Of a stretch of 64,000 nt of DNA, positions 1-64,000 are shown one piece after another. The stretch spans positions 3,596,001 through 3,660,000 of the forward strand of contig OY101115.1 in assembly GCA_956465555.1 (NCBI GenBank). Direction: 5' to 3'. The position numbers and the translations under genes were made by a program. This DNA comes from Nitzschia sp. pyKryTriq1. Taxonomy: Eukaryota; Bacillariophyta; Bacillariophyceae; Bacillariales; Bacillariaceae. Under the pieces are notes generated by a model, which saw only the letters and a program-made list of their open reading frames with translations, was not told the origin of the DNA and searched no databases. Position 1 is the first letter of the stretch; the number at the start of each line of letters is the position of its first letter.

Positions 1-40
1 GGCCAAGAATTCTTGGCCCAGGCCAAGAATTCTTGGCCCA
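1..40. repeat. Two tandem copies of a 20-bp palindromic unit
   Basis: The unit (GGCCAAGAATTCTTGGCC plus CA) is repeated exactly twice, and a third copy starts at 41 but decays after five bases. The array may continue to the left of the window. A related copy with four differences over 25 bases lies at 406-430. Confidence 0.85.
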
Positions 41-536
41 GGCCACGAATGGGGGATCTGTGCTTCCCCCCCCATTTTTTTTTTAAAATCTGTTGGTCAT
101 TCGGACCAACAGAGCATACGTGCTCATACTGTACGCTCAACTCAATACCACTGGAGCTTGAAAACAACAACAACAACAACAACAACACAATTCATGCTAT
201 CGGTGGTCTGGCCGGTCGAAAAAGTAAGGACGACTTTTGGAAGGTAGTCGATCATGCCTGTCAAAATCTACCAGACGATCGGTCACGATATTTGATGAGT
301 GTCTGATATCCTTTGGATTTGGTCGTATGTACGGCCTTGGCTATTGATGAGGCAATACGATTGTGTCTATCCGACGCGCACGGCAAGATTTGGAGTAGCG
401 TTGGGGGCCAAAACTTCTTGGCCTGGGCCAAGCGGGCTTTGCCACGGAGCGTGGCTAGCGCGAAATAGCATTGTCCAAGCGTGCCCGTAAAGCGAGTTCC
501 ACGTTAGTGCGCGGTGACCCGCACCCTTGGATGTTC

Positions 537-594
537 CAGAATAGTATGTCTTTACTCCTACGTAGTACCGGTACAGAATAGTATGTCTTTACTC
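537..594. repeat. 21-bp direct repeat pair
   Basis: Identical 21-bp copies at 537-557 and 574-594 with a 16-bp spacer containing TACGTA and TACCGGTA palindromes. No function is visible. Confidence 0.85.
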
Positions 595-1192
595 ACCGCG
601 TGCCACGTGGCACTTTGGTCGACTCAAACGACCAGAACCGAATGTCTGGCCTTCAGCCGGTACGTGTATCACAGATGAGATTACAGTACTGGTACTCAGT
701 ACTGGGTACTGTACGTACGGTACCAGGTACGAGTACTCGTACTGTAATCTGTACTCGTACAGCCGGCCGAACCAGAACACAGAACTGGAACTGTTAGTTG
801 TTGTGCGGAAGACAACGCCGCGCGCCCTCATGCCGCCAGCTTGTTGTTGAAGCAGCATCCGGGTTGTTCAAAACCAGCCGTTTCAACGTCCGGGTCCATG
901 GCTCTATCTGTGCTCTGTTCACTTTGTTGGATCTCGAATCTTCTCTCGATCATCTCTCCTCATCTCGCACAACTAAAAGTGGACGACTCCTCTCCTCATT
1001 CATCAGCCATCAACTTGACTATTATTTGTTCTTCCTGGATATATACCCATTGCAGATCGTAGAGCAGTACAGTAGTTTGAGCAAAGCATCATCGTCAACT
1101 ACATCCCTACAAAACACACCATCAGAACCCCAAGCGTCAAGACAAACATCGAGAACCGTCCTTCAGTTTAACGAACGAACGAACGAACGAAC

Positions 1193-2350
1193 ATGGCTGA
1201 CCACGAGGGAGCTGGCTTCGTCGCCGAGGATGACGACAATGCAGACAGCAAGTGGGTGAAGAATGGGTTCGGACAGGGGGTGTCCTCGATTACGGGAAAG
1301 TTCTCGAAGGACGAGAGCGAAAAAGTCCGACGGGCAGTGAAGGAGTTTTGTGCCGAAAAGCAAATTTCGGTGGCTCGTCTCTGCAGCGAGTGCGACCACA
1401 AGGCTGAGCTCAAGGGAGCATGGATGGAAATCGCCAAGGTACTTCCCGAGCGAAGTGTCCAATCTGTCTATCGCCACGGCCTTCGACAGTTACATCCCTT
1501 CAAACGGGGATTGTGGACAGATGAAGAATGCGAGATGCTGGAAACACTGGTGGCTCGCATCGGCAAAAAGTGGGCCATGATTCAAGAGAAACTCAATCGG
1601 AGCGCCGACTCGTGCCGTGACAAGTATCGGGAGATGAGTGACTCCTATACACGAGGTCGCTGGAAGGAAAACGAGACGGAGCTTTTGAAGCGGATCATTC
1701 GAGAGCATTTGGGTGTGGACCCTACAGCAGACATCAAGGACCTGGGCCGAATGGTGGACTCCAAAGGAATCAAGATCCCTTGGTCTGTCATAAGCAAACG
1801 AATGATCAAACGCTCTCGTTTGTCTTGCTTTAAGAAGTGGCAGAAGATGACAGGCTTGCATTCACCGTCGGACCAGTTCAAGAACGGACCATCCGCTACG
1901 AAGACGGACGAGACCGCCAATGATACAGCTCGCGTCAAGGAGGCACCTGCACGAACAGTTAAGAGTGCTGCACCTCATCTATCTACTCATGGTGCTCCAA
2001 CAGCAGGTGCGGCTGCTGCGTTGGCAGCAAACATGTCGGCCAACAATCATATTCAAGGTACAACGCCGGACATGGACTCGTACCTGTTGACCGAGATAGC
2101 CGCAATGGATGCTAGACGTATGTCAGACGTCGACTGGGAGAGCATGCGAGTGGAGAATGCACAAGAACGTTGGGTGGAACTTTTGGAAGAATTCCAATCT
2201 GACATTGCTGACGATAGCGTTGTGAGCATGCCTCTGTCGTCCGTAGCACAGATGATTTTAGATAGGAAAACATCGGCTCAGCAAGCAGCCGAGACGGTGG
2301 AGGCAGTTGACCTCCCGAATCCTGAGTCACTGCAAACTCGGGAAGTATAA
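1193..2350 (+). CDS. REB1/TTF1-like Myb-repeat DNA-binding protein
   Basis: Single-exon gene of 385 aa. Three Myb/SANT-like helical repeats are visible: a divergent one at about residues 36-100, a clear one at about 105-150 (GLWTDEECEMLETLVARIG, ending in CRDKYREM), and a third at about 155-225 (GRWKENETELLKRI, then IPWSVISKRM). The order of a divergent first repeat, a WT-D/E-E repeat, a GRW repeat and a long insertion before the last helix is that of REB1/TTF-1/DMTF1 proteins, which bind rDNA terminators or promoters. The C-terminal 130 residues are Ala/Thr-rich and look disordered. The ATG at 1193 follows an ACGA microsatellite. It converges on the CAF-1 gene, 203 bp away. Family assignment is firm; a specific role in Pol I termination is inference. 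Confidence 0.88.
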   Translation: MADHEGAGFVAEDDDNADSKWVKNGFGQGVSSITGKFSKDESEKVRRAVKEFCAEKQISVARLCSECDHKAELKGAWMEIAKVLPERSVQSVYRHGLRQLHPFKRGLWTDEECEMLETLVARIGKKWAMIQEKLNRSADSCRDKYREMSDSYTRGRWKENETELLKRIIREHLGVDPTADIKDLGRMVDSKGIKIPWSVISKRMIKRSRLSCFKKWQKMTGLHSPSDQFKNGPSATKTDETANDTARVKEAPARTVKSAAPHLSTHGAPTAGAAAALAANMSANNHIQGTTPDMDSYLLTEIAAMDARRMSDVDWESMRVENAQERWVELLEEFQSDIADDSVVSMPLSSVAQMILDRKTSAQQAAETVEAVDLPNPESLQTREV

Positions 2351-2553
2351 CGGCTCATGCGCCAATGCTTCGTACTGGTAGCAACTACACATGTTTTTAA
2401 GTTTAGCAATGGCAATACCGGTACTGCTTCTTGGACAGTTCAATCAAAATGATATGTGACTAGGAGGTATGGAGATATATCGATACAGTTGCAGCTAAAA
2501 CAGCAAGTGCTAGACTAGACAATATCCATCGGGTCGAGAATCCCTGGATTCGT

Positions 2554-5500
2554 TCATGGCTTCGCTGCTTCCGTAGGTGCCGCCACGTTCCCCTTGGGCT
2601 TCTTTCTCGGTTGCAGAAAGTTCATCATTGCAGACGCCGATGCCACCAAGGAAGCAGACTTCTTGCCTGGTGACTTACGTTTCGGCGATTCTTCAGTTCC
2701 CTTGACGACCTGTGTCTTCTTGGTGAAGACTGCTGCTTTTTCAGAACATGCAGATGAATCCGAATTCTTTCTCTTTTTCGTTTTCAATGGCTCTGATGAA
2801 GTCTTGGTGCTGCCCGTAGATGAAGAATCCGAACTCGTCTTCGTTGACGGGGCCTTGGCGGCGGTCGCAGGAGCCTCGCTAACTGGGAGTTTCTTCGCCT
2901 GCAAACAAAACGCTTCAGTGAGAGACTGATCAAAATATATCGAGAAACTACGAAGACCAATATCACCGTGCAAAGTAACTTACCAATACATCCCCTAATT
3001 GGAGCTCCTCTAGCACCTGTGTGTTGACTTCCCAGTACACACCCGAGCCACTCGGGTGCTTCTTCTTTTCTGCAATCGAGTCCAGTTTTCGAGTAGCCTT
3101 TGCGCGGCTTCCAAATGCATCCGGGTTGGCGTTTCGAAGTTCTTCGATGAGCTTTTCTTTAGAATTGAGCGTGCAGTGGTGGGCAAACGTTGCCAACGCC
3201 TTCATCTCCTCAACAGTGTGCTCATCCTTGTTGCTCGACGCAGTGGAGGGTGGCTTTTCTGTATCCGGAGTTGGCTCCAGCTCATCGATCTTGTCTGGTG
3301 CAAAAGCATCCAACCAAAGCAGGTCATGGCAGAGTTGCTTGCCAGTATGGGCCGCTAGTATTTCAATCGCTTCATCTTTTTCAAACCCTTCCATGAGCTC
3401 GGGAACAGAGCAGTCGCTAGGCGGCTTGCCACCCATGGCAGGCCCAATGATGCAGATTCGATTGGAAGTGATGGCTGCGTCAGCTCGTTGAAGCTTCTTT
3501 TTGTACAAAGCTTTGGTCTCCTCATCGACATCTTCGTCAATGTCCAAATACTGGTCGTCCGCTACGCAGAACCCGTCATCATAGTCATACACCTTCGCGG
3601 CAACTCCTTCTTCCTCCTCGTCGTCCTGGTTATTGGCATCGTCGTCCACATCCTCACCAATCTCATCATCTCCCTCTTCCCATTCAGCCTCGCTGTCATA
3701 GTCGTAGTCCAAATAGGTAGTGTCCTTGTTGAAAGGTGTTCTCCCCGTAATGACTTTGCTTCGCTTGCTCCAAGTACCATGATAAGGTGGTCGATAATCT
3801 TCATGGAAGCTCAGAAATCGGTACTTGTTCGGAATGTGAATGATTTGTTGTTCTGCAAATGGCTGCTCGTCAAAGCCATTTGACTCCGGCATAACTGTGA
3901 CGTAAACTGACAGAGGAACTCTGCGAGTGCGGCGCTTGCGGCTCTGGATGGCGCTATTCGACAGCGATGGAAACAATGGAAGACATCGTTCCGATGGCTG
4001 CTGGGAGTCAATCAGAGAACGAAAGTCATCAGGTTTGAAGTCGTTCGAGGTCGATTCTTCTCCGTTCTTGGCTTCCTTGTCCACAGAATCCGCCACTCGT
4101 GATGGTTCCTCAGTGCTTTTTGATTGCTTGGAAGCCGGTTTGGCAAAAAATGACATGAGGCAGGCCTTCTGTTTATTGAGAATTTGCTTCTTTTGCTGCT
4201 CCTTCTGTTTCTTCTCTTGTTCCTGTCGCTCTCTCTTTTCCGTCTTCTTGCGTTTTTCAGCCTCCTTAGCCTGGGCGGCCTCTAGTTTCTCATTTTCCTT
4301 TTCGAGTCGCTTCTTTTCAGCCTCTTCCTTTTTGCGCTCCTTTTCTTGGCGCTTGGCCTCTTGTTCCTGGTCCTTCTGTCTCCGTACGAGCTGCGCCAAA
4401 CGCTGCATTTCAGCTTCACGATCGAACTTCAGGACTTTCTCTTCGTCCTTGCCAATCTTTCCAAGGATGGAATCGAGTTTTTTTGTGTTCATGTCTCGCA
4501 CGACAGAATCGGCGTCTTCAAGCGATTTCAGAAGCTTTTGATTCGCGTTGTAATGGTTGAGGAATTTCCGTCGGGCGGATCGAGCCTTTCGCACTTTGGA
4601 AAGAGCTGCTGATGGGAGCACTTCTATGATTCCAAACTCCCAGCGCCACATCCGATCGACAGATTCATCTTCGTATTTGCCTACGACATCGTTTTTGAAG
4701 GCTGAAGCACTGTCGAGGTATGGTTTACGTTCGGCAATTAGTTTGATCTTGGCGCTGACCGAGTCTTCGGACCATTCTTTTTGGTGGCATTCTTGCAGCT
4801 TTTTGCAGACTGTCGACGCAAGCTTGGAGAGGGGCAAAGTACTACAGCATCAAAAGACAAACAATTTGGTGAGACAACAGCAACGCAGAGGGTAGCACGA
4901 CTGGATGAAAGCAAATATCGTACCTTCCCTCAATCAGGAGAGCCATATTCTTCACGACAGCGTCTGGGAATTCATCCTCCGACGAGAGATCGATGTTCGA
5001 CTCGAGTTCGGGCATGTCAAAGTCTTCGTCGTCGACTCCCTCCCGAGCTTCCTGAACCAGCTCTTCGAATCGTTGTTGGCAACGCCTTTTCATTTCAGAA
5101 TGCTTCTCCAGCAAAGCCTTACGATCTTCGGAGAGCTCTACGATGGGCTTTTCCGGGGCCGGGTCTGCCTTGTCGCCATCCCTGGACTCACTGATCTCAA
5201 CGACCTCTTGCTCCACAGCAGTGCCCAGAGATGCCTTCTTTGCTTTCGAGGCTGCGTTGTTTTTCGGCGCGGTAGCCTTCGGAGCCTTGGGCGCGGCAAC
5301 GGCAGTGTCTGATTCTTCGGACACAACAACGACCTCACTGTCATCGCTTGCTGCTGCCGGGAGATTCTGAAGGGACTCTGTGGGCGTCGTCATTGGTTTG
5401 GTGGGTTTGACTACATCCTCCACCGGAGCATTCGTCGTGTTGACGGAAGCAGCATCAGTATTGCCGCATGGTTCCGCCTTGTCAGCTGGTGCTTCAACAG

Positions 5501-6056
5501 CCATGCTCTCTGTCTCACACTTCTCCACGCTTTGTGTCTTCACTGGCGTGGCTGCCTTCTTTGCCGGGGCCGAAGAATCGCAAGTCGGTGAGGAAGATTG
5601 GGGAGCCTTCGAGGCCACGGGCGAGCGTTTGACGTTGGAAGGCAGCAACGGCGGCTTCTGTCCGGGGGGCACCTTGTGAAAGAAGTTGCTCAAATTCATT
5701 TGATTCACCTTCTTTTGCTGCTTCTTCTTACTGGTCGGTGTCGTCTCATTCGGAGTAACACGCCGCTTCTTTGAGGCAGACGAAGGAGGGGCCAGCTTGG
5801 CGGAGGTATCTACTCCAATTGCGCTGTTGTTGTTGCAGCTGCTGGACGGAGCAGCAGCGCGATTGGAGTCGTCGTCATCCTCCACTTCCGTGACTGCCGA
5901 CTTGCGCTTACAAGATAACACTTCGTCGACATCGGAATCACTCATTTCAACAGTTTTGTCATCGTCGTCTTCGTCTGCTGTCGCATTGGGCGCCATGGCA
6001 GCATTTTCGAAGGGGTGGGCGTTGACAACAACCTCTACCACTTGCAAAGACGGCAT
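2554..6056 (-). CDS. CHAF1A: Chromatin assembly factor 1, large (p150/CAC1) subunit
   Basis: Three exons on the minus strand: 6056-4924, 4841-2984 and 2898-2554 (GT-AG introns of 82 and 85 bp, frame kept), giving about 1111 aa. An upstream in-frame GTG at 6065 is not used as the start. CAF-1 deposits H3-H4 behind replication forks and is recruited by PCNA. Visible parts: a disordered N-terminus with a canonical PIP box (QMNLSNFF, about residues 119-126), a long charged KER-type coiled coil (about 514-594), a second PIP-like motif (QKACLMSFFAKP, about 602-613), the conserved FHEDYRPPYHGTW block, and an Asp/Glu-rich region just after it. The KER plus ED architecture and the YRPPYxGTW motif are diagnostic of the p150 family. 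The Lys/Ser-rich tail ends with MMNFLQPRKK. Confidence 0.93.
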
Positions 6057-6785
6057 CTCGGTCACCGTACTTCAAATATACTCAAACCTACTATTGGAAA
6101 TGACAATGGACTACAACAATGGCTTTCTGTCTGTTTTTGGAAGGCAATGAAGGTTTCGAGAGGTTGGTGTGTGCTACAACTTGCTTCCGGTGATGGTGCT
6201 TTGATCATTGTGGGCCGGTGGGAAGATGGGTCGGTGGCATTGCGAGTTGCGAGCGATGCGACCCTGCGTCGTTTCTACGAGCAGTAGAAAATCAACGAGT
6301 ATCTCTACATACGAAGATCCTCGTAGAAAGCCTACCAGAAAAGTCTGCCGATTTTTTTGGGGGGAGCGTGACACCCCACTCAAGATTTTGGCGCGTTCCA
6401 TAAAAGGCCTAAGGGAGTGCTTTTTCGAGTTTTGTTTTATCCTTTTAGTCGACTATTTGGAATAACCTTATCTTCTTCCGACACGTCATCATTGCCGAGA
6501 TAATACGAGACGAAAATACAGAAGATGTACGCACGACAGTCCAACGTCGTCGTCACAACAACCAACAACCGCCTCTCTCTCTTCTCTCGCCCATCATCTC
6601 TCCTTCTTTCGTCTTCCACCTTCCACTCATTTCTACTTTTCTCAATTGTATTTCCAACTTTCCGCCACACTGGTGAAGTAGTCCTGAGTTTTCTATACTG
6701 CACATAGTCTGAAAGTTCCAGGCTGTTCCTTTCGGCATAGTCATTTTCAATACTGATACGAATACGAGATTGTTGTGCTCCAACC
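6057..6785. promoter_or_regulatory. Divergent promoter region, CAF-1 / K+ channel
   Basis: A 729-bp spacer between two divergently transcribed genes, so it should hold both promoters. CT-rich runs (about 6570-6620) precede the channel gene. No TATA box or other firm motif is recognised. Confidence 0.5.
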
Positions 6786-8153
6786 ATGGTGACCTTTTCT
6801 ACTGGCACCACTACAACGACAGCATGGAGGTGGTACCAGTACTACCATCTATTGTCTTTCGGTCTTCTATATTCGACTGTGGCAGGATTCTCTCCGATCT
6901 TTTTGTCAAGGAGCTCCAATCGGGTTTCGTGTCCCTCCAACGAAGCTTGGCGATCCTTGTCACCGTCTCTGCTCTCACTCCGCGATCAGGTAGATGCAGA
7001 AGAAAAAGAATCATCACCAGCATCATCATCGACTGATTTTCGGGCAGTCATTGACAATTTCATCGACGACTTGAAGGACAATAAGAAGCAAGACTCCGAT
7101 GGCCCTGCATTTTGCGTCATTGATTTTGATAACATCAGCGCTCCCTATATGAGTCGAATGGATAGTGAATCGACATTTCTGGAATTCACAGAAGATGGGC
7201 TTTGTGTACCTGCAGGGCCAGTGGGTCAATTCAAAGAACGTCTCGCCAATATACTCGGAGAACCCTTTGTCGAGCTTATTATTGCGGCATCCGTTGTAAT
7301 CAACAGTCTGCTGGTGGCACTAGGTACCTTGGATTCGCTAGATCCTTACATGGATTGGATTCGAAATGCCGAACTTTTTGTTTCAATTGTGTTCTGCCTG
7401 GACTTTCTGGGTCGATGGGTCTCCAGCAGCAAAGAATATGGAAAACATGTTTGGAACGCGCAATTCGCTTTGGATGTGGTAGTTGTGATCTTCCCTTTGA
7501 TGGTGGGGTTGACATCTCCTTCCTTTTGGAATGATACTCCATTGCCCTCTGGATTAACAAGTCCCTCAGGACTCGTTAACTTGGAACTGTTACGAGTGCT
7601 AAGGCTACGAAGGGTCCTTCGAGACTTGAACACGTTCGAACGCTTCGCGGAGCGAGCACTCCTCGGGTATGTGAGCGAACGGTCCGTGAATCTTGTCCAA
7701 GAATGGCAACTGCAATTGGCAAGAGTTTTACTATCCCTATTTACTCTGGTTTCTGTATCGACGGGTCTCATCTACACGGCGGAGAACGCCGTCAACCCAA
7801 CCATCAATAACTATTTCGACGCGCTTTATTTCGGATTGACGACGTTGACGACTGTGGGCTTTGGTGATATTTCACCGATTACATGGCAGGGCAAACTCAT
7901 TGTTTGTGGTAGTATTCTTGTGGGCGTGGCAGTGGTACCAGCTCAAGCTGCGGCATTGGTGGAAGCTCTCCTGGAACGAGAAGATATCAAACGAAAGTCG
8001 CGAAAACGGTCGTCCAAGCAGGTGGCTCCGAATGGTTCCTCTCCCGACGAGGTACTAGCCTTGGATACGAGTAAAGCTTGTCCCGAGTGTGGCGCTCCAT
8101 TTCACTGGACTAACGCACAATACTGCTATTCCTGTGGAGAGGAGTTGGATTAA
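6786..8153 (+). CDS. Six-TM voltage-gated-type K+ channel with plastid-type leader and zinc-ribbon tail
   Basis: Intronless, 455 aa. The core is a K+ channel subunit: S1 at about 160-180, S2-S3 at about 195-240, an Arg-rich S4 (LLRVLRLRRVLRDL, about 268-281), S5 at about 310-330, and the selectivity filter TTVGFGD (355-361), followed by S6. The N-terminus has a hydrophobic segment ending STVAGF (residues 30-35), resembling the diatom ASAF cleavage site of plastid-bound preproteins, followed by a Ser/Arg-rich stretch. The C-terminus carries two CxxC pairs (CPECG and CYSCG), a small zinc ribbon, unusual for this channel class. It ends 25 bp from the convergent hydrolase gene. Channel identity is secure; plastid location is inferred from the leader. 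Confidence 0.92.
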   Translation: MVTFSTGTTTTTAWRWYQYYHLLSFGLLYSTVAGFSPIFLSRSSNRVSCPSNEAWRSLSPSLLSLRDQVDAEEKESSPASSSTDFRAVIDNFIDDLKDNKKQDSDGPAFCVIDFDNISAPYMSRMDSESTFLEFTEDGLCVPAGPVGQFKERLANILGEPFVELIIAASVVINSLLVALGTLDSLDPYMDWIRNAELFVSIVFCLDFLGRWVSSSKEYGKHVWNAQFALDVVVVIFPLMVGLTSPSFWNDTPLPSGLTSPSGLVNLELLRVLRLRRVLRDLNTFERFAERALLGYVSERSVNLVQEWQLQLARVLLSLFTLVSVSTGLIYTAENAVNPTINNYFDALYFGLTTLTTVGFGDISPITWQGKLIVCGSILVGVAVVPAQAAALVEALLEREDIKRKSRKRSSKQVAPNGSSPDEVLALDTSKACPECGAPFHWTNAQYCYSCGEELD

Positions 8154-8178
8154 AAAAATCAATCAGCAACTCCTCTTT

Positions 8179-9348
8179 TCAATCTCCAACAGACCCATCC
8201 GATGGCGCACCGACTGGTGAAAGCAAAAAGGCCAGTACGCTGGAATGATGCTCTGAGGTCATGCCATGATACGCATGACAAGTCCGTACTTCCTGTTCTA
8301 TGGCCGCCCAAGTCCAGGAATGACCCGATGAAGCCAGTGCTGTTTGAAAGTAGAGCTCGTTCGTTTGGGAATCCAATCCCAGGGTTTCAAACAAGGTCTG
8401 CCACTGTCCAGAGATCAAATCTTCAGCTACAAACCCGTCCTTGTCCAAGAGTTGGGAGTAATCCTTTTGAAGCAATTCAAAAAAGCTATCACAGTCGTTG
8501 GCTAGCATCTCCGGAAAACGCCCTGTACAAAGTGACTTTGTAAAGGGTCTAGGGGAGACCCGAAAGATCTGAGAAGGGATCTCTTTCTGCACAAGCTCAT
8601 TGTAGTTGCTTCGCATTTCTTTGAGCATTAATTTGTCGCGTGGCATTGTCACGAAAGCAGTTGGAATCATCGCTCTATCTTCGATATCAGCTGGTAGAAA
8701 CCCCTGAGGCGTATTATAGACGACCATACTTTCCAATTTTAGTTCCTTGTGCACGAAAAATAGGAATGAGCCTCCCGAGGACATGCCAAGTCCATACCTA
8801 GAAACGGTCTCCAAACCATGCGTCCTTGCCCATTCGTCCACAACATTGCCGACCCAAGACACGTCTTTTTGGGTGAAGCAGCCCGAATCTCGATCCTGGG
8901 ACGTCAAAGCCAATACCGCTAATCCTTGCTTCAGGGCATCTTGAGCGAGGATTCGATCTTCGGGTAAATGAAAGAACTCTAGCCCTGACCGTTTACATGA
9001 ATGCAAAACAATTAACACCCCTTTTGCTTTTCTGAAGGTCTTCGGAAGCATGAAATAATGGTTTTCTCCCTGAATAAGCTCTTGTATCGGCTTCAGTGGA
9101 ACCGTCACAATCTCATCGGTTTTCGCCACAATTTTCCCCTGGCTGTGCGAGTAATGCTCAATCACTTCTGGGAAGCTCGACATCGTAAACGCCATTATAC
9201 AAAGCAATAATACCACAACCAACGTCATTCGGTGCCTGGTGGTTTGCAGTCCCCTACTTATACCGGTATGTGCTGCTGGTTCGGGGTTACTGGTGGTAGA
9301 GGCAGTGGATTTGTTGTCATCTTTGAGGTTCCGAAGTTCCAACGACAT
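8179..9348 (-). CDS. Type II membrane-anchored alpha/beta-hydrolase-like protein
   Basis: 389 aa from the first ATG at 9348 (a GTG at 9429 opens the frame further upstream). One transmembrane segment (about residues 41-58) precedes an alpha/beta-hydrolase-like domain: a beta strand GVLIVLHSC (about 110-118), a stretch with LAVLALTSQDRDSGCF, and the nucleophile elbow GMSSGG with the candidate catalytic serine at about residue 190. A late His in SSGHSW or CHAYHG could complete a triad. The orientation suggests a lumenal or extracellular catalytic domain. The exact substrate is unknown; a polysaccharide- or lipid-esterase-like role cannot be told apart. Confidence 0.8.
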   Translation of the reverse strand: MSLELRNLKDDNKSTASTTSNPEPAAHTGISRGLQTTRHRMTLVVVLLLCIMAFTMSSFPEVIEHYSHSQGKIVAKTDEIVTVPLKPIQELIQGENHYFMLPKTFRKAKGVLIVLHSCKRSGLEFFHLPEDRILAQDALKQGLAVLALTSQDRDSGCFTQKDVSWVGNVVDEWARTHGLETVSRYGLGMSSGGSFLFFVHKELKLESMVVYNTPQGFLPADIEDRAMIPTAFVTMPRDKLMLKEMRSNYNELVQKEIPSQIFRVSPRPFTKSLCTGRFPEMLANDCDSFFELLQKDYSQLLDKDGFVAEDLISGQWQTLFETLGLDSQTNELYFQTALASSGHSWTWAAIEQEVRTCHAYHGMTSEHHSSVLAFLLSPVGAPSDGSVGD

Positions 9349-10257
9349 GGCGCCACGCGTCTCACCCTCCCGGACGCCTATCAAGTCTTTGTCAAGGCGG
9401 GAAGTCGCCTCTCTGCCAGAACAACTCACACTTCTCTTTCCAAATAATAATCACTAGAATTCAAGCTAGCTGTTAGCAAGGTCTTTGACGAGCTGCCCAA
9501 CTGCACAAGACAACTGCAGGGAGAAGAATTGATATTGTAAAAGTATTCTGGTAGACTGCTCGTATTAGTTGACCATCATCCACCATCGTCAACCAATCAA
9601 CCCAGCAGCCAGCAGCAACACCACGTGAAAGACCCAGAAGACCGGCAACCGGCCATCACCGTGTGTTCTCTCGCCGATTTTGTCGTCCGAGAGACGAGCG
9701 CTTGCGTGCATGCATGCAGGTGTGAGCAGCATGAGCAGGCATGCAAATGTCCGTTCCAGGTGTTCTACAATGTCCGTTAACAAAACACCACCGTTCGTAC
9801 AGTACGAGTACTGTACCGTACTACCGTACGAGTTCTGTACTCCTACCGGTAACGTACAGACAGTAAACACCATTCCCAACGAAGTCGTCGGCGATGACTG
9901 CCTGTGCGAAAAACACAAAACACCGAGGAGACAGGAGACACAAAAAATCAAACATCATTGTTGATTATTGTCGTCGCCTTCGGCAAAATTACTGTACTGT
10001 AGTACATGATTCATACCCTCTCCATATAATCCAACCATACCATTTCTGTCAGTACAAGTACAGTACAAGTACTGTAGTACTTTGGCGTCCTTGTTTCTTC
10101 CTCGGTTCAGAATTCCTTGCATCGGCAAGCCTACACGAGCAAACTAGTCGACCAATCTTTCCGACCTCCAACTCGGAATTCAACGATTCCTCCTGCTGTG
10201 CTGGTTTTCCTCGTCGAGCGACGAATTGAGAAACAATAACATCCCATCACCATCAGC
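9349..10257. promoter_or_regulatory. Divergent promoter region with GTAC palindromes
   Basis: A 909-bp spacer between divergent genes. It contains a GCATGCATGCA run near 9706-9718 and GTAC-rich inverted repeats at about 9795-9855 and 10050-10080. No gene seen. Confidence 0.5.
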
Positions 10258-11537
10258 ATGTCCGATGACCCGGTGATATCGTTTTATGAGGAGCACTGCG
10301 TCTATTTGCCTGCCATGCTAGGCTGGTTTTTCTTTTCGGCGCTCTTGAGCACTTACAATAAGTTTGTCTTTGGAAATGGTCACATGGCCTTTCCATGTCC
10401 GTTGCTTTTGACCTCGATGCATTTTGCTATACAGTGGATTTTGAGTCACGCAGCGTGTGCTTTCTTCCCAGTGCATTTTGGATCCGAACGAGTAGACCGA
10501 ATGAGCTGGAAAGAATGGGCTAGCATCAGTATTCCGTGTGGGTTGGTGACGGCTCTGGACGTGGGACTTTCAAATTTGTCCTTGGTGACAATAACTATCA
10601 CCTTCTACACGATGGTCAAATCTTCCACACCAATTTTTGTCCTCGGGTGGGCCTACGTCTTTGGGATTGAAAAGATCACGTTGCGTTTGGTTGGAGTCAT
10701 TTTGGTGATTGCGTCAGGAGAGTTTCTCACAGTGGCGGGGGAAGTCGATTTTGTTCTACATGGCTTTTTGTTGTGTTTGACGGCAAGTGTACTATCGGGT
10801 GCACGATGGACATTAGTGCAAATGAAACTCCAAAGGTTGGAACCACCACTAAAGACAACCATTGTGACAATGAAGCTTTTGGCACCGAGCATGTTCTTCG
10901 GCATGCTGTTCATTAGCTTGGTCGTTGAACGGCCCTGGACAAAGTTTGCCTCATCGGATGCAAATATGGATGAGCTGGGGCGAGTGTTTGGCTTGGGTAT
11001 CGTGGGAGGCCTGTTGGCTGTTTCGATGGTACTTTGCGAGTTCTACCTCATCCTTCATGCTTCTGCCATCATCTTGATGATCGGAGGTGTCATCAAAGAG
11101 ATGGTGACAATTATGATTGGGTGCGTACCTGTGATTTGGGAGGAAACAGTTACTTTCGACCACCTCTTGTCTCACCCACAAATATTTCTCTATACAGCGT
11201 TACATTGTTTGGGGATAAGCTGAATGCCATCAACATTTCAGGGTGTGCTATTGTCTTCTCGGGTGTGATTCTCTACAAAATCGTATTCCATCTCGAGAAG
11301 GCCGAGAAGATGGAAATGGCAGTGAACGACAAGAATCTGAGGGAAAATGTTAGGAGTAAACTAATGCACGGGAGTGGAGATGATTTTCACGACGAACCCG
11401 ACGAGGCTAACTTTGTACGGACAAGAACCGTGGAGCTTGTGGACCGGGCACTCGGCAAGTCACCCCATATACACCACAAAATGATCCAGGTCGACTACGA
11501 GGCCGAAGATGTAATACCCCCTCTCCGAATGGTTTGA
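10258..11537 (+). CDS. SLC35C2-like sugar-phosphate/nucleotide-sugar transporter (TPT family)
   Basis: Two exons, 10258-11120 and 11198-11537, with a 77-bp GT-AG intron; about 400 aa. Roughly ten hydrophobic segments form the drug/metabolite transporter fold. Motifs typical of the TPT family include the STYNKFVFG loop after TM1, LSLVTITITFYTMVKSS in TM4, and GARWTLVQMKLQ after TM6. The pattern is closest to the SLC35C2/Ymd8 branch, which sits in the Golgi/ER and moves nucleotide sugars or sugar phosphates. Unspliced sequence runs into a stop soon after the donor. The C-terminal tail (about 80 aa) is hydrophilic and probably cytosolic. There is no plastid leader, so a plastid triose-phosphate role is unlikely. 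The substrate is unknown. Confidence 0.9.
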
Positions 11538-11880
11538 GATTCGAAATGCTACGAGTAGGGGAATACGAAGTGTGCTGGGCTCTGACTTCTTCTTTTGGGC
11601 CGAAATCGTATGGAACGTGGATCGATTGCCTACTACCTGTCTTGTCGGGACATGGACGAGGCTCGCGGTCGGATTATCTGGCTGTACGCGTTTTTGGTAA
11701 ATCAAACGACGTTCGCCTGTCGCCGTCTATTGGTACAGTAAGCTATCGAACACAACAACGCCGTGGGTTGGCAGACTACGAGTAGAGCGCCACGAACCTA
11801 ATATCTACTACACCTGGACCATGACCGAGTGGCCTGCATCATCACACTATCTCCTGAAGAAAACATCTCTATTTGGCTTC
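11538..11880. other. Convergent intergenic spacer
   Basis: 343 bp between the 3' ends of the transporter and SCO1 genes. I see no gene or clear element; it presumably holds both 3' UTRs. Confidence 0.5.
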
Positions 11881-13048
11881 TTACGCAACCGTTGTAGCTG
11901 CCGTCATTCGTTCTGTGATCTTCTCCACGATATCTTTAGGTCGCATTGATTGAGTGAAGCAATCGGCGAGTTCACCTTCGTCGTCGTGGAAGTAAACAAC
12001 AATAGAGTGGTCGACAAGATAGTCTCCGTCTTCTGTTTCTTCAGCTTTGCTCACATACACACGGTACTTCTTGGCCATTTGTTGCACTTGAGTTGGGGAG
12101 CCAGTCAAAAATACAATGTCCGGATGAAAGTCCATGGAGTATTCTTTGAGTGCCGACAGAGAATCTCTGGCTGGATCGACCGACACGAACACAGGAACAA
12201 TCTTGGACGCCACTTGAGGGTGCGTTTCTTTCAGTTGATCAATGACTCGAGCAATCTTTAGCATTTCGGACGGGCAAATATCAGGACATCGTGCAAAGCC
12301 AAAGTATAATAGTAACCACTTGCCCTTGAAGGAAACATTGGTCACAAGATTTCCATCCAGGTCCACCAAGGACCAAGGACCCCCGATCGCAGGTTTGCCA
12401 GCTAATACATCAGAGAAAACAGAAAACGAGAAAAAGGTGAGATACAACGATATGATGTACTCGCAATGTACTGTACTGTACTGTACTGTACTATAAAACT
12501 AAAACTAAAATGCCGACATGCAGCACCCCGATCCACCGGAAATTGCTCCGTCATTGACCCCTGGGAATCATCATCTGATTATCGTCGCGGTCGGTGTGCA
12601 TGCTGGCTGGAGGGGCAGTACTACCAGACTTACAAGGCCCAAATGCGTCATCTTCAGGGAACCAACCCCAGGGTGTCAATTTGAATTTTCGCGGAGCCAT
12701 AACGTCGGGATTTGGCGTCCAGCCATCAGACTCACTGGAAACTACTCGACCCATGGCCGATTCAAGTCGTCGTTCGCGTTCGATATTGTAGTAGGCGACG
12801 ATGGAAGCGGCAGCAATCCCCACCAAGAAGAGAGAAGGCCATGAAACTGGACCTCGATCTTTGATGTAAGATCCTGACCCTGCCTTGCCTGTTCCAATGC
12901 CTTGCGTCTTGGATCCCGAAGGACCCGCCGGGGGAGGAGTGGAAGCGGGTTGCTTCGGTGGAGGAGGCGACGACAGAAATCGTCGACTGGTAGTACAGGT
13001 GTGCGCTTTTCGAGCAGCGAGGCTTCCGAAACGGTACGCTCGAATCAT
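11881..13048 (-). CDS. SCO1: SCO1/SenC copper chaperone for cytochrome c oxidase
   Basis: Two exons: 13048-12634 (donor GTAAGT) and 12401-11881, intron 232 bp, about 311 aa. A second in-phase donor (GTGAGT at 12735/12734) would shorten exon 1 by 34 codons and give 277 aa; both join in frame to GKPAIGGPW. SCO1 delivers copper to the CuA site of COX2 in the mitochondrial inner membrane. Seen: an Arg/Ser-rich mitochondrial-type leader, one transmembrane segment after GPVSWPSLFL, the thioredoxin-like fold with the copper-binding CPDIC motif, SVDPARD, and the conserved copper-ligand His in DYLVDHS. The intron contains a repeated ACTGT microsatellite (about 12468-12491). The family is unambiguous; only the exon 1 end is open. 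Confidence 0.92.
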
Positions 13049-13663
13049 TGTACGTTGAGAACTATGTATACAAAAGAAAGCGTAAAGGAACGGGGGAGAA
13101 GCGAGTCGCGGAGTGTTTTGATGTATGGCCGTGTTGCTTGGTATTAATACAGTACCGGTACCGGTACAAGTACGGTAGCGGTATGAAACAAGAAGTCGTC
13201 CCTTTCGGAGTGAGATGAGAGTGTGTTCTTGCCGTTGCTTGTTGCTTCGTCAGCACGGCGAAACGGGAAAAAGTGAGCACCAATTTTCAACTCTCATAAC
13301 TCATAACCCAATAAATGAGTCGCATTGGTCGTCCAGTATTTCTCATTATTTTTTTTTCTTCTCTCCTGACGCCAAAGTCAAAGTGCCTGTCACATGAGAC
13401 ATCAATCGCGCGCGTGCCATGCCTCCATTTTTTTGTTACGAGGAATGACCCCTTCACCCCTCTCTAGAGGGATTTTTTGCGTCTTTGTTGTTTGTTTTGA
13501 TTGATCTCTGATTGCTTTTGCGTTGCTACTAGCTTGCCATTTCATCCATTTTGCGTTATCCTTGCTGGTTGCGGTTATTGTGTCACTGTCTTCGAATAGT
13601 TGAGGAGGAGGAGTCTGCAGTGATCGACTGGTCTATTCGTAAACCAAATAATAGCGTGGAGCA
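13049..13663. promoter_or_regulatory. Divergent promoter region
   Basis: 615 bp between divergent SCO1 and the small membrane-protein gene. It holds doubled ACCGGT palindromes at 13153-13164 and T-rich stretches at 13345-13365. Nothing coding is seen. Confidence 0.5.
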
Positions 13664-14386
13664 ATGAGGTTTCTGATGGGAAAGAGTATCGCTCCAACCA
13701 GGACGAAACCTCTGCCAATCCAAGGCATGCTTCGAAGGAACAAGAGTGGCGACGGCTTGACACCGCTCTTGCCTCCGCCACGCCTAAACAGCAACAGGCT
13801 ACCAAAGTCCACTCTACACAAGATTTTTGCTGCTATGCTGGCTGGGGTTTTCGTATGTTATTGTGTGCTCATGATGCTCATGATGCATCATCATCATCGT
13901 GACGAAAGTGTCTTTGAAACCGAGGGCAAGTGGGGACCTACCATTGCAGCGTCACACAAAGTCCTGCGAGATCACATTCAACAACTGTCGGACCAGCGAC
14001 GGAAAACGCTGGACGAAGAGCTTCTAAGACAGCAGCGGATACAAGATGATACTTCCAAGGCCCAAGTTAATAATAATACTGAAAAAGCCAGAAAGGTTGC
14101 AGTGGGGCCGCTAGGACAAAGTGCCAACACCAATGGAGGATTTTTTCCAGACTTGGAGGAGACCGATATTCACGACATGAGACCACCGGATGCCATTCAA
14201 AAAAGCAAGGCACAAGAAGGCCAGGCTGTAACTTCGAAAAGGAAGAGTTCACCGATACTCCATTTTGTCTCACGAGACAAGAACGTTGGAATGAATTCGA
14301 CATCTCAGGCAAACAACAACAACAAAACTATAGAGACTGATGGGGGTACTGACTTGGCCAAAGAAACGAAAGAAAAGACAAAATGA
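13664..14386 (+). CDS. Single-pass type II membrane protein, unknown function
   Basis: 240 aa, no intron. The basic N-terminus (about 50 residues, Arg/Lys/Pro-rich) is followed by one transmembrane helix (IFAAMLAGVFVCYCVLMMLMM, first residue about 54) and directly by a HHHH cluster. The rest is hydrophilic, rich in Lys, Gln, Asn and Thr, with an amphipathic or coiled-coil stretch at about residues 95-130. The layout is that of a Golgi-type stalk protein or a small type II anchor, but no catalytic domain follows. I recognise no family. Open frame and the clear TM support a real gene; an unseen downstream exon cannot be excluded. Confidence 0.6.
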   Translation: MRFLMGKSIAPTRTKPLPIQGMLRRNKSGDGLTPLLPPPRLNSNRLPKSTLHKIFAAMLAGVFVCYCVLMMLMMHHHHRDESVFETEGKWGPTIAASHKVLRDHIQQLSDQRRKTLDEELLRQQRIQDDTSKAQVNNNTEKARKVAVGPLGQSANTNGGFFPDLEETDIHDMRPPDAIQKSKAQEGQAVTSKRKSSPILHFVSRDKNVGMNSTSQANNNNKTIETDGGTDLAKETKEKTK

Positions 14387-14725
14387 GTGGAGAAATCAAT
14401 ATTGCAATGTGTTGGCTTGGTTTAACGCGCATCTACAGTAATATCAATGGTGGATCCTCGCAGCGGACGGTAGCCACAACACAATGCTAATTTCGCTTGC
14501 CACAGTCTCCGCCAGGAAGAGATCGACGCTGATTCCCATGTAGTGATTTTCTCACTGCATTCATTCGGCTGTATCAAGCCTCAATGCACGGTATAGAGTA
14601 ATCGTTCTACGCAGAGTGGCCAAGGCAGCAGGCTTTGAGACAAGCTTCAGCACTCAACTTCCAATGAATGATGTCTTGGCGACGACAAATCATTTTACTT
14701 TTCAATAATGTCGCCCCTCCCGCGG
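14387..14725. other. Convergent intergenic spacer
   Basis: 339 bp between convergent 3' ends; no gene, repeat or RNA recognised. Confidence 0.5.
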
Positions 14726-15676
14726 CTATAGAGTAGGTCTATCCCACCTAGTCTCTCCGCTTGTATTGTAGTAATACGTTTTCCCTAAGTTCTTGTCAGT
14801 GACAGCTGTCCAACCATCAGGTAGAGCATCGTCAGGGGTGGCCTTGTCGTTTCCAGAACTCGGAACTTGGGGCTTTTCCCAGCTTCGCTCACCAGTGACG
14901 CGTTGGAAATAATATGTTTTTCCTGAGGTCGGATCTTTTGCTGCTTCCCATCCAGCGGGCAGGGTTGGGTCAGGCCCTACCCCTAGCATCTGGTTTCGTC
15001 TTTGGATGACAGCTGCTATTTGCTCCATGGGGTTGTTTGGATCGTGTACAATGACAGGGCCGGCACTTTTCTTTCGTTTCTTCTTTTTTGGCTTTTTCGC
15101 CTCCTCTTCGTTTACATCTCCCTCGACGTCATTTGTGGCTGCTGCACCATTCTCTTCTTCAGTTAGTTCACCACGTAGCTTCTTGATGGCATCCATTCCG
15201 TCCCAAAAATATCCGGTTCCTCGATCTGGTCGTGTAGTAAAAATGTAGTTAAATTTCCACCCTTGGAAAGTTTTTGCTGGGATGAAGTACTCTTCATTCT
15301 CGGGTCTTATTTTCGCTTCAATGCTTTTAATGCGTTTTCTTTCAGCTGCTTCTTCGGAAGAATTCTTCTTCTTGAATGTTGTATACCCCGATCCGGCTCC
15401 AACGTGCCCGGATGCCTTTCGGACCTGATCCTCATTAGAACGCTCTTCTTCCCAGCTTGTGAATCCAGTACCTAGCCGGTCTGCCTTTTTCAAAGGAGCT
15501 TTAGGGGCTGCCGAAGGGCGATGATTCGCCGCTCCTTTAATATCCTTACGAAACTCTTGCCAGGATGCTGCCCCATCCGAGCCCAAAACAGGCTTGGAGA
15601 CAACGGCATCGACGTTGGCGAAGGCATCAAAAGAAGATTTCACTCCACTGGTCCCCTTATTGGAGGATGATGACAT
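14726..15676 (-). CDS. Tandem WW-domain protein
   Basis: 316 aa from the ATG at 15676 (a TTG opens the frame earlier). Two WW domains fill the last 80 residues: LPAGWEAAKDPTSGKTYYF to WEKP (about 240-273) and LPDGWTAVTDKNLGKTYYY to WDRP (about 284-316). Both keep the two signature Trp residues and the central YY/YF aromatic block, so both should bind proline-rich ligands. Upstream is a Lys-rich KKPKKKKRKK run (a likely nuclear localisation signal, about 190-200), and before it an aromatic-rich conserved-looking block (FIPAKTFQGWKFNYIFTTR). Paired WW domains with an NLS suggest a spliceosome or transcription-associated adaptor of PQBP1/FBP type, but that is inference. Confidence 0.85.
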   Translation of the reverse strand: MSSSSNKGTSGVKSSFDAFANVDAVVSKPVLGSDGAASWQEFRKDIKGAANHRPSAAPKAPLKKADRLGTGFTSWEEERSNEDQVRKASGHVGAGSGYTTFKKKNSSEEAAERKRIKSIEAKIRPENEEYFIPAKTFQGWKFNYIFTTRPDRGTGYFWDGMDAIKKLRGELTEEENGAAATNDVEGDVNEEEAKKPKKKKRKKSAGPVIVHDPNNPMEQIAAVIQRRNQMLGVGPDPTLPAGWEAAKDPTSGKTYYFQRVTGERSWEKPQVPSSGNDKATPDDALPDGWTAVTDKNLGKTYYYNTSGETRWDRPTL

Positions 15677-16039
15677 TTTTGAAGCCAGCGCCCTTGGGGT
15701 GCACGTAGCGGTTGCTTTGATTGATTGAGATGAGCGGTAGTAGAAGATGCTGGAAGCAATCAAATATGCAGCCTAACTTCGGGAATGGCATTCTGATGAT
15801 GAGTAAAGTAGACAACAAAGTACGCAACAACGTACAACAGCGAGTGGTGATGAGATGTGGCGTGTCGAGTGTCGAGCCGAGCGAGCGAGTGAGTTTTGCG
15901 AATTTCGACTAAAGCGACCGAAGTTCTGTACCGGTACGTGCGGCGATGCGCGTCGGCGATGCGTGCCAGGTGCGTACGGTATACAGCCTACGGGTATGTA
16001 CTTGTAGCTAGAAGAGCCATGGCCGCGCTCTCTTGACTT

Positions 16040-16110
16040 CTACTCTCTCTCTCTCTACTCTAGAGTAGCTAGAGCTAGTAGAGAGTAGAGAGAGACTCTA
16101 CTCTCTCTAG
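16040..16110. repeat. CTACTCT/AGAGTAG inverted repeat
   Basis: A pyrimidine arm (ACTCTCTCTCTCTCTACTCT) and a purine arm (AGAGAGTAGAGAGAGACTC) flank TAGAGTAGCTAGAGCTAG. It could fold into a long stem. The same unit recurs in other spacers of this window. Confidence 0.75.
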
Positions 16111-16244
16111 TACAGTAGACCATCTCTTCTCTCTATTTATTTTCTCTCTAGACCGGGGGGCTCTGGCTCTAATTGAATGCGAAAGTCGGAGTGCTACTAC
16201 TATCTGCATTGACGGCACACGAAACTAGTATATCCTCCCTTGTT

Positions 16245-16248
<4 letters not shown>

Positions 16249-16281
<33 letters not shown>
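16249..16281. repeat. TG dinucleotide microsatellite
   Basis: About 16 uninterrupted TG units upstream of TTTCGATAG, just downstream of the metacaspase 3' end. Confidence 0.9.
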
Positions 16282-16283
<2 letters not shown>

Positions 16284-16318
16284 CGATAGATTAATCTCAT
16301 AGGCAGGCTGCACAGACT

Positions 16319-17558
16319 TTACATTGTAGTGCATCCTCCGCACATGGCGATCGCCGCCGCAACGGGATCTTGTCCAGCCTGCTGCGCTGCAAAGAAAGCA
16401 GCAGCCATTTTTAACAGGGGTCCAAAGTCAAAATCCGGGTTCAAAGTCATCTCTTCGGATTCACCATCAGCCACGAAAGTGTATGGAAGATCCAGAACGC
16501 TACCCGAGTGACAACAATCCATCACGAAAGTTGCGAAGACACCCTCCTCTAGACCAGCCACCAACATCTTGTACAGGTCATCATCACGAATTTGTCCAGC
16601 TGTAGCATAATCAAGCGGAACTAGAGTCTCATCATAACCATCCTTCTCATCACCATTGTCATCTCGTAGTTTTCCTCCATGACCTGTACGTATATCACCA
16701 TTCATTTGCACGAGAGTGTCAGATCACCCCTACTGGCCCGTTTCTATAAGCATCAACGCAAAAATCGACACCTACCTGAATAGTGACAGAACACTGCGTC
16801 TCCGGATCTGGCTTCCGAAACCAACTTGCTGTATGCCGCCAAGATGTTTTTGCGCGTAGGATTAGTGTGTTTGCCGTCGTCCATCAACACTGTAATATTT
16901 TCCTCTTGAAATCCATGGCACTTCATGATGTATTCTTTCATCTTGAGCGCGTGAAAAGACTCAAATTGAGAATATGCTGATATCACCAACGTAATCGCTC
17001 CAAGGAATCTTGACTTACATTGAGAAGATCGTTATGGCAACCTCGCAACTCGCCGTTTTGACCCACATAATTGATACCGCTGCGAACAAGTCAGTTGAAA
17101 GATGATGATGATCATGAAACATCGTTCTTTGTGAGAGCACAATTCAGTCTTTGAAATGAGGTACGAAAGCATTCACATCCGGTACAATCTTACATCATTA
17201 CGGCTCTGCGTGTTCCAGTCATATTGTCAGGTACCAGATCGAATTTTTTTGACATGTCAACCGGGCGGGAAGAAGAAAGCTGGGGAATCTGCGAGTACCC
17301 TTTGCGGTTCAACATGTCTCGTACTTTTAGCAAAGTTTCCAGAAAACTCAAATCCTTTCCGGTGTCTTTATGATCCGCATAAGTGACATTGAGAAGAGAC
17401 GATGTCAAAGCCCCACCGGCCCTGCCCTTGGGATCGGGAAGAGAGAAGGATGCAACATTCGAAACATCAGCACTTGTTTGCTCATCGCGACACCCGCTGA
17501 TCATATGGATCTCGGCCGGGATGGCCTTCTTGGCGTTCATCAAAGCTTCGTTGGACAT
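16319..17558 (-). CDS. Type III (permuted p10-p20) metacaspase
   Basis: Four exons on the minus strand: 17558-17194, 17079-17019, 16941-16776 and 16683-16319; introns of 114, 77 and 92 bp, 318 aa. Metacaspases are Cys proteases cutting after Arg/Lys. Here the p10-like half comes first ([15 protein letters not shown], then [12 protein letters not shown], residues about 20-60) and the p20 half follows ([20 protein letters not shown], then the catalytic His in HYSGHGG at about residue 199 and the catalytic Cys in DCCHSG at about 255). This order defines type III metacaspases, known from algae with secondary plastids. Extra cysteines lie beside both catalytic residues (C194 and C254). A type III enzyme of Phaeodactylum is known to be under Cys-redox control. 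The tail has a CGGC. Confidence 0.94.
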
Positions 17559-18374
17559 TGTTCTATTCGATTATGTTCCCTGGAAGAATGCAATCAATGC
17601 GGATCCGATAAAACTACAGAATTGCCGTCGTCTTTTTTGGTCCGTTTGCAATTCTTGTGCCATCGATCGATAAGCGTTGTTGACAATGAAGGAGATGACA
17701 ATGAACAAGAAGAAGCAATCTTGATACTCCCTCCGACCCGCCATGCGTTTGAGAAATCTTGTGAGCGCCCGGCTCGTGGATTTTCTTATGTACTCATAAA
17801 GATCACGCCCGCACGCTCCAATACTTAGAAAAAGTCAGCGAGCCACATGATATCTTGTAAAAACATGAGATCGTCTTAGTCAAAAATCTCACCATCCGTC
17901 CACCACAGATCCACCATCCACCATCGTGTCTAGCGTCTAGCCTTCGTACGTGTGGTGATTTAGCTTGCGCCTTGCGCACCAGGGGTCGCGCTTCTGCGCG
18001 CTCGGCCATCCAAAATTGGAAAGTTCGTAAGAGTGTTTTTTGTTTTTGTTTATTTCGTACTACCACCCTGCTACCGGTACTGGTGGTAGCCTGGTACCGG
18101 TACAGACAGTAGTTCGGATTCTGGCGAATGAAAACGGCCCACAAGGAGGAAAAGAAGAAACTGATGTCTCTGCGGTGGAAGGCGGCGAGTTTCCGGCACT
18201 TTTCATTGGATCTCATCCCCGCCCCGCGGAGCTTCGCAGCCACATACCGGTACAGTCCAGCGACCATTGCCCTCTTCGCTTTCCAAAGCCTCCAAAGCCG
18301 AAAAGTGTATCCCTCCAACGTCCAACTGCACACGAGTGGTTTAGATCCACATTATCCCATATCATTGCAATATC
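17559..18374. promoter_or_regulatory. Divergent promoter region with TACCGGTA motifs
   Basis: 816 bp between divergent starts. TACCGGTA-type palindromes occur at about 18072-18079, 18095-18102 and 18246-18251. An open frame of about 176 codons on the minus strand has no protein-like features and is ignored. Confidence 0.5.
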
Positions 18375-19208
18375 ATGTCTTCATCATCAACTGTACTAGT
18401 AGGCTCCGCTCTTGTGTTAGCCGCAGCGGCTGCTGCCTTTCAGTTTTCTTCTCCCACCAAGTCCCGAGAAATCACGGAGATCGACGAAGATGTAGCAGAC
18501 TTTATCACTGCTGACGAAGTGGTGAAGATCTTTGATCGGCTGTTCCTCGAGATGCAGGCCGTTCTAGCGCAATTATCACAGCAGATCCAACAAATTCAAA
18601 TGTCAGGGCAGCAGATTCCTGAGAAGCAACTTCGCATGTTGCTCCGGGGAGAATTCGAGCGAGCTCTCGGGATCAAACAAAAGGTCATTTTGGAGGAGTA
18701 CGATATGGACGAAGATTGCCTAGAAGAAGCAACATGGGAATTCCTCGAGAAAGAAGAAGAAAACCCCAAGGTCAAGAAGGCTGTAGAGCGCTTCCAAAAA
18801 CTCTGGGAGAACGTTTCTGGCGAAAGTGTGGTCGGAAAGCGACCTGGCCAGGAAGGAGAAACCAAAGAGTCGGATTCCGTAGAGCTCTTGGACGCTCAGA
18901 GAACGATTGAGGTTGCTGAAGTTTACTTTGATGCCTTGACGAACGCAATGGGGGAACTTGTACAGGGAATGAAACAAGATGGAAAGAATCTGAGAGATCC
19001 CTCCATCGCGCAGGAATTGCAGATGCAGTTTGCTTCCGTAGCAAACGACAAGGGAGAGGAAGCTTTGGAGTCCATGGGTATTACTCAAGCACAGTTCCAG
19101 AAATCCATAGAAAAGAATGCCGAAAACCCAATGGTCGGTCGATCACTGGCGATGCTGCAAATGAAGCAACAACAAACGCTTATGAGCATGGGTGTGCCAG
19201 GCGCATAG
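18375..19208 (+). CDS. Conserved-looking protein of unknown function with Ala-rich leader
   Basis: 277 aa, intronless. The N-terminus is a hydrophobic Val/Leu/Ala run ending AAAAAAFQF (residues about 8-24), which can be read as a signal peptide with an ASAF-like junction or as a membrane anchor. The rest is predicted helical, with heptad-like Gln/Leu stretches (LFLEMQAVLAQLSQQIQQI, starting about 57), an acidic middle and a Met/Gln-rich tail. The segment EIDEDVADFITADEVVKIFDRLF looks like a helix-loop-helix but lacks EF-hand ligands. I do not recognise the family. Reading-frame length, codon use and defined ends support a real gene. Confidence 0.75.
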   Translation: MSSSSTVLVGSALVLAAAAAAFQFSSPTKSREITEIDEDVADFITADEVVKIFDRLFLEMQAVLAQLSQQIQQIQMSGQQIPEKQLRMLLRGEFERALGIKQKVILEEYDMDEDCLEEATWEFLEKEEENPKVKKAVERFQKLWENVSGESVVGKRPGQEGETKESDSVELLDAQRTIEVAEVYFDALTNAMGELVQGMKQDGKNLRDPSIAQELQMQFASVANDKGEEALESMGITQAQFQKSIEKNAENPMVGRSLAMLQMKQQQTLMSMGVPGA

Positions 19209-19844
19209 TCAAGTTTTGCATCGAGTAACTATGTCTTCGACATGTATAATTTCCATCTATCTTTTGTAAATTTAGTACCTTGTTTGAGTCTGATAAAGAA
19301 TCACCCATTCGAACCAAATGGCTTACTGACTCGAGAACGATTTGGGTCTATTTGACCTGTATCGGGAGCACCACTCATGCCCGGCTTCTTGATTGATCAA
19401 GTGTTCCCATCAACTCCTCCTATCATCGACATGTTTGGCTTCACTTCTCTCTCTAGACTTACGGGAAAGTCGTGCGAGAATCCGAGAGATGGACCTAGTC
19501 TACCAGTACTGTACGGTACATACTACTAGTCCAATAGCGGGCGGGTCCGCTGATATAGTATTTCATCTTGCTGCACGTACGGATACTCAACTGCAAGTAC
19601 GGCACACCAGTGATCCATTTGAGTACGGCACTCGCAGCAGTATATGAGATAAGGGTAGATCAACACCGTAGAACACTAGCTAGCTGGCTGTTCATATACT
19701 GTACTGCACTTCATAACAACGAAACAATGATACGTATCACGTAACTCAAGCCGGGTAGAAACTTCAAACATGATCTCTAACGCTAGCAATCCTAAAAATA
19801 ATTGCAAAAAGTGCCTTTTCTTTTGGCATCCAAAATCCAACACC
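19209..19844. other. Convergent intergenic spacer
   Basis: 636 bp with a GTAC-rich patch (about 19500-19630) and no recognisable gene. It presumably contains both 3' UTRs. Confidence 0.5.
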
Positions 19845-21132
19845 TTACTTATTCTTTGGGAAGAGGACATCTTCAAAGTGCTTCCACAAAATCGAGAAGA
19901 GAATTCCTTGTAGGCCGTTGGCAAGAATCTTGGTCTCGAGACTGGTGGGAGAAAAAAATGTTTGCAAGAGAAGAGAGGTATGAGGAAGATTGCTCCAATT
20001 TCCAAAACTAATCTAGCCATATAGAACGTACCCACGGAACATTAAGCCAGTGATACCCGATTCCTTCACCACATGTTGAAAGACTTGTGGATAAGTGAGT
20101 TGCTCGGGGTGCGACTGTTTGTAGACTTTCATTACACGAATCGAGTTACTGCAGGTATCACTGACGGCCGAACTGCAAAATCCAAGAATGGCGCGCCTTC
20201 CCAACTTCGCCAATTGCGTGTCTTGTTCAGGAATCTGCTCGCTCAAGAAATTATAAGTGAAAAACCAAGGATAGTGTCCAACAAACGTGGCTGAAGCAGC
20301 AGCGAGGGAACCATTGTACAAAGCCATGGGACCAGCGACGCGGACTTTGTCAACGACGTTCGAGAATTTTCCTGTCACTTGCATCGTAGTCTAGAGAGAA
20401 GAAAAAGAAGTATAATGAGTGGGGCGCGTTGAATCTTCAACAACGTGGCTATTCAGACAGCGGGCCAGCTATTGTTCGACGCACCTTGACGGTATCGATG
20501 GGCATGAGAAAGATGCGAAAGATAGCGGCCGACATACTGGCGGCAACTGTCTTGAATCCGACATTCATATCCTTGGTCATTTCCAAGTTGTCTAGAAGAG
20601 TCAACACTCCCGTGTTGGAGGCGGTATCCCCAAAGCGACTGAGAGGTCCCTGAAGGAGGGCAGGAAGGACTCCTCGGTAGAAACGAGGAATGCCTCCATC
20701 GGCATAAATAGCGCGCAAGGCTTGTGGGAAGGTGGTCCCGTTGCGGTATTGGTAATTGACCTAGGAGTATGAAAATAAACATGATATGACATGAGTAAAG
20801 TGGCGATCGAAGGAAGGCAGCATGCTCCAATCAAACGTCTGCAATGACAAGCCTTCACAAATGACAAAAACTCGAGGTAGGGGCTGAGGCACATTGGCAC
20901 CCACGGGATACTGAGTAACGAGAATTTGGAATCCCCAACAATATTATATAGAACAAGCATTCACATCCAAACAATCACATTTTTCACGCACAGTGGTTCG
21001 CATCCACATGAGGCAGGCCACATTAGCTCCCATCGCAACAGCGCCCGCCGTTCCTCCTCGAATGGCACTCGCGGAGGCCTTTTTCATGACTTCGCTAAAG
21101 CTCAGGGGCTCCTTTTTGTCTGAGCCACTCAT
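19845..21132 (-). CDS. Mitochondrial-carrier-family (SLC25-like) membrane protein
   Basis: Four exons: 21132-20992, 20760-20485, 20390-20032 and 19941-19845, with introns of 231, 94 and 90 bp and frame kept; 290 aa. The fold shows three repeats. The second repeat has the carrier signature PIDTVK at the end of an odd helix and matching glycine-rich segments (FYRGVLPALLQGPLSRFGDT). The last exon encodes the closing segment LETKILANGLQGILFSILWK. The first and third repeats have weak or missing Px[DE]xx[KR] signatures, so it is a divergent carrier and the substrate cannot be inferred. Carriers of this group lie in the inner mitochondrial (or sometimes plastid) membrane. Start choice: the ATG at 21132; an in-frame upstream codon at 21171 would add 13 residues. 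Confidence 0.85.
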
Positions 21133-21573
21133 GTTATTGGTGATATAGTAGGAAAAGGAAGGAAGTGACAAAGAGAATCAGACCCGATGATTTGCACCAG
21201 TAGACTATGAGTCGTTGAGGGAACCAAATTGCTACCGGTAGCTATGCTGATAGACTGTGGAGGGTGGAGGGTGGAGGGTGGAGCTCATCTTTGTTTACCG
21301 GTACAGGGTTGCGTGTTGCGTCGTCGTCGTTTGCGATGCATTGGAAACTTTGAAGCAAACACCACCACGGCGCGAAAGATCCGAGTGAAAAACGGGAAGG
21401 ATGATGAGCAAACGTCATCGATCGCATGTGCCGAAAAGCGCGCTTAGTGCGCGGTCGTCCAAAAGAATTGTTGTTCTCGTCCTCCTACTCTACCGGTGGG
21501 GGTACACAGTCTCCCCCTTTTGTGGACGAGAACTGCCCCTGAAGGGAAGGAGTGGACCGGAGCCGTGTTACGA

Positions 21574-21645
21574 CAATCCCGCGAAATTCCAAATCCCGCG
21601 GAATTTTAGTTTGAATCCACGAAATCGAAATCCCACGGGATTTTG
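21574..21645. repeat. Four spaced AATCCCGCG near-palindromes
   Basis: Related 14-17-bp motifs (AATCCCGCGAAATT, AATCCCGCGGAATT, AATCCACGAAAT, AATCCCACGGGATT) start at about 21575, 21592, 21614 and 21629, a spacing of 15-22 bp. They may be degenerate tandem copies or a protein-binding array. Confidence 0.6.
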
Positions 21646-22083
21646 ATCCTACTCAGAGCGTGTGAGGTTTTCGGCTCGTACTCTGTAGATCCGATGACGT
21701 GCCTACTACCAGCATACAACATACACATACCCACCAGTTGAAGATCGGAAGTCCAAAGAATCCGACATGATTAATTGGGATGTTCCGTTTGGATTTGAAT
21801 TTTCCTCCAAAGCCAAGTGACGGAATGGCTGGGATGCATGGGTACTTGGTTTGCCATCCCACCAAATGAGAGAAAAGGGTGGGACTGTAGTGGATTCTAT
21901 ACTCACACAGTACTGGTGTACCCGTAGTACTACAGTACTACATATTCAACAAACAGCTACCCCCGGTACATAGCGGTAGCTACCCAGTAGAAGACCGTCG
22001 ACCGTCGACCGCCTGGCGCGCGTGGTATGAGTTGGGGGCGTGGGGCGAACACGCGGTTTCGCTCTTTTTATGATCCAAATCAC

Positions 22084-22095
22084 CTCCACGTGGAG
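22084..22095. promoter_or_regulatory. CACGTG-centred 12-bp palindrome
   Basis: CTCCACGTGGAG, perfectly palindromic, about 290 bp upstream of the phytotransferrin ATG. A CACGTG-containing element has been reported as iron-responsive upstream of diatom iron-starvation genes, so this is a candidate iron-response site. Confidence 0.5.
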
Positions 22096-22223
22096 TCTCT
22101 ATCGACAATGAGCACGCGTTGAGCACGAACCTGCCCGACATCAATAAACAAACGATGTCGTAACATTTTCTAATTGTTAATTGTAAAAATCGAAATCTGC
22201 AAAAATGAGACAGACGAGCGATA

Positions 22224-22231
22224 TGACGTCA
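22224..22231. promoter_or_regulatory. CRE-type octamer TGACGTCA
   Basis: A perfect bZIP/CRE palindrome about 150 bp before the phytotransferrin ATG. TGACGT elements mediate CO2/cAMP responses in diatoms. The functional assignment is inference. Confidence 0.5.
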
Positions 22232-22381
22232 CGCGATCACGGAGATACGCACGCACCTTCACAAATAATATTCTCTTCGATCATCATCATCGCATATCTT
22301 TTCGTCCATCGATCATCATTCATTCGAGAAATACCGAGCCCACAAATCTAAAAATCTTTGATTTCCGACTTCATCATCCAA

Positions 22382-24087
22382 ATGGTTTCATTCAAGCTTG
22401 CTTCCGTAATTCTTCTCGCTGCTGTAGAAAGTGGCTCGGCTGCTCTTCGCTCGCACCGTCGCCTGTCGTATGAATCGATTGCCGGGTACGAGCCTGGATC
22501 CCTTGTAACCGATCATGTACGTTTCCGACGGCGTTGGGATAATGCGGAGGTCAAAGCATCAAAATATTATTAACACATCCCTCTCCTCGCATTGTACAGA
22601 ATGCACTTGATCTGGATCAAGCCGCCATGGAGACGCAACTTGCGATGGGAACCTCCCAATCTATTGGAATTGCCAAGGATATCTACCTAAATGGAGCCCA
22701 TTCCAAGTCCGTCGCGACTGTCACCCTTACCACTGCACTCGCTGCTCCGCTTAACGTCAAAATGGAAGTAAGTGGAAAAACTGATAAAGGAGTAGAAGTG
22801 AACGGAAAGCTCTTGAACGACTATCCTACTGGAACCAGCAAGGTCGAGGTTCAGTATGACACGATCAGCATCCAATCGAGCTATGTCGGATGCCGCGTCG
22901 GTGCCAACCCAGAACCAATCACTGAGGGATGCTTAGCTCCGACTGGTGAACTGATCATCAACGGTCAGACCTTTTCCTACAACTATGACGTTCTTTCGGA
23001 CAATGGCAATGAGAGAACTCTCGCAGGATTCAGCACTGAGGCTGAAGAAAAGATGTACCGATGCGAGAACTGCCCATATGTCACTTACGAAAAGTTCTAC
23101 CAATACTACGGTGAATTCGACTATGCCCACCAGTGGATCATGGCCGCCTTCGATGGTCAATCCACTTCCTTCGCTAACGGAAACGCCGACTTCAGCGGCT
23201 ACACTGAAACAGGACGGGCCGAGGCCATCAAGAAGGGAAGCGCCTACATGAGTGTGTTTATGTACGTTATCCGCGAAATGGAAGATGCTCTTGATGATTG
23301 TAAGAGTGAGTGTGACATTGATAGCTGCAACGATGATCCCGTTCATGCCTGGGACGAAGCCGTTGCTTTCTATTCAGGTTCGCTCGAAGGAACCGACGGT
23401 TCTGGATCTGGAGTCTTGCTTCACCAGCTCGCTGACAAGCGTTGCGTGAACTTCAAGACCTGTGGTGATCTTGCCAATGAAATCAGTGGAACTTCCCATG
23501 TCAACCTACAGATCTTGGCTCAGTTTGTTGACGGAAAGCGAAAGCTTCGTGCAGGACAGTGCCAAGCCGTACGCGAAAACAAGAACCGAATTGAAGAACT
23601 CATGGCTATTCCTCTTATCCAAGGTACTATTCGATACGCCTACATCACTGATTTCGAAGCCCCTGCTGGAGAGAAGTCCGAGGCTGAAGGGGCCGCTTTT
23701 GCTGCATCAGTCCTTCCTCTGGTCAATGCTTGCGACGACGTTGCCGCTGACACTATTTACAAGAGCATGCAGACTGGCCAAAACGGTCGTGCTGACTTCT
23801 TCGCCGTCAAGCGTGCCTTCGAGAGTGTTTACCAGTGCATGAACATCAGATGTGAAGATGTCGGTGGCCTCCATGATCCTGTCAGCGGCGGATATCTCAC
23901 TCATGCTGCACCTTGTGGCACTACTACGGAAGGGAAGGACGTTAATGTTGGATTGGCAGTTGGTCTTTCCCTCGGAGGTCTTGCTTTCATCGCGATCGCG
24001 TTCGTTGTTTCTCGTCGGTACTGTGGAACTCATTCCACCACGAATGGCTCTACGGATGTCACAAGTGTGGAAAAGGTCGTCGCCTAA
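22382..24087 (+). CDS. Phytotransferrin / ISIP2A-like FEA1-domain iron-uptake protein, copy 1
   Basis: Two exons, 22382-22516 and 22600-24087 (83-bp intron), 540 aa. Phytotransferrins bind Fe(III) together with carbonate at the diatom cell surface and enter by endocytosis. Seen: a signal peptide (about residues 1-20, ending SGSAA), the family start LSYESIAGYEPGSLV, repeated Cys-rich FEA1-type blocks with HAWDEAVAFYSGSLEG and LADKRCVNFKTCG, and one C-terminal transmembrane helix (VGLAVGLSLGGLAFIAIAFV) with a short cytosolic tail. This matches a lumenal/extracellular ferric-binding ectodomain with a single anchor. Codon use is strongly C-ending in places, as expected for a highly expressed gene. 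A second copy lies 1.6 kb downstream on the same strand. Confidence 0.93.
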
Positions 24088-24493
24088 AAATGTCTGGAAG
24101 ACACTAGTACCGTTCAGTGGCTGCGGCTGGTAGATAAAGGTTGCATTGTACATTATTTATATATATAAATTCTTGGTTGTACTCGATGTGCCTGGTACTA
24201 TTTTATACCGGTAGTCTACTTTTAGCTTTTATTCTACCGCGTCGATAATGGTCCTCCGCAGGCGGCAAAACCACGCTGAGACCCGTTTTCAACGCGCGGT
24301 CGGATCCGACCTCATGGTAGGACCCGACTTGTGGCGAATATTCGCCAGTCCTTCTCGGTTTTCAACGTGGTAGGATGGTAGGATGGTAGGACAACCTACC
24401 AAGGCCAGGCTTTCCGGCCAATTTATGCATCCTCTTACCTCTTTACTAGATCAATCTCTCCATTTCCATTATTCTATCTATATTATAAACACC
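24088..24493. other. Spacer between phytotransferrin copy 1 and a transposase remnant
   Basis: 406 bp with a GTTTTCAACG direct repeat (about 24287 and 24358) and a GGTAGGAT triplication at about 24369-24391. No gene. Confidence 0.5.
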
Positions 24494-24937
24494 ATGTCTG
24501 ATGACGATGGAGGATCTGATCACGACTGGTGGTTGTTTGATAGTGCTGACGAAGACGAAGAGGACGAGGACGATGATGATGACTTCATCGTCTTTGCTGC
24601 TGCTGCCGAAGAGGAGTCGTCAAGAAATCCACCGGCATCGTTTCATGTCAGAGATAGATTGGAGTGGGAAGAGCATGTTGCGCAACTCATGTTGGAAGGA
24701 GAAAGTTCATTCTCACGCATGTATCGAATGTCATATGAGTCCTTCCAAGAACTAGCACGCCTTCTGCATCCCTTCATCTCCGTAAATGCTACCATGTCGA
24801 AAATCAGGACAGGAAAAGGCCCAATCACCACAGAAATTGCGTTGCATTGCGTCTTGAGATGGCTTGCGGGTGGGTCATATGGACCGGTACAAGCACAGTA
24901 CCAGTACCGGTACCTTTCGGCTGACGGACTGACCTAG
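24494..24937 (+). pseudogene. Truncated PIF/Harbinger-type DNA transposase, N-terminal part only
   Basis: About 130 recognisable residues from an ATG at 24494: an acidic Asp/Glu run, then the N-terminal Harbinger block (FSRMYRMSYESFQELARLL, followed by a GPITTEIALHCVLRWLAGG stretch), which in intact elements precedes the DDE catalytic domain. Similarity stops at about 24882, after LAGGSY, and the frame continues for a few codons into GTAC-rich DNA (ACCGGTAC repeats) before a stop at 24937. The whole catalytic domain is missing and no downstream piece was found in the window. No convincing terminal inverted repeats were identified. It is a decayed DNA-transposon fragment between the two phytotransferrin genes. 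Confidence 0.8.
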
Positions 24938-25724
24938 GGGGTCTATTTGGGAGATTTTTGTGGGGGAACCAGAAAATCCCGCTGTTGCCCGCTGCTTTTG
25001 CACAGCGGGTAATCCTACGGATTACCTGGTGCCGCCTGTAGAAACAGTGTGGCCAGCCACAACCACCTCATCATCTTTCCGGTTGTCTCTCTTCTGTATC
25101 GGTTCAAGTTGTGTTCGTTCGACTTCTTGTCTGTCCTTCGTTCGTTGGGGGTGTCCAGGTCTGGTACACTCAGTTGTGGTGCTGTACCAGGTACCTGTAA
25201 GTCTACCAGGTACAGGCGGTGCAGTAGTTGCCACTACTGTACCGGTACTGTACAAGTGCAGTAGACTACAGTACCCGAAGCCACATAAAAAATAATGTAT
25301 AATAATGACGAGCGCGCGCGCCGGCAGACCGATCGGTTGTCGGCTAAAAAACAGTAATAACGGCACAATTCCGCCCGCAAGCTTCCGGTTTCATTATTCC
25401 CACATATGTAACAGGACTGACGTGCTTGCTCCCGGCGGATTTTATATGCCTATTTCCTGTGTGACGCTACTCCGACCGATTGGAAAGTTAACTTCCGACG
25501 ATCATTCGACGAAAAAGAAAACGCAAGAACCATGAAGACGACTTGGCGACGACAACGACTCGTGCAAGATGCGAGTTGGAGTGTTTAGCTTGCTTAGAAG
25601 GAACGTCGTCGTTGCACACATCAAGCTTGCCTACCACGATTCCTCTTTGCATTTGTGTATGCCCATGAGCAAAAGAGGGGAAACTTCGAACAACGATTGT
25701 GAAGAATAGATATTTGCCATCATC
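24938..25724. other. Spacer upstream of phytotransferrin copy 2
   Basis: 787 bp with GTAC-rich palindromes (about 25185-25275) and a GCGCGCGC run (25312-25321). It includes the presumed promoter of copy 2; the CACGTG and TGACGTCA sites found before copy 1 are not seen here. Confidence 0.5.
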
Positions 25725-27657
25725 ATGATGATTCTGTCATTATTATTTCTCGCCTCGATAGCCGTCGACGTAGCAGGCTCTTCCGAAGTTGGGGTGGATG
25801 CTTTTCGGCGACGATTATCGTACGAAAAAATTGCTGGGTATTCTCCGGGGAGTTTGGTTACAAGCCAAGTAAGGACGTCTGGGTGGTGATTGATTGTGCA
25901 GAAAGCGACAGTTCTGGCTCGTAGTTGGCTCACGTTTTTGCTTTTCGTGGATAATTTGAATGTTGTCGTTTCTCCATTCTCGCCGCCGCGTGATCAAACT
26001 AGAATGCTCTTGATCTGGATCAAAGAGAATTTCAGGCACAATTGGCACTTGGTACAAGCAGTGGATTCGAAACTGCCATGCGAATCTATAAAGAAGGAGC
26101 TTTCTCGGAGCCAGTTGCAGTACTCAACCTGACAACACCTTTGAATGATATATTGAGCATTGGCGATGAAGTAATTGGTGTTTCCCAAGGCGGTGTCCGT
26201 GAAGTGAAGGGGCACATATTTGCCAACTATCCAAAAGGAACGAGAAAAATAATGGTCAGATATGATCAGAATGAGATGCAATCATCATATGTTGGGTGCC
26301 AAGTTGCGGCGAATCCGAATCCAGTTTTGGATGGATGTAAGTTTTTGATGTCTTGCTTGTTCCCTTGAGGATTAGAAACACACCTAATCGTTCCGTCATG
26401 TCCTGATATCGCTCTTTCAAGGTTTTGCCAATGATGGTCTTCTGGTCATAACAGGATATCAAAGATCCATTTCGTATAATTACAACCAGCTAAAAGACAA
26501 TGTCAGCGACAGAAGTATGGCACAATTCAGCAAAGACGCACGCTTGACAATGGAATTATGCATGCACTGCCCGTTCGAAGACTATTTAAAATTTCGTACT
26601 TACTACGGCGCAGCAGATTATGCCGACCAATGGATACAAGCTGCTAGCGAGGGACGGCGAACCGACTTCTCACATGGAAATGCAGACTTCAGAATGTATG
26701 AAGAAGAGGGAAAATATGGTAAGCCTTCCTTTGGATCATCTTGCATAAGAACTGGTGATGAATACGCACTATAATTTCTCAACCCTGACCTCGAAATCAG
26801 AGGCAATGTCAAAGGCCTCGGCATATATGAATATTTGGATGTACGTGATTCGAGAGATGGAGGATGCTCTTGACGACTGTGAATTCCAAGAAGATATCGA
26901 TTCCGGAGTGCATTCATGGGATGAGGCCGTAGCTTTCTATACTGGTTCATTAGAGGGACAAGAAGGTCTTGGAGATGGTGTGCTGATATATGACCTTGCA
27001 GACAAGCGGTGTCAAGACTTCAAAACATGTGGTCTTGATTCGAACTCGGAGGACGGTACTTCTTATGTCAACCTCCAAATCTTCGACGAATTCAAAGTGG
27101 GTTTAGGGAAACTCAGGAAAGGTGATTGTAGTGGGACCAGATCCAACAAAGAGCGCATAGTACAGTTGATGACAATCCCTCTCGTTCAGGGCACGCTTCG
27201 TTACGCTCATTTCCAAGGAACTGGCGAGGATACCACGCAAAAGGCGGAAGCCGAAGGAGCAATATTCGCAGCAACGATATTGCCAATCATCCACGCGTGT
27301 GATGGAGATGGAAACAAAAATGCGGCAATCATTTACGAAAATATGAAGACCGGACATAAGCCAACTGATTTCCGCAAGGTCAAGAAAGCTCTTGAGCGAA
27401 GCTATAGGTGTTTGCGAATAACATGTGCAGAAGTGGGTGGGGTTTGGGATGAAATTTCAATGACGTACAAAGTACATGCCTCACCGTGCATAGGAGATGG
27501 ATCTCCCAACGAGGGTAGCACTGCCAACGTTGGACTCGCTGTTGGTTTGGCGATTGGTGGGTTTTCGTGTGTGTTATTGATAGTGGCAGTTACGTCGGTT
27601 TTGGGTAAGAAGCCGGCTCCAGTACCGACAATGCCTCCCCCATCTGAAATATTGTAA
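25725..27657 (+). CDS. Phytotransferrin / ISIP2A-like FEA1-domain protein, copy 2
   Basis: Four exons: 25725-25868, 26003-26336, 26422-26718 and 26801-27657, all GT-AG with frame kept; 543 aa. It is a paralog of the upstream gene: signal peptide, LSYEKIAGYSPGSLVTS, the Cys-containing HSWDEAVAFYTGSLEG and LADKRCQDFKTCG blocks, and a C-terminal TM helix (NVGLAVGLAIGGFSCVLLIV). The first intron sits at the same place as in copy 1 (after LVTS/DQ-H before NALDLDQ); the second and third are absent from copy 1. Codon use is less biased, suggesting weaker expression. Expected role: Fe(III)-carbonate uptake at the plasma membrane. There are two adjacent ATGs at 25725 and 25728. Confidence 0.9.
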
Positions 27658-28595
27658 AATTATTTGTATGTATAACTTTGTTTCAACAGCTCCATCGGCC
27701 GCTCGTAAGCTGCTCGATCTCACGTAGGTTCTCCAGTCCACTACTACTATGTAGCAACAACGGGTACTTGGCTCGACGAGCATATCTGCAGCAGATTCGA
27801 ATGCTCCAGTGGAACGAAATATCATTGCATACACTGGAGAGATCCCTAGACTGCAGCTAGGATTTGAAGTGGTCTCACAGAAATCAAACAGTCGGCGGAT
27901 CCTCTACCAGTTATTTTGGCGTTTCGATACTTTCGCCTGGTTCTACCGGTACAGCTAGGGTAAGAAGAAGACATCGACTCCAGTGACTCGAGCCTATCCA
28001 CCTCCAGGAAAGAAGTAGTAATAGCGTGCCAAACTTCCTGCCACAGTCTAGAAAAAGCCACTTTTCCTCTACTAGTAGAGTACAAATACTCTTTCAATAC
28101 AAAGTAGCTCTCTTTCACTCTCTAGAGTAGAGTAGAGTAGAGTAGAGAGTAGAGGATGATGTAGAATGGTCTTCAGCTACAGTACGTGTACGAGTACTAG
28201 TGCTGGGCGAACTGCGGTTCGTTCCACCATTGACCATTGACCCATACGATTAATTATACTACTTTGAAATGGGTTGATGTTGGAACCAAGAACAAACGGA
28301 TGTTCTACTGCATGCGGTGAGTGCTGTGCTTTTGGGCATCCGTTATGTCGAGACCGGTCGTTGAGAAATAAATTGCCACATCAATAACCGACCGCGCGCA
28401 GCTTCCGAAACCGAAGGGGAAGATCGACCACACATTTTTCCACCCAAAAATAAAACACATATTTTTTGTTGGAAGACTGCACATCTTGAATCAATCTTGA
28501 ATCTTGATCATCACCTTCTGTCGTTCACGGTATACTTGCTATTGGTAGGTATCGAAGACAACGAGCCCCCCCCCCCCCCCCCCCACGTTGATACC
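27658..28595. promoter_or_regulatory. Spacer with AGAGT microsatellite and poly-C tract
   Basis: 938 bp. CTACTCT/AGAGTAG units (about 28075-28155), including an AGAGT microsatellite (28121-28150), and a run of about 20 C residues (28566-28584) directly before the kinase ATG. The promoter and 5' UTR of the kinase must lie here. No gene seen. Confidence 0.55.
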
Positions 28596-30814
28596 ATGAA
28601 TGTTCAATTTCTAGAAAGTTATCCCAAGGCTTCGGCAGCCGCGCAACAGGCGATTGTCGCTGAGGAACTAGACTCGGACCATGATGATGAACATCATGAC
28701 GATGTCATCCCTGGGCCCCCCACGAGGAATGGAAGTGGAATGATTCAGCCAAGCTCAGGGCTGGATTTATCCCTCACTAAGCACAGTGATACTCTAATCA
28801 ATGGGAAGGGACGTGTAACGCTTGCATCTCGAAGAGACCTTAGCATGTCGGCGGATGCGTTTGCGGAAGGCTGCATATTGTTACAGCAATCTGCACTGGG
28901 AAACGAACAAGAGATTCTAAGAATCTTGGAGCAACGCCCCCAGCTTCTTAATTTTCGCGACTACGACCGACGGACTGCTTTACACGTTGCTGCTTCCGAA
29001 GGGCATGTATCTGTCTGCAAATTACTGGTCGAGAAAGGTGCGAAAGTCAACCGCAGCGATAGATGGGGTGGTTCGCCTCTTGATGATGCACATCGACACA
29101 GACATCAAGAGGTCATTACGTATCTACGACAACTTGGTGCAGCAAGTGGTACCACCAACAACATGACAAATTTTATTACTGCCGCCGCTGACGGGGATGT
29201 GGATGAAGTGAGGCTGCTCTTGTCGGTGGGTGAAATCGATCTGAATGAGGGCGACTACGACAAGAGGACTGCTCTACATTTAGCTGCAGGCAAGTAGGTC
29301 TTGTACTTGAAGGGGAAATATTCGATGGATATTGATTGATGAGTGTCCGTTTCTCACACAACACTTCCATATTGCAGGCGAGGGAAGAGTGGAGGTGGTC
29401 GAGCTTCTCTGTGAGCAAGGGGGCAACCCCAATGTGGAAGATCGCTGGGGAAATCGTCCTTTGGACGATGCGATTGGATCGAAGCAAGCTGCTTGTGCTG
29501 ATGTGTTGCTGAAGTATGGGGCAGAGAGGAGCTCGAAGAAGGGAGGACTCGGAGATTCTTCATCGCGGAGGCGCGAAGTGGCGAACTTCGAAGTAGGGTT
29601 TGAGGAACTTGAGATGATTGATAGGATCGGGAAGGGATCTTTTGGTGAAATTTATAAATGTCGCTGGCGAGGAACTTTGGTTGCTGCGAAGTGCATCAAA
29701 TCAACCCGCATCCGACAGGAGTGGCTCAAGGCACGAATGATCAGCCGCAGTAAAGATGGGGAAGATATCGAGGAAGCGATCAAAGAGCTCGATGAGGCAG
29801 ACGTGTCGGAAGATGATGCGATAGAAGCGCGGGAAGATTTCAGACGGGAATGCTCTGTTCTCAGATCACTTCGTCACCCAAATATTGTGTGAGTTATCCG
29901 ATTTCGAGGTCCTTCAAAAATGAGCGCGCTCACTAAACCTGATATGTATATGCTTTCTACAGGCTTCTTTTGGCGTACTCCGCGACTGAACACATGGAGG
30001 TCATGGTTTCTGAGCTGATGAAATGTAAGCTTCTTTGAGCCTGAATTCTTTTGGATTATGTGTATGATTACTCACTAATCCCATTATAGGTTCACTCCTT
30101 GACATTTTCACTGCTCACATTGTCAATGGCACAAAGATGAAGAAGAAGGATCAAATTGTTTACGCTACTCATCTTGCGCAAGGGATGCTGTATTTGCACA
30201 CTTGTCGGCCTCCTATCATTCATCGCGATTTGAAACCAGCAAATCTTTTGATTGACCATTCTGGCGTGCTAAAGGTGGCTGATTTCGGGCTTGCAAAAGT
30301 GCGTCCTGATCCCAAAAAAAACGAGACCGATCAATTTACGATGACTGGAGAAACGGGATCTTATAGATTTATGGCTCCCGAAGTTTTCCGTCGTGACCCA
30401 AGTTACAATGAGTCGGTGGACGTTTATTCCTACGCCATGATTCTTTTCTATCTGTTGGACGGGAGACCGCCATGGCCATTTGACAATGGGATTGTAGCAG
30501 CCCGTAAGGCTGCTGAAGAAGGTGATCGACCCCCTTTGCCTCGTCATTTCGACATGCGACTCCAAAACCTCTTGCAAGAAGGGTGGTCTGAGAACCCGAG
30601 TAGTCGGCCTCCATTCCGAGTGATTCTAAAAGTTCTGAATGAATATGCCCGTAAGTGTTTGTTTTTGAAAAGGAAAAGGCCTTACTGCAAGAGACGAAGC
30701 TCACACTCTTTAAAATTTTCTCTCGCTATTCCAGGGGATGTCTTTCATGCGGATTCTGAAAACATGCACGCCGAGATTGACGAACCGAGCAGGTGCAGCT
30801 GTGTCCTGATGTAG
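28596..30814 (+). CDS. Ankyrin-repeat TKL-type protein kinase with C-terminal CaaX box
   Basis: Five exons: 28596-29289, 29378-29888, 29963-30024, 30090-30650 and 30735-30814; about 635 aa. Intron 1 has a GC-AG boundary. Two pairs of ankyrin repeats (RRTALHVAASEGHVSVCKLL and RTALHLAAGEGRVEVVELL, each with a DRWGxxPLDDA second repeat) precede the kinase domain (about residues 295-560): glycine loop IGKGSFGEIYKCRWRG, lysine in VAAKCI, HRDLKPANLL, DFGLAK and MAPEVF. All catalytic residues are present, so it should be active. The DRWGxxPLDDA ankyrins plus kinase recall plant ILK/Raf-like kinases. The protein ends CSCVLM, a CaaX prenylation box with an extra Cys. The last intron (84 bp) is in frame. 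The start is after the poly-C tract. Confidence 0.9.
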
Positions 30815-32985
30815 AAGCTGCACTTCTAGCGCTGCGAGATTGAGTCTCCGACGTGCAGTTATTTCAGTAAATAGAATTTGCATTTTCTTCGTAGATCACA
30901 CCTCCTACTACTATGGTGCTATCGCAGGTGGTGTGGCGATAGCTTCAATAACCGTCATCAGCGGCGTTTCGTGTGTTTGTCTGGCTTCTCCATCTCCGTC
31001 GGTGGTTGGCTTGGTTCCCGGAATCACATTCGACTAATCCGATCGCGGACCTGCCCTGCATGCGCAGGCGCCAACCAGCCCTCAACTCTCTCGGACATTC
31101 TACTCTAGACCGATGAACATTAGTATCTAGTGTTTCAAATTCGTTGGCCTAAGACCCTACTCGACTTCGAACTGCGTAGCCGTTCTCTGTCTAATAAAGC
31201 AAAACTAGGGTTGCTAATCGATTGCTTTCTAATATTGTGAGCTTTAAAACTATTTGCTTGTAAGATGTCGGTCGACGAGATCTTTGTATTTTCAGTTCTA
31301 CGATCTACGTAGAAAATGTACCAGGGTCTACGTGAGATTCGTCCGGATCTCCGTTTTCGTCGATGTGGTTTGTCGACCACCTCATTTCTTTCTACTACTC
31401 TGACTGTTTCAATGCATACGTTTACCTTCTTATAATCGTTTCATTGGACGAGAGGAGAGTTGAAGGTTTCCTCTTTTCTACTCATTATTTTGTCAGTAAC
31501 AAAGGACGATCTTCAGAAGTCAAGTTCGTTGGTATTTTAAGGCTATTGCGCGTATTGAGCGCTTTACTTCAGAGGTCAAGTTCGTCGGTGTTTTAGGGAA
31601 TTGCGCGTATTGAGCGCTTTTGGCTGGCTTGCTCGAACTGCGACATGAATATCATCATATGTAGCGCATTCGTGCGTGTGTACTCATGTTAGTTGTATGT
31701 CTTACGCTATCAAGGCTCTCGACCAAGAATCCAATGATAGAAAACTCGCCTTCAGCCTTCACCTGAATGAACTTCGTTCGCTCTTCAAGTGAACATGTCC
31801 AATCTCTCACTACAAACATCACACTTCTTCAAATAACAATATAATATTAAATCCTTCAATCTCAACAATAGTCTACCCTCATTCTTACACAATCTTCTTT
31901 TCATTATTCAGCGAGCGAACGATCCCACGATGAAAGTGCCACCATTTGGGTCTGTTCGTCGGATGGTAGGTATTGTCCCATGTTGACAACTGGCACAGTT
32001 CTAGTTTCTTCATTGTTGCCATGATCTCCGTCATCATCGTCGTTGTCGCGAAGTTGCGACTGAACAAAGTGAAAGGGGACGGAACTAAGCTGCTACTGTG
32101 TCCCTTTTGTAACTATGTCAAGGTAGCAGGTGAGAAACTTGGACAGCTGATTACTTGTTACAACAAGAAGGAACGACAGCTGTGCGCAAACTTGGATCAG
32201 GAACCGCCAAGTGGCGTTCGAAGCAATAGGGTGTGGAAAGCTATGCGTATGCATGTTGAACGTTGGGAGTCGAGGAAGGGGTCCCTACCAGAGTTTTACA
32301 GTTTGAAAAAGTTGATGAAATAAAAAAAAGGGACTTTATTTTGACTAAACTACGAGAGTATTGCAGTTTTTAAAGCATATATTGTCGATGTGAAATTGGT
32401 GGTAGGACTGAAAAAGAGGTATCCAATGAGTAATTCGAGTTCAAAGTTGGTGACGCGCCGGTGCGTCACCATTTTTACGGACGGGGGTTAACGCGGGAAG
32501 CTGTTAAATAAATTCAAGCATTGCAGAGAGTACTCTCTATGATATGTTCCAGTACCGGTACAAGTAGATCCGACCGTTGAAAGACGCGCGCGCCGCCGCT
32601 CTCTCTACAGTACGGAACGAGTACAGTAGCTCTGCCAATCCGAGCACCTTTTTCCCAAAACACCATTTTTTCACACCGCCGCCTCGCTCCCGCCCCCGAC
32701 GACTTGTCCTTCCTCTATGTTCGTAAACGGGTACCGGTAGACGACTGACGACTCGTCTACGGTACGGCACTCTACTTTAGCTACGACGAGTAATACCGGT
32801 AGTACTTGTAGTCTTCTCTCTCTACGTACCGGTACTGGTGCTCTAAGAGAGACTGTACTCTCTCAAGCAGAGAGAGAATAAACAACTTCTATCTTCCAAC
32901 TTATATTATCTCTACTGGTACGTACCGTAGAGTAGGAAGTATTCCTTGTCCTTCTGGGAAATCTTCCGACCTTGACCAATCGACG
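30815..32985. other. Long spacer with duplications and dense GTAC palindromes
   Basis: 2171 bp. It contains a diverged 56-bp tandem duplication (31511-31621), a 22-bp imperfect palindrome GGTGACGCGCCGGTGCGTCACC (32449-32470), and the densest TACCGGTA/GTAC region of the window (32540-32940), with CTCTCT/GAGAGA runs, just before the TMEM144 gene. A frame of 116 codons (31973-32323) encodes a possible membrane segment and one CxxC, but I cannot support it as a gene. The rest shows nothing recognisable. Confidence 0.5.
31511..31621. repeat. Diverged 56-bp tandem duplication
   Basis: Copies start at 31511 and 31567; both contain TCAAGTTCGTYGGTRTTTTA and end in TTGCGCGTATTGAGCGCTTT. They differ at a few positions and by an indel, so the duplication is not recent. 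Confidence 0.8.
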
Positions 32986-34354
32986 ATGGTGAATGTATTC
33001 GACAACTGTACCGAAAGTTGTGGCTGGACGGCAGCCTTGATCGCTGCCCTCGCCTATGGCTGTGAGTCGGTCTCCTGAACTATGAAATAATGCTATGATT
33101 TCTCTTTGCATCAGTCTACTAACATGCTTTTCTTTTCCAGCTTTTGGGGTTCCGGTCAAGTCTACGAAGCATATTCCTGTACATCCATTGGTACTGCAAT
33201 CATACAAGACGGTCGTCGTGTTCATCACATGTTGGTTTGTGACGTTGCTGGGAGTTGAAGTTGGTTTCACCAAATGGGGCCTCTTGAGCGGCTTGCTCTG
33301 GGTGGTCGGAGGTACTGGAGGTATGTCTTCTAAACAACGATGTCAAAGAGTTTATGTTGTACTCCTAGAGACTACTCCAGCAACATTTGGTTCACCATCT
33401 TTGTCTTGCTTGTTTTCAGGAATCTACGGTATTCGAATGGCAGGATTGGCCATTGCTGTTGGAACATGGGCATCGATCATGATCATGGTCAATTTCATCT
33501 TTGGTATTTTGATTTTTAGAGAACCCGTCTACGATATTCTTGGAACCATGGCAGCTTTCTTGTTGCTCATCGTTGGATTGGTGGGAATGTCTCATTACTC
33601 GGCTCCAAAGAAGCAAGGTCTCCTCAACTCTCAACTTACTTATGGATCTTTCGATGACGAGCCTTCCAAAGCGCCAATGGAGGATCCCCTGACCGATGGT
33701 CAAATAACAATAATAACAACAACGACCGAAGAGAATCAAGCCACAGTGGTAGAGGAGCGTTATGACGAGGTTCATTATGTACTGTTCGGTCTTTCTTTGA
33801 ACAAGCGGCAATGCGGAATCCTCGGTGCGGCAATGAATGGAGTTTTTACAGGAGGCTCGCTTGTTCCTTTACACTACGCGAAAGAAGAGGGATTCGGTGG
33901 TGCCAACTATATCATCAGTATGGCTTCGGGGGCTCTTATTGCCAACTGTTCATTGTGGATCATTTACTTCGTGTACACCGTCTTGGCGAACAGGGTGACT
34001 CTACAAGAAGCATTTGAGTCCATGCCCCGGACGTATTTTGAAGAGCTTTGGTTGCCTGGGTTTGCGGCTGGGGTCTTGCTGTCCATTGCCATGTTTGGCT
34101 CCATTTTTGCGGTCACTTACTTGGGTCAAGGGGTCGGCAACTCTCTGGTGCAGACCAAGATTCTGATAAGCGGTTTGTGGGGAATCTTTTACTACAAGGA
34201 AATCAATGGAACAAAAACAATCTCCATGTGGTTCATGTCGGCGATAATTGCAGTGCTGGCAATCATATGGCTGAGCTTGGAACGTCTTTTTGCCGCTTCT
34301 GGAGGAGAAAACGGCAATAGCCACCGCTTGCTCGAAATGACCTTTGATCTATAG
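32986..34354 (+). CDS. TMEM144-family membrane transporter, copy A
   Basis: Three exons: 32986-33061, 33141-33320 and 33420-34354; 396 aa. About ten hydrophobic segments, with the family start CGWTAALIAALAYGSFGVPV, HPLVLQSYKTVV in TM2, and GQGVGNSLVQTKILISGLWG near the C-terminus. These are the signatures of TMEM144 (DMT superfamily), related to sugar transporters; the substrate is unknown. A hydrophilic loop of about 70 residues with a Thr-rich run splits the protein in two halves. Intron 2 is 99 bp, in frame and free of stops, so retention would add 33 residues. A second member lies at 39829-41007 in opposite orientation. Confidence 0.9.
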
Positions 34355-35351
34355 AGGAAATGGCGAATGCGGTCGTCCAAAGATCATGAAGCGGTGGTTC
34401 TGCTCTACAACGAAACCAGTATTCGTTCACACAAACTAGAAACCTATATATTTGCTGTCTACCCTGACTCTACAATAGTACTGGTAGATAGTCCTACTAC
34501 CTACTGGTACCATCTACAGTACCGTACCGGTAGACTACCAGAACTGCATTTTCGTGTGATTTGGGGTCAAACATGTCCCCCAATTTTAAATATATCAACC
34601 CCGCCCCCCCGGCGCGACGATCGAGAACTTCACACGTGGTACGGTACCGGTATGGTACGACAATGGTGGGAAGCAACAGTATGTTAAAATCCGTGAGTTC
34701 TAGGCAGTGGCTAGCGGCTCAGGGATTCGGGCTAAAGGACTAATTTGACTGTGGGATAACGAAGTGTGTTATCTTAAATTAATGAGCTCTTGCTCTAACT
34801 GATGAAATGAACTTTTGTTCATTTCTAAAGGACTAATTTGACTGTGGGATAACGAAGTGTGTTATCTTAAATTAATGAGCTCTTGCTCTAACTGATGAAA
34901 TGAACTTTTGTTCATTTCTACTTTTCTTGAATCGTTGACATGTATTTCGATAGAAGTCTGTGGACTTCTTATAGTTTCTTGGAGGATCATAGACTGTCTC
35001 CGATAGTCTTAGAAAGAATCTCTGAGTCGTGATCCAAACGTGTGTCGAACGTAATCGTGCGTAATCGTGAACGCTGGTCGCGTCCGTCCGTCATTCCATG
35101 ATCGTCCGTTGTAGGTAGATATTCGAACAACAGTACAGTACAAATAGCGGAAACACCAAGCACACCACAGACGGGGGTAGCAAGTCACTCTACTCTTTAG
35201 CTACTCTACGAAGTAGAAAGTAGAGAGAAGAGCGTAGCGTGTTTGGTATTTGCGCATACACTACTACCGCAGAGCTCTACATTTCTAACTCAGTCGAGTC
35301 ACACCCACCTCGAAGACGCACTTTCAGTAACTTCATTCAAACTGCAGAACA
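34355..35351. promoter_or_regulatory. Spacer with perfect 93-bp tandem duplication
   Basis: 997 bp. It holds GTAC-rich palindromes near 34490-34545 and 34640-34660, the 93-bp duplication at 34732-34917, further hairpin-rich sequence (34921-35010), and CTACTCT hairpins at 35185-35232 upstream of the next ATG. No gene. Confidence 0.55.
34732..34917. repeat. Perfect 93-bp tandem duplication with three hairpins per unit
   Basis: Units at 34732-34824 and 34825-34917 appear identical. Each carries three inverted repeats in a row: GATAAC-GTTATC, GAGC-GCTC and AAATGAAC-GTTCATTT. Identity points to a recent duplication. Confidence 0.9.
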
Positions 35352-37434
35352 ATGTCCACGACGGAGGCAGCAGCACTCCCGTCATCTCCGACTGCGGGAG
35401 CCGATGCCACGGACGAGCCCGGGACACCCCCCAACGTCGACCTTGCTGCTGGAGAAGAATCATCTCCTGGTGACATCCTGGAAGCAACTGGAAACACAGC
35501 CGACAAAGGTATCGCGGCTCACCACGATGATGATGATGATGATGATGACGATTCACCGCGACACGACGAAGAAGAGCCGTCTGTACTGCTCGCCACGACC
35601 AAAACATCATCGCCCAGAAAAAGCACCACCACTCACGATCCTACTGCTTCGTCATCTCCCAGCGGCGGAGGCAGCAGTCGACGCGTATCGAAGCGCATCA
35701 AGATACGGCGCAAGGCTCGACCCACCCCGAAAATCTTTCAAGATGTCATCACGGTAATCATTCCGCTCAATGTGACTGCCGATTTGAAGGTGGCGATTCA
35801 GCGCACTCGGACCAAGCGCATTCAGAGTATTTACAAGCGGTTTCCAGCACTCAAAAAGGCTGTCAAAAAGTGGAAGCATAGTCGTCACGAGGACGACGAG
35901 GACGACAACTCGAAGGCTGATGATCCCATGGCTGAGGATGAAGAGGCAACAAAGGATACAACTAATGCTGAATCGTCATCAAAGGGCGATGGGAAGGAGA
36001 ACAACAAACCGTCGAAAAAGAAAAAGAAGATTCTTGCCCATGTCCCACAACCAGAACAATATGGATCAGTGCTAGACTACTTGGAGGCCAAGTATGTACG
36101 AGGTGTAATGCTAGGGGACGAAGAGGCCGACGGAGAAAGTATGGAAGACAGATCAGAAGGGCAAGGATCCGTTTATTCCGGGGGAAGTTTCTTGGATGAT
36201 GCGGACCTGCAACGTGATGTCGCCGAGCAAGTCATGGCGAACACAACACTCACTAAGCTGGAACTCGAAGACGACGACGGTGAATTCTTTGTCAATGTGG
36301 GTGCTCTGGAGGTAGAAGAGAATCAATACGGCGAAAACTATGATCCCCTGCTAGATAAGGAGGCGACCACCAAGGTTACAAAGAAGCGGAAGAAATCGCA
36401 GTCCAGCGTTGTCACGGAAGTCAGCAAATCTTCCATCAAAAAGAAAACGAAGACAAAGGAAGGCGACGAGGATACCTTGGCACAGTCTTCCAAATCCAAA
36501 AAGTCTGTGACGTCAACTGGTACACAAAAGAAAGCTTCTGCCAAGAAATCCAAGAAAGCTGAAGATGCGACGTCGACTACCAAGGAAGTCAAGGAGGAGG
36601 AATCTGAGGAACGAAAGAAGCAAAAAGCGGAGGCTAAGAAGGCCAAGGCCAAGTCTGATTCAATCTTCAAGAAGCTGGTCGTCATCGTAAAAAAGATGAC
36701 AAAGGAGGAACTGCCCCGACGAAAGACAAAACTAATGGTTTCTTTGACATGTCCAGCCAACAAGAAAGCCGGGGACGATGTCACTTTTACGTAAGTAGCA
36801 CGCACTCGGTGCTGCAAGTTGTCCCTGCTAGATGCGTGCACTGTAATTGACGAGGACTGATGACGCTCACCATTCTTCTTATTCCAGAAATCCTCACAAC
36901 AAAGGCCAACGATTGCGAGCCAAGATTCCCAAGGGTTGCTTTCCCGGAGGCACTTTCAAAGTTTCTGTGCCAATCAAGCATGATCCAGCAGAAGACGATG
37001 AAGAAAAGGATCACAACAACTTTTCTCGCGACTTTCAGGAATTGATAGATGATTATGCAAGAGCCTATGATAATTGGTGCAGTGCACAGTCCCTGGTGGT
37101 GAAAAATTTTGCTCTTCTAAAGGAAAAACAAGCAAAATATGATGCATTGATAGAGCACTTCCCAAAGAATTTGCTAACTCCAGTGACGGCAGAATACATG
37201 AAGAAGATTGTGCGCCGCGCAAGACAGAATCGTCATAAGAGAAAGAAGACGGCCGAATTGAAACCAGAGGAAAAAGATGAGGAAGACTCTGGGGAAGAGT
37301 CGGAAAAGGAGGAAGTCGAAGAGGAGGAGGAGCAGAGTTCGCCGAAACCAAAGAAGCGAATTGTCGAGATTCCAACACTGGGGTCTGTGTTCCCCAAGAT
37401 GAAGTGGAAGGAAAGTGACTTTGTCAACACCTAG
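35352..37434 (+). CDS. Large Lys/Asp-rich protein with a PGGTF-type beta module
   Basis: Two exons, 35352-36790 and 36888-37434 (97-bp intron), 661 aa. It is mostly low complexity: an Asp run (about residues 60-67), basic stretches such as KKKKK and KKRKK that can act as nuclear signals, and acidic blocks. The conserved part spans the intron: VSLTCPANKKAGDDVTFT before it and RAKIPKGCFPGGTFKVSVP after it, a paired CP...AGD / PKG...PGGTF motif that recurs in many stramenopile proteins and looks like a small beta-rich module. A helical, basic C-terminal region (RRARQNRHKRKK) ends in an acidic tail. A nuclear role is likely; function is unknown. It converges on the WD40 gene, 62 bp away. Confidence 0.75.
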
Positions 37435-37496
37435 AACTTCTCTATATATACAATTATATAGAAAGCAATGATAATTCCGCGATGATCAAGTCTCTA

Positions 37497-38720
37497 TTAC
37501 GGCTCTAGCGAGTATATTTGCAGTCCGCCGTTCTCGCTACCTGAAATCATTCTTGGCGGATTATTCGTCGCCACGCTGGCACCACCACCAATAGTACGTT
37601 GCAGTGTCGTAGCGCCATGGATAGTCCAGACCGTATCGTCGCACGTGAAGGTATGCATGGGTTGATGCATTTTCCCTGCACTCCATACATGTACTTTTCG
37701 ATCGGCACCACACGTCAAGAATCGCCTCGAGTCCGCCAGAGCCGTCATACTCAAGATCCAACTAGCGTGAGCTTGCACCACGTGGTTGACAAGCACAGGA
37801 ACCGCTCGACCCAGATCCCAGACTGCCAACATGCCATCATCACTCGCTGTGACTAGGAGATGGGCATCTGGAGTAAACTTTACAGCGCGTACAGGTGCCT
37901 CGTGATGAATCATTCGGTGGGGTTTCTCGCCCAAGATTTCGACAATGCCATCCTGTCGCCCAACAGCAAGACTTCGTCTGGAAGGGTGCCAATCACTGCT
38001 CATTGCAATCGAACCAGGTTTGGACCAGACATCAACGATAGCTCCAGCTGCCAGTGGATCCTTTGTCGCCTTGGGGGTCACAAGACCCGTCGCGACGATC
38101 GCAATCGTTCCATCCAGCCGGGCGACTGCCAAGAGTATATCGCCTACTCCCGATATCTTTGGCGGGCAAATCTGAAAGCAAGCCCCAGTGGCATTTTCGA
38201 CTAGAAAGTCGCGGACAGCCCGAAGGTGCTGTGGCTCACCGCGAGATGACGGATCACCACGGTCAGTAGCCGAGTCGTCGCCGCCATCCTCGTCCATTGT
38301 TTCGCACAAGGAAAATAGACGAATCCTCCCAGTCAAATCCATAGACACCACAAGTTGGTCGCCGGCCATCTCATCATCTCCCACATAGTTTCTTGCCAAG
38401 TGAACTTGAGAGCAACCAATATGTACTGAAGACTTCTCTTCTGTCTGGACCTCTTGAGACTCGCCCAGCAAGAGATGAGTGCAAGTGCAGGAGCAAGCCG
38501 AAGCGTCCAAAACGTCCTGCTGCGTCGTCTCCAACGACTTTTCGCGCACGAGGAAACCTCGGACTGAGCCATCACCACAAGCTGCCCAGATTCGCCAGGA
38601 GGGAGCCACCTTGCTTGCGCCGATTGTGTTTAATGACTTGGTGAGAAGAGGACCACTGACCACCTGCCATATCGGATAGTCGCCGACTTTTTCGCGGTGG
38701 AGACTTCGATAGCCGCTCAT
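37497..38720 (-). CDS. SKI8/WDR61-like WD40 beta-propeller protein
   Basis: 407 aa, no intron. Repeated WD40 units are visible: DGSVRGF, LTGRIRLFSL, LDGTIAIV, QDGIVEILGEK, DDGMLAVWDLGRA, ADRKVHVWSAGK and the closing block ISGSENGGLQIYSLEP. The GASWILSM-type / TCDDTVWTI pair near the C-terminus resembles SKI8/WDR61, shared by the cytosolic Ski RNA-decay complex and the nuclear PAF1 transcription complex. Propeller surface residues cannot be judged, so membership in either complex is inferred. The region at about residues 130-170 is an acidic insertion. Confidence 0.82.
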   Translation of the reverse strand: MSGYRSLHREKVGDYPIWQVVSGPLLTKSLNTIGASKVAPSWRIWAACGDGSVRGFLVREKSLETTQQDVLDASACSCTCTHLLLGESQEVQTEEKSSVHIGCSQVHLARNYVGDDEMAGDQLVVSMDLTGRIRLFSLCETMDEDGGDDSATDRGDPSSRGEPQHLRAVRDFLVENATGACFQICPPKISGVGDILLAVARLDGTIAIVATGLVTPKATKDPLAAGAIVDVWSKPGSIAMSSDWHPSRRSLAVGRQDGIVEILGEKPHRMIHHEAPVRAVKFTPDAHLLVTASDDGMLAVWDLGRAVPVLVNHVVQAHASWILSMTALADSRRFLTCGADRKVHVWSAGKMHQPMHTFTCDDTVWTIHGATTLQRTIGGGASVATNNPPRMISGSENGGLQIYSLEP

Positions 38721-39828
38721 TGTGCTTGCAGACTTCTTTCAAATATATTATAGTTCGCAGCGAGACTGACTGGGTCACCACTCCGATTGTGCCGAAGAGG
38801 AGGACACCTATATGATGTCGGTTGGAGAGAGGAGAGCTCCACGAGTACATATGGGGACCTATTGTAGAGGAGTCGTCTCGGCTTTTCTCGATCGCGATCG
38901 TCGCCATCATCGTCGTTGCGAGTTGTGATTTCTGCGGGGCTTTCTGGATTGCAGTCGAGAGGGGCGACGAACGGACCTCCACGATGATTTCAACTTTGCC
39001 AACTTCGAGTACCGGTATGAGTACATAGTCTACTATCTCCCGCCAAGGATGGGATCGCCCGTCTCCCGTGAGTATCATACTCCCGCTCTGTACGGGACGT
39101 GGTACTACGTACCGGTACCAGGTACAGGTACGGTATGTAGTATGTATCCAGAGAGCTGGTAGTCAAATTTGTGCGTCATGTCATTCATTCATTGATTCTT
39201 CATTCATCATGATCTCATCATCATCAGGGCTGACGCTTTGACTGGTAGGACCACTTCCTTGGTCCCGCGTAGTAGTGTTGTTGTTACGAGAAGCGGTCTA
39301 CAGGTAGTTCGTCTGCTCTTCCGAGGCACGAACCTATCTCTGGTAAAGTGAACTTCCGTCTCAAACTCAAGATTACTACACTTTTTATTCTACTTTGTTG
39401 ACTTGACTTGTTGACCATGAATCACCTTCGCCAGGACGGGTACGCTGTCAGCTGACACTTGACTGATAGGACCACTTCCTTGGTCCCGCGTCGTAGTTTT
39501 GGCGTTGTTGTTACGAGTAGCGGTCTAGAGTTCTTCTGTTGTTGTTACGAGTAGTGGTCTAGTTCGTCTGCTCTTCCGAGGCACGAACCTATCTCTGGTG
39601 AAGTGAACTGTTCGACCTGAACTTTTCCTGCAAACCCAATAAGTCAGTGCGATCAACGAAATGAAGTACTTCAAGGGTACTTTCGTCAAGAAACAAAGAC
39701 ACTTATGAATTCAGCTGGTACTTCCACCTTGTGGTAGCTTGTCGATGCTCCATTCGAAGATGCCTTGCGAGGACCATGATAAGGCTTTCGTCGTATCGCA
39801 GAAGAAGGACATAGGAAGACTTTGCTTT
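38721..39828. other. Spacer with a duplicated hairpin-bearing element
   Basis: 1108 bp. Two diverged copies of a roughly 115-150-bp element lie at 39239-39355 and 39460-39609. GTAC-rich palindromes lie around 39095-39140. The remainder is featureless; no gene seen. Confidence 0.55.
39239..39609. repeat. Two diverged copies of a hairpin element
   Basis: Copies at 39239-39355 and 39460-39609 share GGACCACTTCCTTGGTCC (a 6-bp-stem hairpin), TTGTTGTTACGAG, GGTCTA, the GTTCGT...ACGAAC inverted repeat and CCTATCTCTGGTRAAGTGAAC. The second copy has an internal duplication of the TTGTTACGAGTAGYGGTCTAG part. Confidence 0.85.
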
Positions 39829-41007
39829 CTAGCCTTTCGAAGAAGCTGAATTTCGTTCATAGCTCAACCAGAGAATAGCTGCAACGCAGATTGTAGCTGA
39901 TGCAAACCACTTGCCAATGGCCTCTGGGTCCTTGACCTCTTTGAACCAGAATATTCCCCACAAACCACTAATTAGAATCTTTGATTGTACCAGACTATTC
40001 CCCACTCCTTGGCCAAGGAATGCAATGGAGAAAATTGATCCGAACATTCCAATAGTTAGCAAAAGACCCGCCATGAAACCTCTGAACCATAATTCTTTCA
40101 AATGTAATCGTGGCATCAACTCGTACGTCGTCTGCAGCGTGTTTCCTTCCGGTACAGTACTACGCTGCTTCAAGTGAACGTAGAAGAAATAACCAACCCA
40201 AATGACCAGGTTGGCAGCCATCGAACCAGAGCCAAAACTGAGAATAAAAGACCGACCCATGAAGCCCTGAGCTTTTGCGAAATGCATCGGGATCAAAGAA
40301 GAACCCGCAAGAAGTCCATTCAGCACCGCAAAGAGGATACCCGATTCTCGCTGCGTAAGGGGAAAGCCAGCAATGACAGTATGAACAACTTCTTTATCGT
40401 CCTTAGCTTCCTCCTCATCCCGGTGGTCACTCGTAGATGGTATCATAGGAGCCAATTCCTCTTCGTCCACTCGTCGCCGGGAAGTCAAATTTTTGTCAAT
40501 AGAAAACCTGCTAGCGACAAGTTCCACTTCCTCGCGGTTGTTCGTGGAGGCCGGTGTCGGTTTGGAAACCGCCGAATATTTGCTCATCCCGACAAGACCA
40601 CAGCTTAAAGACGCAAATGCCATACAGGTATGAGAGAATGAGTTGATCGGTTCCCGAAAGATGAGGATCCCCCAGACAAAATTAACAAGAACCATAACGG
40701 ACGCCCATGTGCCGACCGCCACTGCCATGCCAGCATTTCGAATTCCAAGAATACCACAGGATCCTCCAGAGACCCATAAAAATCCAGACAGTATCCCGTA
40801 GCCAGTCCATTTTGCCTCCTCGCCAAGGAGTAGAACGAACCAGGAAAGAACAAAAAGGACAACTGTTTTGTAGGACTGCAAGACTAGAGGATGGACCTCA
40901 ATGTCCAGAGTCGCTTTGATTGGCACTCCATAGGACCCATAGCTCAAGGCAGCAATAACGGCGGCAATCCAACCACATGGATCTCCGCATCCCTCGCCTT
41001 CTAGCAT
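39829..41007 (-). CDS. TMEM144-family membrane transporter, copy B
   Basis: 392 aa from the ATG at 41007 (a GTG at 41025 opens the frame), intronless. It is a paralog of the gene at 32986-34354: CGWIAAVIAALSYGSYGVPI, HPLVLQSYKTVVLFVLSWF, RNAGMAVAVGTWASVMVLV, GILIFREPI and GQGVGNSLVQSKILISGLWG. About ten transmembrane segments with a long hydrophilic, charged central loop (about residues 160-215). Copy A has two introns, copy B none. They are in opposite orientation, about 5.5 kb apart with two unrelated genes between. Transport function is inferred from the DMT superfamily; the substrate is unknown. Confidence 0.9.
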   Translation of the reverse strand: MLEGEGCGDPCGWIAAVIAALSYGSYGVPIKATLDIEVHPLVLQSYKTVVLFVLSWFVLLLGEEAKWTGYGILSGFLWVSGGSCGILGIRNAGMAVAVGTWASVMVLVNFVWGILIFREPINSFSHTCMAFASLSCGLVGMSKYSAVSKPTPASTNNREEVELVASRFSIDKNLTSRRRVDEEELAPMIPSTSDHRDEEEAKDDKEVVHTVIAGFPLTQRESGILFAVLNGLLAGSSLIPMHFAKAQGFMGRSFILSFGSGSMAANLVIWVGYFFYVHLKQRSTVPEGNTLQTTYELMPRLHLKELWFRGFMAGLLLTIGMFGSIFSIAFLGQGVGNSLVQSKILISGLWGIFWFKEVKDPEAIGKWFASATICVAAILWLSYERNSASSKG

Positions 41008-42101
41008 ACTTTTCACAATCAACACTATATGTGTTGGTTTTCGACGTAGTGTGCTTATTCGCTGAAGTGTAATGGATCAGTGATCAGAAAACGGAGAGAA
41101 AGCCCGTTGCCCGTGGTTTGTTCGTTGTTCTCCAAAAAAAAATCTCGCTTCTCGGTACGAGTAACTTCTGCGTTTTCTCTCCTTTTTCGCGGGCCGGTAC
41201 GTGTACGTGTATGCCGATACAGTACGAGTAAATACAGTAGTACTCGGGGGGGGGGGGCACGTGTCTGTAGAGGGAGTTTACCCCGCCGGTACCTGGTGTG
41301 ATACCTGGTACAGTACCGGTACTGTACCGCGCCCCCGTGTACAGGTACCCCAGGTCTACTGTACTGTTCTGTACGTACCGTTATGTATTTGACTTGCTAC
41401 AGCATTAGGGCTACTGTATGTCTGTCAGACTTCGGTCGGCCTTTGGCTACATAGCTCGTTGGCTTGCTTTTCGCTGTCATGTATGTCATCGATCGTCCAT
41501 CATCCGTCTATCAGGAGGTATCATCTCTTGGGGGCAATAATGACTTAGACGACCACTAAAAAAACTGAGCCTTCCCCCTTTTTTCAATTTCACAGAAAAC
41601 GTAATAATAGCCCCCCCCCCCCCCCGCCCGTTCCCCGCCCGTATGTACCTGGTACCGGTACTGTACAAGTACCGGGAGACCACACGCATGCATGCACGAC
41701 ACGATGGCCACCCTGCCTTGATCGAACCGCCAGCGTTTTTGCGCGTAGAATAAGAGAACGCTACCGGAACGAGTAGAGGTATGGGTTTTGGGCCTTCTAT
41801 TCACTGTTCACTCCTCTATTTTGTTGTACTGTACGAGTACGTAGATGTGATCATTATTCATTATTTGGTCTGTGGGTTTGGATTGTGGGATTTCTTCCTC
41901 TCTCTTACCATTGTGAAAGAACAAGATATTTTGTTGTAGGCTAGGTCCTCTTGGTCACTCACCATTCAGTGTGTGGCCTCTTGAACACCTCGAAGCTTCA
42001 GGGAGCGACGTGTTATAACTCCGGTCATCGGACTGATCGCCCTTTGATTCGGTCATCTTGTAAATACTGTATACACAACGATCTCAGCGCACGCCAACAA
42101 T
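41008..42101. promoter_or_regulatory. Divergent promoter region with poly-G/poly-C tracts
   Basis: 1094 bp. It has a G run at about 41246-41257, a C run at about 41609-41627, and many GTAC palindromes (about 41195-41365 and 41640-41675). No coding sequence is recognised. It lies between divergent starts and must hold both promoters. Confidence 0.55.
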
Positions 42102-44216
42102 ATGACCCAATCCAACGGGCTTTCTGAGCCGGTCCATTGCCTTCCTAGTTGGTGTTATAAGGTAAGTTTGTAGTTCCACTTGTACGCAGTACAGAAAGTC
42201 CGTCGGATAGGTTGGCCAGTTGCTTTGGACATGATCTCCTAACTTATGTGGTGTTTGTGGCATCGAAGGGCACGGATCCGAGCTCTAAAGATCTCAATCC
42301 CATGCTGCTCCCTAATATTGGTGCCGTGGATCTTGGCAGTTATGCTCGTAAACATGTCAGCAATGTAGAGGAGGAAGAGGGAAGAGCCTACTTTGACATG
42401 GGACTTCGCTTGATGCTTAGCTACCAACACGAAATGGCTTCCCGGTGTTTTTTGGCATGTCTCGATATTTCTCAATATTGTGCATTGGCCCACGGCCTTT
42501 TAGCTCTCTGTCACTCTCCAAATTACAACTTCAAAGGGGAAGCGTACTACGAATCGGCACATCACCCCGAAGAGATTGCCATCCATGACTTGATGTGTAT
42601 CTTTCCCAGCCAGCAAGTAGCGGATCGGCATTCCAAGATGGCAATTGACAAAATCGAAGAACTCCGAAAAATGCACCGAAAAGGTGGAAAGGGTGGCAAG
42701 AAGGGCAAGGGATCCAAGAATAAGGGCAAGTCAAAATCTACTGGCAATGATACCAACGGCGAACCGGTTGGCCCGGAGAAACTTCCATCTGTGATATCCG
42801 ATGTGGAAACACAACTTATCCTCGCAATTCGCAAACTTACTTCTCATCCTGGATTGGAACACACACTAAGTGTTGATATTGTTGGTAGGCCGTACGCGGA
42901 AGCAATGAGAAGCATTTACGAAAAGTATCCGGACGATCCTGAGGTGGCATACTGTTTTGCCGAAGCTCTGATGGTGTTGAATGCCTGGCAACTTTACGAG
43001 TACCCCACTGGGAAGGCGGTCAGTCCCGACGTTGATGAAACCAGAGAGGTTTTAGAAAAAGCGTTGAGTGTCCATAAAGACCACGCAGGATTGTGTCACA
43101 TGTATGTTCATCTCTCCGAAATGTCGGCACACCCAGAAAAGGCTTTGACGGCTTGCATGCAGCTACGAAATAATTTTCCTCAAGCTGGACATTTGATTCA
43201 TATGCCGACACATATCGATGTATTGGTGGGCGACTACGAAAGTTGTGTACTCTTCAACTGCAAAGCCATCTCGGCGGATGAACGAATGATGGAAATCAGT
43301 CCAGGAACAGCGGGACGTGAGTCGTTCTATTTTGGTTACATTGTTCACAACTATCACATGGCGGTGTACGGAGCAATCCTGGGCGGTTTCGAGGGGAAGG
43401 CAATGGAACTTGCCCGAAAACTGAATAATATTCTTTCTGAGGAGGCATTCGAGGAATTTCCAGACTTAACCGCTTACTTGGAATCATACTCGGCTCTTGA
43501 TATTCATGTCATGGTTCGATTTGGACGGTGGCAGGAAATTTTGGCTCTGGCACCACCCAAGAACAAACGTCTGATGCTTTTCCGGGCCGCCACCACAAAA
43601 TTTGCCAAGGCTTTGGCCCACGCCAACATGGGAAATCTTGAAGAGGCGAAACGAGAAGCCAACAACTTTGATAGCCTTCGTGGTGATCCAGATGCTACAC
43701 ACCGAATTCTGCACAATAATTCGGTTGAAAACTTGTTAGCTGTAGATGGTTGCATGATAAGAGGAGAGATTGCCTACAATGAAAGCAAGTATGACGAGGC
43801 TTTCGACCTTCTTCGGAGAGCTGTTGATATGCAAGATAATTTGTTGTATGGTAAGTGAAGCAAGGTCGAAAGTTGTATTGTAATTGGCTGCAGGACCAGC
43901 TTACCATCGCGATATTGCAGATGAGCCTTGGGGGAAGATGCAACCAATTCGACATGCACTGGGGGGCTTACTTTTGGAACAGAATCATTTTGAAGAAGCC
44001 GAGGCAGTTTTTCGAAAGGATTTAAAGTTTCACCCACGTAATCCTTGGGCCTTGATTGGACTCATCAATGTGTTGAAAAAGAAAGGAGGGGATTGTTGCA
44101 GTACGTCCGATGAAATCGAAACTCTGGAGGAGCAATTACGAAAACAACGGGAGATAGAGATGGCTGATTTTGAGGTGAAGGTCGCATGTGCATGCTGCCA
44201 AGTCGAGGACAATTGA
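42102..44216 (+). CDS. TPR-repeat protein (HMPTH family)
   Basis: Three exons: 42102-42161, 42269-43850 and 43894-44216, frame kept; 654 aa. Intron 1 has a good CTAAC branch site before its acceptor. Helical TPR-like repeats run through the protein, including AYFDMGLRLMLSYQHEMA, ALAHGLLALCH, and a central block HMPTHIDVLVGDYESCVLFN followed by YFGYIVHNYHM. The HMPxH(I)xxxxGDY signature occurs in bacterial and stramenopile TPR proteins of unknown role. A Lys/Gly-rich insertion (KGGKGGKKGKGSKNKGKSK, about residue 170) separates N-terminal and central repeats. The C-terminal exon adds two repeats (PIRHALGGLLLEQNHFEEAE). A scaffold role is inferred. Confidence 0.85.
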
Positions 44217-44422
44217 GTAGCACTACTAGTAGATATCTAAATACGGTTTGTATCATTCTATGCCTACTAGTAGCAATAATGAACGAGAATACGGTGTGTA
44301 GGTGGCCAAACCATTGCTGGGTGTCCTATATATCTGTTGAGAAACTAACTCTATTTACGTCGACTCATCCAAAGTCACGGCTGCCACAGATGCCTCACAC
44401 CGAAGCCGTGACAGTCGTTCTA

Positions 44423-46878
44423 CTACTTCTGTTCCAAGATGATGTTTACAACCTGGGTCACCGAGACGTCATCTTCGGATTCGACACCGATGTTCGCGGC
44501 CTGAAGACGCTCGAGGATCTCAACGCATTGCGATTCGTTGTCAAAGCCCAACTCTTGGAGCTGTGCTAGGTGAACAGACCAGCGGGACCGCTGGGTTGCA
44601 CCTACATTGATCGAAGGTACGGTAGAAGGAACACTGAACGAGTCCGAAAGGTTGGAAACATTGCCATGCGAATCATGCTCGTCTGAGCCCTTCATATCAC
44701 TATTGAACAGTGCGGAGCCTAGCATTTCAGCGGCGCGTGCAATCTCTTCGTCGGCCTTCAAAGAGGAGTCCTCGGCGCCATCGGCATCAACCACATGCCA
44801 TTCGTTTTCTTCTTCATCCTCGTTTGGCACGCCATCATCTTTGGCTAGCGCAGCTGGTTCCATGATCAAAGCTCCAGGTGCATCGGCGGGGCTATCCTCA
44901 GCTGCAGACTGTGCCTCAGTCACTGTCTCGACAGGAGAAGGCTTCTTGGATGGAGGTGTCCCCTCGGAAAGCATGTCACTGATCATGCCTGCTACCAAAT
45001 CAAGGGTAGCACCAACAGCCTCGGCTACATCACCGCTACCGACAGCTTCCGAGTGAAACGACTCGTCACGAGAGTTTTCGGTGTTGTTGCTCGACTCACG
45101 TTCAGCTACACCTGCAACAGGGATCTCGTCGTCCTCGGCAAGAAGTTTCTCAGAGTCTACGCTTGCGGTCTCCATTGCGTCTTCCATGGCCTTCGTTTCC
45201 TCAGGAGTTAATCCAGAGTCGTCATCATCAGCGCCGTCGGGTTCATCGTTGACACTGTTTGACTTGGTGGCCACGGTCTCTTCGACAACGGTATCTTCAT
45301 TTGGGATAGGCTCTGGCGGTGCTTCAGGGTCCTTCGAAGCCTCAAAGGGTGAGGGCTTGGTCTCCCCCAAAAGCTCGGCTTCCTTCGGAGCAATGTCTCT
45401 CAAACTGCGTCGGATCGCTTCCTTCAATGCAGTATCGAACTCACTCGTTCTATCGCTGGCAGCGGAGCTACGAGTGGGTTCGGGTACAGCACAGGGCGGG
45501 CTAGCGTGGTGGTGCCAATGGGGCCGTCCATGCGAAGGTGCGAAGGGCGGAGACGGTCCGAACGGGGGCGGCCCATGATGCGGAGGTGGAGGTGGGCAAT
45601 GGTGTGGAGGCGGTCCGTGATGCGGAGGTGGACAAAAAGGAGGTTGATGTCCTGGGGAAGGACAAGGCGGGGCTTGAGATCCTTGGTGACCTCCACAGCG
45701 ACGACCAACTGGCTCAGCAGCACGATTAGCAAAGCGTCCCGGGGGTCCTTTTGCGAAACGACGACCTGCGGCACGTTGTGCCATGTCGGCTCTCTTGGCT
45801 TGGAATCTCTCGATCTTGAACTGACGGCGATGCCAACGCTCTTGGAACGTTCGGTCGCGGTCCAGTTCGGCTTCTTCGAATTTCACTTCCGTGCCTGTGT
45901 AATTATCATGGCAAGACTGACACAGATCATAGTCAGGAAGGTTCGTTGCATGGAAACGCTTTCCTACAATTGGAGTGACGAGACAGCTATCGCAGGTGTG
46001 GCGCCCGTGGATGAACTGCCTCACTGCCTTGTCCTCTGCTTCATCACTATCATTTTCCTTTTGATCCTCAGCCAGTTTTGCGTCATTATTCCTCACTTCA
46101 TCAGTGGGTGCTGTTGCCGCAGCGACAGGGCTGGAATCAGTCCCCTCGCGAACAGGAGTGACGGTTACCCTGGCACCTCGAGACTGCGGAGCCGCGGCTC
46201 CTTCAGGAACAGCCAGTCCCTCCTGCAGATGCGAAACGGCCGTAGAGAGGACACCGACAAAAGTATTCAATAAATTCTTGATCTGTGGACTCACAAGAGG
46301 TGGCTCCTCGTGAGTGGACGTCCCGCGTTCCGAAGACGAAGGAGGTGCACGCGCCGCTGCGGGAACGGATGCCGCGGCTGGCTTCTTCTTCTTTGGTTTG
46401 ACCTCAGTAGAGAGCCGCAGCACCTTCTTCTCCGCAAACTGTTCCACCGCATCGACGAGCTCATCGGTAGATGCGATTGTCACAGTATCTTCGTCCACGT
46501 CAAAATATGTGAGCGACACTACGTAGTTCTCCGGGGAGCCCTCCGGAAAGGTAAAGGTTAAACAGAGCCCGACAAGCTCATCGTAGCTTACGTTCCCGTT
46601 GGCATCTGCGAGGCGGGGAAGACGCACACGGCGGATTTGGTTACTCCCTAAAAATGAGATATACAATTTACCGGAGAGGTGAGTTCATTGGAGGAAGTAT
46701 CTTTGAAATTCGGCTCCCATTACTTGTACGGGTTTGGATTCCCGCGGTGTCAATCTTGGGTTCGGCGAGGGGTCGCCTTTACAAAGGCAATGCGCTTACC
46801 ATCGTTGGACTTGATCTTTAATTTCAAAACAAAGTCCTCGTGCTCCTTCAGGAACCGATTTGAATTAGACTCCTCCAT
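44423..46878 (-). CDS. p62/NBR1-like selective autophagy receptor (PB1-ZZ-LIR-UBA)
   Basis: Two exons, 46878-46800 and 46647-44423 (152-bp intron), about 767 aa. Domains in order: an N-terminal PB1 domain (about 10-110; basic FVLKLKIK strand, then the acidic OPCA-type motif FDVDEDTVTIASTDELVDAV), a ZZ zinc finger (about 238-275; HTCDSC...GKRFHATNLPDYDLCQSC), a Pro/His-rich linker, long acidic disordered regions, a LIR/AIM motif EEENEWHVV (core W643-V646, acidic before it) and a C-terminal UBA domain (about 717-767; LQELGFDNESQCVEIL). This is the layout of p62/SQSTM1 and NBR1, which link ubiquitinated cargo to ATG8 on autophagosomes. No NBR1-type four-Trp domain is visible, so it is more p62-like. 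PB1 should give self-assembly. Confidence 0.93.
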
Positions 46879-47561
46879 GGTTTTCACAGGGATAACAACA
46901 ATGGAAATGGGAATTCTGCCGGTCAAGTGTATCCTATCTATTTGTTCTGTCGCTGGTCTTGATGAAGTTCTATCGCCTTTTATCGCTGAGTTTTTATGAG
47001 AGCCACGAGCGTGTCTCACGCATGTGTTTCTGATCACGTAGCGTTTGTACTGGGACCTACGTACCGGTACGGTAGACGATATCTGTACACGGAAAAAACA
47101 AATCGTGTGCAGAGTCCTGTTCGTGAATCAAACATCATTCTATCGTGTTCGCCAACATCGATTCCCGAAGAAGGCAGTCGATCTTTACCGATCCTTGTAG
47201 AAGTTTACTTCATCTTGCTCCGTGAACAATAAGGTCAGTCGTCGTCGTAAGCCTTCTCTTCATCAAGTACCGGGTATGGATGTAAAGAGACGACGCCAGC
47301 ATCAATGATCACAACCTACACTCTAATCCGAAAGTCGTCGGAAAAGGCAAAGATTTATCCGACTTCCTCTCCTCGTCTGATCAAATGCGCTGTAATATAT
47401 TATGACGAACAGATTTCGCTTCAACAGACGTGACGAGGCTCGTGATCGATAATGTGACTACTTGCTAAGTTTCCTAGTTTTGCCTATACGAATCGCTAGA
47501 CTGGCTCCTGTTTGGAACTTTGGAGGGAATGGTACGAAGCACTCCATCTTAAGGGATTGTC
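46879..47561. other. Spacer upstream of the autophagy receptor
   Basis: 683 bp between the receptor ATG and the 3' end of the DUF1499 gene (both minus strand). A TACCGGTA palindrome is at about 47061-47068. No gene seen. It should contain the receptor promoter. Confidence 0.5.
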
Positions 47562-48119
47562 CTAATATGTAGGATCAGGGGCAGTCCATCCATCTTCGCG
47601 AAGCTTAGAAACAAGGAACTGAAGGCGCTTTTGGTTCACTCCAAAGTCAGAGTCGCCCACTCGAGAAGAAGACTTGACAGAAACGACACCACTATCGGCA
47701 ACTTCAAATTTCAAATCGTCGACGAAAGGTTTGCCGCCATTGAGAAACTTTGCTAAGTTACCGATTCCGCTTTTAAATTCGACTCGAGCGGATCCATCCG
47801 AAAAATCATCAACGATTGCCCAGCCTCCAAGATCCACTTTCTGTTGGCCCTCTTGAGGGTACGAATCCAGGGCCTTTTTCAGCGATGCGATTGCGGCATC
47901 CTTACTGCTTCCAGCGGGTGGCGTCCATTCGGTACGAATACAATTGGAAGAGCCCTTTGGGCAAGCTTCCAAAGCGTTAACAATAGTTGGGGTGGTCACT
48001 AAGACAGCGGCTCCACTGGCAACGACCGTCTTGAAGGCATCCCTTCTGTTCATGGGGGCCGGGGTGTAGGCGGTGGCAGATGCAACCAGCAGGAAGGCGA
48101 CGGCAACAACAAATCTCAT
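47562..48119 (-). CDS. Thylakoid-lumen DUF1499 protein with Tat-type leader
   Basis: 185 aa from the ATG at 48119 (a longer open frame upstream lacks support). The leader has three parts: an ER signal peptide (MRFVVAVAFLLVASATAYTP), an ASAF-like ATAY junction typical of diatom plastid preproteins, and a twin-arginine motif (MNRRDAFKTVVASGAAVLV) with a further AxA-type site (NALEA). This predicts transport through the four plastid membranes and then by the Tat route into the thylakoid lumen. The mature part is DUF1499: CPKGSSNCI, FVDDLKF, and VKSSSRVGDSDFGVNQKRLQ. DUF1499 function is unknown. Confidence 0.9.
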   Translation of the reverse strand: MRFVVAVAFLLVASATAYTPAPMNRRDAFKTVVASGAAVLVTTPTIVNALEACPKGSSNCIRTEWTPPAGSSKDAAIASLKKALDSYPQEGQQKVDLGGWAIVDDFSDGSARVEFKSGIGNLAKFLNGGKPFVDDLKFEVADSGVVSVKSSSRVGDSDFGVNQKRLQFLVSKLREDGWTAPDPTY

Positions 48120-48508
48120 CTTCTCAATTTTGAACAGGCAAGTCTCTGGGATAATAGTCTGCTTCGATGATCGAGCGGAAATTATTAGCAGATCATCGTC
48201 CACCGATCCAATCTACCGGCACAGTATGTATCGCTCGGTACCGGGCCATCGTCAAAAAATAATGTCAAATCTTCATTTTCTGTTACTGTGTGACGTTTTA
48301 GTTTTTGACAGGATGACGTAAGCCAAACACTTAACGATTGATTCATTCGATCAGCTGTTCATTCGTTCCACGATTGACGATTGATTCCTTCATCTTTTCC
48401 GATGCACTACTACTAGAGTCTACTATCCGAGTAACACGGTACAAGTAGAGCCTCCCTGCTCTCTTCCTAGAGAGAGGCGTCAGAAAGAAAAACTACTAGT
48501 AGTAGGCT
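48120..48508. other. Spacer with CTAGTAG motifs
   Basis: 389 bp between the DUF1499 start and the 3' end of the first Popeye-like gene. ACTACTAGTAG-type palindromes occur (about 48410-48500). No gene. Confidence 0.5.
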
Positions 48509-50062
48509 TTATTGCAGGATTTGCAGTTGCTCGAGACTTTTTTCTTCCTCGATTCTATCCTCCCCGCTTCCCTCCTCGCGATCTTCTGGCAATGTCTGAA
48601 TTCTCCTCACTTGCACTTTCGCACCATCATCTCTTACCCAATCATCGAGCCATGTCGACCAAGTCGGCATTGCGTTTGTTCGACTCAGTGTCATGTTCAC
48701 GACTTTCCCAACAATCGAAGAAGTCATGGCACGCGTAAGAGCACCCCGAAGGTCCTGATTTCAAAGGACGGCAAGGATTAGTCGATAGTATAGTTTGGTC
48801 AACGTCCATGGATCAATTTGCGCGACACTCACCGTAGAACTCGACATGAGCGTCTCCATATCTTCAAACGACCACATCCAGACTTTGCAGTCTTCTTTCG
48901 CTAGGACGGTGTAAAGCACAAAAGCAGTTTTAGATAGAGCAGGTGCACCGGCCCCAACTTTCTGCTCGGAAGGAGCCTCTGATTCCTCGACTTTCGGGCT
49001 CTCCGACAATTTCTCGATCGCTTCCTTCCCATCACCTTCATTTTGTGGACGCTCAACTTTTGAAGGTGCCTTCTTTTGCTGCTCTTTTTCTCCGAGTCTG
49101 TCAAGAAACGTCATTTCTCCCACCCAGGCACCCGAATCGCCACCAAGTCTTTTAAGCTTAGCATCAGTTGAGGTAGATTGCGCTGTGAGGTGGCGCCCCT
49201 TGATATGAGCCTGTGTCGATCCATCAACCACAAGGTAGATCTGATTGAGAGATTCTCCTTTCCGTATCAGCGCATCTCCCTTCTCAAATGTCAAGACCTT
49301 TGCGGATTGTTCAATGCGTTGAAATTGCTACAGTGAAAGTGAATAGATGTCAGATCATCGAGCGTCGACCTATCAAGCAAATATTTCAGAACAACACTGT
49401 AAATACCGACCACCTACCTTCGGAGTAACTCCATGCTGAAGAAAGTATTCCACGTAAATCCTTTCTTGTTCTTCGTCCATGTGAACTTCGGCATTTCGTT
49501 CATGCAATATTTCAACGATTTTCACTCCGTTCACGGATGCAAAAAGAGATGGCCACGCTATAGTAATCCATAGTATCGGCTTCTGTGTGTATCGGTAGAC
49601 GGCATTGCAAACGGACCCCATTGCCGATAACGACCGAAGTTCCAAGACATCTGATCGAGTAAAGGCGAGAAGAGTACATATAGATCCAACATTCAGCAAA
49701 AGTGTAGGCAAGTTGACCGTGCACCACACCAAAAATCGTCGAAGCAAGTTTTCGTTTCGACCAGCGAGGGGAAAGAGAGTCTCAAGAGAAAGTTTTGATG
49801 ACGAATCGCTCAAAAGGCCGTGGACAATTTTTGGAACGGGAAGAATGGATGGAAAGGACGGCAGACGAGGAAACCCTTCATTTTTCTGTGGTAACTTGAC
49901 TCGAAAGTATTGCCCTTTGTAGATCCCTTTGACGTACTTTGGCTGATGCGCCTGTTGAAATCGTTTGCGGTTGCTGGGATGTCCGCCTTTTAGTATCTGT
50001 CGAATGGCGTACGGGCCATGCAAACTCTGTTCCACCAGCGCTTCGATGACTTTGTGTCTCAT
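48509..50062 (-). CDS. Popeye-domain-like protein, array member I
   Basis: Three exons: 50062-49418, 49327-48833 and 48754-48509, phase 0 throughout; 461 aa. Layout: a basic N-terminus with YVKGIYKGQYFRVKLP, then three predicted transmembrane segments (LLLNVGSICTLLAFTRSD, LRSLSAMGSVCNAV, PILWITIAWPSLFASV), then HERNAEVHM and a cyclic-nucleotide-binding-like beta-roll with GESLNQIYLVVDGS and GDSGAWVGEMTFLDR. A three-TM segment plus a cNMP-like roll is the architecture of Popeye (POPDC) proteins, which bind cAMP at membranes. An acidic, Lys/Glu-rich insertion (about residues 290-340) is present only here. Assignment as Popeye-like is from architecture; cAMP binding is unproven. Confidence 0.8.
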
Positions 50063-50921
50063 TTTTTCGTTCCTTTTCGCTGCTCAAGAATGCTGCAGAA
50101 CAAGGCGTCGGAAATGAATTTCGAATATAATGATGATGGGACGATTCCAGGAAGAAATTGAGTGAGAAATGTTTTAACCAAACACATCTCGTTGTGAAAG
50201 TGATCCATGGAAATGAAGCCAAGATGATCATCGTCGTCTGTCATTTTTGTTTTCGAATTTATAGTTTAGTTTTACAGTATCTTTTTCGCCAGAACGCGAG
50301 CGGTGACGACGCCGAGACGCGCACGCACGTGCGACGACACGGCTGGGAGACGAGCAGGCGAGCCGCCGGCCAATCAGATAGTACCTGCCTGGTAGCGAAA
50401 CGACATCAACAAATACTCCTCTCACACCGGTACGAATAAAGTAGGACATGGAACAGAAGACTACACAACAACACTCATGTAGCATGTAGCTAGGACATGG
50501 ACAAATGCCTGACTGGACTGGTGACTGGTGCGATCCATCCGCCCATCGCCGTTCTGAGCTCTGACCTGAATTTGAGAGTGCAAGTACTCGTACAGTAGCA
50601 GTACCAGTACTGGTAGTCTCAATGTGTAAAACTGTCGCACATTCTTCTCTCTCTACTACTAGTCCGACTCTGAACCGGACTCGGACGGTGATAGTGATAG
50701 TTAAAGTACGCATATTAGTGGTCAGCCTAGGTGCCCGCGAGCCTCTGCCGGGATTGGAATCCCATGCTGGGCAAGCTCAACGACACCGGAGGTAGTTAAC
50801 AACAACAACATATAGTAGTACAAGAAGTGAGGTAAAAGGTAAAACTAACACGAGAAACCCCCGCTTCATTCTTCTACAAAACACTGTTGCAATGATACAT
50901 TTTTAGAGGATAAGGACAAAG
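50063..50921. other. Spacer between array members I and II
   Basis: 859 bp. It has GTAC-rich palindromes (about 50583-50618) and a GGGATTGGAATCCC hairpin inside a larger TGCCC...GGGCA stem at about 50730-50775. An open frame of about 160 codons on the minus strand looks like composition only. No gene. Confidence 0.5.
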
Positions 50922-52151
50922 CTACGCAGTTGCAGGGCGGTTGGATTGTTTGTCTTCCGCCAGGCGGGGTTGTGATTCGCTCCTTAAAGTGACCTTCGCA
51001 CTGCTGTTAGATCCCCAGTCGGACAGCCAAGTGGACCAATGAGGCAGCCCATGTTGCGTTCGACTCACGGTGAGATTGACCACCTTTCCGACAAGTGCAG
51101 ACGTCATTGCACGGGTAAGTGCAGAACGAAGATCCGTCGAACTTCCCATCAACTCGGCCATGTCTTCGTGTGTCCACGATAGTACAGTACAGTCTTCGTC
51201 GCACACAATTGTATAGATAGCTGCTTCCGCCACCTTCTTTGACGCTTCGTTTGTCTTTCCCTGTTCCAGTTCCCAGAGGCGATCTAGGAATGCCATTTCG
51301 CCAATCCATGCCCCGCTGTCACCTCCCGCCTTCTGGTCTCCTTTGGTGTCAGGATTGGTTGAGGCCGCCGTAACAAATCTTCCAAGAACCAAAGCCCTCG
51401 TAGCGCCTTCTGCAACCAAGTAGACTTTGTCGAGCTTGTCACCAGACCGGACTAGGATGTGCCCTTTCTTGAACGATAATTTCGTTGCCTTTTGCAGGAT
51501 ACGTTCGTACTGCTTCGGGGTCACTCCATGGCTCATGAAGTGAGAAACAAATAATTTTTCTTGATCCTCTGTCATGTGTACTGCTGCATTTCTCTCATGA
51601 AGAATTTCAATGATTTTCCAAGAATTCACAGAAGCAAATGTACCCGACCACCCAATGCTCGGCCACAAAATTGGGTTTTGCTGGAGCACATACAGGATGA
51701 ACATGACGTTACCGGTCAACGCCAGCGAGCGCAATTCGAGAACATCGGATCTCATAAAGCCAACTAATGTGCACATACTTCCAAAGTTCAACACTAGAAC
51801 AGCACGGTTGGACTTTAACCATCCCAGCAGTCGTCTGGGGTAACTTTCGAATTGAATGGGTGAGACCGAGCTCGCCTTGAGTGGTTTTGGAGGGGTCGAC
51901 AAGGGCTTGGGCATCGGGTTCGTCGGTGGGAGCTTCGGAACATCTGGCAGGGTCTGTTTTTGCGGAGGAATCTTGATTCGGAAATAATTCCCGTTGGACA
52001 CACCTTTCACATATCTTGGTTGAGGTCGTCTCCCGCGTCGTTTGGTTGGCACATAGCCGGGCAACTTGGTCTGGATCTGGAGCAGCTCTCTCACAGTGCG
52101 AGGGACCTTTGGGGTACCGCGGAAGAGCTGCTGAATAAGATTCGTCGACAT
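50922..52151 (-). CDS. Popeye-domain-like protein, array member II
   Basis: 409 aa from the ATG at 52151, intronless. It is a paralog of the neighbours: YVKGVSNGNYFRIKIP (about 48-63), three TM segments (about 117-133, 141-157 and 164-184), the linker HERNAAVHMTEDQEKLFVSH, MSHGVTPKQYERI and a cNMP-like roll (about 220-360) with GDKLDKVYLVAEGA and GGDSGAWIGEMAFLDR. The tail is WSTWLSDWGS. It lacks the two introns of member I. The three genes lie head-to-tail on one strand. The basic N-terminal part could be a mitochondrial or membrane-targeting extension. Confidence 0.82.
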   Translation of the reverse strand: MSTNLIQQLFRGTPKVPRTVRELLQIQTKLPGYVPTKRRGRRPQPRYVKGVSNGNYFRIKIPPQKQTLPDVPKLPPTNPMPKPLSTPPKPLKASSVSPIQFESYPRRLLGWLKSNRAVLVLNFGSMCTLVGFMRSDVLELRSLALTGNVMFILYVLQQNPILWPSIGWSGTFASVNSWKIIEILHERNAAVHMTEDQEKLFVSHFMSHGVTPKQYERILQKATKLSFKKGHILVRSGDKLDKVYLVAEGATRALVLGRFVTAASTNPDTKGDQKAGGDSGAWIGEMAFLDRLWELEQGKTNEASKKVAEAAIYTIVCDEDCTVLSWTHEDMAELMGSSTDLRSALTRAMTSALVGKVVNLTVSRTQHGLPHWSTWLSDWGSNSSAKVTLRSESQPRLAEDKQSNRPATA

Positions 52152-52680
52152 GTTATCTCCTCTTTGCAATGCCAAGAAGTGTTCAACTCGACATCGATAA
52201 CAGCATAACAAGAATCAATTATCCTGTATCCTGTACGAGTACTCGTATCCGCGCACTGCTGGGTTGTGGGTCGTTCTGGCAACGAACTGAAACAACGAAC
52301 AACGAACAGCTGTGCAAAAGCTGCCTACAGTACTATCACCGCCGATAGCAAGATGAGTGAGCGAGTTGAAAGAGTGAGTGAGGGAAGAAGGAGAAGCGCA
52401 AAAGAAGGGCGAACGCGCGTTGGGGGAAATAAATTCGCGCCCTTCTTTGAAATAAGTCACGAGTGGGCAGTCATGAGTTTCACATTCGATGCCAATAAAT
52501 AAAATAATACCGGTACGTTGTGTTTATGTACTGTAGCCTGTCTCATTACAACAAGCACAAAAACATCACGCGAGTACCTTCAATAGACTTCGAGTAGAGT
52601 ACTCATAGCTGATACTGGTACGTTGCGGCAGCAGAGGGGGAGGTGCCGCCTGACTAGCTACTACAGTACGGTAGTTATTG
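52152..52680. other. Spacer between array members II and III
   Basis: 529 bp with TACCGGTA at about 52508-52515 and a few GTAC repeats. No gene. Confidence 0.5.
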
Positions 52681-53889
52681 CTACTGACGACCTGACTTTA
52701 CCTCAATGTGATAATCGTCCTTGCTCCTCCAGTCTGTCAACCAGGTTATCCAGCTCTGTCTCGATCTATCATTACGCTCGATAGTCAAGTTGATTACCTT
52801 GGCTACCATAGCAGCCGTCATCGCACGCGCCAGAGCGGCTCGCAAGTCGGTAGACGTCTCCATGAGCTCTTCCATAGACTCATGAGTCCATGTCATGACT
52901 TGAGAGTCTTCATCGGCTATAATCGTATACATGGCAACTCCTCGCCCAAGTTTGACATTATTATCCGCGTGGTCAGCTGAAGTATCCTCGTGGCGTCGAT
53001 AGAACCAATCCAAAAATGCCATCTCCCCTATCCAAGCTCCACTATCACCACCTTCGAGCTGATCACCCCTTGTTGCAGGGCTCGAAGATACGGCTGTCAG
53101 CCGTTGGCCGAGGATATGGGCATGGGTAGACCCCTTCACCACCAGAAATACTGTATCAATCATGTCCCCCTTATGAATAAGTGTTTCGCCCTTCTTCATG
53201 AAATTTATTTGGGCTTTGCCTTCTAACCAAGAGAACTGTAATGGAGTCACTCCATGGTCCATGAAATAGTTAACAAATATTCGTTCTTGCTCTTCTGTCA
53301 TGTGCACTTCCGCGGTCCTCTCATGGAACATATCCCAAATTTTGGATGCATTCACGGTGGCGAAGATTGTCGACCATATCACGCTTGGCCACAAGATATT
53401 CGCTTGCCCCAAATTATAAGCTGCAAAAGTCAGTTGACCAGTCATGGTCAATGAGCGGAGTTCCAGAATATCCGAACGAGAAAATCCGACCAAAATGCAA
53501 ATACTGCCGAAATTTAGAGTGAGTACAGGAAGATTGGATCGAAGCCACTTTGTAAATTGCCTTGCGTACGAGTCTGAAGTGCCACCAGCTCCCTCGCTTG
53601 GTCTCAAAACAACAGGTGCCTTTAAATTTTCTATTGACGATTTGATTTGCGGATTGCTTTCTGTGACTTTGGCTTGCGATGAAGCGTCCTTTGGCTTTGC
53701 TTGTTCCATGGGAATTCGTATCCTCGCATAGTGACCATTTCTCATAACTTTGATATGCTTCGATGGGATGATCTTCCGTCTCCTTTTAGGATACAATTCG
53801 TGTTTGGGGATCTGGAGCGCGTCTCGAACAGATTCCGGAGCCCTGCCCGAGTATCCTCGCAGCAGGAACTGGGCGAGTTTGTTTGCCAT
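52681..53889 (-). CDS. Popeye-domain-like protein, array member III
   Basis: 402 aa, intronless. The third paralog: HIKVMRNGHYARIRIP, three TM segments beginning VLTLNFGSICILVGFSRSD, HERTAEVHMTEEQERIFVNY, MDHGVTPLQFSWL and a cNMP-like roll with GDMIDTVFLVVKGS and GGDSGAWIGEMAFLDW. The tail WITWLTDW is shared with member II (WSTWLSDW) and member I (WSTWLDDW). Domain order and spacing match member II closely; the insertion of member I is absent. Divergence among the three is high outside the TM and roll motifs, so the array is old or fast-evolving. Confidence 0.82.
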   Translation of the reverse strand: MANKLAQFLLRGYSGRAPESVRDALQIPKHELYPKRRRKIIPSKHIKVMRNGHYARIRIPMEQAKPKDASSQAKVTESNPQIKSSIENLKAPVVLRPSEGAGGTSDSYARQFTKWLRSNLPVLTLNFGSICILVGFSRSDILELRSLTMTGQLTFAAYNLGQANILWPSVIWSTIFATVNASKIWDMFHERTAEVHMTEEQERIFVNYFMDHGVTPLQFSWLEGKAQINFMKKGETLIHKGDMIDTVFLVVKGSTHAHILGQRLTAVSSSPATRGDQLEGGDSGAWIGEMAFLDWFYRRHEDTSADHADNNVKLGRGVAMYTIIADEDSQVMTWTHESMEELMETSTDLRAALARAMTAAMVAKVINLTIERNDRSRQSWITWLTDWRSKDDYHIEVKSGRQ

Positions 53890-54333
53890 AGCACGTGTGG
53901 GGCAGAAACGGGGAAACTATGGATGTCCCGCAATATTAAAAGCCTCCATTCCGTTTGATGCAACTACAAAGTCTCCTCTTTGCTTAAAAAGATGAGCACG
54001 TCGTTGTTATATTCGTTGAATGTTATCTGTTCAAGCAGCAAACACATCAAACTGAACACAGAACACAAGGAATGAGTACCGTCGGGTCTGGAGCAACGCG
54101 TGGATGAGTATCATTCTGCGTCTGTAGCTGGTACTGTATGTACCAGGTAATAGAATAGAGCGTCGTACAAAACCCGTTGCGGTCAAAGAAGTCGGATGCA
54201 TGTTTGACTAAACTACAGTTCGATATAGGTATCAGGTACCAGGTACCATCCCAATGCTATATCAATCCAAGAAATATAAGCACACATAGGTACGAACAAG
54301 TAATCTATTGTGCTAAAGCAGTGTGGAATAAAT
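53890..54333. other. Spacer between the Popeye-like array and the ADCK gene
   Basis: 444 bp with GGTACC/CAGGTACC repeats (about 54130-54245). No gene seen. Confidence 0.5.
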
Positions 54334-56438
54334 CTATTTCGGCGGCTCTACACTGCCTCCTGCTACTTTGGTTCTTCGCGTTGCCTCCACTTGTTTGAAG
54401 AAAGCGTTGTCAGCTCGCTTCTTGTTTCCGTAAAGCATGACCGGCATCAGTTTCTTTACTCTCTGAAAGTCAGAAGTAGGGTGTGGGGTGAGGGTCTTAT
54501 TACCATGTATAAGTACTCATAAAAAATTCTGCGGCTGGTTCTTACCTTCGAATATGCGTTTTTGCTTTTCGGTGTGTATCCATCACTCTGATAAACGAAA
54601 CGGCGGTATGTTTGCAATAACGGTCTGGCGGCATCCAAAACGTTATAGGACGGGCATATTCTACGTCCCAGTGCCTCGATACAGAGAACGTTGATAACGA
54701 GAGTCGCGTAGTTGGCATCAATTCGAATACCATGTTCCCGAATCAACCCCAAGACGCCACGGAAAACTTCCCCAACGTCGACATTCGTTCCGTAGCCACG
54801 GCAGTGAGTCTTGAAAAATTCCACCATTTCCTTTTTAAATTTTTGTCGTTCCTCTTCACTGATATCATTGTCCACCGAGAATCGAAGGGCGAATTCTGCT
54901 GCCGCTTCACCATCACCGTCACCAAGACAGGTCATCATTCCAATAAAGGTGGAGCTTTCTTCATCAGTCAATTGCGCCACCATTCCTGCGTCCACCAAAG
55001 TTATCTGATATTTCTCATTTCCATTCTCATCGCTGATACCACGGAGCATAATGTTGCCTGGATGCAAGTCGGCGTGCTAAAGATCATAAATAGGTGTCGA
55101 GGTTAGTGACGAGGGACCCAAATCATCATCATACAGAGGAAAATTGCAACTTACCATCAGGTTGTCCAGCAAGAGCATTTTGAGATACAGCGAAACCCCC
55201 GTAGTTACCAAGAACTTTGCCTCGTCAATTGGGATGATATCAGATCCTTTCATATCCATTTTCTTTGCTTCTTCGTCGAATTCATCCAGAAGTCCAGTGA
55301 CGATTCGGCCCTTCTCAAAGGTTTCTAAAATGACGGACGAGCTCGCGTAAAATGGTCGAGGAAATCCTACACTGTCCCAGTTTCGAAAGTTGTGGTTCAA
55401 GACTTCCAGATGGTGTGCCTCGACATTCAAGTGTGCTTGAGCTGCCATGGTGTGACTGAACTGATAGACGGAATCTTTCACGCATTTAAAAGCGGGATGC
55501 CAGCCGACGGCTGAGGCGGCCATCGCCATAAGACGAAAGTCCATGTCAATGAGCTCAGAGACTCGAGGGTGTCTCACTTTGGCGGCGACAGTTTCTCCAT
55601 TGTGGAGCTCAGCTTTGTGAACCTGGGCAATCGATCCCGAAGCCAATGGTTGTTTGTCAAAACTCTTGAAAACTTGGAACAATGATCCAGGAGGAATGTC
55701 CAAACTGGCTTCGACTTGCGCCTGTGTAAAATCCCAAGGATGCGCTGGGGCATCATTGTGGAGGTCGCTTAACGCATCACACAATGCCAAAGGGAACATG
55801 TCGCTACGAGTTGCTGCCCACTGTCCCCATTTGATAAAGGCAGCACCGCTATGCGCGAGGCAGTGAGCGACCCACTTGTACCAAACTCCACACCGAAACT
55901 TGTTCGACAAAAGTGCAAGCCATGCTGTCGATAGAACTGGCGCAAAGTGAAATGACAGCTTTGCTGCACGCAATGATAATTGCAAAGCTGTTGGGGCTTT
56001 TTCGTCATCGAACCTCTTCACGGGAGGGTAGAACGCGTGTGCTGTGGAATCCCCAAAGCCAAGATTTAAGCGATCAGGAAGAAAGGGATCCTGGTGTTTC
56101 AGTTTGGTAGCTATCGGCACGATGTTGATGTCGAGTTCCATGTTCTCAAGCTCGTCCATCTCAAAGTTGACGTCAATCCCATGCATCGAAAAGACTTTCG
56201 GTTCCCCTCCCTGCTCTTGAACCCAACTGTGGAAGTCGGACATGCGCTTTCCCTTTAACACATAGTCCAATCGATCACATAAACCTTGCTGCACCTGATA
56301 TATTCGGTTTTGTTTATCTACTTCGGACGGAACCCGAACCAGGCTGCTCGACGCAGAGGCAGCGCTGTCGGCTACTGACGCCTCGACAACGTTGACGACG
56401 AAAAGGACTGCTACTAGAATGTTGTTGAGTGCTTTCAT
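54334..56438 (-). CDS. ABC1/ADCK (UbiB-family) atypical kinase with signal peptide
   Basis: Three exons: 56438-55155, 55076-54546 and 54462-54334, all phase 0; 647 aa. UbiB-family kinases support coenzyme Q or plastid isoprenoid-quinone metabolism. Seen: an N-terminal hydrophobic signal (MKALNNILVAVLFVVNVVEA), the family KxGQ motif as FIKWGQWAATRSDMFP (about residues 205-220), ASGSIAQVHKAEL (the A-rich loop), VAAKVRHP, HADLHPGN and VDAG (in place of DFG). The HADLHPGN and VDAG motifs resemble the ADCK2 branch. The last exon is short and basic (VKKLMPVMLYGNKKRADNA). The compartment cannot be fixed from sequence. Confidence 0.9.
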
Positions 56439-57172
56439 TTTGTTGGTGTCAGTCGGAATTGTTCGGAGGATTTATGAAATACTACTAGATACTGTAGTAG
56501 AGATGGAAAATAAGTTGTCGTCGGAAACTAAATTGGGCGGTTGTGACAGAAGTTGTCAGAGTTCTCGTAGCGTGTCGAAGATCGGTGATGATTCTTCAAT
56601 GACAACGCACAGCGCTGATGCGGTGGATGGAAAAAGTCGTCGTCCTTCAACACGAACGAGAAGCGCTGTGACTATCAGCCGACAAGGAGGAGTCAGTCGT
56701 CGACGAAAAAGGAACAGGTCGAACGCATCATCATCGTCGTCGCGACAACTTCATGATGATTCATGACTGACGTTGTGCAATGACGGTACACGCACTCTTG
56801 CGGACAAAGGGCAGACATAAATAACGCGACGTTTTCAGACGAACAATAATAAGCCCCCCCCATCTCTGAAAATCTCCCTCCGACAGATAGAGCTGGCGCG
56901 ACAAAAGGACCGACAACACGATGACGCACGAACCACGCACGAACAGACATGATAGATAAAAACATCTGTACCGGTACGGTAGACAGAGTAGAGAGTAATA
57001 GAGAGCGGTCAGCAACGATCAACGAGCCAGATACACAGTACACAGTATTACCGAACCGGTGCAGGACCGGTACGTACTATTTATCCCACCGCCCCCTGCT
57101 TCAGCAGATGCCGATGCTTCTTTTCCTCCATGATAAGTTGCATCAACTGAGGGAGAAGAAGAGGAGGAGGTA
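56439..57172. promoter_or_regulatory. Divergent promoter region
   Basis: 734 bp between the ADCK gene and the methyltransferase-like gene. ACCGGT motifs lie at about 56971 and 57066, and CGTCGTCG-type repeats at about 56695-56760. An open frame on the plus strand (56392-56766) overlaps the ADCK start and shows no protein-like features. Confidence 0.5.
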
Positions 57173-58312
57173 ATGATGTATGCTTCGGTGCTTCGGGGTC
57201 GCCCAGAAATCACGGCGGCAGCAGTTTTGTCAGTGGCCGCGACGCTGGCTTGGACCTGTCAAGATAAACAAGGCGACGACGACGCTGTGAATCACCAAGG
57301 AGATTATTATTTTTCTAGTCCTACCCACTTGGTGATATCGTCCTATCTATTTGGAGATGCTGTTACCAGATGTGATAGCTCCACTATTCCTCTACAAAAA
57401 GCTCCACTGAAGGAATTCCCAGCCCCATTGGTGCCTTCTTGGCTTCGTCGAAATATTTTGGCACCTGTTGGAATATCTTTACCCAAGCCTCGGTTGCTCA
57501 CAAAGGGCGATCCGGCGTTAAAGTTACCTGCGCAATGTATCCGTCAGCGCCAGCGTGACGAATTGAAAATGCGACAGATTCTAGAAAAGGCGCCATCCAT
57601 GCGGAATGACCCCGAGCAGATGAAATCTTTAAGCAAAGAATTGTTTGAAGTGACGTATGGAAAAGGTGTTACTGCTCAGGAACGAGAAGATTTCTTAGTC
57701 CGGTATGGCTGTACTGGATGGAATGATCAAGTTCTCAAAACAATTTTAGAAGTATCGGGTTCGCGAGGTGTCGTGGAGATGGGAGCGGGACATGGGCAAT
57801 GGGCGAGGGCATTGTTGGAAGCGTACGCAAAGCAAAAAGAGGAATCATCATTGTCCTCGCCGACTGGCAAGTCGAGGAGAAACTTTGACTTTGTCTTGGC
57901 CTATGACGACAATTCAAATTTACCGCTCAACACGCATATTTATAATCCTTACACGAAGCCGCACCACGAGTACTTCGGCAACGTACGGAAACTGGAGACC
58001 AAGAATGACATGCTCAAGGTGCTCCGATCCTGGGCATGCCGAGGTCGTATCTTGCTGCTGGTATATCCACCTCCAGGAGATATGGCTACTCAAGTCGTCA
58101 AAACGTATATCGAGGCGGGTCCAGAGGACAATGATACGGTCATTTTTGTCGGTGAAGGTCGTGGAGGTGCCAACGGCAACGATAGCTTATTTGACATGTT
58201 TGAAAAAGGTGATTGGGAACTCCTAGAAGAAATGAATGTCCAACGACCTCCAGGTGACAAGGGATATGAAAAGCTTTACATCCTGCGTCGGCGACCCCAA
58301 CAGTACCGGTAG
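57173..58312 (+). CDS. SAM-dependent methyltransferase-like protein
   Basis: 379 aa, no intron. A short hydrophobic segment (AAAVLSVAATLAW, about 15-27) may be a signal or anchor. The Rossmann-type core starts at about residue 195 with motif I GVVEMGAGHGQWARAL, followed by a strand FVLAYDD and a further strand ILLLVYPPP about 100 residues downstream. This is the order of a class I methyltransferase fold; the substrate is not clear. The upstream domain (about 80-190) is helical with RQRQRDELKMRQILEKAPSM. The C-terminal residues QQYR overlap a TACCGGTA palindrome, the only such motif found in coding sequence. Confidence 0.75.
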   Translation: MMYASVLRGRPEITAAAVLSVAATLAWTCQDKQGDDDAVNHQGDYYFSSPTHLVISSYLFGDAVTRCDSSTIPLQKAPLKEFPAPLVPSWLRRNILAPVGISLPKPRLLTKGDPALKLPAQCIRQRQRDELKMRQILEKAPSMRNDPEQMKSLSKELFEVTYGKGVTAQEREDFLVRYGCTGWNDQVLKTILEVSGSRGVVEMGAGHGQWARALLEAYAKQKEESSLSSPTGKSRRNFDFVLAYDDNSNLPLNTHIYNPYTKPHHEYFGNVRKLETKNDMLKVLRSWACRGRILLLVYPPPGDMATQVVKTYIEAGPEDNDTVIFVGEGRGGANGNDSLFDMFEKGDWELLEEMNVQRPPGDKGYEKLYILRRRPQQYR

Positions 58313-58602
58313 CAGGGCGTAAGTAGTCTAGCAACAAGAAAAAAGTAAATTGATTATTTTCTTGCCGTCTTGCCGCCGACCACTGAGTCGTGTTCGAGAC
58401 CCGCATTTCCTCAACGTAGAAGCCTACGACAAATTCAGTACCCAGGATCTTTTGATTTCCCGCGTCTTTTTTCTTGTGCATCGAGCAAAAGCATGAGGCA
58501 AGTAGAGGCAAACGGCAAACAAAACTCGCTAATCCGAAGCGCATTGTTTTAGCTTGTAGCATCCTTGCATTCCGCACCACTTCTCCTCTCTATTGTTTCC
58601 AA

Positions 58603-61600
58603 ATGAAGTCACCTCAGGCATCGAACTTCGAAGAGCATTGCTTTCGAGAGAAAGGTAAGAATATGCTGGCTGATTCTCGGATTCTAAACCACGATGTGAC
58701 ACATCAACAATCGACGATGTTGAATGACACCCCATTTTTTCAATGGCACGACTCGCTCAATCGGTTTTTCTAACTACTTACTATCTCGTCCCTCTTTGCA
58801 TTGTTCAGTCGACGATGCTCTCAAAGCTGTAGAGCGCATCCTGGAAATTCATCGCAACCCACGCTTGGCCGAGGATGTGGATCATGTGTACGGCGACAAG
58901 TACCGTTTAGTGGACCAAATGACCAACACGGCCTTGATCGGCCAGTTGAACACGTTGGTGCATTTTGGACTCACCTCCGAGGTTATCAAATTGATTGATA
59001 CGTCCAAGCCTACCACTCTTCGTTTCCAAGCATCCGATTCTTGTACTTTCTTGAAAGAACAGATTGTTGAAGTTCCCACGGATAAGACGGAGGAAACAGA
59101 CGAGCAAAGTCAAACGTCTGGATCGTTTTTTGGCAGTACAATGAAATCAACCATCAAACAAGTTGTCAATCACGTCAAAGAATATCACTGGAAGGTTGAG
59201 GTCAAGTGGGAGATTTCTATCTATTCTGGTACCAATGTTGACGAAAAGAAGGTTCTGCAGACGCGAACTAGCTCCACTGTGCTCATCATCCAGTCGAACA
59301 AGAGAGCTCCTTTGCCCGACAACCGAGAATGCAAACCATTGGACTTGTCGTTGACTTGGTTGATGTCACAAATCGATACAAATACAATGGCATCAAAATT
59401 TCGCGTGGATACGCAAGATCTAGAAACAAAGACTCCTCGCCGCAATCGGCAAGTCGACGAAGCCTTCTCCTTCATGCTCAATTTGGAGACGTGGACCAGG
59501 GGGGTCAGGGCTTACTTCAATCGTTGCGTACAGCAGGACATTATCGACAAGCATAATCCGGCTGGGCCAATACCCATTCCGAACGTGAACGATAGATTGA
59601 CTTCGTTAAACTGTGAGGGCATTTTTGTTCCTGTTCAGATGCTAATGGAAGAGGCAAGTGATGGCGTCCAAATGTCCGAAGCGCTGCCCAAATCAGTTGT
59701 GACCTTGCCTCTGGATACCAAAGATGACAGTGCCGATTCCTCAGCCAAATCACCTGTTCTTTCGTCGAATGACATGCATAAATTCCTTAACGAGCAGATT
59801 CGTTCTGTCCAGGAGCGGATTGAGACTCTTCAAAAGTCCTACCCTGCCCGTCAACTGAACAAGGTCGTCACGGTCGCGGAGGCCTCAATCGTTGTTTTGT
59901 CCCTCTATTCCGAAAGATTGGGTCATGTGTTTGAAGGCGCCGTGGACTATGTCGAAGGCATGCTGAGCAATCAGCTGGAGGCTGCTATCGGCAAGCGTGT
60001 CACATCGTCGGATATTGACCAGTTTGTCCGGTATCACAATGCCCGACTTCTGAATCCGCCACCACAACCCTTCTGCCACGCTATTCGCCAGACTGGTCAT
60101 TACCCTTGCGGATTGCTAAGCATCGAAGGCACGCACGATGGTATTAAGATGGAACCAATCGAAACACTGTCGAGAGAGGTAGAATCCTCCACACCTATTG
60201 GGCTACCGCTGAACGCAGCAACTATGGTGGAGTTGACAGGAAAGAAGTATTTGCATGGGTGGATTCAGCAACGCTTCGGTGGGGAACGACAAAGCTTTGA
60301 CTTAATTGCAAGGGCCCGTCAGTTTTCATCATTCCTGCTCGTTGTCGGAACCATGGCAGGACCGGACAAACTCGATCCAAAGGATGCCATCATAGTCCAG
60401 AACAAGGATGAGCTTTTGATCCCACTAATATTGGATGAAATACCCACGGCAAAAGAGTTTAAGGATGCGATCCAATCTTTGTCTCCAGAGCAGCAGCGCT
60501 TTGCTCAGGCCTTTCGAAGCATGCAGCTTGGTTCATCTGTCATGGGTATTAGTGTGATTCAGATCAAGCCCCAGCTTGAGACATTGCTTGGGCTTCCTGA
60601 TGATGCTCTGACAAAAGAAATGAAGCTCACGCAAGACCTGATGGAACTTTTTGTGGAGTATCAAGTGCCGTCTGACCTCCTATCGTATGATGGGATCGAG
60701 GCCAATGCCAGTCCGAAAGAAAAGGTCGAGAATGTGAGAGAGCACGTCAAGGCCGTTTCGGACGTCATCGACGAAGCAAAGACGAAGCAATTGAAGGAGC
60801 AAACAAGGAGAGCTGACATGGCACATGAGGCTTCTATTGCCAACCATCAGCGTGTTATGGTGTTTGACCGTTCGCCGGATTTGCGAGGCGGTGGCACACC
60901 CCGAGTGATGGCTTCGTCTCCTTCCACCTTCTCGTATGAAGCGACGATGGATAGCGCTTCTCCTGTTCCACCACATGCAAAGAGGCTGGCCAAGATGTCA
61001 TCTCCTGCTCCAGAAGCAATGATGGCCATGTCGTGCGCTGCTTCTTCTCCTCAAATGTCAATGATGGCCGATTCTGCTCCAACCTCCACCCCCGATCTGC
61101 AGAGCAATCGACCTTCATCGTCTGCGTCAACTCTTCCTCAACAGCATGTCCCAACTAGCGTCAAGCTTTCGGAGAAGGGAGATGTCGATTTCACCACAGT
61201 ACCTCAGATCTTGAATTGTGCGATCGAGGAACATTCTGGTGGCGCTGCCTTGAGATCGACCACCGTGAAGCTGGCGGATGACTGGCGGCGAAATCGTCTG
61301 GAAAATCTTTTGAGCAAGCCCAAGGAAACTCTTCTCCATGCTGCTCGTGAAATCAAGACGGAGAGAAACAAAGCCTATGATTTGCTCGATGCTCTCTCCA
61401 GAAGCGGTTCTTTGCCAATCGCCTGTTCCGAGCTTCACGTGATCGTGTCTGTAACTCACTGTTTTGAGAAGGACGTGATTGAAACCGTCATCCAAGACAA
61501 CGTGAACCCAGTCGAGAAGCTTGAATTGTCGACTCTCCTCGTTGGGGCAGCGATTCACGGAGTCCCTGCCCATCGCTTGATTCGCGACGACAGCGAGCTG

Positions 61601-61657
61601 CTCCGTCTAAAGGGCTCATTTCCCGTGCTCCTATCAGACAAAGCCAATGAAGAGTAG
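58603..61657 (+). CDS. Large conserved protein of unknown function
   Basis: Two exons, 58603-58654 and 58809-61657 (154-bp intron), 966 aa. The middle and C-terminal parts look well conserved: FMLNLETWTRGVRAYFNRC, the block DPKDAIIVQNKDELLIPLIL, LSPEQQRFAQAFRSMQLG, IQIKPQLETLLGLPDDALT and YQVPSDLLSYDG. They are dense in charged and aromatic residues typical of a folded helical protein. I recall related proteins in other protists but cannot name a domain. A Ser/Pro/Met-rich disordered region (about residues 740-825) precedes a final helical domain (NKAYDLLDALSRSGSLPI, SVTHCFEKDVIETVIQDNV). No transmembrane segment or enzymatic motif is seen. A cytosolic scaffold is a guess. Confidence 0.85.
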
Positions 61658-62275
61658 TTTTATGGTTGCTACGAGATTAAAGTTGAAAGAATTACTATGC
61701 ATGTAATTGAAAGTGGGATTAGAAGTCGAGTACTTTTGAAGAGTGGGATTTTTTGGGGGAAGAAGTGAATACAAATATAGAAAAAACACCTCTACGTTAT
61801 TTAAAAATACTTCGTACAGTAGACGAGAGAATGAAAGACTTTCGCCTGTGATGTACAGGTAGACTAGTCTAGTAAATATGTATATCATGTAAGAAGTCGA
61901 GAGGTAAGATCTCTTACTTTAATAAAAAAATGAAACCGATCGTTGATTAGATCTCCAAAGTTCCAAATACGTCATATCGTGCTTATTAAAATTGATGTGC
62001 GTTAAATTTAATTACTAAATTATTTTTAATTCTACTTGGTCTTAAATATCATCTTAAACTCAGTCTTTTGATAAGGAGATCCATTTCGTATCTTGAATTT
62101 TTGTTTCATCGCACCACACACCACACCTTGTGGCCAATACATAGCTACTGGCCATCGCACTCTCAGCGACTCTCATCAAACATGGACCATGGCGGCATAG
62201 TCATGATCGACCAAAGCTACTAGTCCCAGCTAGGAGCGTACGTAAATTGTTGAGATACTCAATCAAATCTGTTCA
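61658..62275. promoter_or_regulatory. AT-rich spacer upstream of the DNA methyltransferase gene
   Basis: 618 bp with an AT-rich island (about 61900-62060), much richer in A+T than its surroundings, with long A/T runs. Presumed promoter and 5' UTR of the methyltransferase gene. No gene. Confidence 0.5.
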
Positions 62276-63559
62276 ATGACAAAAAAGAAGAAAAATCGCA
62301 GCAGTTGTTACCACTGTGGATCCGAAGATCATCGTGCCAAGGAATGCCCCGATTCAACCTGTCAGAGTTGCGGGGACCATGGCCACGATGTGGGCGGTTG
62401 TCCCACCCGCCAGAAACAGGCAACAGATATGGGACGTTTTGAGCCCACCACGCCAGAAAACACTTGCAGGTTTAGATATGTAGAATTATTCGCCGGCATT
62501 GGTGGATTTCGCATCGCCTTGGATAGACTCGGTGGGCACTGTGTATTTGCGTCCGAAATCGATCGGTTCGCACGCGCCAACTATGAACTCAATCACTCTG
62601 ATCGACCGGCCGGTGATATTACCAAGATATCCGAAGACGCAATACCAGACCACGATCTCTTGGTAGGGGGGTTTCCCTGCCAGGCGTTTAGTTCCTCAGG
62701 GGCCCGGAACGGGTTTAAGGATGAACGCGGTGTGCTCTTTCTCGAGATTGCGCGGATCGTCAAGCGGAAACAGCCTAAAGCTATACTGTTGGAAAATGTA
62801 CGGGGGCTCTTGACCCACGATAATGGAAACACGCTTCGTGTCATTTTATCGACACTAGAAGAGTCAGGATACGTGATGAACTATCAACTTCTAGATGCGG
62901 TCCACTTGGTGCCACAAGAACGAAAACGCATCTATTTGGTTGGCGTTCGCAAAGACGTGTGGGTGCCTGGTGGATACAAGTTTCCGAGGATACCTTCATT
63001 ACATAGAGGCTTTAGGGATATCATGGAAACCAAAATTGACGCAGAAATGGTAGAATACCTCTCATTGTCGGATCATCAGCTTCAGAAAGTGAGAAATCAG
63101 AGCTATACACAAAAGTTTGCTGACGCCCGCTTTCTTGTCGATCTGGCCAAGCCAACCAAGACCCTTCAATCGAGCTATGCTAGCTATATGGTGGGTTCGC
63201 AGTTTGTACCAGTACTGACCAACGGTAACAGTGAAATGTTTCCTGAACAGTGGCGAAAGTTGTCACCTCGTGAAGCTGCAAGAATCCAGGGATTTCCAGA
63301 AAAGTTTCAACTGTGCCATACTCGGCCCTATCACTTACTCGGAAACGCTGTGGTCCCCAGCATGGTTGTCTTGGTGATAGCCCCACTACTCAAGGTATTG
63401 GATCCGGCAGTAGAAACCACCGATTGCCTAACGCAAGGGTTGCAGGTGGCCAATTCATTGTTGTTGGAAGCTAGTCCCAGCGACGAGCGAGTAAATGACT
63501 TGGAGAAGGCAATCGATTCTCTTACTGCTACCTTGTTCTGGGCAGAACAACCAATTTAA
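62276..63559 (+). CDS. Bacterial-type cytosine-5 DNA methyltransferase with N-terminal zinc knuckles
   Basis: 427 aa, no intron. Two CCHC zinc knuckles open the protein: CYHCGSEDHRAKEC (residues 11-24) and CQSCGDHGHDVGGC (30-43), both fitting CX2CX4HX4C. A C5-methyltransferase domain follows: motif I FAGIGGFRIAL (about 71-81), motif IV with catalytic Cys in GGFPCQAFSSSG, motif VI ENVRGL, motif VIII QERKRIYLVGV, motif IX with SPREAARIQGFP and motif X GNAVVPSM. All catalytic motifs are present, so it should be active. No BAH, PWWP or plant chromo-type domain is seen. The domain is closer to bacterial Dcm-type enzymes than to DNMT1/3. Bacterial-type DNMTs are known in diatoms, but the knuckle fusion is unusual. 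Recognition sequence and targets are unknown. Confidence 0.94.
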   Translation: MTKKKKNRSSCYHCGSEDHRAKECPDSTCQSCGDHGHDVGGCPTRQKQATDMGRFEPTTPENTCRFRYVELFAGIGGFRIALDRLGGHCVFASEIDRFARANYELNHSDRPAGDITKISEDAIPDHDLLVGGFPCQAFSSSGARNGFKDERGVLFLEIARIVKRKQPKAILLENVRGLLTHDNGNTLRVILSTLEESGYVMNYQLLDAVHLVPQERKRIYLVGVRKDVWVPGGYKFPRIPSLHRGFRDIMETKIDAEMVEYLSLSDHQLQKVRNQSYTQKFADARFLVDLAKPTKTLQSSYASYMVGSQFVPVLTNGNSEMFPEQWRKLSPREAARIQGFPEKFQLCHTRPYHLLGNAVVPSMVVLVIAPLLKVLDPAVETTDCLTQGLQVANSLLLEASPSDERVNDLEKAIDSLTATLFWAEQPI

Positions 63560-63593
63560 ATTTTAGCGCGCGTAGAGATACATTACTTGAGGA

Positions 63594-64000
63594 CTACCAT
63601 GGATCCGTGGTATCGAGGCGGACATCACGATGTGCCAGGATTTTATCATGAGGCACACTCTCCATGGTCGTTCGGAAGGATCTATTTTTTGACGTCAAAC
63701 CCAAATTGGATGCTCGGGAGGTGTAAAGACAAGCGTAGTTTTCAACGTAGAATGCAAATCGCGAGTCTTGGTAGCCCGCGTTGAACATTGCACCCCAAAT
63801 CGGATGGAAAGAAGCATGCCACTGTTCCAGCATTGTGGACAGTGCAGATTTGATTATTACGTCATCTTCGTGCATTTCCTCGAGTGTGCGCTGAACTTTT
63901 GGGTCATTCAAGTCGCCAAGGCGGCGAATCTCTTCGGCATTCAATTCCAATTCATCACGCATACGTCGCAAACGCTCAATCTTGTTTCGGAGAGGTAGCG
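63594..64000 (-). CDS. Cytosolic purine 5'-nucleotidase (NT5C2)-like protein, C-terminal part
   Basis: Stop at 63594; the frame is open to the window edge, so the 5' part lies to the right of the window. The visible residues contain the C-terminal motif of the NT5C2/cN-II family: IWGAMFNAGYQDSRFAFYVE, then YACLYTSRASNLGLT, resembling the family's MGSLFRxGxxxxxFAxQVxRYADLY pattern. A helical stretch (RNKIERLRRMRDELELNAEE) precedes it. cN-II enzymes dephosphorylate IMP/GMP; the catalytic HAD motifs would lie upstream of the window. The gene converges on the methyltransferase gene, 34 bp away. Confidence 0.82.
   Translation of the reverse strand, partial: LPLRNKIERLRRMRDELELNAEEIRRLGDLNDPKVQRTLEEMHEDDVIIKSALSTMLEQWHASFHPIWGAMFNAGYQDSRFAFYVENYACLYTSRASNLGLTSKNRSFRTTMESVPHDKILAHRDVRLDTTDPW

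Follow-up and report, generated by a model that had tools for sequence, protein, structure and literature searches.

The open reading frame at 62276-63559 of the plus strand (P0001, 427 amino acids, intronless, with its ATG at 62276 and its stop codon at 63557-63559) encodes a bacterial-type cytosine-5 methyltransferase (C5-MTase) domain preceded by two complete CX2CX4HX4C zinc knuckles. The frame is located in the window, i.e. the whole stretch of 64,000 nucleotides of Nitzschia DNA that was analysed, and its features are collected in Table 1. In our preferred reading, which we give about an even chance of being correct, the product is a host-encoded, naturalised diatom cytosine-5 DNA methyltransferase of M.HhaI/Dcm-like descent that gained two N-terminal CCHC knuckles. 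The arrangement of two complete knuckles before a full bacterial-type C5-MTase domain had been proposed by the first-pass annotation and is confirmed by the exact pattern matches at residues 11-24 and 29-42 and by the Pfam match PF00145 at residues 66-367.

Table 1. Features of the zinc-knuckle methyltransferase gene and of the spacer in front of it (window positions).
Feature	Position	Strand	Basis
Zinc-knuckle C5-methyltransferase, 427-aa intronless frame	62276..63559	+	ORF translation, Pfam
Basic N-terminus MTKKKKNRSS, possible nuclear localisation signal (inference)	62276..62305	+	5/10 residues K or R
Zinc knuckle 1, aa 11-24, CYHCGSEDHRAKEC	62306..62347	+	PF00098, exact pattern
Zinc knuckle 2, aa 29-42, CQSCGDHGHDVGGC	62360..62401	+	PF00098, exact pattern
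C5-methyltransferase domain PF00145, aa 66-367	62471..63376	+	
Catalytic motif IV Pro-Cys-Gln, aa 134-136	62675..62683	+	Invariant in 42/42 aligned sequences
Target-recognition region, about aa 232-326	62969..63253	+	Alignment; block pLDDT drops from 91 to 49; weak similarities
C-terminal helical extension, aa 381-423	63416..63544	+	Predicted model, two helices
AT-rich upstream spacer, 35.6% GC	61658..62275	.	GC content

The knuckle pattern is matched exactly by both CYHCGSEDHRAKEC and CQSCGDHGHDVGGC, and all eight zinc ligands are intact. In the six-frame translation of the window (127,996 residues) the strict pattern occurs 2 times, both within P0001. Shuffling of residues 1-65 (n=200,000) produced at least one knuckle in 543 sequences and two knuckles in 1, so the pair is more than chance. 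With the whole protein as query the PF00098 profile reaches 24.5 bits over one stretch (cut-off 20.8), and with the N-terminal 64 residues 31.4 bits over two stretches (E 1.7e-7). An in-frame stop is found 10 codons upstream of Met1 with no other ATG in between. Since the next methionine is Met52, a shorter enzyme started there and devoid of knuckles is conceivable; the preservation of the zinc ligands argues that the N-terminus is translated.

LIN28 is the top PDB match of the knuckle pair (2li8, E 2.1e-5); retroviral nucleocapsids come next. As in LIN28, the two CX2CX4HX4C knuckles stand in tandem and are preceded by a basic stretch. In contrast to LIN28, the linker of P0001 is shorter, the second stacking residue is missing and the knuckles are joined to a methyltransferase. 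The RNA bases in LIN28 are stacked by Tyr140 and His162, according to the available part of PMC3759924. In the alignment, Tyr12 of knuckle 1 falls on the tyrosine of LIN28's first knuckle; an aromatic residue directly after the first Cys is present in knuckle 1 only, and knuckle 2 contains acidic residues. By our matching of positions to the available part of the LIN28 description, Gln30 and Asp38 of knuckle 2 would occupy the places of His162 and Met170. Because of these replacements the grip of the P0001 knuckles on nucleic acid is expected to be weaker than or different from that of LIN28, and the putative binding may be weak. The AlphaFold model is uninformative on the knuckles (pLDDT of the region 40-45), as it contains no zinc and the region is covered by no aligned row.

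The methyltransferase domain scores 264.8 bits with PF00145 and 268.2 bits with TIGR00675. Its C5-MTase motifs are ordered as I, IV (PCQ), VI (ENV), VIII (QxRxR), IX (RE) and X (GN). Gly74, Pro134-Cys135-Gln136, Glu173-Asn174-Val175, Gln214, Arg216, Arg218 and Glu333 are invariant in 42 of the 42 aligned rows, and Gly356-Asn357 in 41. The predicted fold resembles that of M.HhaI, and all catalytic motifs and their order, as well as this predicted fold, are common to P0001 and the M.HhaI/Dcm-type bacterial C5-methyltransferases (TIGR00675, PF00145). The identity of the domain to bacterial and phage enzymes is ~30-44%. P0001 differs from this type in its location in a eukaryotic genome, in the two N-terminal knuckles, in the C-terminal helical extension and in a recognition region that is only weakly alike. 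Altogether 60 residues separate the end of the MTase domain from the C-terminus, and the helices that the predicted model places here have block pLDDT values of 84-86 (helix 1) and 61-62 (helix 2).

The best named relatives compared are M.SpyI of phage phi1207.3 (42% MTase-domain identity) and the dcm-annotated enzyme of plasmid pECL18 (40%), which is presumably Ecl18kI. In both, an HTH-like N-terminus is found at the site of the P0001 knuckles. We take the specificity of these two enzymes to be CCNGG, and it is not transferable to P0001. The target-recognition region of P0001 shows weak similarity to several bacterial and viral ones, and the TLSARYYKDGSEIL-type block conserved in the M.SpyI/Ecl18kI group is absent from it in the alignment; for these reasons the sequence preference of P0001 is not readable. 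No CFT motif, which we take to be the hallmark of DNMT2, is found in the P0001 sequence. Nor is there a Pfam match in P0001 to an SNF2 helicase C-terminal to the MTase domain, a feature of DNMT5 in the available part of PMC3145265.

The CCHC pattern is present in none of the 168 distinct prokaryotic and viral relatives examined. These comprise 24 distinct bacterial, phage and plasmid rows and 144 distinct frames from 160 viral-contig loci, the latter being the best 80 loci of the scan with alignment A1 and the best 80 of the scan with alignment A4. The viral-contig scan with P0001 alone as the query gave 0 relatives, and one scan of genome contigs gave 3. At E 1e-40, matches were found in 10 of 299 and 6 of 199 genomes of two bacterial phyla. 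With tblastn, 1605 phage records and at least 5000 plasmid records were obtained, and 4 loci of these were checked for knuckles. A specific bacterial or viral donor of the gene is pinned neither by the viral-contig frames (29.6-60.5% identity to P0001 over the aligned part among the best 80 loci per scan) nor by the DNA-level search of plasmids (a single match of 94 bases at 78.7%).

A Pfam C5-MTase search of the genome gave 9 matches, namely P0001, six other genes, a second match within one of them (L004) and one locus below the cut-off that was not counted (L047). No knuckle was found in any of the six (L002, L003, L004, L005, L043 and L046) in the frames examined, which were taken without separate upstream exons and, in the case of L004 and L046, within the fetched locus only. 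L002 (G000:C7:1866293-1867360) is a second bacterial-type C5-MTase with an ORF of 627 amino acids; the ~250 residues before its MTase domain have no Pfam match and its motif VIII is devoid of the usual Gln (TATSRKR). L046 is DNMT5-like by our reading. The same genome harbors two CFT-bearing genes of the DNMT2 type, L005 (G000:C2:2479788) and L043 (G000:C11:229949-231247), the latter with long serine/threonine-rich stretches.

For the phylogenetic analysis 70 rows were collected, including the 40 best of the best 80 viral loci of one alignment scan; the loci of the second viral scan were not used. The duplicates L052 and L065 and the diatom's own L046 and L047 were not among the 70, and 14 viral rows numbered L098 and up were dropped from them. 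The quick tree, of the resulting 56 rows, placed P0001, L002 and the two DNMT2-type genes together in one open group (88). In a careful tree of 52 rows, from which L003, L004, L005 and L043 were removed as divergent, P0001 is grouped with L002 at 99/97. This pairing is not firm, because the branch of L002 is long (2.22) and the tree contains no other close eukaryotic row.

On this comparison of sequences the MTase domain may plausibly descend from bacteria, as had been said of a diatom C5-MTase in the available part of PMC3145265. The knuckles are most likely an acquisition made in the eukaryote, since they are found neither in the examined prokaryotic and viral relatives nor in the six other C5-MTases of the genome and since P0001 is grouped with L002. 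As the knuckle pair occupies the position of the HTH-like N-terminus of some bacterial relatives, it may have supplanted such an N-terminus once the gene had been transferred. The first-pass annotation had seen hints of a horizontal origin of the gene in its intronless frame and in the AT-rich spacer; plausible as the bacterial descent is, these two hints do not carry it. Diatom genes contain few introns (on average 0.79 in P. tricornutum, available part of PMC3145265), and the AT-rich stretch is an intergenic spacer, the GC content of which (35.6%) is below that of every 600-base segment (step 100) across the 64 kb. The codon divergence of P0001 (0.091) falls between the extremes of 11 window genes (0.027-0.131) yet exceeds that of 10 of them, so that a faint foreign signal in its codon usage is possible. 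As to the source of the knuckles, the PF00098 profile search of the genome gave 30 matches, and the knuckles of P0001 were compared with 10 other frames, taken from these matches, that contain the strict pattern. Glycine-rich genes matched best (E 2e-4 and 4e-4), along with genes that have a single knuckle (0.005 and 0.017); no donor within the genome is claimed from a best E of 2e-4 in so tiny a set.

The genome comprises 40.65 Mb in 20 contigs, with 8 silicon-transporter and 72 light-harvesting matches, which mark it as that of a diatom. Pairs of equal-scoring light-harvesting matches ~40 kb apart (G000:C1:4283352-4323732 and G000:C3:3144038-3187064) suggest a duplicated segment. The neighbours of P0001 are ordinary genes. 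On the left is a 977-aa frame with a sub-threshold Pfam match only, on the right a 5'-nucleotidase-family gene on the opposite strand, and outside the window there are ORFs that on visual inspection look like serine hydroxymethyltransferase and further housekeeping genes. Elsewhere in the window, three adjacent POPDC-matching frames, two of them also with cyclic-nucleotide-binding matches, occupy 49373-53889 of the minus strand, and a 93-base unit is tandemly repeated in two perfect copies at 34732-34920.

This setting bears on the suggestion that a mobile element left the gene behind or carried it along, a Gag knuckle having been fused to the MTase, as could be imagined from the retrotransposon DNMTs of dinoflagellates and charophytes. 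Such retrotransposon-borne DNMTs exist, according to the available part of PMC5890265, and like P0001 they are algal DNMTs with an unusual partner; Gag-like knuckles, e.g. CHHCGxxGHMKSQC, are also found in the present genome (the copia/Gag label is our own reading). However, these match the P0001 knuckles worse (E at least 0.15) than do the cellular-type ones (E 2e-4). Moreover, P0001 is single-copy, with no second copy of the gene region found by DNA search of the genome, no direct or inverted repeats of at least 20 bases at 57-64 kb of the window, and no reverse transcriptase or integrase in a Pfam scan that covered 17 of the 76 ORFs of the window. A mobile-element origin is hence most improbable in our opinion. 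The brown-algal transposon with ParB and an N4C/N6A methyltransferase contains an enzyme of a different class (available part of PMC12477816).

In the mechanism that we propose for the naturalised DNA methyltransferase, the lysine-rich N-terminus would carry the protein to the nucleus and the knuckles would fold around zinc. They would then help the enzyme to hold single-stranded or melted DNA, or RNA close by, largely without regard to sequence; we hold this accessory role to be evenly balanced between right and wrong. By analogy with M.HhaI and the rest of the family, the MTase domain would flip out the cytosine and methylate it via Cys135 at a short target site, which its own recognition region would determine. 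It is also conceivable that the knuckles mediate contacts with proteins or came along passively by exon shuffling, with the MTase acting alone via this recognition region. Consistent with this, knuckle 2 has no aromatic residue at the stacking position and has acidic ones, the frame of the paralogue L002 is knuckle-free, and type II bacterial methyltransferases act without knuckles. We nevertheless find it rather unlikely, as all eight zinc ligands have been kept at the proper spacing, which suggests selection.

The nucleic-acid-guided targeting put forward by the first-pass annotation is possible. In one form of it, LIN28-like knuckles would bind RNA with some specificity and bring the MTase to the loci making that RNA, resulting in RNA-linked targeting of DNA methylation. 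LIN28 being the best PDB match of the pair and Tyr12 being kept in knuckle 1 agree with this, but the second stacking residue is missing (Gln30), CCHC pairs are generic and the match to LIN28 is short, and we consider such targeting unlikely. It is a still longer shot that a diatom lineage captured a bacterial enzyme and equipped it with a knuckle pair like that of LIN28, so that its methylation would be directed by the RNA or single-stranded DNA of active loci, unlike the RNA-directed DNA methylation of plants. Methylation of RNA by P0001, suggested in the same annotation, is unsupported. Here the enzyme would methylate RNA and not DNA, with the knuckles as its RNA grip. RNA is often bound by knuckles (as established for LIN28), and DNMT2 and DNMT6 are described as RNA-associated in the available part of PMC12344493; however, both are consistently without companion domains in the same part of that source, the sequences and folds closest to P0001 are those of DNA enzymes, with DNMT2 structures ranking lower, and the CFT motif is absent. 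We therefore regard it as very doubtful.

The knuckle-MTase arrangement had been called non-standard for a eukaryotic DNMT, and the surveys agree with this. The partner domains of DNMTs named in the available part of PMC12344493 are BAH, RFD, CXXC, chromo, PWWP, ADD and SNF2, and the eukaryotic orphan bacterial-like DNMTs are generally without companion domains there. For the diatom DNMTs surveyed (DNMT3, 4, 5, 6 and orphan enzymes) no CCHC partner is named in the available parts of PMC9998398 and PMC12344493. The term "cchc" is absent from the main texts of both papers, and "knuckle" from the main text of PMC9998398. No report of a fusion of a knuckle with a C5-MTase was found in the open-licence literature searched, and the combination may occur elsewhere, with or without annotation.

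A bacterial-like C5-MTase was described as a fourth gene in Phaeodactylum and Thalassiosira (available part of PMC3145265), and it is possibly the DNMT6 of PMC9998398, which, in the available part of that paper, is without chromatin domains. Like P0001, it is a diatom C5-MTase near the bacterial enzymes; it differs, in a comparison made by description only, in that no knuckle or CCHC is mentioned in the main text of PMC9998398. The enzyme type is already known in diatoms, and it is the knuckle front end that is undescribed in the literature found. If a bacterial-type enzyme has here acquired a module that binds nucleic acid, it would illustrate one route by which a host can turn a captured methylase to its own use.
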